Shown here: piece by piece, positions 1 through 64,000 of the stretch
Layout of the letters: every line of letters begins with the position of its first letter
Numbering within the stretch: position 1 is the first letter of the stretch
Source of the DNA: Cucumis sativus
Lineage: Eukaryota; Streptophyta; Magnoliopsida; Cucurbitales; Cucurbitaceae
Assembly (NCBI RefSeq): GCF_000004075.3
Contig: NC_026657.2
Location: 26,072,408-26,136,407 of the forward strand
Direction of reading: 5' to 3'
Length of the DNA stretch: 64,000 nt
Program-made: the position numbers and the translations under genes
Notes under the pieces: generated by a model
The model's input: the letters and a program-made list of their open reading frames with translations, nothing else
What the model was told of the DNA's origin: nothing
Database searches by the model: none

Positions 1-470
1 CATGACCACGTACCAAATCTAAGCAAATTTAAACGATCTTGGTTTAAGATCATGTACCAAGATCTTAAATTTGGTACACCAATATCGTTTAGATTATGTA
101 CACGATTTGTGTACCAATATCTTAAAGACTAGATAGGGTACCATATATTTCGTACACGATCGTGTTCCCAAATCTAACTGTGAATCTGATCAAAGTCCAA
201 CATCAATTAGATAAGGAGATGATTTTGAGTATATAAGAACAACACTATTTTCATTGGTATGAGACCTTTTGGAATGATACCAAAAACAAAGCCATGATGA
301 TGTATACTTAAATTGAACAATCTCATACAATTGTGGAGATATTTTTAGGGGTTTGTTGTCCTAACATAAACAAATTGATTTAGATTTGATATGCAATCAA
401 AATATAAAAGAAAAATTGTAGAAGAAGAAGATATGGAAGAAATCAAAACGGCAGGACAAGCGTGAAATAT
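1..470. repeat. Dispersed AT-rich repeat, copy A
   Basis: Short words such as ACGATCGTTTAGATTTG, GTACACGATTTGTGTACC and related forms recur here in degenerate direct and inverted order, followed near 400-440 by an AAAAGAAAAATTGTAGAAGAAGAAG block. The same word set followed by the same kind of block recurs at about 14330-14790. This indicates two diverged copies of one repeat family. No coding sequence is visible and the family is not identified. Confidence 0.5.
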
Positions 471-1528
471 CTTATAGCATGGAGATTTGCCCTTTTCTTT
501 TTCTTCCAAGAATAAAAGACTTATTGAACCTACTTAGTAGTGACCACCTCTATGGCAAATTTTCACATTCAATATGAGAGTGAATCCAGACTTAATATCC
601 ATGATAATAGAAAAACAAATAACAAAATATTTTTAAATATTAGGGTGTATTTTAGTGATTTACTGAAAGTTGAGAAATATTTTTAAATTTTAATGCAATT
701 CATGTGATAACTAATTATGGAAGTAGGTGAGCCTGGAAATTCCATCATATAAACCCTATAGTCCCATAGATTTACAGTTTCAATAGTATATAATAGTAAT
801 AATTTTATATTTTCCAGACAATTACGAGAGTGGGAGATAAAGGTTAGGACATCCTTCATTATCACTACTAATGTTGTCCTCAAATTTATTATTCCAATTG
901 AAATCTATCCTAAATAACCAAATTAAACATGTCATATATCCTAAAAAATAAAGTATTTAACAAGGTGAATTATGATTTTATTCTTTAATTATTTTAAATG
1001 GTGCAAACATTCTTGATACTAATTGTTTATGTGAAAGTGAGGCTAAGTAAGTAGTAATTATTGACACTATAAAAAAGAGATACATGCACTGTTGAAGTAA
1101 ACACTTGTATTTATTTTCTAATAAACACTTATTTCCTAAGAAAATTCTACCCACATTATGTGAAGATGTCAAAATACGATGGATATATGACATATCTTCT
1201 TTCTCTAATATGAATACTCCTTGTGATGACAGAACTAAGTGAAATAACTAAGACCATTGGACTTGGATTATTGATCAGAGTTCTTCTAAGAAAGTTGGAA
1301 AATGTGGTAGTCATTACGTGACATATTTAGGAGAGCATAAACAAATTGCTATTATAGAGAATGTCAACAAACTTTGACTCAATTAATGTTTCAACTTAAA
1401 AACATTTTTAAGAGAGCAAAAGTTACGGGTACGTATGGATACAAATGACAAAAACGTGGCAAAGAGATCCAGTTTCTCCCTAATCGCCTTATTTTGTTGG
1501 TTGACACCCTCCTTCGACAAACATTAAG
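471..1528. other. Intergenic, no gene seen
   Basis: AT-rich sequence with only short, unconvincing open frames on either strand. None resembles a known protein. The part nearest 1500 may be the eroded upstream portion of the LINE remnant that follows. Confidence 0.5.
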
Positions 1529-1900
1529 AAATTGAACACTGACGCTTCTTGGAGCTATGTCAATCTAACTAGTGGGTTGGAGTGAGTGCTTTGGAATAAT
1601 TTGGATCTTATTCACCTTGTTGGGTTAAAATTCTTTCCAAGATGCAATAAGGTCAAAATTGTTGAAGCAAGAGCTACTCAAGATAGTCTTCATGGTATTA
1701 CTTTTTTCTTACATTGAGCATGTCGTAGATGAGTCTAACAGGCTAGGGGTCGTCAAATCTACTAAATGAAGTTTTTGTAGATCTTACCAAGGCCCTCTTT
1801 TCATTGATGAGGTGAAGTCTTTTGTGCCCAATTTGGCCAATGTCTCATTTTCCATGTACAAGATTGTCACAATGTTATGTCACACTTGGGTCTAAGAAGA
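1529..1900 (+). mobile_element. Decayed LINE RNase H domain fragment
   Basis: Translation from 1529 reads KLNTDASWSYVNLTSGLE, then a stop, then VLWNNLDLIHLVGLKFF and KIVEARATQDSLHGITFFLH. Further on, in shifted frames, come FIDEVKSFVPNLANVSFS and a CHTW-like end. This order (KLN.DAS opening with the first catalytic Asp, a G.G-type strand, a V..EA..A..G.. helix carrying the Glu, a C-terminal N.VAH-like end) is that of the RNase H domain (RVT_3) at the C-terminus of plant LINE polyproteins. In-frame stops and frame changes show it is dead. No reverse transcriptase domain or poly(A) tail was recognised beside it. Confidence 0.7.
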
Positions 1901-3880
1901 TAAGAACAAGTTTTTCTTTTGTTTTCTAAAGAACTTACCCTTAAGCATGAGTGGTTTGCTCTACTTACGTCTCTTGATGTAATTTTGTATTCTTAGTATA
2001 ACAAGTTTCTTCTATATTCCAAACAACTTACCATAAAACATGAGTGGTTTGCTCTACTTGTGTCTCCCAAACAAACAAATGATAATAAATGATTTGCACC
2101 CCTTCTATTGAGGTTGGAATTTCGATCCACCATCCCCACTGTTCACATATACACACCACATTTTTATTTAATATTTTAAATGTATCTCAATTTAGAATTT
2201 AAAAAAATTAAATAAGAAAATTAATTAGGAAACATTATAAACTCATATGCTCAACATTGTAATATTATAAACGAACATGCTTTATCCTATAATTCTGGTA
2301 TAATAATTATTTTTGGACATTTTCTGTTACATTAACATATGCTTAACATTATATATTATAAATTATTCGATATCATAAAATAATAGTTATACAGGAGTTA
2401 TAGGATAAAACATGTTCATAAATACATGAATGATAATTGAAATTCAAGCAATGGCTAATTATAAAACACATTATAATCAATTATTTAAATTAATTTAAAA
2501 ATTGGTTAACAAACACGTCCAAAAAACTTGAAATTTTGTTTGAAATATATCTATACTTTTTTTCACCAAACTGAATCGATGGTGTAAAATGATGACATGC
2601 CCATAAATAGTAAAGGTAAAACTTCAGAATAATTTTAGACTTTGTAGAAAAATGAATTATAATTAGAAAAAAGTTAAAAAAACAAGAAAATAATAAGTAG
2701 CCACTGAGTTGAGAGAGTATAAGTGAAATTTGAAAACAGTGAAAAAAGAAGAAAAAGAAACAATTTTAAATGAACCGATAAGCATATTTGGACAACAGTG
2801 CGGTGGCATATACTGATTGGGCTCAAGTTGATAAAAGTAAGGCCAGTTGTGTAGGGGAAAAAAGTTTTATTGTCTTTTTTCCTCTTTTTAGGAAATGTGA
2901 AATAAATAAAATAAAGTAAAATAAAACATAATTGTTGCATTTTCTTTTTTTTTTCCCATAACGCGTATGAATCAATCTTTCATGCAACTGTGTGAGGCCA
3001 AGTGCCAATCATGGAAATCAAAGATATTAAAAGTCAAAATAAATACGCAAAAAACGGGGAAATTATAATAATCAGTACCAATATTCAATCAATAACAAAA
3101 AGTCTGAATGTTATGCTTATTCTGTCTTTGAGCTTTCAAAGTTCTCAAGGGTTTTTTTTTTTTTCTTTTCAAATGTGCAAAATTGTTATATTTTCTACAA
3201 AATTATTTTAACTCCAATTTTTCTTATTGAATTTCTGTTTTACTTCAACCATTGAAGGATGAGTACATTTATTCGTTACACTGTCTTCAATTAATTTTTT
3301 TGTTAATCATTTAATATTTTGAAATAAATAACTTATCAAAGAAACATATACCAATCAAACAATCAATAATATACATCAAACTAACAAATCATTCCTTAAA
3401 AAGAAACTCTAAATTCATAAATTTTTAAATTTTGAAGGCAACATTTGTAATTTTAAAAGGGTTAAACTATTTAAAAGTTATGACAGAAAGAAAATAATAG
3501 AAATTAATACAAGACTATAGAAATTGATACATGTGTATGGGTTAGTATTTATTATTAATATTCTTTGTAAATAATTTGACATTTTTACTGGCTTTTGAAA
3601 ATTTTGAAATACGAAAAATTCCCTACTTAAGCAATAAATATGAATTGAAATAAAAACAATTAAATGTACCTAAAGAAAGCTGTCCCGTTCTTCAATTCAA
3701 CACTTCTCAGCGCTCTTCTCACACTCAGATAACGATGAAAATTAATGGGAAAAATAAAAATAAAGTGAAATGAAATGAAAAATAGTAACCCAGAGAAACA
3801 TGGGGGAGAAGTGGCAGTTGAGAAGAAGAAAAGGGAAGGGACGAGGAAGTGGGGACAGGCTGACTTATTTAAACCTTCAT
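1901..3880. other. Intergenic region upstream of the PMT gene, no gene seen
   Basis: AT-rich DNA with homopolymer runs and no convincing reading frame on either strand. The last few hundred bases are presumably the promoter of the methyltransferase gene, but I could not pick out a specific TATA box or other element with confidence. Confidence 0.5.
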
Positions 3881-3906
3881 CTTCATGAAGCTCAACAAAA
3901 CACAAA

Positions 3907-3943
<37 letters not shown>

Positions 3944-5104
3944 GACACTGAAACCAGAGAGAGATTTTGAGATAGATAGACCCCAATCTCAATTTTACTT
4001 ATCATTCCCCAGTTTCTAAATCTTTGGTGGTGGGGATTGGAATACAAATTACAAACACACACACACACACACAAACTCAAGGTAAAAACTCTCTGTCTAT
4101 CTCTCTGGACTTTTTAGTCTATTCTATTCTAGAAATTTTCGTTTCATTTCTTTCTTGAAATGGCTTTCTATTCTATTTTTCTTCTTCTTTATTTCTCTTC
4201 CACAAACAGATCTCACTCTATGGACGCCTCGCCATTCTTTTCTCTTCTGTTACTATTATTAGATTCTGATGTGTCTTCATTTTTTACCATTTTCTTTTTT
4301 TTCAACTCACTTCTGTCTTCCTTTTTAACATTTTCGATTCCTCGTTGGGGGAAATTATTACAGTTGTTTTTTCCCTCGTCCATGTTTTCTTGTTTTGCTC
4401 CATTTCAGCAAATACTTGGCGGATTTTGCTTCACCCTCTACTTCTTTTAACAATAAAAGAAAATTATAATCTTCATTTTCACATTGGTGAATCAGAGGAG
4501 GGAAACGTCTCATTATCAAAACGGTGATTGTTGAATTTGATTTGGGTTTTAATTTCTCTCATTGATACTTGGATTCAAGGGGTGGGTTTTCCCTTTTTCT
4601 TTTTGTTCACTGTGTGTGTTTGTGTGTTTGGAGGGGCCCAACATCATGTGTGAAAATTCTAATCAATGGGGGCAAAGGAAAGTGGAAATTGTCGGTTGTT
4701 GTTGTCGGATGTTAAATTTTACAGCTGCACTTGATATGCTTTCATGTTCATCATTTGACAATTTATCTTCACTTATCTTTTTTTATTTTCTACTCCTTTA
4801 TCTGAATTCTTCATCTTTTTCCCCCCCTGAATGTCTTAACTCAAATCTGAAGATTTTATTTCAAGATCAAATTAATTGGATCCGTTGTTTTCCCATCTTG
4901 CCAGATTGTAGCTTGTAGGGTAGGTTTTGTTTTCTGTTGTAGATTCAATAGATTTGTTACAAGCTTCTGTTTTCAAGTCACATTTTCGTGTTTCAGACCT
5001 ATAATCAATAGATGCAAACATTCATACATAAGAAATAATGAAAATGGACTGTGACTAATAATCTGTCCCCATAGATTCCTTTTGCAGATTTTTGATAGGC
5101 AATC
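3881..5104 (+). promoter_or_regulatory. Probable 5' leader exon and 5' UTR intron of the PMT gene
   Basis: A (CT)16 run at 3909-3940 and an (AC)9 run at 4055-4072 lie in a pyrimidine-rich stretch typical of plant transcribed leaders. The sequence CAAG|GTAAAA at about 4081 would be a splice donor. TTTTGCAG at 5080-5087 is a good acceptor, 17 bases before the start codon. This predicts a 5' UTR intron of about 1.0 kb (4082-5087). The transcription start is not determined. The open frames inside this stretch are T-rich and not protein-like. Confidence 0.5.
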
Positions 5105-7669
5105 ATGAAGTATAAAGATGGGAAGCCAGGATATAACCCAGATAAAAATGCAAGAGTTCTTCCTATGACAATTCTGTTGTTTGTGTTATGTGGATTCTCG
5201 TTCTATCTGGGTGGAATCTTTTGTTCTGAGAAAGAAGGATTCAATGTCAACACATCCATGGATGTTGGAGACTCTGTTGCGTCAGCGAGGGATACAGCCG
5301 TTTCCCCTCTTCAACTTAAACCGGTTACCTTCCAGGAATGCAGCAGTGATTACCAAGATTACACTCCTTGCACAGATCCAAGGGTATTTCCTATTTAGAT
5401 TTTCTTAGTTAAGAGTATCTCATCTGTAAATCTACATATCTAATTTTCATTTTTTGAGTGTAGAAATGGAAGAAGTATGGTTTGCATCGGCTTACTTTCA
5501 TGGAAAGACATTGCCCTCCTGTGTTCGAAAGAAAGGAATGCTTAATTCCACCACCAGACGGGTATAAACCACCAATTAGATGGCCAAAAAGCAAGGATGA
5601 GTGTTGGTACAGGTAATATGTTGTTTCATGTTCTTTTCTTTTGCAAAGAACCTCCTCTTCACACATACGGATTTCAAACTTTCATCTGTTCCAATTACTT
5701 TAGGAACGTGCCATATGATTGGATCAATAAGCAGAAATCTAATCAAAATTGGCTGAGGAAAGAAGGTGAAAAGTTCCTTTTTCCTGGTGGAGGAACTATG
5801 TTTCCTCATGGCGTTAGCGCATACGTTGATCTGATGACAGATCTAATTCCAGAAATGAAGGATGGAACTGTTCGAACAGCCATTGATACTGGGTGTGGGG
5901 TGAGTCCTACTTTGAATTCATTCTTGTGTTTTCTACAACAAACTTTTCTAGTCACTAAGCCTCGTAATGCGATCTTTGCATTTTGAGGAAATTTTCGTTG
6001 TTTATTTCGAACAATTCCTAACTTTTCATAGGCACTTGATGGGATCATATTCTAAATTATATCAACGAACAAAAAGGTTTTTGATCAGTTCGGTGAATCA
6101 CATTCCAGGTTGCAAGCTGGGGAGGAGATTTGCTAGACCGTGGAATTTTAACAGTTTCTCTTGCACCAAGAGATAACCATGAAGCTCAAGTCCAATTTGC
6201 ATTGGAACGTGGAATTCCAGCAATTCTTGGCATCATTTCCACACAACGCCTTCCTTTCCCATCAAGCTCCTTTGATATGGCTCACTGCTCAAGATGCCTT
6301 ATCCCATGGACAGAATTTGGTAAATATCTATTTTTCAAAGATTAAATCATGTTAATTTCTTTTAAGAACGAATGTGTTACTACTGTACTCAATTGAGTTA
6401 GTTACTTGATTGTTTGTTGTGTTTTTAGTTTATGTTTATGTTTTTTGTTTTGATAAGATTTGTGATCATCAATCATCTTTCTTTTTTTTCTTTTCAGGTG
6501 GAATATACTTGCTAGAAATCAATCGAATCCTCCGTCCTGGGGGTTTCTGGGTTCTATCTGGTCCCCCTGTCAACTATGAAAATCGTTGGAGAGGATGGAA
6601 TACGACTGTGGAAGAACAAAGATCAGACTATGAAAAATTGCAGGAACTCCTAACTTCGATGTGCTTCACCCTTTACAACAAAAAGGATGATATTGCTGTT
6701 TGGCAGAAATCTTCAGATCCAAATTGTTTCAACAAGATTGCTGTTGATGCTTACCCGCCTAAGTGCGACGACAGCCTTGAACCAGATTCAGCATGGTACA
6801 GTCCATTGCGCAGTTGTGTCGTTGCTCCCAACCCAAAACTGAAGAGGACAAGTTTGATGGCCGTCCCTAAATGGCCAGATCGTTTACACACCTCACCGGA
6901 ACGTGTTTCAGATGTTTATGGTGGGAGTACTGGCACTTTCAAGCACGATGATAGCAAATGGAAGGTCCGAGCAAAACACTACAAGAAATTGCTTCCTGCA
7001 ATTGGGACTGAAAAGATCAGAAATGTTATGGACATGAATACAGTTTACGGAGGTTTTGCTGCAGCCATTATTGATGATCCTTTGTGGGTTATGAATGTGG
7101 TTTCTTCCTACGCTGCTAATACTCTTCCTGTGGTCTATGATCGTGGTCTAATTGGAACTTACCATGACTGGTAAAATAAAAAAACCGTTTCTTGTCCTTT
7201 ATTACTTTTTTTTATGGAGAAACTTTTCGTTAACTCGCAATGGTTAATTTGGCAGGTGTGAAGCATTTTCAACATATCCTCGAACTTATGATTTGCTCCA
7301 TCTTGATGGGCTTTTCACCGCAGAAGGCCATAGGTAATAAAGGATGATGTGTTATGAAAGTTCTTTTGTTTTTTATCTTTAAAAGTAATGGATGATTGGA
7401 AAACCATTAAAAGGAGTTTCTTCTGACCATTCTGCATTCCTTGCAGGTGTGAGATGAAGTATGTGCTTTTGGAGATGGATCGAATCCTGCGTCCAAATGG
7501 GTATGCGATAATTCGAGAGTCAAGCTACTACGCAGATGCAGTAGCCTCAATGGCCAAAGGGATGAGATGGGGATGTCGTAAGGAAGAAACCGAATACAGT
7601 ACCGAAAAGGAGAAGATATTGATTTGCCAGAAGAAGCTTTGGTATTCTTCTAACCGGAAATCAAGATGA
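5105..7669 (+). CDS. PMT21-like: Probable S-adenosylmethionine-dependent methyltransferase, PMT20/PMT21 (ERD3-like) type
   Basis: Seven exons: 5105-5383, 5464-5612, 5704-5899, 6109-6319, 6498-7170, 7256-7333, 7447-7669. All junctions are GT-AG and phases agree, giving 602 residues, the usual length for this group. A short cytoplasmic N-terminus is followed by one membrane segment (about residues 18-40), then a lumenal Methyltransf_29 (DUF248) region. Landmarks are [17 protein letters not shown], the SAM-binding motif [17 protein letters not shown] (about 204-220), HCSRCLIPW, and a second half with [16 protein letters not shown] and [18 protein letters not shown]. Plant family members are type II Golgi proteins thought to methylate pectin or other cell-wall glycans. 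The exact substrate is not shown by sequence. The ATG chosen directly precedes the conserved KDGKPG/membrane segment. No frameshift or lost motif was seen, so the gene looks functional. Confidence 0.95.
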
Positions 7670-9637
7670 CAAACATGAGAAAAGGAAGCTGGCCAGCCAA
7701 ATCCAGGTACTTATACTTTCAGAATCAAAGCGAAGCAAGCTCGATAGAAGCACAAAGAGATTAGTTTACTTTTACAAAATACTGGGGAAACTACAATATT
7801 TCTCCTCGAATATCTTCGACGATTAAAGAATTGGGTGTCAAATAGTGTGGTTATATTTATTTTACAGGGCCTCTTTCATATAGATATATTCTTTTGTAAG
7901 GGAGCAAATTGTATGTCAAATTTTCAACTTTTTTTCTGTATCTTTTTCTGTTCAATACTACTTTTTGTCGTCTACATTGAAGTAATTGATGGGTTGTTGA
8001 GATATCAAAGTATGGGCTAGAAGGTTTCAAACCACAAGTCCCATTCTTGTGATTTGTCTTTTGATTTTCGTTTTGTTTATAATTTTGTCACTCTGAAGAG
8101 CAAAAGAGAACTAAACAGATTCAATACAAACCATCTAATATTTCTTGATATCTGGAAATTTCTTCAATACGAACCATCTAATATCTCTTGATATATGAAC
8201 ATTCCAATTAGAATTCCTTTAAAATCCAAAAAAGGAGAAAAAAAAGTCAAACTAGTTGGTTTATTTTTGGTCGGGTAAAGTACATCCAGAAGAGCAGCAC
8301 CAATATGCTCATATACCCATAATTTTGTTTAACTTCAGTGAAGATACAAGTGGTAGGATGGTAGTGAAAAAGGAAGAGAAGGAAGCTGGAAGAATACAAA
8401 AATAGAAGAAATCATACGGCTGTATTAGGACTGGGGCCAGTAAAACATTATTCTTGTAAGTAGGCCATTGCAGCTAAATATTCAGCTCAAGTGTTAAGGC
8501 TATGAACAGTAGTAAACGCTGTTTGTCATTCATGAGCTGGGAAGTAATTAGCTAGAAAACCAAATCACGTGACCAATGCCCTACGACAACTCAATCATTT
8601 TCAACTCCTTTGGAACTAAACTAGAAAATACCCTATTGTCAGAGCTAGTTACGGAAGAAAGGGATTTTCTGTGGACGAAATAAGATAAGAAGGCAAGCAG
8701 ATGAGATGGAATTAATCCCCTACCTCACAAAGGGAGAAGAAGAAAAAAGGGGGGGGGGGGGGGGGGGGGGGGAAACCCCAATTGTTGACCGATAAATTCA
8801 AATATCAGAAATGAAGGATATATAGATATCCGAGGCAGGCTCTAATATAAGAAGTTAATACACTTTCATTAGCTCTATCAATACCCTACTCGCATGAGTT
8901 TTGTAAATAAGCAATTGAAGCCATTTTTTAAGAATTTTATTTTGGAAATGATTTAGTTCAGCATCCATATGCATGATTGTTGATAGTATAAAAGACAAGT
9001 CATGAAAAGACAGACATTTGATAGGTAGTCTAGGGGAGTTGAAAGGCGGGAATGGCCAAGATTCATCTCAGATACAATACAAATAGAATCCGAGTAATAC
9101 TTGTGAGTATCCGATACCAAAATGAATATTGCTAGATATTTGACTTGAATATTACATCTGGTTAGAATGCACTAAACTTACTTGAGTACAGATATTCTTG
9201 AGAACCAAATGATATCACGTACAGTTATTGCTCTGAAAGATTAAAGCGAAAGGGAAAAGAAAAGAGAGGTTAGTTGCACATCAGAGAAGGTGAATATTAG
9301 TAGTTTTTATTTGATTAAAAACTGTAACAAGCATTAATAGAATTCTTGGATTTAAAGATTGTTCAATTATTTGGCTATTGCCACCATGTAATTTTAAGAC
9401 ACGTATTTCCTTCTGAACAAGTACTTCAAAGATATCAAGATCGTAGATTTATATCGGTTAATTTTTACAACCGTAAATTTTAACTGGTGAACAGAAAAGG
9501 AATGAGGAAAGAAACCATCTTCATTGTCATTTAGTGCCTGTTCATATTTTGTAGTTCTAAACATCGTGTACTTTATTAGATTAATAGACTCAGTACTCAC
9601 CAAGTCGCCACAAAGCTGCTATCAATTGATAGTGAGG
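7670..9637. other. Intergenic region between two convergent genes
   Basis: Contains the 3' UTR of the PMT gene and the presumed 3' UTR of the opposite-strand gene ending at 9638. Two diverged copies of a 43-bp unit sit at 8121-8163 and 8164-8206, and a run of 24 G at 8749-8772. No other coding sequence was seen. Confidence 0.5.
8749..8772. repeat. Mononucleotide run, 24 G on the + strand
   Basis: Direct reading shows an uninterrupted run of G from 8749 to 8772, preceded by purine-only sequence (GGGAGAAGAAGAAAAAA) and followed by AAACCCC. Long G runs are rare in AT-rich plant DNA and can form G-quadruplexes. The exact length may be an assembly or polymerase artefact. Confidence 0.9.
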
Positions 9638-11627
9638 TTAGGTGGAGGGGATCCCAAAACGGCTACGAAGAGCATCAATTGATCTCTCAAACGACTGTGA
9701 AAGTTCAGTTATGGATGTTTTGCAAGCTGCTATTGAGAAAGTGTCATAACCAAGGTTTCATATTTCATATAATAGCTTCAAAATTGAAAGAATGAAAATA
9801 AGTAAACACGGCAACTTCATTTCATTCTGAATACATGGTGTTTAAAAGCATTCTAAAAATATGTTAGACATTGCTAATGAAGATTGAAGAAAAAGGATTT
9901 CAGAACACCTTCTAATTATCCGAATCTATGATTTTTAATGAGTTTTGTTTTGTAAAAATTGAAATTAATTTTTGTTCCAACTTATAGTTCTAAGTAGCCG
10001 TTGACAAGGGTTTTAAATATAAAACGATATACGTTCCATGTATTTATTCTAAAATAAACTCTATAATTGAATCATACAAAAGGTTCTAGTAACATCGTAA
10101 ACACTAAAAATAATATATCTAACACCATTTCGTAAATCAACATCAATAAGGATATCTCCAATATCTCATAAATACCTAGAAAATTCATTAAAAATCTCTA
10201 ACTTGTACATGCAGTGAATTTAAACGGTTTTTTTATAAATTATCTTAATGGTAGGAATATGTGTTGCTATTTGATATATTATCAGTATATCCATAAACAT
10301 ATCCGTTTGATATGGATGTCACGTTGATGCAAACAACAAATCATGAAAAGCCATGCTGAACCAGTAACATCTACACTGATTAACGTTATGGAGAAATTCG
10401 TAGTTAACCAATGCCGTTGCAAGGATTGACTAACCTCGAGATGCACTCTCTTCTTCATGTGCCAAAAACTCTTCATATGAAGCCTAATAATAGACAATGA
10501 AACCGAGTAAGTTTTTTGGCCAAAAAAAGAAAAATGAACAATAATAATCATGCAAACATTTTTGCAAGTTCGATTTCTCATTGAAGCACCTTCATAGCTT
10601 CCTGACTTTCATGAATCCTTTGAGACATCTTCTTATACTCCTTCTCTGCTTCATCCATCATTTTTTGGCAGGTTTGACCTTGAATCTGTTAAATTAATTG
10701 ACATGAGATCCCAAGATCATTTTCTTATACATCCTTCCCGTTACAAATCGAGAACATAAAGAAACCAAGAAAATGCTTCTAAGATAAATTTTCAAATACT
10801 TAATCTTATATCCTAGCTTGTCCATACGAAGTCGATCAGTACACAGACAAACCTGTCATATGTTTATAAAGATCAATGAAAATTCATGTTGAGCTACCTT
10901 ACATAGATAATCTAAGCCTTAAGTTTTCCATATGTGCTCTAAATTATATTAATTAAATTCATGGAAACTATCAATTCAATTAACATATCTATGAAGCCGA
11001 TGTTCACAAGTACAGACGTAGTTTTTCATTTAATTTCAAGTTTTAAACTAAAACCATGAATATAAATTTCCGGTGATTTGTTAACTAATTTCAATGGACT
11101 GAACTAAACTAACTCCCTCTGATCAAGATCATGTTCATTAAACAGAGAGAGATCTCGAGTTAGGGATTATAATCAGCGGAAATCGCAAAGAAAAATAAAG
11201 AAGAGAAAAGGAAAGTACATGCAACAACTCGCATTCATCATCGAAATCATAAAAACAGAGAGATGGATACCTTAAATCGCTTCTGGAGGCGTGAGTTTGA
11301 GGAATCGAGGTCTTTGACGATTTGAGAGTGAGAATGATCAATGTGGCGCTTGAGATCGAGGAGTTGTGAAGACGCAAAATCCTTGAGATCCGATATAGAA
11401 CTCAAACTCGAAGCATTTCGAGGAGACGACTTGAAGAGACCAGCGGGAACTTTGTTCTTCGCAAGGTTGGTGTTCTCTGGTGAAGACAATTTGCATCCAA
11501 TGCTGTTCATTTTTCTGTTGAAGATCGCTGACTTTGGAGAATCGGTGGCAGGAGGAGGCGTTAACGGCGGCGTTTCCAGAAGCTCGGCCGCTGAAGACCG
11601 GCGAGTTCCACCCCTTTTCTTTCCCAT
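9638..11627 (-). CDS. Small coiled-coil protein, ASY4-like (meiotic chromosome axis) candidate
   Basis: Four exons on the minus strand: 11627-11271, 10685-10590, 10483-10435, 9726-9638. All are GT-AG with matching phases, giving 196 residues. The first exon encodes a basic, Ser/Pro-rich N-terminus (MGKKRGGTRRSSAAE; PPLTPPPATDSPKSA) and then a helix-forming stretch (DFASSQLLDLKRHIDHS). Exon 2 encodes QKMMDEAEKEYKKMSQRI, exon 3 ASYEEFLAHEEESASR, and exon 4 CKTSITELSQSFERSIDALR ending in RFGIPST. The charged heptad-like central region suggests a coiled coil. Size, layout and several phrases match my memory of the Arabidopsis ASYNAPTIC4 family (about 212 residues), a partner of ASY1/ASY3 on the meiotic chromosome axis. 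That assignment is recall-based and moderate; the gene model itself is stronger. An E2F-like site lies 53 bp upstream of the start. Confidence 0.75.
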
Positions 11628-11679
11628 CTTATTCGCTCAAACTCAGTCCGTGCGCTTAAAATCGTTAATGCCTAATTTT

Positions 11680-11687
11680 GCGGGAAT
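11680..11687 (-). promoter_or_regulatory. Candidate E2F binding site upstream of the ASY4-like gene
   Basis: On the minus strand the sequence is ATTCCCGC, which fits the plant E2F consensus WTTSSCSS, 53 bp upstream of the start codon. It would fit a gene expressed in dividing or meiotic cells. A single 8-bp match can arise by chance. Confidence 0.35.
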
Positions 11688-11699
11688 ATTCAGTTGAAT

Positions 11700-14329
11700 T
11701 TCCCTCGCTTTTTTTTTAATTTTATTATTTTTATTAATACATTAAGATTGCCAAAATGATATCAAATTCCACTGCAAATTGAGAACCCAAGTCCACGATC
11801 AACTGAACCTAATAAAAGTTGATTTTCCGTTATTTGTACGGACGCCTTTCTCCCTGGGACGCGCCCTGCAGGAACAGGTCCCGAACCGGATCGAAATTCT
11901 CGAATTAGGCTGGGAATGGGGGCAGAGTGAACACATTCCTCTTACCTGAATATACATGTGTGTATATATATATATGAGAGAAAGTACATAAAATATATAT
12001 CTTACCATTATGTAACTTACTAAAAGTCTATAATATATCTTACTATTAACTGTTATGTAACTTACTAACAGTCTATAATTGTTATAATTATATTTGATAT
12101 AAACATGATATATATTTTAAATTAATAACTAAATCAAATAATTACACTCATATAACTATTTTACGATATATCATTTTATATACCAAATAACATATGAAAT
12201 GTATATTTTCATTTTTTAATATATTTATTGACACAAAAAATAAATTATGGTATATTTAAAAAAAAAACTATAGAATTTGTAGAATTAAAAAATAAAAATT
12301 GAAAAAAAAAACGTAAACTTCCAACCCAACAACATAAGAATGGAAAAAAAAAAGGGAAAAATCAGGTAAAAAATCATATAATAATGACAATAAAAATGAA
12401 AATAAATAGAATTTATGACAAGAAAAAAATAAACCAATTATTTACGATTATAAAAAAATATGGATTATCTCACATTAAATAAATTGAATCTCATACAACT
12501 AAAGAAATATATATGTACTATCTCAATTAAATGCTTCAAACTAAAAAGAATAATAAATTTGAAATTAACTCAACGAAAATATTTCTATTTTTGGAAATTT
12601 AAATATAGCAAAAGAAAAAATGAATATTTTGGGCTTGAGTTAAAATTTTTGTTATATGTTATGAGCTTGGACTAAAATTTTGCTGTGATCGTAAATAGTT
12701 TACCAATTCTTCTTTTTTAAAAATCCTCCATCATTTTTCCATATATGTGTAATAACGAATTTCTTTCAATTTTGTTTTTAAAATAATATTAATCATAATG
12801 ATGAGAAGTGTTGGTCATTTGGGCTTGTAAAAATCATGTATGGTGATATCAACTTTTAAAATAATATCAATTTTCTTTCAAGTTTGTAAAAATTCATATG
12901 GTTGGACTTCGAGGATCTGATCATGCTGAAGCCCATTGGTTCAAATAAATATTATTTATTTAGGCTAAAGTCCAATTAAGTAAAAAAGAAAAAAAAAACT
13001 AATTTAACATAAATACTAGATATGATTCAAATCCATGTGATTGAGCTTATAAGTTTGATCCATTGACCAACCAAGCCTAAGCCTATAAAGGCCACCAAAA
13101 AACTATAAAAATAGTATAGTTATCTTCATTTGTGAGAAACATAAATTTCTTACTCTAGAATGTCTAGAGAGAATTCTTAGAAGAGCTAGAAGACTCTCAA
13201 ACTCCTAAAAGTCAATCACCATCAGGAATTGAAGTTTCTTTAAAGATACAAATTTTCTTCCAAGACACCAACTTCAAGAACATTATGTACTTCGTTTCCG
13301 CAAATCAAGTATATGCGTTCAACCAAGAGAGAATTAGAGGATCAAATACTAAAGATCGAACCACATCACATTAAATCAACATAAATACAACACCAACACA
13401 AGTTTAACTCAACGAATTAAATTTCTCTAAAAATCTCGTGTGACAAAGGTTGGTCATTAGAGGAGCATTAGTATTTACTCATGGGTAAAATGGTAATTTA
13501 ATCCAGCTAGCATTATAGACACTTGTGAATGACTAACTTATTGTTGTTGGCATATATCTGTAGACACGTAAATATATCTATAGTGAGAAGAGTTCAACTG
13601 TGAGTTTTTAGTGGAATGTACTCATAATTAACGACTATTTATTAATATGGTTAATGAGTTTACTCAATTAATCTCATATCTTGTAGCTTTTAATCTGTGT
13701 AGGGTAATTAGGTCCTATTCCTAGCTCGTAAAAGGTAATGATGTTAATTATATCTTGATTATAATTTGATATGTTCAAATTTATTTTAGAAATTAATATA
13801 ATGTATGGTGATACATTATAATATAAAGTGTATATTTTAATTAAACTTTGTAATATAAATTTAATTTTTGGATATGATTCAAAATTAATTAAAAAATAAT
13901 TTATGAAAGAATAAAATATTTGAATGAGTTCAAATATTAATTTAATGTGAATCAGATTCATATTAAAATTATATATTAAAATTTAACGTGTATATGATAC
14001 ACATTAAAACTTTAGATTATGAGAGAAATTTATACATAAATATGATTCATATTTGGATTAAATTAAATATATCTAATTAACTGCCAAATTAATTGATAAT
14101 TTAATTTAATTAAAACTAGATGTTAAATATGATTTTAAATGAAATATTAATTAAATATGATTTAAATGAAATATTAATGAAATATGATTTAAATGAAATA
14201 TGATTTAATATTGATATTTTAAAAAACATCATAAAGTATCACTGAACAGAACCATTATGAAAACGAAAAAAGCCCACAATTAAAAATACCATAAAATGTC
14301 ATGTCGTTTAATTTACATCCATTGCCCAT
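11700..14329. other. Intergenic, no gene seen
   Basis: Very AT-rich. A short GC-rich island at about 11835-11945 has open frames on the minus strand but matches nothing I recognise and may be a transposon scrap. The stretch 13080-13450 has the look of a transcribed leader or LTR (moderate GC, no stop-free frame) but cannot be assigned. No long or conserved reading frame was found. Confidence 0.45.
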
Positions 14330-14800
14330 AATATATTTGGTAAACAATCATATAGATTTGACTATTTAAATTTGGATAGCTAAATCTAAACGATTTTTTT
14401 CAACCAAAATTTGGTAGATGATCGTTTAGATTTTTTACATGATCGTTTAGATTTGATCATTTAAATTTTGAAAGCCAAATCTCAATAATTTTTTTTTCAA
14501 GACTTTTTGGTTTACGATCATTTAGATTTCTTACACGATCGTTTATATTTGATTGTTAATTTGGAAAGTCAAATCTCAACGACGATAGTTTAGATTTGGC
14601 TATCCAATATCTCAACGAATTTTTTCATAATCTTTTATATTTTGAACAATCAAATAACAGTTGAATTTTTTTTTACACGATTTTGAACCAAATAACCGTT
14701 TGAAAAACAAATAAAAGAAAAATTGCAAAAGAAGAAGAGAAAATGACGATGGAAAGAAAAAAAATTGCAGATGAGGAAAAGAAGAAATATATGAAAAGAA
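14330..14800. repeat. Dispersed AT-rich repeat, copy B
   Basis: Repeated words GATCGTTTAGATTTG, CCAAATCTCAACGA and TTTGGTAGATGATCG lead into CAAATAAAAGAAAAATTGCAAAAGAAGAAGAG. This matches the word set and the purine-rich block of the copy at the left end of the window. The two copies are diverged and roughly the same length. No coding capacity. Confidence 0.5.
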
Positions 14801-14984
14801 AGAACAAACCTAAAATATTTTTTAAAAAATGACCAGCTTCATGAGTTTTTTCATTTTGTTACACGGGCCGTAAATATTTTGCCACTTTTGTTATATTTAT
14901 GAAAATTAACCATTTAATTAATTAATTAAATATAATATTAAATTAAATTAATAACTCCCTTATGTAAGGGAATTATTTAAGGAA

Positions 14985-15270
14985 ATGTGGGACGTTTTCA
15001 CGGTATCCCAATATCTCTTTAACTTCCTCTTCTTCAAAAGGAAAAAAAAAAAAAAAAAAAAGGAAGGAGAGTACATACAAAATATGACTACTTTTCTGAA
15101 AAACGTAAGTGCTCGACATAAACTCTCTCTAAAAAGACATCTCTATTTTCCTAAAAATCTTTCTTGGTTTCCACAAACCAAAACTTCAATTGCTCAGACG
15201 ATGGGGAGATTTCCAAGTGGTGGTGACCCGCATAATGGCGTTTAGCAGATATGGAGTCGACAACGATAGT
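14985..15270 (+). other. Possible orphan 5' exon, no downstream gene found
   Basis: Sequence of raised GC content includes two short starts: MGRFPSGGDPHNGV ending at 15245, and ATGGAGTCGACAACGATA running directly into a good splice donor (GTAAGT) near 15269. I could not find a matching downstream exon in the following 5 kb. It may be the first exon of a broken gene or a chance pattern. Confidence 0.2.
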
Positions 15271-18200
15271 AAGTCTCATTTTCTCTTCATTTTTATTTTG
15301 TAAAAATCATGCTTAGCTTTTAGGTTACAATAATTTATCTCGGTAGTTTTTTCAATATACTATTTTTTTAAAAAATCCCAATTAAATTTGAGTTTAATGG
15401 TTATGTTAAACTACTTTTGCTGCAAAGAGCTTTTATCCCCTCACAAGTATTGTCACACGCCTCACGGATCACCTACTCTCGACCGGAGAGATAGCGTAAA
15501 GTCAATCGATATCGCCTCTTGTCTCAATGATACCGGCTAACTCTAACTTCTTTAACTTTTACTTAAGCTCAAAATTTAGCAAAAACATAAAATTCATCTT
15601 TTTTATTATAGAAAATGATGTGCAACCCATCTTATTTCCAAACTTTTAAAATATAGCTACTTACAAAGGTTTTAACAAAACTCAAACTTATATTACAGTC
15701 AGTTTTCTCAACCAGCCACACTGGTTACCTAAACATAGCAATTTCATTATATTCTCCCAACATACTAGTCGACATGCCAACGATAACCTCAGCTCAGGGC
15801 AACACAATCTTTACCTAAAAAGTGAGAAAACATTTGAAAGAATGAGCTAAAAACATCTAGTGATTTGATGTTTTCAAAACACAATTTCCAAATAGTTATG
15901 TTCAATGCATAACTTAAACGTAGAAATCATTATAAACATATCATAATAAGCTTTAGAAACTTTTCATAAGTTACTCAAACATTCTTAAGTACTTTAAGTT
16001 ATTGCATACCACTTTCCTACTATACATTCATAATATAACATAGGTTAGCTTTCATTGAATCTTCCCCACATAGACACTAGGGCCTTCACTGATGTACTCT
16101 ACCTAGGCCCCTCTATAAAGCCTTCACATCAGTAATTGAGAATCATATATATGTGCACATTTAGAGTTACTTTGTATAGTACTGTCATAAAAACATTTGA
16201 GTGCAAGTTGTTTGCAAAACTTGAATTTCACCTTAGAAATAATAAGCATTTAAGTAAAACATTTAAATGCAGAAATCATTCATAAGCTATTGTCTGTGCA
16301 ATCTTAAAATCATAAATAACTTTTAAAAGTTTTACTCACAAACTTGAAGCTTTTACTCCTTAGCTTAGAGAAATTCACTAAACTTCACTTATCTTAAACA
16401 TAGGGTATTTGTACTCTATTGATCTCTAATAATCAGAAAATACATAAACTCCAAGCAAAAATAGTTAAAACATAAAAAATGTCAAAATTTGTCAAATAGG
16501 TTAGCTGGTTTGCATGGCATGGGCGGTAGGTTGCACGCTTGCGTGCATGCCTAATGGCCTTGTTGCGTGCTAACCTCGCGCTCAAGGTTACACACATGCT
16601 TTCTGTGTCGCAACGTGCATTGTGCATGGAACCCTTGTCTACATGCGCATGATGCCTTACATGGCCTAGGCGTGCACCTGATGTTGTCTGGCTATGCGGT
16701 GGATATGCTCCTCACATTCTCCAAGGCCTAAATAACTTTTATTATCTATTTTGCACACTCAGCTCCCTTTATCAACTTGGTACTTGACTCTCACCCTTGG
16801 CCTTGCTCAAAAACTTTACTCGACTTTGGAGCTTAATATCTTAAAATCTAGAACTCAAATCAAGAAATGTCCTTCTACAAATTACTTAGAAATGTCGTAA
16901 CTAGCTTACCTTAAAATACCTTTCACAAATTCCAAGTATAGAGTTGTGTATTTCCAAAATGCCCAGTACTACTCAATTTCGTTCCGAAAATGACCTTTGG
17001 TCTTTCTTTACTTCAACGCTTATGAAAAAGTGAAGACTCAATTAACTAGATGCCTTTAGTCAATACTCAAGTTAATAACTGATGTAATAACTCGAAAATA
17101 ATAAGAAAGAATAACAATTAGAACACAGACATTGGCAATCCAGTTTGATAATCCAGTTTGATGACACAACATCTATACCTGAGGGCCCTTAACCCATGGT
17201 AAGAGATCATATATTGCCTTGTGATCTAATTCATGATTACATAATTATGGCATACAGTACAAACATCATCACACATTCTCAACATGATGTATGTAGTGAT
17301 AATAATACACTGATAAATGAACTAGAAGATTAATCACTAATAATCACCATAGTAGCAACGAAGGAAACACTTTTCCTTAATTAGAAGTCATAATGCAATA
17401 GTTCAACCAAGCTTCACTTGATCGTCTATGATCCCTATTAACTAAGAACTTCTTCAAGTAGCGAACTTAGTTGACATTCAAGATTACTTACCATAGAAAC
17501 ACTTTCTTTCTTTTCAGTACATAATTTATTGAAATTCCTCAAACTTAATTCTAAATTTGTTAACACGTGAACAACCTTGAACATAATAAAAGTCGAAACA
17601 ACTAGCCTAATACAAACTGAAAAATACGGTCAAATCCCTACAACCAACCAAAGCCAAAACAACCCAAACCAGAATAGATAATTAATTAATTAAATAAATA
17701 AAGGAAGGAAGTGGGACCATAATTCTCAACAAACTCTCCCTTGAGACGCTTTCTTTATTTGTCCAAGCAAGCACACCATAAAACACCAAGAGGCACCAAA
17801 CAATATCGTAAATTCAATGGGTTTAGATTAAAGTATATATATATTATCAACATAATAAAAATCAATGGGTTTAGATTAAAACATTATTTTTTAAAGGAAA
17901 TCAATGGTTGAGATTCTCCCAAATTCAAAATTAATTTTGTTATTTCAAAATTGTAACAATGAAAGGTATTGCGACAACTAAAGGTATTGCGTTTTAAAAT
18001 GGATTGTTGAGATTCTCTAATTCGAAAAATAATAATTTGAAAATTTTCAAATTTAATTAAGGTTATTTTAAAATAAAATTAGTCATTCAGAATCTCAATT
18101 TCAAAATAATCAATAATTCTGTTATTTTTATATTCAAACAATTTAATCTAAAATTAAGATAAAATAGCCATTCTCCCATTTTGAAAAATAAAAAAATTAG

Positions 18201-20490
18201 TATTTTGAAATTAATAAGTGTTATTTTGATACCGAATTTATTCTTGAGATTCTCCCATAATTGAAAAATAATAATTTTGTTATTTTGAAAGTCAAAAAAA
18301 TGTATTGTTGAAATTTTGCAATTTTGTTAATTTAAAAAGCCTTTAACGTTATTTTAAATTTTAAATTTAATTTGGTTATTTTGAAATTAGTAAGATCTAA
18401 TAAAGTTGATACCCGAGATATGAGAAATGAGTTATGATATGGGTTGCTATATGTTTACCATAAAAAACATAATTAAAGACTCATAAGTACATAACACAAA
18501 TTAATTACAACGTATAAAAAAAATAATTACGGTTGAAAAATGTAGGTATTTTGGTATTTTACAAAATACCATGCACGTGCAAAAAATGTCATTTTTCAAA
18601 ATGACCCATAAAAAGTTGCTATATCCTTTATTATTCTAAAGTTGGGTTCAAGTGTATAGAGAAAAAAAAAAAAGAACGGGTTTTAACTACTAATGCCTAA
18701 AATGATATAGCGTTTTACAAGATGGACCCAAATTTCGTAATTTTTTTAAAATATCATAAATAGATTAATAAATATAGGGTTAAAATGACTAATTTACCCA
18801 TCTTTATTATTTGTAATATATTAAAAAATAGAAAAAAGGAAAGTGAACGATGATTAAGATTTCATTTATTATATGTCATATGTAAATACAGTGAGTGATT
18901 AATTATATTATGATAATATTATAATCAAAATTACACCTTAATTATTTTTCTTTTGGTGATTTTGTTCAAAAGAATATCTTTCCCGATATCTCTCTCCGTT
19001 ATTTCTTTTTTCGTTTTGCATTGTTTTTCATATATTCCACATAATTATAGTATATATTTAATAATATGATGTATATTTTATGAATGAAAGGTTATGATAT
19101 CAATTTTTTATGTATTTTATTTAAATTATTCATATTTTATACAATAAATAATACGTTATGTTTGAAAAATATCGATTATGTATGGAAGTTGTTTATGTTT
19201 ACAAGAACATGGATCATAAAAAAAATCTGATGAATATATGTAATATATGTCATTAAAACATTAGTTGTTCACTCGTATATGTAATGCTGAGAAAAACTAA
19301 ATATGTTTAAGATGTAGGAACTTTGATGAAAAAATTGAAAATTTAGAGAATTGTATGAACAAGTAGTTGAATGTGGAGTATATGCTAAATTGGTTTATGA
19401 ATAAGATCTATATGAAATAATAAATAATATATTTTATGAATGAAAGATTATGTTATCAATCCGTTAAATTGGTTTATTTATTTTATTTCAAATATTTATA
19501 TTATATGTAATAAATAATAAGTTAGGTTCGAAACAATAGTGATTATGTATGAACGGTAGTATATTAAATATAATAAATCAAGAAACTTTGATTAGTACCG
19601 TAGATGAAAATTTATGAAAAAATATGGAAATAAAATAATTGAATTAAAAAATTGAATATGAATATTTCAAATAAAAGTCTAAAACACCATACTGAAAATC
19701 CAATAATAAGAAGGAAAAACTAGTTCAATAAGGAAAGTTTGCATTTGATGTTGCCATAAGATCCCTAACTCCACTTTAGAAGAAACTATAATCTTCTTTG
19801 GTCGACCAATTGAACATTTTACATTCAGTAGAAGGATGACAACTTCAATTTTTGTATTATTTAATATATGCAACAAATAATAGAAACATAAATGTATTAT
19901 GCAATAGTATATATATAAGAAGAAACTCCAATTTAAATATTATTGAATATATGCAATAATAAACAAAATTAAAAATAGTATAAGTTTAAAAAAATAAACA
20001 AAAAAAAAAGATTAACCGATTCAAAATCACGAAAGAAAGGGAAGAAGATAGAACAAAAACCGATTTCTATAAAAATTGGAAAAAGAATCTGACACCAGAA
20101 TTGATGATGGTTTGAAAGAAAACTTTTGATTTGAGCAATAAATTGAAAATAATAAAACGAAAGGATAATTAAAATTATTATTATCATATAAATTATATAA
20201 CTTATATCGTATTTAAATAATTGCGAACTAATAAATAGAAATATATAATTAAGGAAGTCATGGTTGATATAATAAAATTGTTGGTTGATAATTAAGGAAA
20301 ATATTGTTTAAATTTTTTAAAAATAATTAATTTTAAATAATTAGATGAAAGATTAAAATTGGTCTAACATACCCCCATTTTCTACTTAAGATAATAATGG
20401 TAAAATTATGATATTTGTGAAAGATGAGAGGTGTTTTCTTCGAATCTTTCAAAAAAACAAAAAAGAAAGAAAGAAAATAAAAGCAGAAAA
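15271..20490. other. Intergenic, transposon-like remnants without recognisable proteins
   Basis: No convincing coding sequence. The stretch 15440-15550 (TCACACGCCTCACGGATCAC and GACCGGAGAGATAGCG words) looks like part of an LTR but no partner was found. A GC-richer island with repeated GCATG/GCGTGC words lies at 16500-16700. The stretch 17090-17800 is of intermediate base composition with no open frame. The rest is extremely AT-rich. Confidence 0.45.
19060..19570. repeat. Diverged direct repeat, spacing about 365 bp
   Basis: TATTTTATGAATGAAAGGTTATG at about 19073 and its following 130 bases (…ACAATAAATAATACGTTATG, GATTATGTATGGAAG) recur in diverged form from about 19431 (TTTTATGAATGAAAGATTATG, GTAATAAATAATAAGTTAGG, GATTATGTATGAACG). 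It appears to be an old local duplication in AT-rich intergenic DNA. Confidence 0.5.
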
Positions 20491-20499
20491 CTGAATTGA

Positions 20500-20651
20500 A
20501 GGGGCCTTTTCGCTTTCGGGCGTATGTTTTATCTATTACGGATGGAGAAGCTCCCGCCATCCACTGCGACAAATTTTCCAGCGCTAAACAAGAAACGCAA
20601 CAACTGAGTCTAGAAAGATCGCCATACTTGAAGCTGAATAGCACTTTCATG
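20500..20651 (+). other. Probable 5' UTR exon of the AS8-like gene
   Basis: GC-richer stretch ending in TTTCATG|GTAGGT, a good splice donor (GT at 20652). Splicing to the acceptor CTAG at 22471-22474 would place it directly before the family start codon. After splicing, the last three bases form an ATG in frame with the coding exon, which would add only Met-Val-Tyr before the usual start. The reading frame upstream of that ATG is open but has no other ATG. Confidence 0.5.
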
Positions 20652-21296
20652 GTAGGTAAATTCTTTATTCTTATATAAACTCATCATTTCTCTTGTTTTT
20701 CGTTTAATATGCTGCAACTTTGTCCATTGATTTAAGTTGTTAACTAGTATGATTACAGATGGAGGAGGGAAGTGAGAAATGGAGATTTTAACAGAGTAGG
20801 AGTGTTTTTATTTCTGGAAAATGAATTTCTTATACTTGTAGCTAGTTTTTTACCAATTCTCCAAGCTGGGTTCGAACATTTTGCTTTTGTTTGAATGTTG
20901 CATAAGACGTTTAATCCTTTTGCTGTTTCTTGTTATTGAAAATCCGGATCTAAATTATTGATTGTGAAGCACCAAATTGAAATCATAATATTTGAAGTAT
21001 AGGGTTTGAGACGTGCAACAACTTTTACCCCAATGTTGGTGCCTGGTGGATTTACCCCTTTTGGCGTCATTGGGCTGAGATGGGGTTTTGCAGTAGGTTA
21101 TTGGAGATTTAATGGGCTGTTGCAACTTTGTTCATTTGTTTCTGTTGATTTATACCTGAGTCTTCATACAGAGCCATACTGTTTTATCACAGCTCGAGCT
21201 TTATTCACTCACAAATTTCATTTTCCCTTCTAAACATATTATGTTTTGAATAGATACAGATGGGAGTTAGTAATGAAGTAAGTTATTCACTACGTA

Positions 21297-22033
21297 GGGC
21301 ATGTTTGGGGCTAGGCATTGAGGGGAGTGGGCTATAATTAGAGCAATGTGTAGTTTTAGTTGGAGATTAGGATTAGGATTTAAAATAACCCACATGCCTT
21401 CACTATTCTTCGACCGTAAGGGTATTTATTTCAAGGGTTGGAAAGTTTATCCACCAACTTCCGGACACCACCTCCGATGATTGTTGCCGGCCAATCTCTA
21501 ACCACCACCTCTAATAACTCCATTGGCGAGCCTGTGACAATCTACTCTGGTGACTGTCGCCATTGATCAACCTTGAAACTTTTTAATAAGAACATTTTAG
21601 GGTTTAGGCCCAATCTCCAGTGATTGTCACCAACCAACTCCAACCACGACCTCTAGTAAGTCCACCTGCAAACTTCTGACAACCAACTCCGATGACTGTC
21701 GCCAACCAACTTTGGCACCAACCTCCGATCGCCCTGATCAACCTTGAAAAATATTAATAAAAATACTTTTATTTTATTTTACAGGCGGCTATAATTTGGA
21801 CTATAACAATCTATGCCCAAACACAGATTATAATAACTCAAACTATAATACTCATACTATAATTGTTTCTCTCCTCAACCAAACACAGACTATAATTGTT
21901 TCTCTCCTCAACCAAACACAGACTATAATAACCCATGCTATAATACCCTGCGCCTTGAACACAGACTACAATAACACACAGTTTTTTTATAGTCATAGAC
22001 TGTAATAACCTACTATGTGTCCCAAATGCCCCC
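21297..22033. mobile_element. MITE-like element in the 5' UTR intron of the AS8-like gene
   Basis: Left end GGGCATGTTTGGGGC and right end GTCCCAAATGCCCCC are imperfect inverted repeats (the right end reversed is GGGGGCATTTGGGAC). Inside, ACTATAATTGTTTCTCTCCT and its continuation occur as two adjacent 33-bp copies around 21856-21921. The blocks CCGATGACTGTCGCC, CCAACTCC and ACCTTGAAA are also repeated at about 21460-21750. There is no transposase. Size and ends suggest a non-autonomous hAT or PIF/Harbinger-type element. A clean target duplication could not be identified. Confidence 0.5.
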
Positions 22034-22480
22034 TTAGTAGTTCATGGTGAAGCAAGTTGTGAACCTCTATGGTATTCTTGTGAATATATTGAATACTAGT
22101 GATATTTTCTCAAACTGTTCTAGTTGAAGTTGATTTTGGTCATGCATAGGGGTTTGGTTATGTTTAGTATTTCTAGTTTTTGACAGCTTGTATTGCAGTT
22201 TGAGTTATTTTTGTATTTTGATACTAAGTTGTAGGTATCCTTCATCTACAAGATATTTTATTTTCATCTATACACCAGTTAACGTAGAAAATATTATCTT
22301 ATTATGGCTGTAATTTTAAAAACACGTCGATAAATATCCCTTTGTTTTCTATAGTCTATACTATGAAGGAAGCATAGAATTGTCACTGTTTAATTTATAG
22401 TATATAAAATATTTTGATCTGATCTCGTCAAGAATATTTGATGAAACCATGACTCCTTTATCATCTTTAACTAGGTATAC

Positions 22481-23544
22481 ATGATTATAAAAGGTCTAAT
22501 TAGGAGGTACGAAAGATGGAATCCTGTACATCCAACTCTTGGGGCCTTTTGGGGGATGGGAATAGGCATGGGTTGTGGTGTTGGATGGGGTCCTGGTTTT
22601 GGTCCTGAAGTAATTGGCTACGTTGGTGCTGGATGTGGTATTGGGTTTTGTGTGGGATTCACAGCTGCAGGTCTTGGCATTGGTCTTCCAGCAAATGTGC
22701 TTTATCATGGTCCATACAGCGGTACACCATCCTTGTCATCTTTGTTGTTATACAACTTATACTCCTTTAATTCCTTAAACGCCATCAAAGTACTCAAATA
22801 CTTATTTCATCGGATACTTGTGTTTGAGCTGCTTAAGACAATGTATGATTAGTTGCAATGGGACCCTTAAAACTTTCAATGGTTAAAATTGAGCCCCTAA
22901 ATATCTACAAGTGTCAATATTGGACCCTCAATTTTACAATAATTGTAGAAATTGGACCCATAAATGATAAAAATTGAAGTTTTAAACTTGTCCAACTGTT
23001 AAAGTTTATACAATTTTGCAAGTTTGAAGCTCCAATTTGAACAAATTTTAATATTTATGTAATTTGGAGGGTTTAATTTTAAAATTGAAAGTTTAAGGAT
23101 ATAATTGCAACTACCACCCAACTAGGATGGTTTTTGCAATTTGCCCATTATAACTAACTTTTCTATTGTAGTTTTTAATGAGACAATTGATGGGCAAACT
23201 CATTTACAGCTCTCCTGGCCACAAGAAGTGGAGCAATAGAATTAAGCCAATCCAGTAGTCTTCGATCCAAAAAATTTTCTATTAGTAATGGATGGAATGA
23301 CTTTACACAGCATGTATTTGGGCTGCAAAGAGAAGCAATTAGACGATTAGCAAACATCAAGGTGGATTGTACGGACAAAAAGATTAATTTGCCTGATATG
23401 CAGATTTTACCAGCCATTCATACTAAGTCTATCTGCGAAAGTTTAGGAACACTAGGTCATCGCCTCTCTCACTTTCACAAAGGTAATCCAATATTTGCTC
23501 CTTTTTCATATCTAACAACTGTGAAAAAATTACTAACGTGTTAG
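22481..23544 (+). CDS. Cadmium-induced protein AS8-like
   Basis: Coding exons 22481-22721 and 23210-23482 (GT-AG, phases agree). If the second is not spliced it runs to a stop at 23542-23544. If it is, the phase fits a tiny last exon at 31536-31549 and gives 175 residues. The N-terminus MIIKGLIRRYERWNPVHP is followed by a glycine-rich, probably membrane-inserting stretch (FWGMGIGMGCGVGWGPGFGP, VIGYVGAGCGIGFCVG, LGIGLPANVL). A less conserved C-terminal half follows (ATRSGAIELSQSSSLRSKK; FGLQREAIRRLA). This matches the plant family annotated as cadmium-induced protein AS8, named from Arabidopsis. Its biochemical role is unknown and I do not assign one. The start is the conserved MIIKG methionine. 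An upstream in-frame ATG formed by splicing would add three residues. The gene looks intact. Confidence 0.85.
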
Positions 23545-24563
23545 GAAGTTGAATTTCTTGTTATCAATTGGAATGGAACAATGTGCCATCGGAGTTCTTC
23601 ATTGTTTTTCTTGTTTGAAGTCTTTTTATATTGTTGGAGGAAACCTGTAATTTTTTCTGATTCTTTTTGGCAATGTGATATTTTAGTTTTCTTCATATTC
23701 TGATGTCTTTATTTGAGGCATGATATGAATGGGTTAAATTGTAGGGTAATCACAATAGGTAGCACTTTTAGGGTTAATAATTAAGTGTGTAACAACATTT
23801 TTAAAGAATTGCAAATCTATCATTGATAAACTCTATCATTGATAGACCCTTATCTATGGTAGACTCTATTTTTGATAGATGCTTATTAGCAATATAGTCT
23901 AGTAGTTATAGACTTTGAGAGTTGGAACTAAATTTTGATATATCTGCAAATTCTTTTGCATTATGCTATATTTGCTAATACTTTGGATCTAATTTCTATA
24001 TTTTTAACTGCTCTTTGATCCATCTCATGTTATGATAACAAGATGGAATAGGCCTTTTCATTAACATGGAGTGATCGTTCTGCAAACTTTACCAACCTAG
24101 GTCAGTCATGCAACCTTTATGTAACATCAAGTTTACTCATAAATTTGTAAAGGTGGATCATGAATATAAAAAGAATCCAAAGGTAGATAAAAGAAGCTAG
24201 CCATTTGGGAAAGGTAAAGATTAATAGCGACTTGAGAAAAAGGGAAAAGTTGTGTCTGGAAAGAGCATCTAGAAGGTTTTGTTTCAATTGTACTTGAAGC
24301 TTTAAGTTTCTAGTAGAAGTGATTGAAACACTCATGGGATAGAGGACTTCAGTAGGAAAATTTTCACTAACTCATCAGCTAGTAGCAGAAAAAGATGTTT
24401 CAGAGAGACCTCAAACTATATCTCGAACCTTACCCAATTCATGCTCTTTTTCTGTATCCATTATCCCTTAACATTGATCTCTGTTTTGGAGAGGACTTCA
24501 ATAATTCTGTTTCTTTTGATTTTTTTTATGATAATGTGTATCAATTAGCTTCTTAATAGCGTT
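23545..24563. other. Non-coding stretch between the AS8-like exon and the retrotransposon
   Basis: No coding sequence. At 23815-23890 the words CTATCATTGATAG, TTGATAGATGC and GTAGACTCTA recur; a similar cluster lies at 40675-40755. This is either 3' flank or part of a last intron of the AS8-like gene. Confidence 0.5.
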
Positions 24564-24930
24564 TGGATAGACCCCAAATAATAAAAGTGTATTCACTAAG
24601 AAACAAGAGAGTGAAGGAAAAGAAGGTGACTGAGAGGGTTAGTTGGTATTTCGGTTGGTTTGTTGTGGGCCTTAGGAATATTGTTTGTTAGGAAGGGTTG
24701 GATGTTTTGTTATTAGTTTTACCTATATATGTTACTGGTATTGTTAGCGCACGGTATCTTTTTGGCTATTTTGCTTGTAGGAATTTCTCAATAGAGAATT
24801 GTGGAGAGATTGGGAAGCTCTCTGGCTATTTTGCTTGTAAGGATTTCTTAATAGAGAACTGTGGAGAGATTGGGAAGCTCTCGAATCTTCCCTGGCTGTT
24901 GATAAATAAAATTGATGCAGAGGCCTATCA
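24564..24930 (+). repeat. 5' LTR of the gypsy element, deleted and with an internal duplication
   Basis: Aligns by eye with the 3' LTR at both ends (AATAAAAGTGTATT..., AAGAAACAAGAGAGTGAAGG; TAGTTTTACCTATATATG; CTGTTGATAAATAAAATTGA). It lacks about 360 bp of the middle, joining GGTATTT to GTTGGTTTGTTGTGGG. A 60-bp segment (24764-24823) is repeated in tandem (24824-24883); the 3' LTR has one copy. Confidence 0.85.
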
Positions 24931-24933
24931 GTT

Positions 24934-25437
24934 TTGGTACCAAAGTCACTGTTTCTGTTATGGTTGGTAAGATGGAAGCTAAAGTTATTGAATTGGAAAA
25001 CAGCTTGGTTGGAGTGAATGCAAGGATGTCCGACATAGAAGGAAGTGTAGAGGCTCGATATTTGCAACCGGAAGAACGAAGAGTGGCATTCGAAAGCAAA
25101 TGCAACACAGTTTGCAAAAGGGGAAGTTTGAAGGACAATGGCTGAACAGAAAATTGAGAGCAATCTCTCAAAATTGAGTGAGGATGTGAAATTATTAGTA
25201 CAAGGTATGGGTGTGATGGGAAGTGCTCCGAAAGGCTCTGCGTCAAGCGTAAGGACTATCACCAATAAGGGAAAAGGAATAATGATTGACGAACTGATAC
25301 AAGGAGAAAAGGGTGAGCAACACACTAACCTAGTTGCAAATGATGGAATCAATGTGCCTTATGTGTCCAATAATCGCGAGGTACGCCTTTTTGACATGAG
25401 ATTACGGAAGCTTGAGGTGCCAATATTTGAGCAATAA
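24934..25437 (+). pseudogene. gag N-terminal remnant of the gypsy element
   Basis: Two open frames give KVTVSVMVGKMEAKVIELEN and IESNLSKLSEDVKLLVQGMG, charged helical stretches, ending at RLRKLEVPIFEQ and a stop. In intact elements this K.E.P.FEG phrase leads into the gag capsid core, but here the next sequence is the protease-adjacent region. The capsid core and zinc knuckle therefore appear to be deleted. Confidence 0.6.
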
Positions 25438-25441
25438 GATG

Positions 25442-25852
25442 GAGACTCCAGCCGAGGAAGATGAAGGCAACGCCATGGAGGAAATTGCAATGGAAATAGC
25501 TAATTTATCTCTAAAGTCGTTGGTGGGCCTTAGCTCTTCCAAGACGATAAAAATAATAGGGGAAATTAGGGGCCATGAGGTAGTTGTGGTAATCGATGGA
25601 GGAGCTACCGACAACTTCATTTTAGAAGAAGTTGTCAAAATGTTACGGATTCCGATCTAAGCCTCAAATGATTATGGCGTAGTTGTGGGAACCGACGTTG
25701 TAGTCCATGCGGTAGGTGCGTGTAAGAATGTGCACCTAACTATTGCAAACTTGGCCATTACTCACAACTTCCTTCCATTGCCTTTAGGAAGTGCAAATGT
25801 TATTCTGGAGGTTACATGGTGGGAAACATTGGAAAAGATCATGTCTTTTTAT
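25442..25852 (+). pseudogene. Retropepsin-like protease remnant of the gypsy element
   Basis: Residues KIIGEIRGHEVVVVIDGGATDNFI correspond to the aspartic protease core. The active-site triad normally reads DSG (DSGAT.NFI) and here reads DGG. The segment stops at 25658, then continues with degraded protease-like sequence (HLTIANLAITHNFLPLPLG, VILEVTWWETL) until it is interrupted by the nested LINE. Confidence 0.75.
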
Positions 25853-26557
25853 TGAACTGGAGACAAGCTTCTTTGTTAATATAAAACTCAAAGTACAAGA
25901 GAATTATACAATGAAAATAATATAGAAACCTAAAAACAAAATTAAAACAGAGGAATAGGAGGTGTACCCGAACATCTTAACTAGGTTGGCACCCCCTTAG
26001 CACCATCACCATATCCCATAAACAAACAGAGAACACATAGGTACCATATCAATTGGAAGACAAACGGCCATAGGAAAACAAAAACAAAATAAAACAGCAA
26101 GTAAAGGAAGACCACAGGAAATAACACAAACAAAAAGGCCTCCAACTACCAAAGTACAAGGAAGATACAACTCCAAAGGCCCCCAAATACGTAAATTTCT
26201 ATACATAACAAAGCTGCAAAGGAGTTCCTCAAACAACAATAGTGAAAGATTTAAAGATGCATAGGCTTGAGTCTTTTGAGGATAGCATGAAATTAGACCC
26301 CATTAAAGTGGTTGATGGATGAAAGCTGACCAGTTTAGATATATATCTTGAATTGAATAATCCTTGAATTCTACATTCAAAGAGCACCAGGCTGTTGCTT
26401 TTCTCTTTGACACGTCCAAAGTATCAAACCAACCCTTTCTTTGTCATGAAAAATGTGCTGATTACGCTCAAGCCATAAGTCTGCCAACATGCTTTTGCCA
26501 TGTTTATCTAAATTAGCCTCAATTTCTTTCGCAACAAAGGGCCCCTTAACAACTGAA
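25845..26557 (-). mobile_element. 5'-truncated LINE nested in the gypsy element
   Basis: The protease region is split by about 710 bp flanked by near-identical 20-21 bp copies: AAACATTGGAAAAGATCATG at 25824 and AAACATTGGAAAGGTCATGT at 26558. On the minus strand the insert encodes WLERNQHIFHDKERVGLI, matching the C-terminal zf-RVT/RNase-H-less end of plant LINE reverse transcriptases. This is followed by a T-rich 3' UTR and a short terminal CAATAAAAAG sequence. Truncated 5' end, 3' tail and a long target duplication are the marks of target-primed LINE insertion. Confidence 0.8.
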
Positions 26558-26751
26558 AAACATTGGAAAGGTCATGTTTGACTATAAACTGTTAGAGATG
26601 GAGTTTTCAGAAGGAGAATGGTTGATTATTTTACAAGGGGATAGAAGTTCAGTAAGGTCACAAGTGTCACTTAAATCAATGATGAGGTCCTTTCGGAAAA
26701 GAAGACCAAGGAGTACTAATTGAGTTAAGTGCAACCGAACAGTAGGGAATA

Positions 26752-27400
26752 GTGGAATCAAGTGATGATATAGACGAACGTATGAACAAACTTCAGCTAG
26801 CAGTGCAAACTATTCTTCAATCCTTTATTGCTGTGTTTGAATCACATAGTCAATTGCGTCCTCCCTGCGATCATGATCACACTATCGAATGGGAGCCAGA
26901 GGTTGGCCTAGTGAACGTACGCCCATATTGTTACCCACAATTTCAGAAGGATGAAATAGAGAAATTAGTTCGTGAAATGTTGCTGGCTGGAATCATCTTG
27001 CCAAGTCGGAGTGCTTTCTCTCATCCTCTGCTCCTTGTCAAGAAGAAAGACGGAAGTTGTCGTTTTTGTGTGGACTATCGAGCTCTAAATCAAGCCACTA
27101 TACCATATAAGTATCCTATCCCCATTGTTGATGAATTACTAGATGAGTTATTCGGTGCCACTGTATTTTCACAAAATTGATTTAAAATCAAGCTATCATC
27201 AAATTCGAGTCTGTGCTTTCGATGTTCACAAAACAACATTCCGAACCCATGAGGGACACTATGAATTCCTTGTGATGTTGTTTGAGTTGATGAATGTCCT
27301 AGCAACGTTTCAATCATTTATGAATGATATTTTCTGACTGCACCTGCGTAAATCTGTGTTGATCTTCTTTGGCGACATCCTAATATATAGTAGATCATTG
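26752..27400 (+). pseudogene. Reverse transcriptase remnant of the gypsy element
   Basis: First frame: [67 protein letters not shown]. After a frameshift near 27165: [13 protein letters not shown] and [20 protein letters not shown]. The catalytic box, normally FFDD or Y.DD, reads VLIFFGDILIYS, so one catalytic Asp is replaced by Gly. A stop follows the FMNDIF phrase. The enzyme is dead. Confidence 0.9.
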
Positions 27401-27545
27401 CAAGAGCATTTACCGCAGTTGGTAGTGTTTTGGAAATTTTGGTGGCACATCAGCTTGTGGCTGATTTTAGGAAATGTCAATTTGTAGTGGACAGGATCGA
27501 GTACTTGGGCGACTTTATTTTATCAAAAATGGTGGCAGCTAACTC

Positions 27546-28007
27546 GTCAAAGATAGATGCAATGATCAAGTGGCCAACACCTAAGAATGTAAAAGAATTG
27601 TAGGGTTTCTTGGGCCTCATAGGATACTATCAGAAATTTGTAGCCAATTATGGTTCCATTGCATTACTGTTGACACAACTGCTCAAGAAGGATAATTTTT
27701 AGTGGAACATGGAGGCAGAGAATGCCTTTCAACAATTGAAATCTGCTATGATGTCTGTCCCAGTGGCAGTTGACCCGTCAAAGATAGATGCAATGATCAA
27801 GTGACCAGCACCTAAGAATGTAAAAGAATTACGGGGTTTCTTGGGCCTCACAAGATACTATCAGAAATTTGTTGCCAATTATGGTTCCATTGCATTACTG
27901 TTGACACAACTACTCAAGAAGGGTAATTTTCAGTGGAACATGGAGGCAAAGAATGCGTTTCATCAATTGAAAGCTGCTATGATGTCTGTCCCGGTGTTGG
28001 GCATTTC
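27546..28007 (+). repeat. 231-bp direct duplication in the RT/RNase H connection
   Basis: The segment beginning GTCAAAGATAGATGCAATGA at 27546 recurs at 27777, and the matching end ATGTCTGTCCC recurs with the same 231-bp offset (about 27751 and 27982). It encodes [42 protein letters not shown]. The length is exactly 77 codons, so the duplication is in frame. The two copies now differ at many sites and carry different stop codons. Confidence 0.9.
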
Positions 28008-28382
28008 AGAATTTTCTTAAAAATTTGTGGGGAGATAAATGTGTTGGGTGTGCGTATAGGAGCTGTGCTGATGCCATATCACCGTCCATTGGATTTCTTT
28101 AGTCAAGCTGTGTATGAACGTATCGCCGGTGTTGGGAAGGCGTTTCGTGGTGTGGATCGACCAAAAATGTTCGAAATTCTTCTTGAGCAATGGGTGGTAG
28201 GGGGAAAATATTAGAAGTGGATTGCTAAACTATTGGGTTATGATTTTGTGATTGAATACAAGGAAGATGCGCTAACAAGATTGCCACCAACATTAGAACT
28301 GGGCTTATTATGTGTCGTGGGGATGAAAGCACAAATTCATTCTTATGTTGCATAATGCTCTATTTGTCAACAAGTCAAATAC

Positions 28383-29000
28383 TTGTCTTTGACTCCGTTG
28401 GGACTCCTTCAAGCATTGCCAATTCCGGATCAAGTATGGGAGGACGTTAGCATGGACTTCATTGAGGGCCTTCCAAAATTTGAAGGGTATGTTGCAATTT
28501 TGGTGGTTCTTGATCGTTTAACCAAATATGCTCATTTTATTCCTCTTAAACACCCCTTTAGTGCAATGGTTGTGGCTGCTGTTTTTGTGTGTGAGTAATA
28601 CGTTTGCATGGCTTTCCTTGGAGTGGTATTGGATTGTGACTGTAAAATGAGCTTATATTGGGAGGAGCTGATGCGTTTTTGGGAACTCAGTTAACAAGAA
28701 ATACAACATACCATTCTCAGATGGACGACCAAACTGAAGTAGTTAACTGAGGTGCAGAAACTACTTTCGTTGCTTTGCCATGAACACACCCAAACAGTGG
28801 TTTAAGTGGCTAGTTTGGGCTGAATTGAGTTACAATACAATGGTTCATATGGCTACTAAAATGACTCCTTTTGAGGCGCTTTATGGGCGACCACCCCCCA
28901 CAGTATTATCTTATGAGAAGGGCTCCAGTCTACTAAATGAAATTGACCAATTGTTGATAAATAAGGATGAGATGTTGGGTGTGTAAAAGGCTAACTAATT
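28383..29000 (+). pseudogene. Integrase remnant of the gypsy element
   Basis: Core phrases are [39 protein letters not shown], a degraded central part, then YHSQMDDQTEVVN carrying the catalytic-Glu region, and WAELSYNTMVHMATKMTPFE with ALYGRPPP. These are the gypsy integrase core in order. Stop codons and frame changes between them (after VFVCE, around the QTEVVN region) make it non-functional. Confidence 0.85.
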
Positions 29001-29311
29001 TATTGAAAGCTCAGCAACGGATGGTTAAATATGCCAATATGAAAAGGCGGGAGTTGCAATTTGAGGTCCATGATTGGGTTTATGTGAAATTACGTCCATA
29101 ATGGCAATTCCCTCTAGTCAGCATAAACACCCAAAGTTGGCTCCTAGATTTATCTGTCCGTTTATGGTGGTGGCTCGGCCGGTCTCGTGGCATATCGTAT
29201 GGCCCTTTCGAAGCATTCCATCATCCATCTGGTCTTCCATGTCTTTATCCTTCACAAGGCAGTTAGTGCTAATATGCCAACATTTCCAATTCCAAAAGAC
29301 TTACTGCTGAT

Positions 29312-29524
29312 TTGTCTATACAGTTGTTTCCCGCAGAGGTTTTGGCTGTACGCAAAGCTATGGAAGGGGAAGAAGACATGGAGGTCTTGATTCATTGGGA
29401 TAATGGCACAGCAGAGAATGCGACATGGGAACAAGCAAGCCTTATTCGTGTTCAATTTCTTGAGTTCCACCTTGAGGACAAGGTGGCTTTTGGGGGGCGT
29501 GTAATGATAGACAGCAAACAATAA
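29312..29524 (+). pseudogene. C-terminal chromodomain-like segment of the gypsy polyprotein
   Basis: Residues VLAVRKAMEGEEDMEVLIHW, DNGTAENATWEQAS, RVQFLEFHLEDKVAFGGRV match the tail of chromovirus integrases (a short chromodomain with V.WKG..EE.TWE, then F..F.LEDKV). This places the element in the chromovirus branch of Ty3/gypsy. The frame ends just inside the 3' LTR. Confidence 0.75.
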
Positions 29525-30185
29525 AAGTGTATTTAGGAAGAAACAAGAGAGTGAAGGAAAAAGGTGACTGAGGGTTAGTTGGTATTTGTTTGTTACCAGA
29601 TATTTAGTATGATATCAGTTAAGGGGTATAAGGGTAAATTGGATAGATAGGAAGTTACTAGTAGTTATTATGTAAGGGTGGTTATTAGTAGTTATTGTGT
29701 AAGTGTGGTTACTAGAGTGGTTACAACTTGTTATAAATAGTAGAAGGGTAAGTGAGGAGGGGGAATCAGTTTGTGAGTAGTTTTCTGCATCCTTCCTTGA
29801 GAGACAATCTAGTCAGAGTGGATAAATTTTACTTTTGTGTTCATAGTTTTTTGTACCGTTTTCTTAATTCAGAATTGATAGTTCATCAATTTTACTGTGT
29901 AATCTTTGAAGTATTTTCAATCAAATTAGAACACAACTACCGTTTTCAGTTGGTTTGTCGTGGGTCTTTAGAAATATTGTTTGTTATGATGGGCTAGATG
30001 GTTTGTTACTCTACTATTTTCTCCTATTAGTTTTACCTATATATGCTGCTGGTATTGTTAGGGTAGGGTTTTTTTTTTGTCTATTTTGCTTGTAAGGATT
30101 TCTCAATAGAGAATTGTGGAGAAATAGGTAAGCTCTTGAATCTTCCCCGGCTGTTGGTAAATAAAATTGAGATCGAGACCTATCA
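29505..30185 (+). repeat. 3' LTR of the gypsy element
   Basis: Starts TGATAGACAGC right after the polyprotein tail and a G-run that may be the polypurine tract. It ends GAGACCTATCA, an imperfect inverted match to its own start. At 681 bp it appears full length compared with the shortened 5' LTR. Confidence 0.85.
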
Positions 30186-31535
30186 CGTTCAAACCATACT
30201 AAATTCTTTTGTGGTTAAGTCACCTCTTGATTTGCGACCCCAATTAAGGGAGTCTACACTCGGAGAAATAAGAAAGTATAAGAAAGAAGTGCAAAGTGAG
30301 CAAAAGATGTAATTAGTAAGAAATGAAAAAGTTTCGTGAAATTGTATGATTCTGTGTGCCCTTAGGGATTCTACTAGCTGAGCTGTTTTCCTTTTAAGGG
30401 AGATTGGGAGGTGGAGTTGATTTTTCATTTGTTGACACATGTTTTATAGCCTCTTTGAACATTGAGGAAAGGAGGGAGATCTCGAACTTCCTTGGCATTT
30501 ACCTAAATAACAAATACTTGAATTCGGGTACTATCAAGATTATGACAGATTGAGGGTCTTTTTTACGTAATCTCTTCAGTGGGTTACCTCTACCTCTACA
30601 CCTTGGTTTTGGGTGCAACTTTTTCCACTTGGATATAAATATGTCTTCATTTCTTATTAGGAGAGGAAAAAAAAATCATAGATCTCCAAATCTAGTGAAG
30701 ATACTTCACCTAGTGTCTGCCCCTCCTGAGTCCCGACCAACATCACGTGCTCATTCTTTCAGACACAAGAGGTTGAAGCTAAGCGCCTTAATTTAATTTC
30801 TGTCCTCTTCCGCCTCTATTATAAGTAAATTTAATGGGAGCCCTAGTATTCTGTAATTGCTATGCTGGCATGTTCTCGTGAGCTGTTAACTGCATGGCAA
30901 CAGATTAAAATTGAGGTATGAATCTGACAGTAATTTAATATTGGTCAATGGTGCCCATTGTTTAAGATGGGTTCCTCTCAGTAACATATAGGGTCAGGGA
31001 GTGGCTTCAGCCACAGAGAAGTCTTCTTATTTTTCTTGTTTTTGCGTTGAAACTGTTCTAGTCAAAACTCACAATTTTCAGCCTTACACATCTCACGTAG
31101 ACCCACTTTCTTGGTTGGTGCCTTTGGATTAATTGGCTATCAATATTCTATGCCATGTACTAATACATGAGAAGGACAATAATTCCATTGTAGCCAGATT
31201 CCTTGGCCATTCATTTACTTCCATCGCTATCTGAATTTCTTTATTTTCAGAAACTCATCCTAGTGGTAAATAAAAAAGCAGTTATAATTCAATTCATGAT
31301 AGTCACTTATATAAAAATTAATATCAATGTTGTATGGTCGGGTTAGAGGTTTAAAAAAAAGAAAAAACTGTGTAGAAATTGTGCAATTCTGCCAACACTT
31401 CCCATCAACAATATGTTCTTGGATATATAAATTGCAATTTCTTCATGTTATGCTGATTTCTGAAGCTCTTTTTTTCTTTCCATCATGACTTAATGCTATA
31501 AAAGTGTTGTAACTTGTGAAACGTTTCTCTTGCAG
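30186..31535. other. Non-coding stretch after the retrotransposon
   Basis: Mixed-composition DNA without a convincing reading frame. It resembles intron or old intergenic sequence. A pyrimidine-rich tract and TTGCAG at its right end (31530-31535) form a good splice acceptor. Confidence 0.5.
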
Positions 31536-31730
31536 GTTCAAAAAGTTAAACATATTAAGCGCTAAGCTACTGGTATACTGTTTGGTTGTAGATAGGGAGC
31601 GAGCTTAAGCTACCAAGAGTAGAGCGAGTAAAAACTGTGCATTTTACCCTTTATGCACCTCTTCTTTCTTGGCAATGCTGGTTTCTGTTTGGCAATATTT
31701 CTTTGTATACTTTTTTTCCCTCTTAATAAA
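31536..31730 (+). other. Possible last exon and 3' UTR of the AS8-like gene
   Basis: After TCTCTTGCAG the sequence GTTCAAAAAGTTAA would, joined to the phase-1 donor AAAG|GTAAT at 23482, encode Gly-Ser-Lys-Ser and a stop (TAA 31547-31549). It is followed by a plausible 3' UTR with CTTAATAAAATATC near 31720 as a poly(A) signal. This would make an 8.05-kb intron holding the gypsy element. Only a few codons support it. Confidence 0.35.
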
Positions 31731-33345
31731 ATATCATAGGGTCTCAGTTTAGTTGAATTTATTACTGGAATTGATTCTAAAATGGGTAAAATTATTTGAG
31801 ATGGGTTGATAATTTTTCTAATAAATCAATTTTAATAATATGAAAATTGTGTTTTCAAGTGTAAAATTAATTTTCCAGTTGTCTTCGAAACCAAGATTTG
31901 TAGGGTTGAATTGATTTTGAGTGATAGAACATGATAAAAGTGATTTTAACAATTACAAAATCCTTTTCATTTTAAAATTTTGTCATTCATTCACGAGGGT
32001 TTCGAAAAATCAACCCTTGAAAGTAACAATGTGTGAGAACTTCGGATTGATTGAAAGAATCAAATTTGTAATTTTCATTTTACGTCCATTTCACACCAAT
32101 TGACTAAAGTTATAATTTTCATTTTATGTCCATTTCACCCCAATTGAAGTTGGATTTTAGTTTGCATTTATAAGTGAGATTATTAGCGCAACCCTTTCAA
32201 CCCATTAACTAAAGGCTACATGATGGTAAAAGTTCAAATCAAATGTGGGGGGTATGTATGAAATGCAGTCCAAGTAATAATGTAATTGAATTTGGTGCAT
32301 CATTTGATTCTGCTTCAAACGTACGCTGGCTAAGAATAAAACTGACCTTCCAATTTGGGTTTCATCTGTCCAGATCAGGGCCACTATACTAATTAACCAA
32401 ACTCCTTAGCCTCTCCCTTATGTCTCATTCTCCAATTTATAGAATAATTAATGGGCTTCCTCATACCTCCCCGCTTCTTTATTAATATATTTTATCTCAT
32501 TCAGAAATATAATAGAATATATAATTTTAAATATTGAAATTAAAAAGCTTTCAAGGGATTATTTTATTGTACATGTGGTGAAAACATTTACCATGTATAC
32601 CCAAATTTTAACGATGTGAAAAAAAAAAAAAAAAACCATATTTTCAACTAAAATTGGTAGTAACTTGTCAATATAAATACCCCTCTATGGTTGAACGTGG
32701 AATCAAATTAAACCATATTCTAATAATAAAAAAAATCAATATATATATATATAAAGAAAATTAAATTAGTAAAAAGATTAAGAGCAACAAAAGATAGCAT
32801 AACTATCATAATCTCCGATTTTATCCACCCTTTACTTGTAATGGTTTAATTTTAATCAAAAGTACTAAAATTAGTCATTGAGGTTAGTCTAACAAAAAAT
32901 AAAATAAAATTACACAGTACAATTTTCTTTTTCTTTTTTGCTTGGAAATTGTTATTACTATTTAGTCAAATTTTGATTTTAAAAAACCTAAAAACTTATA
33001 TAATGAATTAAATTTAAAATTTGTTTAGTTAAAAATATATTTAACTTAAGAAAAAGGAGACTAATTTTGGACTAAAATATACATTAAGCCAACCAGCTAT
33101 TAGCTAATCATTTTTTGTTTAATCATTGAAAGAGCAATGGAATTCAACAAAAAAAAAAAAAAAAGAAAAAAATAGCTGGAAACAATAAAAGGGCCATGTT
33201 TTAGATTCTCCGAAATTAGAGGGGAAATCATGCAAAAACACAAAACTTAGCGTTTCTTTCTTTTTTCATTTGGCCCTTCTTTCGTTCGTCTAACCCAACG
33301 AAACAACGCGAAGACCAGAAATCCAGCTCTATCTTCTCTGAAGCG
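31731..33345. other. Intergenic, promoter side of MOB1
   Basis: AT-rich with homopolymer runs and no coding sequence. From about 33200 the sequence becomes pyrimidine-rich (TTTCTTTCTTTTTTC, CCCTTCTTTCGTTCG), which is probably the start of the MOB1 leader. A GGGCCAT word occurs at 33191. Confidence 0.5.
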
Positions 33346-36300
33346 ATGAGTCTCTTCGGTCTTGGCAGGTAATTAAATTCTATTCATTCATAATCTTTCA
33401 TGGATTTTTTTCTCTATTAAACGATCACGATCGATTTCCTTCTCTTCCATTCCTCTCTTTCTTGCGGATTGGAATTTAGCTACTTCTTTTGATTGTGATG
33501 GTGATTGTGATGGTGATTGTTTCACTAAAGATCCTGGGATTTTAGATCTTCAATCTTGTTTATTTAATTGTGAGTTTCAATTTCAGTCTTCTGATGTGAT
33601 TTGTGCATCTTGATTTCTAGTAAACGTATTAATTTCACATGCATGCGCAGATGCGTCTTGTATGTGAGTTGATTTCGGTTTATGTTTGTTTGGTTTCTAT
33701 CTGATACTCGTATCTTTCACGCTTGTCTTTGTTTTATGGAATTATGTTCGTATCTCACTGTGAAAAGCGGTTTTTGTTTTTATGTTATTATTTTTATTAT
33801 TATTTTTATTTTGGATGGATTATTGGTCCATTACAACTCCGTATTGGCAATTCAGTCGGTAACTTATTCATTTTTCCTTGCAAATTATCTCTTGTTCGTT
33901 TGTAAGTGCGTGAAAAGCAGTTAATTATTCATAATTTATCCTTTGAATTTTTCTTTCTTTTTTTGTATACATTTTTACCGGGGTGATTTGAGTTTATTTG
34001 GGGTATAAGACGCAAAAAATCAGTACACACAAGTACCAATGCCAATTGAATAGATGGGGAGGTTTTGTAGTTACGTAGCTGAGCGTAGTGCAGGAAGTTT
34101 TTCTTCTAGGAAGAGTTAGGATAAAAAGTCAATTTCTTTGGAGGAGAGAAGGGTTGTATCAACGAAGAGGATCAGATTAGCAGTCAGAATATGCCCGAAA
34201 ACAAATCGATTTCACTTAGAACTTTGAATTTCACATTTTCACACAAGTGTTAATAATCAGTGGCTTGAAGGTATTCCTATCTAAAATGGTTCAGGGAATA
34301 AAGTTGTTATTATGTCAAGAAAATAAGTATGATTTGATGGGGTACTTGTAATTTTAAAAGATGATCTTTTGAATAATAGCTGTTTTTAAGTTTCTTTGTA
34401 TTTTGAGCATTAGCTCTTTTCACTGAAGTTCAATTCCATTTCAAAAAACAAAAAGTGGAAGATGATCTACGGAGGTTGGAAATTGGACTGAACTGGATTT
34501 CTTTCGCTTAATTTATAGACATTACATCTATGCTTGTAGATATATTTTGAGTACAAAGACCGGGAATGTGAAGAAAATGGGAGACTATGAATTTTTTGGG
34601 CTCTTGAGGCAATTCCTGTGAGCTATTTTGGAATTATAATGATTTCTTGTTATTCCAATTGGAGTAGCTTTTTATAAATTTCTTTGTCCTTAGAGTGGGT
34701 TGATGCTATATGTACTCATCAATTTAGTACTTTGATTGCCAATAATAAGTTTGTTTCCCATCTAAAGAATGAACTCATATTTAGTAATACTTATTTGAGG
34801 GTAAGAAGATTAGAAAACATATAGTTAGGAAGGATTGTGATTTTTTATTTTACTTATTATAAAGAGTCCTAGATAACAAGAATTGTGTGAAGTATAGATG
34901 GTGGCGCAGCATTACATGGAATGGTAAAAATGAGTATAGGGAAATATAGCACAGTCAAACCTATGCTACAATTATCACTTTTTCACTTTTATCGTTCTCG
35001 CTATTCCATCAATACCATGACACCTTAATTCTGTGATCTTTGGTAGTTTGTTGTTGATGTTGGTATTTGCCTGTGTTATTTATGCCCCAATCATATATGC
35101 TATCTGTAATGCATCGTAAAATGTTGTCTTGCAGCAGAAATCAAAGGACTTTTCGCCCCAAGAAAAGTGCACCATCGGGGAGTAAGGTTCGGCCTCCTCA
35201 CTATTTCTAAAAATACATTAAATTTATTGTATTCCATTGGTTGTTTAATTAAATTAAGTTCGTTTTCTCAATAACTTCTGTGGCTTCTAAGTATAAGTCG
35301 TGATTTGTAAGGGCATGTTACCTTTGTTATATTCCATGGGCAAGACCACCAAGATTCACCAGAAATTATATCTCACTGTTTTCTAAAACAATGAAAAGAG
35401 TTGGAAGCAATGCTAAATGTACCAAGGAATTGAAAGATGTATAATCCAGATCTTTTCTATCCTTCTGTGAGGATTATTAATGTTATTGATCTTTGCATGT
35501 TGTTCGGGTCTTTGCCTTTGTCTGATCACTAATATTTATCTATTTATTGAGCTACCAATGAAAGTGGATTATTAAGGAGATTCTTAGTTTAGGCATTGCA
35601 TCAATGATGAGAAAGAGATCCTAGATGTGGAAACAAACTTAGTACTGAAAAAATTGGAGTTAATGGTCTCTTCGAATCACATAGTGATTCTTTTCGTTAT
35701 TTGGGGCTTCAATATCATGTCTTTTAGCCTTTCTGGAAGAATCTTATTTTAGGTAAGATATTGGTTGGTCCTTTGGGAGAAGAAAGGCAGAAATGAGAAT
35801 AGTGACGTTCCCCACAAGTTTCGAACATTGACTATTTGTAATTCTTTTAGAACTATATACCCTTTGTAATAATTTCAAATTTGCGTATGTTTTTGTGAAC
35901 TTTTTTAGAGAGAGACTGTAGATTTTGACAGTACATTTTACTACGTCTTTTCAGTTCAAAAAATAAGAAAACGAAGGCAAAATCTTTATGTTGATGGAAT
36001 CTACTCAGCTGCTTGTGAGGTGTTGTTAAGATGTATTGTTCATGTGTAATAGGCTACTTAGTTTGTGAGTCTAATTATCATTAATGTGTAATAGGCTACT
36101 TAGTTTGTGAAGTAGACCTCAACTGTAACAGTGGTTTTATTTCAGACATTTTGTATGAAAGGCTACTAGGTATTTTCATTTGGACTTGTTTAAAGGCATC
36201 TGAACTTGGACTAGGACTCCATTTTTATGTATCAATTGGTTGTAATACCCGATTTTGCCCTAGCAAAAGACATGGTTTTCTATCACTGAAATCTGGAAGG

Positions 36301-38975
36301 TCTTTCTGCACTCGAGTGTTTGCCTGGAGTTTGGGCTCCCAGTCAACTACCTGATCGACTGCCTAACTACAGTTTCTTAGAATATAAACTGAGTAAACCT
36401 CTGATTACCTGGGTTATGCAATTTTAAAAGTCAAGTTAGTTTTCCAGCTCCTGGACTTTGAATTTTAAAGCGAATCTCAAAAGAGAAAAAATCACTGAAT
36501 GGGCCTCTTTCATCCAGCTTATCTTGCCATCTTACAGATAGATAAGACCAATGGGCAATAGGTGAGAGCTCTTGACAGCAAAGGGTATTTCTACAGAATC
36601 AGTATATCAACTTATCAGGATATAGGTTTTATTTTGTCTAATTTTTATCAGTCACCATTTGTTGAAGTTCTAGTCGAGCTATGATACATCTTCTTGTTTC
36701 TAAATGATGCAAAGTTCCAAATGTGGATTACTGAAAAGTGTATTTTCTTTTTCTTTTTTGTCTTCTGTGGAAGTTCTACGTTGCGATAGTTTCTCTTGAT
36801 GAGTGTTTCATTGACATTATTTGTTATTGCAGGGGGCTCAACTCAGAAAGCATATTGATGCCACACTCGGTAGTGGGAATTTAAGGGAAGCAGTGAGACT
36901 TCCAACTGGGGAGGATCTGAATGAGTGGCTGGCTGTCAATAGTAAGTTGTACATTCTGCCTTCTTTATGTTTCTTCTCCAGCTCTTTTCTTTTCTTTCCT
37001 TTTTCTCCTTTTTTCTGGGGATAAATGTATACTTTTTCTTTTTCTAGTGATAAATCACCATGCCTAAAAAATTTATTCATCATTTCTATTTAGCCAAAAT
37101 CTCTTCTGTAGAATAAATATCTAAAATGTGGTTGAATTTTTATTTCAGCTGTGGATTTCTTCAACCAGGTGAATTTGCTATATGGTACCCTCACAGAGTT
37201 CTGTACTCCTGAGAATTGTCCTACAATGACTGCAGGACCCAAGTACGGGATAGTGGACAAATAATCAAGTTTTTTTGCTGATGTTTAACACAAATTAGTT
37301 TAGCTTTCTATTTTACAATTTTCATCGTATAAGAGAGTAACTTTTGTCCCCTCTCTTTTTCTTCTCTCCCCCTTTTTGACTTGTTTGTTTGACTGCAGTT
37401 ATCCACAGTAACTCATCATGCTTTCTAAACACTGTTTGCTGTTTTGTCGATTCATATAAGGACAAATTTTATACTTTGTAGGGTTATTCTCTTGTTTGCT
37501 GATTATACTACTACTATTTGCAACAAAAATTTAGACGTTAAACTTTTGAGTGTGTGAGGGATTGTATCTGACCATGGTAACACAGATATCCTTGCTTTTG
37601 AATGACTTTTCTCTTTGTTCTGAAATGTTTTATTTGAACTTCTAAATATGGTTTCAGTGTTTAACTAGATAATTTAAAACCCTGTTCCTATCAAGAAAGT
37701 ATGCCTATTTCTACGTATGAGTGTGGGACTTAATTATCTAATTTCCATATAACCGGCTTTCATATGTTCCCAATCTTATACCTAAGCATTTAGATACTTA
37801 GTTTGTATCTGAAGCTTTTCTTTTTGCTTCTATTGTTTTGTATTTTATCTTTTGTCCTCCCCTCTTCTGAAACGATTTAACATAAAATTTTACAGGTATG
37901 AGTATAGGTGGGCTGATGGTGTACAAATCAAAAAGCCTATTGAGGTCTCTGCTCCAAAATATGTTGAATATTTAATGGATTGGATCGAATCCCAGCTTGA
38001 TGATGAATCAATATTCCCTCAAAAGCTTGGTAATCATCGCTCTTGTTTGCTGAAAGAGTTTCCCTTTTTCAGTTGCGTTCTTATTTATTGCTCAATGTCC
38101 TCTGTTAGGCACACCATTTCCTACCAACTTCAAGGATGTCGTGAAGACGATATTCAAAAGGTTGTTCCGTGTATATGCCCACATTTATCATTCTCACTTT
38201 CAGAAAATTGTGAGCCTTAAGGAGGAGGCACATTTAAATACATGCTTCAAGCATTTCATACTTTTTACTCATGTAAGTCACTCATTTAAACTGGCTTATT
38301 TTTATAATTTATTATTTCTTCTAGCAGTATCTTCTTTTTTTTTTAATAAAACACTCTCGAAACAATCTATTTGATGGATCAGTTTACAAATTAAAAAGAC
38401 AGCAGCTTCCTATATTTTGGTGGCAATTAGTTTCCTTAATGTAAACAACATTTTTTTTTCTTATTTTTCTAAAAATAAAAGAAAAACAAGGTTTTTTTTT
38501 TTTCTCTAGCATCTGGGTTGCTTTTTGATACATGTCTATCAATTTGTTTTCATAATTGTTTCTTGGAATTAGTCTAGGCAGGTATCTACGACCGTACTTG
38601 AACTAGACTTGTACCATTTTCTCCTTGAGTTCTAAAAAGTCTAGGCAGGTATCTTCTTGATTGTATCTAAAAAGCACGTGAGTTATATTGGATATGATTG
38701 GTTGTTGAACATACTGACTCATTGCTTAAAACTATGCCAATATCAAATTTATATAGAAGTTATTATTTGGTAGACGGGTGCTTAATTGTTCACTCTTTAG
38801 GAGGGTTTTTCCAAAATCCAAATTCTCATACTTCATTTCTGATTTTTGTATCTGGTGGAAAATTCTAACCCAATTCACCTTTACTATGCCATTTCTTCAG
38901 GAATTTGGTTTAATTGACAAAAAGGAGCTGGCTCCACTTCAAGAGCTGATCGAATCCATTATTGTTCCATACTGA
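33346..38975 (+). CDS. MOB1: MOB1 kinase activator (Hippo/NDR pathway)
   Basis: Seven exons: 33346-33368, 35138-35186, 36833-36941, 37149-37242, 37896-38029, 38109-38272, 38901-38975. All are GT-AG and phases agree, giving 215 residues, the standard MOB1 length. The protein begins [17 protein letters not shown] and runs through [69 protein letters not shown] and [16 protein letters not shown]. The zinc ligands (two Cys in EFCTPENC, two His in YAHIYHSH) are present. MOB1 binds and activates NDR/LATS-type kinases and acts in cell division, growth and polarity. Plant MOB1 works with SIK1 and NDR kinases. Exon 1 codes for only seven full residues and is separated by a 1.8-kb intron. Exon 2 has a CAGCAG tandem acceptor, so an extra Ser (GLGSRNQ) is possible. 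The gene looks intact. Confidence 0.97.
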
Positions 38976-40127
38976 ACAGGGTTTGGCATAACTGGGCAGA
39001 AAAGAAAAAAAGGAGATCCTATTCTATTTTAGGAACACAACTAATTAAAATAATCAATTGGTTTCTGAATTTTTAATGTAATATTTATATGTTGGTCTTT
39101 GTTCTGTGTACATGGTTCTGTATTTGGATATTTTCTAAGGTTGTGGAAAATGCTCTCCTCTTCCCATGAACCAAGCTGATTTAAAGAAAATCAGCTTCTT
39201 GATTCAAAGGGAATGAAGTTGGAAGGCTTGTTAGTTTCATGTTTCTCTCATCTTTTCTTATATGAGGTTGCATTTCAGATATCAGAAGTCTCTTTCTAGT
39301 TAACTATTTGGGTTTGTCAAAAAAAAAAAAAAAAAAAAAGAATGAAAAAAGTTGCCTTTCCATCTTTAGTGTTTGTAAAAAATTTCTAAAATTGTATTAA
39401 TATATTGAGAGAGTGGAGTAAAATTTTTCTTTAGTTTGCATTGCCATTGTCCTAATATTTTGGTACACTGGAATGCAATCTTATATTGATACAAGGGGCA
39501 GCTCATTATACCTTTTTTAGTTATTTCGAAAATCTCGAGGAAAAAGAAAAAAGAAAAAAAGAGATGCTGTATTTATTGGATTCATTCATATAAGTTTTAG
39601 ATTTAAATAGTGTTTTTGGTTATTGCTTTTGGTTTTGGTTAATCCTGTCATTTCATTTTCACGTGCATTTCTTTACGTTCGTAAATTTAGTTTGATACTT
39701 TATTTATATAAAAAAGTTAACCAATCAAATACCAAAGCCAAAAGTATAATTTTATAATTTTTTATATGTAAATCCTATTTTTGTGAGATAAAGAGAAAGA
39801 AAAAGATATGTATTAGTTGAGTTAGGTCAATGTTTTAATCGATTTAAATTTTTATATTTTTTATTAAGAGGTTAAAGATTATAATCTTTCTGTAGAAAAA
39901 GACATAATAAATAATTAAAAAGATGTATCATAGTTAAACAAATAAATAAATGAGAGCTTGAGTTAAAGAGGAAGAGATAGACTTCAACACTATTATTCTG
40001 TCAATGCAATTGGTTGAAAGTTCAAACATAGTCATACACCAGAGATTAGGGCCAAAGGAACATATGACTTTAGGACATTGGTGAATTGAGAAGCGTAAAT
40101 GACTTTATTTTAGAATGGGACTTTAAA
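38976..40127. other. Intergenic region between convergent MOB1 and PLR genes
   Basis: Holds the 3' UTRs of both genes. A T-rich stretch with TAATGTAATATTTAT around 39078 may be the MOB1 poly(A) region. No other gene was seen. Confidence 0.5.
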
Positions 40128-43100
40128 TTAAAGGTAACGTTTCATGTATTCCTCCACAGTTGTGTAGTCAACTTCTGGATAGAGATTGCAAGCTTCTTCA
40201 CCATCTTTTCCTATTTCGAAGTTTGCAAGACAACCCTCATAGCATACATGATAATAATGACTTAACCCAACTTGCGCTGCATAGTCTTGATCTTTTCTCA
40301 ACAAAAAAAAAAAAAATTAATATACAATCATCAAAATTCAAAATTTTACATGAAATATAATTGGAAGGAATCAAACCTCTAACTTCAATACTACAATACT
40401 AAATATATATATATATATATATATATTAGTCTCTAATGTGTCTATATAAATTATATTAATATATTATTTTTTTAAAAAAGAAAAATTATACTTTTTTGTA
40501 TGGGGTTTAAGCTAAGTTTGTTAGGTTTCAAAAGTCACTTTTTATCCTTTTACGTTTTGAGTTTGATTTTTATTGAGAACTCTTGAAATATAGTAATTAG
40601 AATAAAAATATTTAACATTTATAACACAATTGAAAAAAATTTACAAATAAAACCAAATTGATTGGAGATAGACTTCGTTGTCTATCAATTATGGTCTATG
40701 ACTGATAGACTATATAAGTCTATCAACGATATAAATATATCATTTATAGACTTTTCTATATTTGCAATTTTTTAAAATGTTACTATACACTTTATTATTA
40801 TATCTAGAATTTGCTATTCATTACCATTTACCCATTTTTATTTAGTTTAAAAGTTTTAAATATTTCAAGTTTATTCTTAAATTTGAGTTTTATCTCACTT
40901 GGAAGGTTTACATTTTTAATGAAGATTTTTGAAACACTCACCTTTTGTTTTAACAAAATTTTAAAAAGAATTATAATTAATTATGCTTGATAAAAAAACC
41001 CAGTGAATAAAAACACTTTTTTTTTCTTTCTAAACAAAGTATTATACGAGTTTTAATTTAAAAAGTTTCAATACACTTCCTTTTTATCAATGTTAAAATT
41101 GTCTCGATCATAACAAATAATGCATCCAATAATATTATCATGCATAGTGAGAATATGTTATTTTTTAAGTACAATTGCAAAGATGGAAATTGAATGTTTT
41201 TAACCTCAAGAAAGAAAGATAGTATGTAGGTTTGCGTCAATGGGAGATAGTGCTTAGTTTATAATATCTTTTAGTTTGATTGATATCCTTATTGACAAAT
41301 ATTAAACCTATGGAACTAAATTGAAAATTTTAAGATTACAGGCATATTTTAATTGACAAACACTTAAACCATTAGGGAGTAAAATGCTATAGCAAAACAT
41401 ATATATGTATGTATATGTATGTATAGGGAAAAAAAATCAAGAATAAGTAATATATATATGTAATGAATGGAGCTAACCTTTCATATTAGCTAGAAATTCT
41501 TGGGAAGAGATGGAGGTTTTGATTAGCTGTTTTCCAATTAATTTCTCCCAAATCTCAACAACTTCTCTTTGTGATAAAATGTTTTTGGGTGGCCTAATGT
41601 ACACTGTTTTGTTAAGAGTTCGACAGTCATCTATGCTCTTCATTGTGTACATTGCAATGTCATCTTCATCCACATATATTGCTGTCACCAATTATATTAT
41701 TCACCACAATTCAATAAGGTTCATACCTATCAAGTTTAAAGTTAGAAGTAACATTTTTGATTGTATATGTATGTATAACCTTTTTGATTGCCATCTCCAA
41801 GGAGAAGAACATGATCTTTGGAAGGAAGGATTGAACCAGGTTGACACAAACCACCGAGAAAGTAACCAGCAAAACAATTGGCTGAGATATAAGTAAAGGG
41901 AATTTTAGCCTCTTCAATGGCTTTCCTCACCACCATTTTATCATCAAATGTTACTCTTCCTGGCTCCATTGCATCCTCCATTCTTGCCGGATCCGTCCCA
42001 AACTCAGACGGCAAAAATCTCTGTAAATAAATCTTATTTTACTCATTCTTCAAATTTCACTTAATCTAAAATCTTTGATGAATAGGTTAGTATCCTTTGG
42101 TCCATATACACATTTTTATTACCAACATCTAACATGTGAAGTAGTGGCCTATGGTGGATGAGTTTTGAACCCAAGACGTTAGGATTTCAAGGGGCACAAC
42201 TACTTACCAAAAACACATTTTTTAAGATATATTATAATTTGACACTTTAAAACTAATATTAAAATACAAAAATTGGGAATGTGAGGGAACACGTGTCCTT
42301 CTAGCTCCTTAATAGATCCGCCTATGACGTGAAGACAGTTTATTAATTAGGGTTCGAAAATACTAGCCAAAGAATTTCTTCATTAGGGTTTTAAAAATGT
42401 CTGTCAGTAAAAGAAAACTATTTTCGTGCATTAGGGTTTGAAAAATAATAAAAGAAAATTAGTTAAAAATTAGAATCATATACATACGTTAAATAATATT
42501 AAACTCATGTAAGAAATTCACTTTAGTTTAACTAAAATTAGAACATGTATGCTTAAAAAAAAAAGATTAAAACACATACGCATATATAATATAGTGTAAA
42601 GTAATATTGTAAATTAATAATTAAAGGAATTATATTTAAATTAATAAATTAATAATAATTGAGATTAAACTAAATATTTAATCTTTATATGATAATTTTA
42701 GCTGAAAAATTTGTTTATTATGATTTTTTTCCCTTCTTACTTTCATCTTTATTTGATACAAATCATCACTAAAAAAACTTAAAAGCCAAGTATAAGTGTA
42801 GTTTGATTGAAATAAATTTAAGAAAATTTTCAAAAATAGCAAATTTTATAAAATATTTACAACTTACAACAAATTTTATAGTTCATATATAAAGTAACTT
42901 TTAAAAATTTTCTTTTGTTTTGGAAAATTTGACAAAGAATTGAATGCAAAGAAAATGGTTAATAAGACCTTAATTATTAAGTTTTGAGTGTGATTTGAAT
43001 TTTAGTCTATTACAATGTTACAAGTTTATCTTTTTATGTGAGAATTTAAAAAAAAAAACTGATCTTTAAATTTCAATATTTATACATTTGAACTTAATTT

Positions 43101-43955
43101 TTTTCACTAAATACTCCTATTTAATTTTAGTATTAATGTTTATTAATTAATTTAGATAAAGTAAAAATAATTATAATTAATTATGCTTAATTTAAAAGAA
43201 GTAAAAAAAAAATATAATTAATTAAGTTTCATTAATTTCATCACTATTTAACGTTAAATTTAAGCTTTCAAAAGTTGAACTTTAAAATATATAACTTTAC
43301 TAACATGAAGTCTATTTCTTTCGTATTCTATTATAACCACATATAAAGTCTAAGAACTACTTTCTTTTTCCGATTTCAAAATTTGACTTGACTTTAAAAA
43401 CACTCCCAAAATGTATCGAACTAAAGCTTAAGAATAAAAACGAGATATGATAGGTTTAAAATAATAAAAAAGCAAACAACTAAAAATCAAATAGTTAAAA
43501 GAAAATGTTGCATAAACCTAAAAGCAGAAAAGATGTTATTATATATACCGTTAATAATTCCTCTAAGGGATCACTTATATGACTTTGAATGAATGAGAAA
43601 TAAGAGCATACATATATTAGGGTACCTTAACATTTCCAGCTTCTTTAATTGCACGAACAAGGTTGAGTTGAAGAAGAATATGATGAGATCTAATATGAAC
43701 ACCAGAAATAGAAGAAATAACAACATCTACAAGCTTAATAGCTTTAACAAGAGTATTATGGTCATTAAAAGAACCACAAATCAAATGAGCTCCTTTTTTC
43801 TTGAATGATAAAAGAAGCTCAACTTTCTCAATATGATCAACTCCAATTTCTTGCCTTTGTAAAACATATGTTTCATGCCCTAATTTTAAACTTGCCTTAA
43901 CCAATCTCTTTCCCAAGTAACCTGTTCCTCCAATTATTAGCACTTTGCTCTTCAT
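40128..43955 (-). CDS. PLR: Pinoresinol-lariciresinol reductase (NmrA/isoflavone reductase-like family)
   Basis: Four exons on the minus strand: 43955-43626, 42020-41780, 41681-41478, 40291-40128. All are GT-AG and phases agree, giving 312 residues, the usual PLR length. The NADPH-binding loop GGTGYLG is at residues 9-15. HIRSHHILLQLNLVRAIKEA and GNVKRFLPSEFGTDPARM are followed by RVTFDDKMVVRKAIEEA, whose lysine is residue 138, the catalytic Lys of PLRs. Then come ISANCFAGYFLGGLCQPG, IYVDEDDIAMYTMKSIDD, PPKNILSQREVVEIWEKLIG, and SHYYHVCYEGCLANFEIG with YPEVDYTTVEEYMKRYL at the C-terminus. The enzyme reduces pinoresinol to lariciresinol and often on to secoisolariciresinol in the cytosol (lignan pathway). 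DPARM and the GLCQPG stretch favour PLR over PCBER or isoflavone reductase. Substrate stereochemistry cannot be read from sequence. Introns 1 and 3 exceed 1 kb. No defect was seen. Confidence 0.95.
40670..40760. repeat. TCTATCA/TGATAGA word cluster inside PLR intron 3
   Basis: GTCTATCAATTATGG, GACTGATAGACTATATAAG and TCTATCAACGATATAAATATATC repeat in direct and inverted order. The same word type clusters at 23815-23890. It is probably a small dispersed repeat found in related genomes. Confidence 0.4.
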
Positions 43956-46719
43956 CCCTATCTTCTTAATCTAATAATTACTGCCAACTCAATTTTTCTT
44001 CTTATTACCTTCGATCCTTTTCTTTTGCAGTGGAGGACGAAATGAAGTTCATCAACATATATAAAGAGGCATAATATATGTGGGGTTTGTTTCTACATGA
44101 TTTTTGTTTTGAAATCTTCTCCACTTCTGACAAATCTATCTCACCTACAACACTTCCTTTTTTTCCCTTTTTCTTTTTTTTCGGTTTTATCTTTGAAGTG
44201 AAGAAAAAAACTATTTCTTTTCTTTTCCTTCTACTCTTTAGTTAGTATTTTATATGCTTAAGTTAGTGTTAAATAATATTATATTTTAGAGTATATATTA
44301 CCTATTAATTAAGAAAGTTTTGAGTTTCATCTAAATTTAGTTTTAGAATTCCAAATTTTACTATTAACTCTAAAATTTGAGAGTTTTGTTTTAATTTAAC
44401 CCCAAATTCAATTATATATTTATATTTTTGTAGTTATTAATTTTGTAAATAAAATTATATATTTATATTTTTGTAGCTAGTAATTTAGTAAATAAAATGA
44501 CAATTTATGGTTGAAAGGTTGGTTTAGGTAAGGTGGTTTTAAAGAATAAAAGATATACAAGAGGTAGCAACTATTGCAGAAAACATTATCACAAATGATT
44601 GCTACAAGGTTAGAAAGAGACAGTGCAATAGAGAAAGAGAAATCATGTTAATTAAGGAATCATATTTTGTTGAAGATATCTAAAATACACATTTAGTTTC
44701 ATTTAAATAGAAATCATGTTAATTAAGGAATAAATTTAAGTAGAATCTATGCCTACAATGATATATTTCTTCATTTCTAGATATCAATATTTGATATCAC
44801 TTTTGCTTCTTAATTCGGACATTTGATATCAATAATTTATTTCCTTTCTAGACATTTGCTTCTTAATTTACTTTTAGGACCGCCATTAGCTCGTTTAGGT
44901 TCTATTCCAAATAATATACCTAAGTTAACAAAGATTCAATACCCTAAGATAATAAATAGTTCTACACCCTAACTTTGGGAATCTATTTTCTTTAAATGTA
45001 GTTTCATTATTGATAACGCTTGCTCTTTCTAAGTAACTTCATACACGCTTTTAATTCTTGTTTGTGTATATATTGTTGATTTTATATTCTCAAACTCGTG
45101 ATTTTTATGATAAACATGTTCTATTATTCAATGAAGTTGTAATTAAGGTACTATGCAGTATAGTTATTGTTCAATTAACGATTTTGATAAGAAACTCCTG
45201 GCATATATGATCTAAGAACCATGTTAAACAACAAGACTCAAAAGAATACAACCCTAACAACCCCAAATCCAATTTGATTTCAACTCCTAAGATAGGTTAG
45301 ATTCAAATTGCTTAGGTGATCTAATAAACTAAGGATCGGACAAAGTTTTGAAAGTCCCATCAATTCTCGATCTTCAAAGCACTCCACAAATAAGATAGAT
45401 CAATTATCACTTGAATGCTCCAAATATTTGTGTAATATTCTATCACAAGAACAAAATTCTACATTTTAGAATTTTCATGTTTCAAACTTCCAAATTCTTC
45501 TTTTTTTTAGATGTGAAAATTACAACCCCATATATACTAATTAAAATATGACATGAAGGGTCACAACATTTTAATTTTATGCCCTTTCAACTACTATAAT
45601 AAATGAAAACATATAAATACATAATTTCTTAAACATTTAATATTTTGACTTTTGGTTTGCCAAAATAACTCTTCAACTTCCAAGCCTTGCATCTCTTCAA
45701 CTTCTTCATTTGATTGAATTCTGATTTCTTGATTCATATCATTCTCCTCTTCTTCAAGAAGATTCATCCTCAAATCTAATGGATCTCTTTCGAATATATC
45801 GCTTCTGGTAGTCATCTTCTTTACTCTTGAATTCACGAACAACAAAATTCAACATGAAATCTCTCACATTATATTACACAACATTTTCTTTTACAGATTT
45901 TCCAGATGACGACATTTAATATAGAAGAAAATTGAGTTAGAAGACCTTGAAGAAAACAAATTTGTAGAACAGATTCGGATCTAAAACATTGAAGAGGACG
46001 AAATTGTAAAATTAGAACAGAAAGTGACATTTTTTTTTTAGATTTTATATAGTGGACAGAATGTGACGAGATAACTAGAAAAAGTAGAAATTAAGAGAAC
46101 ACAATTAAATGGAAAGTTATACCCATTGACTAAAGTTAGTGGAAAAATTCAATAATTTATTGGATAATTTCACGAACTTTTAGTGGACTAAGTGGAGGCT
46201 CATGATGATGACACGAAGCCCACTAAGAGAAAATGCAATGGTGAATAATTCTACTAATGGTTTGTGGATTGCGAGGTTTTGAGCTTTGGTGATTCAATTA
46301 GATGCATATTTGCATTAATGTATTTGTAAAAGGAGGTAATTTTCAAAGTTTAAAAAACTTTTGACCTTTTTTCTTTGATTTACTTAATAATAATCACCAA
46401 AATTTTCCCCAACCCTATGCCCTTTTCAATTCCATCACTCTTTTGTGTCAGATCTCTCTTCCGTTTTCTTTATCCATCAGGTCCTATAGTCTGGTTCGAG
46501 TTCGGAGGATAGTAGATCAATCCTAGTGGTGGTTCAAGAAACAATCAGAGTTTCAAATGTAAGTTTCCTTAAAACCCTAATTTCAAATTAATGAACAATT
46601 TATGGCTTCATGTTAATTGAGTGCAATTAGAAAAGAATGTCGATTCTTTTTTTGCTGCGATGCCTTTTTTCCCCATCAATAACGGTCGACTTCACACCAC
46701 ATCTTGGGCCTAGTGAAGA
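43956..46719. other. Intergenic region upstream of PLR
   Basis: The 100 bases above 43955 are the probable PLR leader and promoter. Beyond that the DNA is AT-rich and mostly featureless. A minus-strand open frame at 45594-45845 (MTTRSDIFERDPLDLRMNLL, acidic, Glu-rich) may be a scrap of a retroelement gag N-terminus or chance. Confidence 0.4.
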
Positions 46720-46799
46720 TGTGCTTTTGGATAGGGTTGACATATATATTCGAACTTGGTCCATGTTTATGTCTCTACATAAAGTTTAATTTTACTCAA

Positions 46800-46931
46800 G
46801 ATATCCCTAGACTTTAGTTTATTGGATAAAGATTATAGTATTCAATTTCACTAATTCTTTAATAACAACTTTATTGAACATAATGTGATTTTAAGTTACA
46901 AACTACGAGTTTTAGAACATAAATTCCAACA
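46800..46931 (-). repeat. Ty1/copia LTR end
   Basis: Read on the minus strand from 46931 the sequence starts TGTTGGAATTTATGTTCTAA then AACTCGTAGTTTG. A matching start, TGTTGAGTTTTATGTCCTAA then AACTCATAAATAG, begins at 54056, and both continue into AT-rich sequence containing CTTTATTGAA and TTTATTGGAT words. TG start plus the GTTTTATGTCCTAAAACTC phrase are typical of a plant copia LTR. The inner end was not placed. Confidence 0.55.
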
Positions 46932-46934
46932 ATA

Positions 46935-47290
46935 TCCACTCAAGCGATTATACCACATTCGTCTTGATTGTTTTATTCCATATAATGATCTCTATAGCTT
47001 TATTGAATATAGTTCTTGAGAACTTGATTTATATGTTTCAAATATCTTAAATCTTTTTGGGGGATTTTAATATAAATATAGTTATCAAGAGATCCATATA
47101 AATATGTCACGACTACATTCTTAAAAATGCATGTCCAAAATTTTTCGCTAATTAAAAATCTTAATGTAATTGCATCCACCACTGAAGAATTTGTTTCTTC
47201 ATAATCAATACTAGGTTTTTGTGAAAAACTCCATGCAACTAGTCTTGGTTTATATCCTGTGATCTTAATGTGGTTCCATATAAATAATTT
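46935..47290 (-). pseudogene. Ty1/copia reverse transcriptase remnant
   Basis: The minus strand encodes YKPRLVAWSFSQKPSIDYEE, TNSSVVDAITLRFLISEKFW, NVVVTYLYGSLDNYIYIKIP, in eroded frames, and NKTIKTNVV near the left end. These correspond to copia RT phrases YKARLVAKGF.Q..GIDYEET, SPV....T.R.L, DV.TAYLYG.LD..IYMKIP and LKQS.R.WY. The catalytic YVDD part is absent. It lies directly upstream of the LTR end in the same orientation, so the two may belong together. Confidence 0.75.
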
Positions 47291-48125
47291 GTAACTTCAT
47301 CCATAAACTATCCATTTATATCGAAAAATTGGCAAAAGTAGCACACTTTTGGTTTTACATTCCAAAAGTAGGACACTTTCAAAAATCTCAAAATTTTGTT
47401 TTTTCCTATCAATTTCTACTAACTTTGACACCGAGTTTCTTCTCAAATTTTAAAAAATTGATTCAACATAATTTCTCGATCCATCTCGACAGAATTCGAC
47501 ACCGAGATTTTAGGTTTTGTTTTTAAATTTCTAAATAAAGAGATTCTCAAATGACCAAAAAAGCCTTGAAAGCCTGAACTTTGGATATTTGTAAACCTTA
47601 AACCCTATGTCCATTTTGGCAGAGAGAAGACATATTTGCTTCCAAAATTGAATAGATTTATCTGATTTTTGCTTGCCAAAATTTCAAAAAGTCATCCTCA
47701 AGCTTAAATATATGACGGTGATTTACTTTAAATGATTTCATAGTTTAGAATTGGATTTTAAGTTGTGTTATAGTGTTTTCCGTGGAATTTAAGACAAATG
47801 GAAAAATATGTAGTTGGTTTTCTGTTGTAGGTGGATGTAGAACTATAATTTATTTTAATGTATATGGTTTTCATTGATGAATCACTAGAAGAAAACTACC
47901 CTACAATGACAGTTATATATCTCAAAAAATGAATGGAAGAAAAAAAAACTGTCACGAAATATAAAATTTCGCGTTTTTGGCGGGAAAAGACGGAATTTTT
48001 CGGAAAACACTTTTCGCGACAGTTATTAACTGTCATAGAATGTTAGGGTTAAAATTTTTTTCTTTTTTCCTTTTCTTTTCTTTTTCCTTTTTCTTTCTTT
48101 TCCCTATTTCCTTCTTCCTCCCCGT

Positions 48126-48611
48126 GTGTCCTTCCCCTTCTCCCCAGCCGCAACCGCCGCGCCTCTTCTCCTTCCTCCCGTACCCGCGACGACTCCACCG
48201 TCTCCTTCTCCCTTCCCTTCCGTTTCCTTTCCGCCGCAGCCCAGCCGCCGCCAGCCGTCTTTCTCTTCCGTTTTCTTCCCGCCGCAGCCCAGCCGTAGCC
48301 CGCGATCTGCCGTCTCCATCTCCGGTTCGCGAAGCAACCTTGCAGCAGTCGTCCCGCGCGCCGATCTGCCGTCTCCATCGCCGGTTCTGTCTTCGTCGAA
48401 GCCCGAGCCGCCGTGTGAACCAGTAATCGCCACGTTCGCCGCTCACAACCGCCGTGAAGCCAGCCGCAACCTTCGTTCCAACCGCTGCACTGCCGCACGA
48501 TTCTCCGGCCACGTCTTCTTTAGCCGACCGCTGACCGACCCACACTTAGGATTTTGCTGCGAGTTCGACAGTCGTGCGTTGAGTGTTGGGAGTAACCTTG
48601 GGCTCCCTTAA
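48126..48611 (+). other. GC-rich leader-like segment inside the CACTA element
   Basis: A C-rich block in otherwise AT-rich DNA, open in several frames on both strands because stop codons are rare at this composition. The + frame gives Pro/Ser/Arg-rich, low-complexity protein (PATTPPSPSPFPSVSFPP). Direct repeats are present, for example GATCTGCCGTCTCCATC at about 48304 and 48362, and CCGCCGCAGCCCAGCCG twice. A splice-donor-like GAG|GTAAGG follows at about 48711. It may be a captured or element-derived 5' exon. I do not recognise a protein domain. Confidence 0.4.
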
Positions 48612-50890
48612 ATTCACAACCAAATTGTGAATTGTTGAGGGTTCAGTTCGCCAATATTTCGGATTTGATTCATTGGATTTAGTCGATTGAAGAATTTGCA
48701 TAGAAATCGAGGTAAGGGATTTTCTACTGGACTCAATTGTGATTGTGAACTGTATGTGTGTTGAATGTATACTGTGGTTTGACTGAAAATATATATGAAT
48801 GCATGTGAATTGAAGTAGACATAACGTCGAATGTATATCGTGAATGTCATGGAAGATATATATAAGTGTGTGTATGTTGACAGGACAAAGATTGTAGATT
48901 GTGTTGGTATGAGATATAGATATGAACTTGTGATTCTCGTTTAGATTGGGTGTACGATTACGCTAAAGTATGATTGGGTTAATAAGGATTGGCCTGTTTG
49001 TTGTTTGTTGTTTTTTCTTAGTAATGGTAGTGTGTGAAAGGGAATTTGATAACTCTATATATTGTTTAATTATGGTTTTGAATTCTGTTTTGTGTCTTTA
49101 AAAGGACGTTGAACTTCAAAATCGTTTTAATAGGGTCCTTGAACTTTGATTTTTTCTTTAGGGGAAGGGGTGTGTAAGGGATTTTGATTTTAGTCATTGA
49201 ATGCCAGTGTGTAGCGCCCACCTCCAGGTGACGGATTTTCAGCAGCCACCGTCGCCCTCTTCCAATTTTGTTTTCGACAACCCTCTCTATTCTATGTTGC
49301 TGTTTCCAATGGGGTTGTATTATCTTCTGGAGTATACATGTTGGATTTGTTGTAGATGTAGCCATGGTTGCTTCCTCCTTCGTTGCTTATTCTTAACTTC
49401 ATGTAACTTATAGCCATCTAATTCGTTTCTTCTTCCTATTTTTTCTCCTCTTCTAATGGCATCTTTCATTCTCTACATCCAACTTGCGCAACCGTGATAT
49501 ATTCTCCAAGGTAAGTATCTCTTTAATGGACGTCAAAAGACTGCATCTTGAAAAATGATTTCATCCAAGATATATTCATATGGGCTTTTTTATTCCTTTG
49601 AAAGAATGCCATTCATATATTACACATCCTTATACCTGAGTTTACAAGGTTGTTATAGTACTTTCGCGTTTCATGAGTGAAAAGATAGAATCAAGTTGCG
49701 GAATTACGTTCATTTTTAGAGCTCTTAAGTGATTGAAGATAGTTGATGTATATTTATTTTCTCAAAAGTCACATTTTTTGCAAGTTTGGTTTACTTTGGA
49801 TTTATTAAAGATAATACCAGTTCACTTATTGATTCCATTCATTCCCGAAAAAATTCTTTAAAAAAATTTAGTTTAACACCAAGAATCGCTTTGAGGATTT
49901 ATCTCCTTAAGGGTTGTCGGAACCATATACTGAACATCTACAATACGTTTGATCATAGTTAACTTTACAATGATCTAGTTGATAGTCTTCCTATTTGTTG
50001 AGCTTCTCTTTTAGATTGAAGGAAAGGGAAAGACTTGGCTAGGTTGTGGCAAGCAAACTTCTTCGCTATTATGTGGAGAAATTTAGAGGGGAGGCTAGGG
50101 AGTTAGAGAGTTTTTTTGGAAAAAAAAAAAGAGACGGGACTTTACATTAAGAGAATGAAAAAAAAGACCAATGTTCAAAGAAGTGAAAAAGAGCAACATA
50201 GCACAAAAAAAAGACATAGGAACATAATGCAAAAAGTAAGCTAGAGAGGTGATAAGGATAATTAGTATATTTTAGTTAATTGGTTAATTGTCTTATTTTC
50301 CTGTAAGGCTATAGATAGCCAATTTAGAGTGTATTTGAACCTCTTGAATATCTTTCCAATATAGAACGTTGTTCTTGGAGAGCTTTTTCTCATCTCTAAG
50401 GAATGAGATTTCTCTTGTTCCAGAATGGATTTGGCATGGTACTCCAACCTGCTGCATCAAGAGGTTTAATTATTCAGTTTGGGCATTGATCACTAGGACT
50501 TTTTGTAATTGTGATAATGATCTTGTTCTTTTTTATTAGATTGTTTTATGTGATTAGTCATTGACTCCTTTTTATGAGTATTACGTCTTTTTTTTGTTTT
50601 TCTTATTGCAATTTGGTTTTGGTATTTCTGTTGTATGTCTTTTTATTATTATTATTGCAATTTGGTTTTGGTATTTCTGTTATGAATAGAGTTTTGTTTG
50701 CCCTTGGTTCTTTTATTTTTTCAATAAACGTTCGGTTGCTTAAATAAAATGGTTCTCTGGACAGAAGTGAATTGTGAGTTTACTGAATTTGGTAAATTTA
50801 GAAGCATTCCTCTGTGCATCCTCTAGTAGATTTTGGATTTTCCTCTTCCACTGTAATGGAATTGGACCGAGAAAAGTTAATGTGTTCCAG

Positions 50891-50995
50891 TTATTTTACG
50901 GTGCTGGCACTTACATGTTTGGAATTGATGATGAACGAATAATTGATGCTACAAGGGCTGGAAGCATTGCTCATCTGATCAACCACTCTTTCGAA
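50891..50995 (+). pseudogene. Captured exon fragment of an ATX1/ATX2-type SET-domain histone methyltransferase
   Basis: After an acceptor-like TGTGTTCCAG the frame reads LFYGAGTYMFGIDDERIIDA and TRAGSIAHLINHSFE, then a donor-like GTATGT. This is the central part of the SET domain of trithorax-type H3K4 methyltransferases. In intact proteins it ends in the NHSC.PNC pseudoknot motif that builds the cofactor and substrate site. Here the Cys of NHSC is Phe. The flanking SET, PHD and PWWP exons are not found in the element. The piece keeps its splice signals but cannot encode an enzyme. Capture of a host exon by the transposon is the simplest reading. Confidence 0.8.
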
Positions 50996-52554
50996 GTATG
51001 TATTACTTTAACAATTGATTTACTTTTTATTTTTTCCTTTTATGTTAATGTTCTTTATCCTCATGAGATGACTCATTAAATTATGTGTCAATAGAATTAT
51101 CTTATATCATAGTGCTCTATGGAGATGAATGCAAGTTAGCTAAATTTTTCCTTAGATGCTTGAAAGTTAGAAGAGAAATTTAACTCCGGTTTTTCTCTCA
51201 TGGACTAAGCTATCTTATTCTTACACAGTAACTGTTGCTCCTCACAGAAGTGTTCAAGGATAAATAAAGGTTCATATTAGAAGTGGACGTCCATTAGTTT
51301 TGGTATGTATGTAAATTATTTTAAATCTAAGTATCTGATTTCCTAATAGTTGAAAACCTTAGTTTATTGACAAGAAATCAAATGGTTACTTCTGAAGTTG
51401 GTTGATTGTATTTGGTTATGTCTACTAATGAGAATGACTTTACCTTAAGGGGATAGACTTTAGTTTTGGTATCTCCAATTGAGAATTTAGCCATTGTGCT
51501 TACTCTTTATGGAGTATCTAAAGACAAGAAATCGACACTCCAATGCTATGAAAATTTTCCTATAAGGTAACATTTATAGTCTCATGTTCATTTGGTATGT
51601 TATTTTATTTGCTTACTTTGTAATACTATTCTATTTTAGAGCTATTTAGTCAATTGATTGTAAATTTTGACTACAGCTGATGATATGTGGGGAAGATATT
51701 CATAGTTCATCTTTATTGGCGATGATTGCATAATACAAACTGTTTAACTCTAAGGATTACAAATTGTCGTACATGTATTGTCGTAGGCTGTTTTGTTCTA
51801 AGGACTAGGAACAACCCAAGAAGTTGTTCAATTTGCAGTGGCCATTTGGTTGGACGTTCTTCTTCTCCTTGATCTCTTTCTCCTCTTCTTAGGAACTTCA
51901 TTTTCATTATCAGATTTGAAGAGGGACCACCATGAGTGGGGTAGTAAAATGAATAGAGAATGGGAGAGTGAGCTGGGTATGTTTTTGGTATGTGTATTCT
52001 AGAGAGAAAGAGTAGCAGTATGTTTTTGTTTGCTGTGTTTGCCTAATATAGTCCTCATGGTCTTCTCTTTTCATTTCATGGAATCAAGTGTTGAAGTTCT
52101 TGTTTGTGTTCTGTATTTTGTTGAGACGTTGATTTAGTTATTCATTGACTGTACGTATGTGTTATGGATTCTTTGTAGGTTCAACTGGAGTCGACAAGTT
52201 CATGAGTTTTGTTTCAAATATCATTTCCAGAAACGAACATTCTCGGTTGGTCCAGTCAAATATATTCGAATGCTATTTAAGATATTTTTTGATTAAGGGT
52301 TAGTATTTCGTACATGTGGATTACTGAAACTTGTATTAAGATGTACAAATATTATAAATCGTATTATAGTGTATATATATTAAAGTGTTGGCTATTTTAT
52401 TGTACATTGGTGTGAAACTTGTATAATTTCAAATTTTTCATTCTCAGCTACATTATTGTCATTCTAATGGTTCGTGTAATGGTGGAGCTGCATGGAGAAC
52501 AGAATAAAACTATAGGAAATTGAGAAATGTGATAGTTAATAGTTGTTGTAAATT

Positions 52555-53134
52555 GGAGAACGATGACAGTTATTTAACAAAATAAATTGTCACGATTGCT
52601 CTATATGTGACAGGAATAACATGTCGTCATAAGATAAACAATGACAATTTTTTTTAAAAAAAAAACTGTCACGATTGCATTATATTTGACTGGAAAAAAA
52701 TGTCGTCAATGGCAAAACAATGACATTTAATGTTATCGAAAAACTGTCACGATTGCACAATCATTGACTGGAAAAAATGTCGTCAATAACTAAACAATGA
52801 CATTTTTACAAAAAAAAACTGTCGCGAAAAACATATTCATGACAATTAATACATGTCACGATAATAGAATTCGTGACAATTATTTAACTGTCGTTAATAA
52901 AGAAATGATGATAGTTATTGAATGTCATAAAATAAATTATGACAATTATTGAATGTCGTTGAATGTTGATTAACGACATTTATTTCATGTCATAAAACAA
53001 CCTATTGCGACAGTTTTCAAAAACTGTCGTCGAAGGCCTTTCCATGACTCCCGCTTCTATGACTGAAAATAACTGTCGCGAAATCCGTTCGCGACAGTAA
53101 ATAACTGTCGTCGTAGCCCACTTTTGTACTAGTG
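52555..53134. repeat. Subterminal repeat array of the CACTA element (right end)
   Basis: About fifteen occurrences of TGTCGC, TGTCAC, TGTCGT and their reverse forms (GACAATT, GACAGTT) are spaced tens of bases apart, several forming hairpins such as CGACAGTTTTCAAAAACTGTCG. A longer unit, AAACTGTCACGATTGCA then TTGACTGGAAAAAATGTCGTC, recurs at about 52665 and 52742. Such arrays bind the subterminal-binding protein in characterised CACTA systems. Confidence 0.75.
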
Positions 53135-53137
53135 AAT

Positions 53138-53700
53138 CTTGACAATTTCATCAATTTTGGCTAGTGTAGATGAAGAATCTTGATCGAGATTGATGAAATT
53201 GCCTAGAGATATGTTGAATTAGTCTCGAGACTTGTTGCGTTTCACATGCATTTTATAGAGTATTATCGGGAACAATTTCACTCGAGATTGGGCCAAGAAA
53301 CATCACATAATGCATGTAAAACCCTTATCTCATGGCATCTGGGTCAATGTTGTTCGAGTTCAATAGTTAATTCATGTTATTCTCAGTCGCGATAGATGAT
53401 ACTAATCAAATGAGCACAATGTTGAGGGTTTACGAATATCAAATGAGCACAGTCAAATTTATGCAAAAATCAGTCAAATCTCTTCAGTTTTGGAAGCAAA
53501 CACATTTTTTTTCGATTGAAATGAGCACAAAATTTAGGATTTACGAATATCAAACATTTGAGCTTTCAAGGGTATTTTAGTCAATTGAGAATACCCTTTA
53601 TTTTGAAATTTAAAATCAAAACTCACAATCTCAATGCTAAGTTTGGCCGAGGATCGAGAAATTAAATCTAGTGGTTACTATTTTGTGGTCCAGTCTTATA
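53138..53700. other. Flank right of the CACTA element, no gene seen
   Basis: No known protein. The words TTTACGAATATCAAA and AATGAGCACA are repeated around 53430-53560, so a short local duplication is present. It is probably old transposon sequence split from the left flank by the CACTA insertion. Confidence 0.4.
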
Positions 53701-53879
53701 CAAACTCATTGCATAAGATACTCTTACTCACATGTCACCTTACACGAATTTGTTGGATCATTGTATTTGTATTAAATACAAATTGAGTTGTATCCATACT
53801 GTAACTAGAACAAGGTACCTAACCTCATACTTATACTATAGATCCTTTAAGTTGTATCTTGAACATTGATCTCATATAT

Positions 53880-54056
53880 CTTTACATACAGTTCAAGACT
53901 CATCAAACAACTTAAGATGTTAATTTATTGGATTTAGGTTATTTAGAAAAGACTAATAATCAATAACACTTTATTGAAATTACAAAAATAACACTTTATT
54001 AATGACAGTTAATGAATTATATTTACTATTTATGAGTTTTAGGACATAAAACTCAA
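53880..54056 (-). repeat. Second Ty1/copia LTR end
   Basis: Minus-strand start TGTTGAGTTTTATGTCCTAA at 54056 matches the LTR end at 46931, and the following AT-rich sequence shares CTTTATTGAA and TTTATTGGAT words in the same order. The far end is not defined. It could be a solo LTR or the second LTR of the element whose RT remnant lies at 47 kb. Confidence 0.5.
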
Positions 54057-54076
54057 CAAATATACCATATATTATT

Positions 54077-54588
54077 CTATTAATTGCATGCCAACAAAAG
54101 TTATTCACATGTTCAAAGTTCTTGAATATTTTAAAAAACCTTGGAATAATTCGAAAATACCACAATTGTTTATCTGCAACTCCTTTTATCTGTTCAGTTG
54201 AGTTCTTAATTGTCTTCCATCTCAATAAGTTAGATTTAGGGCATCTATTAATATTTGCAAACTCTTTCTTATACAAGCAACAATCATTTGGCCATGTATC
54301 TATTTCTTTGATAACTCAGCCCTAAGGCAAATAGTGTTTTTTTTTAACTTCATCAATTGAAACTCAGACTTCATTATTTTCAGGCAAGAACTCGCTAATT
54401 GTGGCCAACAATTTTGAGAAGCTAGAATTATTTCATTCAAACCTAACCTTTAGGTTGTATAGTTCACCTAAGGCTAGCAACTTTGTGAATATTTTACAAC
54501 CAGAAAATAAAGGCTTCTTAGCATCACCAAAGACACTGTCAAGTGTATTGGGCAAGTTAGAAAATTGAACATTGATAGTTTGAACCAT
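54077..54588 (-). pseudogene. CACTA TNP2 transposase remnant
   Basis: The minus strand encodes FGDAKKPLFSGCKIFTKLLA, LGELYNLKVRF, a stop, FSKLLATISEFLPENNEV, then PNDCCLYKKEFANINRCPKS and ADKQLWYFRIIPRFFKIFKN, ending NNFCWHAINRI. This follows the Transposase_21 (TNP2) N-terminal order: DAE.PLYPGC..FSKL, ALV.LYNLK...GWS...F..LL, LPE.NE, CPNDC.LYRKE, VPAK.LWYFP.IPR, WHA..R. Several stops and lost residues show it is dead. Only the N-terminal third is present. Confidence 0.85.
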
Positions 54589-54600
54589 ATTTAGTACATT

Positions 54601-55260
54601 CGCTACAAGAAATCAGAGTTATCCCGACACAAAGTTGCGCATCAGGATCAAAGACGTCATAAGAAGAAGCTTTTCCCGATGCAAAAAATGGTGTCGGCAT
54701 TGGGCATATATGCTGACGTCGACTTTAAGACATCGAGACAACATAAGCCTTCTACGACGCCATGCATGAATACGTTACAAAAACGTTTCATTTAAATAAT
54801 AATATAACTTTTCCATGACGCCATGCGAGTAGACGTCGACGATATCGCATCTACAACCAAGGTGGAAGTGTATGACATCGAGAAAAAGTAAAAATAATAT
54901 TAAAATTAAGAACAATCGCGATGTGTACGTGCATGGTGTTGGCAATTGGTCCTTCTATGGCGATGTTTGTGTTGACCACGTTGGCAAAGGTTGAACGTTT
55001 AAATATTTATGACAACTTTACTGCAACATCGAAAAGTAGGACATCACGATAGGCCTACCTTTTGCCAACGGAGGGGATGACAATGTCACGAGAAACTGTG
55101 ACGTTTGAAAGATTTTGAAATTTTTTTCACGACGGCATAAGTGACTACGTCGGCATTACATACAGAAAAAATGACGCACTCACTTATGGTGTTGCAACTG
55201 GGGGTTCTCATGACATTTTCAGACTGCATCGAGAGAACCCCTATTATTAAAGTTCTGTGT
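54601..55260. mobile_element. Terminus-like fragment of a second CACTA element
   Basis: Begins CGCTACAAGAAATCAGAG, one base from the CACTACAAGAAA terminus common in plant CACTA elements. It is followed by a subterminal-like field of GACGTCG, CGATGTC, GACATCG and GCATCGA words in both orientations. The composition changes at about 55260. No matching right end or target duplication was found, so only one end seems to be preserved. Confidence 0.5.
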
Positions 55261-57200
55261 TCATAGAACACATAACACAAAATGAGAGAAAAGAAAAAAG
55301 AGAAAGGTGAAACGAAAGAGAAGTTTCGTCGTCCGTTTTCCGTGAGTTGTCCATCGTCGCGATATATTTAAATTAATTAGGTTGCTCAAAATCTATCTTT
55401 AGGTTGCTCAAAATCTCTACTATCTCAAAGTAATAAATTAATTTAGATACTTATCTATTTGTTAAATTTAATAAGATTTTTTTTTCTTTTTAATGGTCTT
55501 TTTCAAAGTTATTTTAGTGTGAAATAAATGATATAATTTTTAAGTAGATATGTAAAAGAAAAGTAATATTTACTAAGATATCATAAAAATATAAACATGC
55601 ATCATATAAAATGTCCAGTATATAAGAAGACATTGTACCAATTCAAATAAATTGTATAGTATATTTTTTTTCATGTTTGGCAAATTTATTGATATTTGGG
55701 AAATTTTCTTACTTGTCTATGTTTTAAATAGAAAATTGTTTAGAACGTTCATAATTACCTAAACTTCATTTACATTCGTCTTTCGTTACTGCCATTACTA
55801 TTATTTATATATTTTTGAAGGAATGAATGATAAAGAAGAATAGAAAAGTAAATTGAATAAGATCTTGTGTAAAATAATAAATCACTCAATAACTCATCTA
55901 AAAAATATAGAAAAATATTAACAATTGTGTAATTAGACGTATTTATTTAATTTAGAATACCAATAACGACATGAACATGGTGTAAACGAGTTGGGTTGGG
56001 TTGGATTGAGTGACATTCTCAACCCAACCCATGTCAACCCAAATAACTCAAATTAATTTTTCAATCCAATTCGTAAAATATGGGTTGAGTTGGATTATTG
56101 AGTTGTATTATTTTTTTGAGAAAACCGTGAAAATGGCAAAATAATAGATAAGAATTTAAAAAATATCAAATCCAAAAAATATTTTGATTTACAGCAAAAC
56201 GGTCTGATGTAGACATTTTTTTTTATTTTTTACCTCTGTATAGAGATAAATTCTTCTTAGATAGATACACTGTATTCATGTAGGTTAAAATGATGAAATA
56301 TAACCCGTAACCCAGAATCACGGATAGAGTGTATTTGCAAATCAGTTTTGTAAAAATATTAAATAAATATTTATTTTTGGGATGGATATGATTAAATCAA
56401 CATTCAAGATTTATGCTTGCAATTTATTCCAGATTTTCTAATTTGTAGGTTTCAAATCAAATAATTAACAATTTATTTAGTTGTGGTTGTTAAAATTAAA
56501 ATTGTATCTTATCCCTATAATTCTAAGAAAATTTTGATCTTCACCGTGCTACTTGATTGATTTACCTAAACTTTTCATATTTCTAATAACAATTTATTTA
56601 GCATAATAATAAATTGAAATTAAAATTGTATCTTACTCCTATAATTATGATGCATTTAACGTATATATTACTCTTAGAAAATTTTAATCTTCCCCTATAA
56701 TCGTGCTACTTGATTGATTTTCCGTAGAATAAGGTTAAACATAATTTCAAAATTTTATATTATCTCGTTAATAGCCTTTATCTATTTTTCATAATTGTTA
56801 TTTAAAAATATATTTTAAATTTTGATTTGAAACAACAAGAAAACTAAAATTTTCTTTTAAAATTTATAAATATAGCTAGGTATTGTTAATCATATTTTGA
56901 ATTAAAAATTTTATCATCCCTAAAATCGTGTTAAGATTATCCACTTATATTATTAAAAACATTATCATCCCATAACTCGTGCTATTTGATTTATATCTCT
57001 AAAATATATGGCAAACATAAATTCAACATTTTTGTATTATTTATATTCCAAAATATTTATAAAAATTGAATATTTTATTTTTGAAAGGAATTAATTGAGA
57101 AGAGATGATTTGTTTTATTTAAATTGGAAAAGAAAGATATTTAAGGGAAAAGAATAATAATAATAATATTTATATACCTATGTGTTCTCCATCCATCTCA
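55261..57200. other. Intergenic, no gene seen
   Basis: AT-rich. At 55988-56110 GTTGGGTTGGGTTGG is followed by CAACCCAACCC and further TGGGTTGAGTTGG copies, making an inverted-repeat cluster that is probably a scrap of a DNA transposon. No recognisable protein. Confidence 0.45.
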
Positions 57201-57560
57201 TTATTCATCATCTCCTTCACTCTCACCAAACCCTAGCCGGTGACGACACTTCCATCTTCATTCGAGTGTTCTTCGTATCATCGAGATCTCCACCTTCGTA
57301 GCCATCCCCTCTGTTTTGTTGACGGAGAATTGAGCCGCAATGAAACGTCTCCTCCGTTGCATGCTACTAGACGTGTTTTTACTTCATCGGAAGCTGAACG
57401 CCTTTGTGCTGCTTGTTCCTTCGTGCGTCGCACGCCCAGCCGCGTCGATCTCCTTCATCACCATTTGTTTGTCGGTTTTGCCGAAACTTTGCTAGACGCT
57501 ATCAATTGTCGGGTTTTATTGACTTTTTGGTTGTTGGAATTTTGTTCTAGTTTTCCTTAA
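57201..57560 (+). other. GC-richer leader-like open frame, unassigned
   Basis: ACCAAACCCTAGCCGG, typical of plant leaders, precedes a frame open from 57240 to a TAA at about 57558 (RDLHLRSHPLCFVDGELSRN; TSSEAERLCAACSFVRRTPS). It begins with GTG rather than ATG and matches no family I know. It could be the leader exon of a transposon or a lost gene. Confidence 0.2.
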
Positions 57561-59615
57561 TTATCCCTTGTAGTTAAAATAATATTAATTATTTTTAGAT
57601 CTTTTGGAAGAGACCAAAGAAGATAGAAGACGGAAAGGGAGAATACAAGGTATGTGGTTGATGTTTGCTATCGAATACATTGTATTTGGGTGTAATTACA
57701 CTATTTGTCAAACTTCCAACCGCCGTCAATTGTCGTATTCTAGTGAGTTTGAGGTTTGATCTCGAATACAATGTATTTGGATGTAAGTACACTGTATCTG
57801 GCCTAAAATCAGGGGATATATTGTTGCTGTAATTTAAAAGAATAATTAAATAATAAAAAATAATTATATTCACAACCTTAATGTGCGTGCAACAATTGAG
57901 AAATATAATAGTGTTAAAGAATAAAATTCCCTGAGAAGTAGAGCTCAAACGAGTGAAGAAGAAAATCCCTTGAAGAAGCTTACCTTTGCACCAAACGAAA
58001 AAGAATTTGTAATCGATTTGATGAAGAAGATGGTCGACAGGAAGAAAATCCTTTGATTTGCATAGAATTTATGAAGACTTTGATTGTTTTGAGGAGGACG
58101 AAGCTTGAAACTATCATCTACTTCTTACATGATCGGCTAATTTTTGCTAACTTTTCATACGATTGTTTAACAAAATATTCGTAACTTTACTTTTTATTAA
58201 ATAAATAATAAAATAATAGATATATTATTATTATTATATTATAATAATATATTAACAAACGCAGAGGGAGTGGGTGAAGAATTTGCAAACAAAAATATAA
58301 TATATATTAAGATCAACATTGCTCCTTTTTCAATACATTTGACTTTGCAATCACCAACCTCGGAAGCATTGATGTAGAGGGCCAAACCACAAAATAATGA
58401 AACAAATTTGCTTTTTCTTTTCCTTTGAAGCATCATTTGGGTTCCACACACACAAAAGGAAAAAAGAAAAAAAAAACATATCCATCTAAAAGCAAGTTTG
58501 TGATAAATGGAAATACAAGAAAAAAACAAAAACTAATGAATATATATATATAATGGCTATCACGTCAATGTCTGCCATAAGAATTTTAGATGGCAAAGAT
58601 GTTGATAACTAATATGTTCGTGGGTATATATACATTATCCAAGTTTTTCAATGTGACTATTATTGATGTATTAAACTTCAAGAAGCTTTAGCTATTTACC
58701 TGTTGTTAGTTTTGACGTTATGTGTACTTTATTTTACTTTTACAAAAGTTTAGGCATGCAATTATATTATATTTAATTTTGTTTTCAAACATTCTAGAAA
58801 CAGGTCAATTAGCCTCTCTTTTCAAACTAGTATTCTTTGTTAAATCTAATGAAGCAAAATAACGTAATCAACTTTTATCTCTAGTTTCAAAAATGATATC
58901 AACTTTTTCCAAATAAATTTGTACCATATAATTATATATTAGGTAGATGATTAGGATGAACTTAAATATTAATTTTTAATGAATCATGTCTCTATTTATT
59001 ATTAGGTCAACCAAATGATAATATCAATTAAAAATTCGAAAATTATATTTTTAATAATACAATCTTTCTTTTTAACATACTAGGAAGGAAGTGTGTATCT
59101 ATTGAGTAGATCTCAAATTTGATTTTCCATTTATTGATTGACTTGTGACTAAAAAATAGTGTTTATTACACTTATTTGTCTGGAAGAAAACAAAAAGTAA
59201 TATTTGAACACATGTGTATGTAGTTGTTGAGCTGGCAAAAACAAGCAAAGCTAAACCTCAAGTGCAAGCCATGCCAGGATCTTTCCATTCTCTTCTAAGC
59301 AGCTTCCTTTTAGGTCACATTGGGTTGTTTTCTTATCAGGACATTGTTAGGTGACCAACTAAATTATAACATAAGAATTAAATAAATTAAGGGTTAATAT
59401 GCATTATTAGTTGCATTGTGTGTGTGTGTTAGGTCAAAGAATTTTTGTATTTGGTATAGGGCTTTCCAACGAAAAGAACTTTGGGATGCGATTGAGATTT
59501 TCGATTCATCTTCAACCTACCCACTTACCTAATATTTTAGGTATTGACTTTGCAAAACAGAAGGTAAGCATATTATATAAATGCGCAAGGTTTTATAGTG
59601 TAGGAGATTAAGATA

Positions 59616-59618
<3 letters not shown>
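57561..59618. other. Intergenic, no gene seen
   Basis: Around 57670-57800 CGAATACATTGTATTTGGGT and CGAATACAATGTATTTGGAT form a diverged direct repeat with a palindromic core. A minus-strand open frame at 58239-58529 is hydrophobic and low complexity and is not credible as a gene. The rest is AT-rich. Confidence 0.4.

Positions 59619-59690
<72 letters not shown>
59619..59690. repeat. (AT)36 microsatellite
   Basis: Uninterrupted AT dinucleotide run of 72 bp, read directly. Shorter AT runs occur near 40403-40424. Length is likely variable between individuals. Confidence 0.95.
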
Positions 59691-59693
<3 letters not shown>

Positions 59694-60480
59694 GTGAGTG
59701 ATAGAATAAACTCACATACAAAACATAAATTCTAACTTAGTTGTGAATTATATACAAGTTCAACTTGTAAAAAAGTATATATCTATATTCTAAATTTAGA
59801 ACTTCAAGCCTAATTTCAACATCAATAATGCTAAAATTTATTCTATCGCATAAAAAAAAAGGATATGAATTACTTATTTGGACCTAAAGCTAATTTTATC
59901 AGCATTCATTAAACAAGTAGCAAGAAAGTAATTAACATTTCTTGGAAAAAACTCTATTAGATAATGAAAAAAATGTTGATAACAATGTTCAATGATAACC
60001 ACATATGTTTGAGAATAATACGTCCGTTCAAGAAAAATAATTCATGAACATAAAGAGTCAAATGATTACATCTTAGCACTTATGTAGGTAGTGTATTTTT
60101 ATTAAGATATTTCTTAATAATTTGTATTCCATTGGAAATCTTATTGAAAACGATCTATTTAAAGAAATAAAAATTATAAGATAATTATTTAGTTGAAATT
60201 GAATGAAAATTTGAGTGCCAGCAAAGACAAAAGAGAGTAAGCATGGGTGTAGTTGTCTAGCCACACACTCTTCAACACTCAACTTAGTTTAATGTTTCAG
60301 AGTAGCTAGATAGTAGAGAAAATAGTGAATATTCAAGCGTATTTGCGTAATTTGATGTATCCTTCAACAATGGCATTGGTCATTTATATAATGTAGTAAT
60401 TTGTAATTGATGTTTAGATCACAATTATACCTCTTGAGCTTTCACAATCGTTGAGCTTATAATCAATGAGGGGTTCATTA
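59691..60480. other. Intergenic, no gene seen
   Basis: AT-rich DNA with no convincing reading frame or repeat structure. Confidence 0.5.
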
Positions 60481-61040
60481 CCATATTTATGGCAAACTCC
60501 ATGAATTCTCCTAATGGTTCCCTTTACTATGCTTGTTCATTCAGAATCTGAACGGTTTCACCATTAATAGTTTAGAGGTCTTCCTTCATGGGTCCTCTAA
60601 GTCTTCCTGGGTATTGCCTTAGGACTGCTTTTCCTTGTGGGTTTTTTTTCTCTTACGAGATTAGATTCTCCCTAGTGGGTCCTCCTCTTACAGCTTCTGT
60701 CAGGAAGGTCTCTATTAGGTTTCACTGAGCTGAGCTCCCTCTTAAGAGAACTTACTTCTCTTGAATGAGTGCTCTTAAGCTCTCTTCTAGGTTTCTTTAA
60801 GCTTCTCTTGAGCTTATCTCATGGGTTCTACTTAGCTATCTAACTCTATCCCATAGGTGCTTCTCTTGAGCTCTTTCACTAAGGTCGCTTAGGCTCTCCT
60901 TATTGGATCCACTAAGCTCGTTTCAATTAGGCTCTCCTTATGGGTCCACCAAGCTACAACTGAATTCACTTAGGTTCACCTCATGGGTCCATTGAGCCTC
61001 ACTTGGCTTGCTTAGATTCTATGGTTCTCTTTCAGTAGAT
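60481..61040. repeat. Degenerate short-word repeat field
   Basis: About 550 bp built from recurring words: TCATGGGTCC/TTATGGGTCCA (60585, 60952, 60983), CTTAGGCTCTCCTTAT/ATTAGGCTCTCCTTAT (60889, 60927), CTCTTGAGCT (60805, 60863), CACTAAG/CACTTAGGTT. It is CT-rich and clearly different from its AT-rich surroundings. No frame stays open through it. It resembles an old, decayed minisatellite or the inner part of an LTR. Confidence 0.55.
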
Positions 61041-63384
61041 TAAAGTTTCACCCACAATAATCGCCCCACTCTCAAGCTTTGGACTATTTTTCACTCTAAT
61101 GCCAAATTTTGACCTTCTAAAGATTGATTTAATCTAGTGATTGAACCAGAACTGAATCGCTTGCATTAATGAACACTGATGCAGTCAAACCAATGTCTCA
61201 CAATTCCTTCACATGCGTGGATGGCTAAAAATGTGGGGGCTGAAATAATTTTGTTAAGATCTTGCCCATATGCATGAATCAAACACACCAACCTGACGCA
61301 CGCGCACACGCCTCCTTATCAGTTGAGCTGCTAGCATTTTTAAAATTAATTTCTTATGAAAATTTACGATTGTATTTTTTTACTAATTGTTTATACTTGA
61401 AAAATAGTTAAATGCAAACTAGAATAGAATGTTTAAACTATTAAAATTATTTAATAATTTTCATTCATTTAAAAATTAACAAAAAAAAAATAATGTGCCA
61501 CACTACTCGGATGCCGTCAATTTTGAGTTGGTTGTCGTCGTCAACTTTGAACTTTGTGTTGGTTCTCCAGTTGCTAAATACCTCTACAGGTGCTTTATAG
61601 TACAAATATTTGTTATGTTCTCTAAGACCGCGCTCGTGTCCATGCATGTATGAATATGATGGATCGGTCCCTAAATCATAATATTCTATTCTAAAGTCTA
61701 ATGATGATGGAATGACCCTTGATTTATAATAATATTCCTATTTGATGTTTGATGACGATGGATCGACCCAACCTAAATTATAATATTTTGTATCAAAGGC
61801 TGATATTATCATCATTGGACTAACATAATCAGTCTCCCTTCGTGTCTATGTAATAGAAAACACTTCTACCACATAATGGTCAACTTCATTAAATTAGACT
61901 CTTGTACTCGAGCACATCTCATTTGAATGGTATAGGAACATTGGGCACATCATGCGTATAATGTATATTCTCTATATATGTACCTCTCATTGTCAATACT
62001 ATATTAAGAACTTGTTGTGGATAATCTGCAACATCATGAAATCAAATGTTGTTCGATCTCTGTGAATTGTTAAAAAGAATTTAAATAATATTAAAATAAA
62101 TTATATTAAAAATAATTAAACAATATTTAAATATGTACTAGGTGACCCACAACTCCTCCAAGCCAAGTGATGTAGAGTCTTGTAATAATGTTATATCAGG
62201 GGATGTATTCCTTGAGTTACATCTCTATCAAATTCCTCAATTGAATCCCCTACTATAATAAATCTTCTACGATAATGTCATCATGTTACCAAATGTACAA
62301 CTCTATCATATCAATTTGTAGTTCTCAGGTCATTGATAAGTAGAAGTGGTTTAGTATTATAATTTGATAGAACATCATATTTTAGACCAAATTTCCTGAT
62401 CACTCTATCATAGTGATGTCACTCACCAATGTAAAAACATATAAGAGGACTAATTGTTTCTCATATATCTTGACCTTTCTTATAAAAATTGGGCAAACTA
62501 TTCATGACAATTTTGTATGGCTCTCAAATAATTTGAAACATAACATTCAACGCTCAACATTCACAATACCTAATCAGGTTGAAGAAAGTCAAACACATGT
62601 ACCTATATTAAGACACTACATGTGGAGCTGACATGCTCACACAAAACTACAAAACTGATCTCTCCACCTGTGCATTGTTAAATTAATATTTTAGATTTTA
62701 GATTAATTATATCAGTCCTATAATAAATATTGGTTAATTTAAAGATCTTGTTCCTGAATACTATCTATTACGTCCATATCTAACTCAATCAATATAATTG
62801 AGCGAAGTTCATATTCACGATTATCGAAGTCCATCTCTTCAAATTCATTATTTATTTCTATTCCACAAGTCATACTCTCCTTGAAATAAGTTTCTTTTAC
62901 TTAAATATATATGAATTAAATAAAAGTAAATTTATAAATATGAAAATAAAAGGGGATCGATCTTATATTTTAAAATAGATTAATTTTTATTGTATTTATT
63001 GAGTGGTTACTAAGATTTTAATGTTGCAAAGAAAACATTTGAAAATTAGTTGATCAAGATAAAATCAATAAAATCAATAAAATAAGATTTAAACAAACAA
63101 TACTCTTTTCTACAAGTCACTAGAAAAAATAGTAATAGACCAAAAGATAACCAACCATTAACGGAGGGTGACACCCCACCTATTCAGTTAGGAGGACTCT
63201 TCACCTATTTTACGTTTTTGTTTTTACTTTCAAAACGTGTACCTCTAAACTACAATAAACAATAATAAGTTTACAGACTATCCTATTTCGATAATAAGTC
63301 TAGATAAAAGGACAATATTTAAAAATAAATTGCATTGAATGATAAAAACATCTAGAAAAAAACAGTTCATGACACCTCTTTTTT
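61041..63384. other. Intergenic, possible decayed coding scraps
   Basis: Several short minus-strand frames (VFSNWRTNTKFKVDDDNQLK near 61550; VIRKFGLKYDVLSNYNTKPL near 62360) look more protein-like than random but are broken and match nothing I can name. A decayed transposon is the likely source. The rest is AT-rich. Confidence 0.3.
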
Positions 63385-63513
63385 GCATTTGTAAAAATGA
63401 CAAATATGAAAAGTAACTAGTGATATCGCATTTGTAAAAATGACAAATATGAGAAGTAACTAGTGATATCGCATTTGTAAAAATGACAAATATGAGAAGT
63501 AACTAGTGATATC
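63385..63513. repeat. Tandem repeat, 3 x 43 bp
   Basis: Unit GCATTTGTAAAAATGACAAA continuing to GTGATATC occurs at 63385, 63428 and 63471 with exact 43-bp spacing. The copies differ only at AAAAGTAAC versus GAGAAGTAAC. The near-identity suggests a recent expansion. Confidence 0.95.
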
Positions 63514-64000
63514 ATACTGCTATTAGAGAGCTATTAGAGGGTTATCAGCTTTAAATTTACTACTTTTGCAATTTAGAAAATGTAATGACATGGACTCTCT
63601 ATTATCATAAATCTTTTTGTCATTTTCACAAGTTGTTTTGAGAGAAACAAGAAAGATAGTTGATTGAAAGTTTTTAGATTAAATTTATTTATTATTTAGA
63701 AAGAAAAATGGATTCTCGCAAAAAAAAAATAGTAAAGAAATTTTAGGATAATATAACTCATGTCACTCAATTTTCTAAATTACAATAGTAGTAAATTTAA
63801 AATTCGATAATTATTTGATAGCCGTTCTTGGATATTCACAATATAAAAAAAATAGATGTCATTAACTATTTTTTTTAAAATATTTTTGTTATCTGATGCA
63901 ATTTTCCAAGAAAAAAAAAAGTCTAAATCTACCGAAATCTGGGTTCTCCTTGACTCAATTTAATGTGCTCAAATGATTGAAACCCGTTATTGGTTCCACT
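63514..64000. other. Intergenic, no gene seen
   Basis: AT-rich sequence to the end of the window. No coding or structured repeat was recognised. Confidence 0.5.

Follow-up and report, generated by a model that had tools for sequence, protein, structure and literature searches.

A Cucumber CACTA Element Family Carrying ATX1/2-Type SET and BONZAI/Copine Gene Fragments

Introduction

The window analysed here, a whole stretch of 64,000 nucleotides of the cucumber (Cucumis sativus) genome, contains what looks like an exon of an ATX gene between the ends of a transposable element. ATX1 and ATX2 are trithorax-type H3K4 methyltransferases, that is, histone-marking enzymes. The locus raises the question of whether this exon was captured by the element, from which gene it came, and whether it could still act in its new context. 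Elements of the Pack-CACTA kind are known also from Arabidopsis, and Catoni et al. (2019) reportedly deals with Pack-CACTA or Pack-TYPE elements.

Results

Boundaries and Copies of the Element

The ends of the element are exact when read directly, with CACTAG/CTAGTG termini, GATGAAT flanking CACTAGAAG on the left and AATCTTG following TACTAGTG on the right (coordinates in Table 1). The terminal inverted repeat is imperfect, with 41-nt arms that are 76% complementary (a count that includes 4 nt of flank). Subterminal repeats are dense and mostly concentrated in 52544-53110, many of them of the CTGTC(A/G)CGA type, with direct families D1-D8 and inverted pairs I1 and I4-I8.

Whole-length matches to the 5,252 bp were found at 7 genome places including the window, at 98-100% identity and with a mean pairwise divergence of 0.55%, and a 3-bp target duplication was present at all 7. 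Since two of the copies (L005 and L006) have identical flanks over 1,500 bp on each side, these places correspond to 6 distinct sites. Seven full-length places, each with its target duplication, indicate that the element boundaries are not due to chance, and the complete CACTA element with an AAT duplication proposed in the sequence-only reading was confirmed. In addition, paralogous sites without the insertion were detected, the joined-flank junction being crossed by more than 30 nt in 37 of 42 rows. One of them (L065), read base by base, is unbroken over the joined site, with a single AAT and 80% identity (437/549).

Table 1. Features of the element and its surroundings (positions in the window; element positions count from its first nucleotide).
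Feature	Position	Strand	Details
Non-autonomous CACTA element, whole	47883..53134	+	5,252 bp; C3:26120290-26125541
Target site duplication AAT, left copy	47880..47882	n/a	Direct reading
Target site duplication AAT, right copy	53135..53137	n/a	Direct reading
Left terminal region, common to relative L061	47883..48066	+	93% over element positions 1-184
G+C-rich leader	48060..48979	+	Many genomic copies outside the subfamily, 71-98% identity (best 40 of 430 and best 40 of 269 candidates scored)
BONZAI/copine fragment (intron-exon-intron)	49285..49874	+	92% to C3:6370825-6371412
Copine C2-domain exon	49463..49510	+	LSFSTSNLRNRDIFSK, parent LSVSASNLRDRDIFSK; acceptor GGCAG in parent, GGCAT in element; donor GT retained
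ATX segment, left part (intron)	49998..50581	+	88.8% to C6:2279600-2280169
Stretch without counterpart in today's ATX parent	50582..50690	+	109 bp; overlaps a 42-nt direct repeat with 49-nt spacing
ATX segment, right part (intron-exon-intron)	50691..51286	+	93.0% to L045 (C6), 86.9% to L047 (C7)
ATX1/2-type SET exon	50900..50995	+	90/96 nt identical to parent
Right internal and terminal region, common to L061	51697..53134	+	96.5%, element positions 3815-5252

Coding Capacity and a Relative Encoding Transposase Domains

The only open reading frames of at least 150 aa in the element are overlapping frames of the leader, and no transposase was found at the place of the element among the Transposase_21 matches listed (best 150 of 435), in agreement with the earlier claim that it has none; the Pfam scan of the element's own frames was that of the SET piece alone. 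The leader may be the 5′ region of the CACTA family itself, or partly another repeat.

Both ends of the element are common with a relative at C1:16722801-16732800 (L061), which encodes Transposase_21, Transpos_assoc, DUF4218 and DUF4216 domains (PF02992, PF13963, PF13960 and PF13952) in broken frames. No matching target duplication was found between its flanks (AAA on the left versus ATT on the right). With a broken transposase frame and unmatched flanks, this relative is at best a putative transposase source. The terminal inverted repeats, the 3-bp duplication, the subterminal repeats and the kinship with Transposase_21 (TNPD) place the element in the CACTA (CMC/EnSpm) superfamily, and it is of the Pack-CACTA type, having no detected transposase of its own and host protein-coding gene DNA (ATX and BONZAI/copine) inside.

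The ATX Segment and Its Parent Gene

The ATX piece comprises about 1.3 kb in sense orientation with intron, exon and intron. A parent ATX gene was located in the host genome, at a C6 locus with 93% identity to the right part and 89% to the left part. Its exons are open through the SET domain and the CYCGYPRCRG end to the stop codon, and once joined they match Pfam SET with an E value of 7.4e-27, this reading representing the 3′ part of the gene. A FYRC match, with one TAG within it, lies 12 kb upstream of the C6 SET on the same strand; FYRC is presumably what distinguishes ATX1/2 among plant ATX genes. With a SET domain, a Cys-rich C-terminal end and FYRC upstream, the predicted donor gene has the features of the ATX1/2 type.

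Over most of element positions 2116-2699, the ATX locus is the sole match outside the family (23 of 23 candidates scored), the other outside matches being short (at most 184 nt, 71-85%). The homology to the C6 parent ends at 51286, and that to the ATX-like copy L047 on C7 extends as far as 51381. This end, together with the additional 109 bp between the two parts, indicates that today's C6 sequence is not exactly the one that was captured. For two older copies of the ATX exon, L047 (C7) and L048 (C6), terminal repeats and copy number did not point to a vehicle.

The SET exon differs from the parent by R>G, V>I and C>F and by two silent changes, and the NHSC motif became NHSF in the element. 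Its frame covers 32 residues, compared with 105 positions in the Pfam SET model; the short piece gave an E value of 0.15 with this model, under the cut-off, and the frame with its translated surroundings matched PDB SET chains of KMT2A (MLL) with a best E value of 6.5e-6. No relative of the exon was found in viral contigs, where 17 pattern matches were obtained.

For the exon borders previously placed at 50891-50995, the donor (GAA/GTATGT) was retained, but the acceptor used (AG at 50889-50890) is not the parental one, and comparison with the parent moves the exon start to 50900. The parental acceptor TTTCAG/GG reads TTTTAC/GG in the element, with a cryptic CAG at 50888-50890, 9 nt further upstream. 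A search for copies with the same fragment found the SET exon in 13, and the parental acceptor is lost in 13/13.

The order of intron, exon and intron, retained as in the gene, would also be expected if the element had inserted into or next to an ATX gene of which the exon is what remains. This explanation has a negligible probability, since the 6 distinct sites have the same ATX segment enclosed by the same ends and the window holds no other ATX exon. Of five parent exon peptides, one matched the 64-kb window, that of the SET exon (E value of 2.2e-16), with all remaining matches at E values of at least 1.0. These results speak against a larger gene, intact across the ends of the element, to which the SET piece would belong.

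Copies without the SET Exon

In three copies (L017, L018 and L020) the exon is missing, and all are joined cleanly at one and the same point, element positions 2731/3594, where CAATT overlaps by 5 bp. Such an identical junction could represent the state before ATX capture, with 50614-51475 inserted later between CAATT repeats. However, the three copies retain positions 2116-2699, which correspond to the part of the ATX intron that immediately precedes the exon, making that order of events very unlikely. An internal deletion at CAATT is the simpler explanation.

The BONZAI/Copine Fragment

Copines are membrane-associated C2-domain proteins. A second capture, absent from the sequence-only reading, was observed in the form of a BONZAI/copine fragment of about 0.6 kb, in sense orientation like the ATX piece. 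It differs from its C3 parent by 41 mismatches in 586, and that locus is its only match outside the family among the matches listed (best 40 of 430). The first three exons of the parent, when joined, match BONZAI 1 with an E value of 2.5e-41.

Discussion

The capture of an ATX1/2-type SET exon, as originally proposed, is borne out by the copies, their target duplications, the uninserted paralogous sites, the parent locus and the relative with transposase domains. We consider it very probable that the element belongs to a Pack-CACTA subfamily that took up ATX1/2 and BONZAI/copine DNA and moved in trans. CACTA ends and leader enclose about 0.6 kb of the copine gene on C3 and about 1.3 kb of the ATX1/2-type gene on C6, presumably taken up in the course of repair synthesis or when neighbouring elements were excised together. 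A CACTA (TNPD-type) transposase recognising the shared ends would then have mobilised the element in trans, leaving 3-bp duplications, as suggested by the near-identical copies at different sites. The amplification was probably recent.

Captures of several unrelated host gene fragments by CACTA elements are described for soybean Tgm-Express1 (PMC1947982) and maize Pack-CACTA (PMC8903248), so that calling the cucumber element unusual was overstated as to kind. Tgm-Express1 is likewise a CACTA element, of comparable size (5.7 kb), with several unrelated gene fragments including exons and introns, whereas it lies in an intron of a gene that is expressed, and splicing incorporates its exons into transcripts (PMC1947982). 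By comparison, the cucumber element has lost both parental acceptors and has 13 SET-exon copies. The difference from the Pack-CACTA/Pack-TYPE elements of PMC8903248 lies in the host and the gene identities (ATX SET and copine C2 exons). CACTA-like elements of Chenopodium also captured host gene fragments, which are reported to be located outside the CDS of those elements having one, unlike the cucumber element with no detected transposase (PMC8978399). In the titles and abstracts of the literature searched, no cucumber CACTA element was reported to carry a piece of ATX.

As for function, the most likely role of the captured exons is that of passengers, since neither keeps its parental acceptor and the SET exon encodes only 32 residues of the domain. 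Alternatively, they could act through chimeric mRNAs or through small RNAs regulating the ATX and copine parents, given that the same exon occurs in 13 copies and that both pieces are sense-oriented downstream of the G+C-rich leader. Windows perfectly matching the parent amount to 195/1,270 (21-nt) and 146/1,267 (24-nt) in the ATX piece, and to 138/570 and 114/567, respectively, in the copine piece. There are also precedents, namely chimeric transcripts from Tgm-Express1 (PMC1947982) and captured sequences reported as siRNA reservoirs in maize Helitrons, Pack-MULEs and Sireviruses (PMC13317346). Nevertheless, such a role seems very unlikely: the acceptors are lost in both pieces, and only 9 (21-nt) and 5 (24-nt) of the perfect ATX windows touch the exon, with none touching the copine exon, so the mature mRNAs would be poor small-RNA targets. 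The earlier suggestion that the element could yield chimeric RNA, or small RNAs directed at the parent ATX gene, is mildly disfavoured on sequence grounds.

Selection for the acceptor losses was also considered and found unsupported, as 84/111 parental AG dinucleotides survive over the captured DNA (25/38, 39/47 and 20/26) and two losses by chance have a probability of about 6%. A more elaborate scenario, in which the ATX and copine introns would now be shared small-RNA targets, transposon silencing would feed back on the H3K4 methyltransferase gene and acceptor losses would be favoured by keeping the transcript unspliced, is highly improbable.

With the exons regarded as passengers, the element family is a clear case of a known phenomenon, gene capture by CACTA. 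In a single genome assembly, the two donors and the deletion derivatives occur together with uninserted paralogous sites and a relative encoding transposase domains, and the age of the capture (7.0-8.8% divergence from the C3 and C6 parents) can be compared with that of the amplification (0.55% among full-length copies). If the ATX piece did produce small RNAs, transposon silencing in cucumber would be linked with a gene whose product sets an activating chromatin mark.

Element structure, copies and insertion site

The element is flanked by 3-bp target duplications at all seven full-length places. Together with its termini and the AAT on both sides of the window copy, this bears out the sequence-only reading of a complete CACTA element. 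The whole-element genome search, with the best 40 of 1,320 candidates scored so that copy counts are lower bounds, gave at least 56 rows. At least seven of them, the window copy among them, cover all 5,252 bp at 98–100%. Since two full-length copies, L005 and L006, are identical over 1,500 bp of flanking sequence on either side, the seven places represent six distinct insertion sites. Despite their identical flanks, the two elements themselves show 5 differences over 5,299 bp, the pair being either a segmental duplication or an assembly effect. Mean pairwise divergence of the full-length copies was 0.55% in the correctly oriented alignment. Plant substitution rates are 0.7–1.5·10−8 per site per year; on these values the divergence corresponds to about 0.2–0.4 million years.

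Three further copies (L010, L011 and L012) have element positions 3969–4168 replaced by a different block, of 1,302 bp in L010, 1,298 bp in L011 and shortened in L012, and L011 additionally lacks the first 140 bp. The block also occurs elsewhere in the family, pointing to an exchange of right ends among its elements.

The 600-bp joined flanks, with the element removed, were searched with the best 40 of 112 candidates scored, giving 42 rows. Among the matches listed, two are the window itself, 37 extend more than 30 nt across the junction, one extends 2 nt across it, and two stop short of it; at least 38 rows other than the window match over more than 290 nt. The uninserted site L065, the one row read base by base, is identical at 437 of 549 positions and has GATGAATCT at the expected element position. 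Therefore, the element landed in an older interspersed repeat, whose inverted arms surround it. Elsewhere in the window, an open frame includes a 19-residue stretch and presumably resembles a plant methyltransferase.

Coordinates of the element, its parts and related loci (bare numbers are window positions; the window itself is C3:26072408-26136407)
Feature	Position	Remark
Element	47883-53134	start CACTAGAAG, end TACTAGTG; AAT on both sides, read directly
Arms of older repeat	47469-47672, 53463-53664	inverted, about 205 bp, 74%
Leader	48060-48979	
Copine middle exon	49463-49510	reads LSFSTSNLRNRDIFSK
SET core	50740-51300	561 bp
SET exon	50900-50995	
Most subterminal repeats	52544-53110	
Open frame	6410-7174	
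Copine parent	C3:6370825-6371412	92% to element positions 1403-1992
L005, L006	C2:18328109-18333407, C5:17641103-17646401	full-length copies
L047, L048	C7:12837138-12837687, C6:5538528-5538683	ATX exon region copies
Leader + right-end pairs	C3:28.10 Mb, C3:20.42 Mb, C19, C1:12.35 Mb, C7:9.25 Mb	basis: coordinates
48654-48979 match pairs	C7:58271/64101, C1:15055406/15061236, C1:15159867/15165844, C20:17591/23764	same strand

The captured ATX fragment

The SET core matched 16 places (16/16 candidates scored): 13 element copies at 97–100%, one partial, and three loci outside the element, namely C6:2280222 (93%), C7:12837138 (87%) and C6:5538528 (90% over 156 bp). The earlier reading proposed to look for other copies with the same fragment and for the host ATX gene; such copies were found, and C6:2280222 is the likely parent. 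Its upstream exons read GKSGIHGFGIFAKHPHRAGD and VIEYTGEIVRPPIADRRERFIYNLLV, the exon matched by the element comprises 32 residues, and the downstream exons continue to CYCGYPRCRGVVND, followed by a stop. The joined exons match Pfam SET (E 7.4e-27), and a FYRC match containing one TAG is found in the same orientation 12 kb upstream. L047 and L048 have about 375 bp upstream in common at 92%; at least one further duplication of the ATX exon seems to have taken place.

Element positions 2116–2699 (88.8%) and 2809–3404 (93.0%) correspond to the C6 parent, where the two pieces adjoin; the 109 bp between them are present in the element only. The homology of L047 to the element reaches position 3499 and therefore suggests a change in the C6 parent intron after capture. 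P0004, from a large protein database, agrees with the element, and not with the C6 parent, in having a Q ahead of LF and in some residues derived from the intron, and it keeps NHSCE, a pattern that fits a capture preceding some changes in the parent.

The SET exon is identical to the parent at 90 of 96 nt. It carries two silent changes and the replacements R>G, V>I and C>F, the last of which involves two bases and falls within the NHSC motif. Of the exon borders proposed from the sequence, the donor is retained; the supposed acceptor is a cryptic CAG 9 bases upstream, while the parental TTTCAG reads TTTTAC in 13/13 exon-holding copies. If used, the cryptic site would append LFY in frame. Among the five proteins read of 47 matching the element's SET frame, NHSFE occurs only in P0002, encoded by the window itself.

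The captured copine fragment and the age of the captures

A second host fragment matches a BONZAI/copine gene; among the matches listed (best 40 of 430 candidates), no further place outside the element family was found for it. The exons of this parent read MGNCFSNEAAG..., LSVSASNLRDRDIFSK and SDPMLVIYIKG...; joined, they match BONZAI 1 (E 2.5e-41), and the last two match Pfam C2 (E 4.2e-9). In the element the middle exon retains its donor, and its acceptor has changed from GGCAG to GGCAT; this state occurs in 13 copies, counted from 14 loci of which two coincide.

The copine piece differs from its parent by 7.0%, and the ATX piece by 7.05% in its right part and 8.8% in its left part; these comparable values may thus indicate a similar capture age. 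On the rates given above, 7% corresponds to roughly 2.3–5 million years, although introns may evolve at other rates.

Relatives and derivatives

L061, a relative on C1 spanning 8.8 kb from CACTAG to CTAGTG, matches element positions 1–184 (93%) and 3815–5252 (96.5%). It encodes PF02992 (E 3.6e-87), PF13963, PF13960 and PF13952 in broken frames, and no target duplication was found in the flanks examined. The leader has many genomic copies outside this subfamily. Among the matches listed, five of at least 94% identity are paired with a right end in matching orientation and correct order, at gaps of 2.5–3.4 kb, with no SET match in between in the SET core search (16/16 candidates scored); judged from coordinates, they resemble sibling elements that differ in their middle part. 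Part of the leader also gives same-strand match pairs about 5.8–6.2 kb apart, candidates for either LTR pairs or tandem elements.

Three copies (L017, L018 and L020) lack positions 2732–3593, with an identical CAATT junction. They were considered as the state before ATX capture, which was rejected since positions 2116–2699, matching the ATX intron, are kept; they are therefore read as deletion derivatives.

Mechanism and implications

The element has cut-and-paste-type ends and target duplications, several copies and cargo from two donors. It would have moved in trans and captured host DNA, either by joint movement of neighbouring insertions or by template switching during repair. Neighbouring Pack-CACTA insertions moving as one element are described as a capture route in PMC8903248 and PMC13317346. 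Overall, we consider the family genuine: a Pack-CACTA subfamily that amplified recently, carries captured fragments of two host genes and is of a kind already known.

Perfect matches of the ATX piece to the parent locus comprise 195 of 1,270 21-nt windows (9 touching the exon) and 146 of 1,267 24-nt windows (5 touching it). For the copine piece, the values are 138/570 and 114/567, respectively, and none touches the exon. Since few perfect windows touch exons, any small RNAs produced could mainly target introns and hence nascent RNA or DNA.
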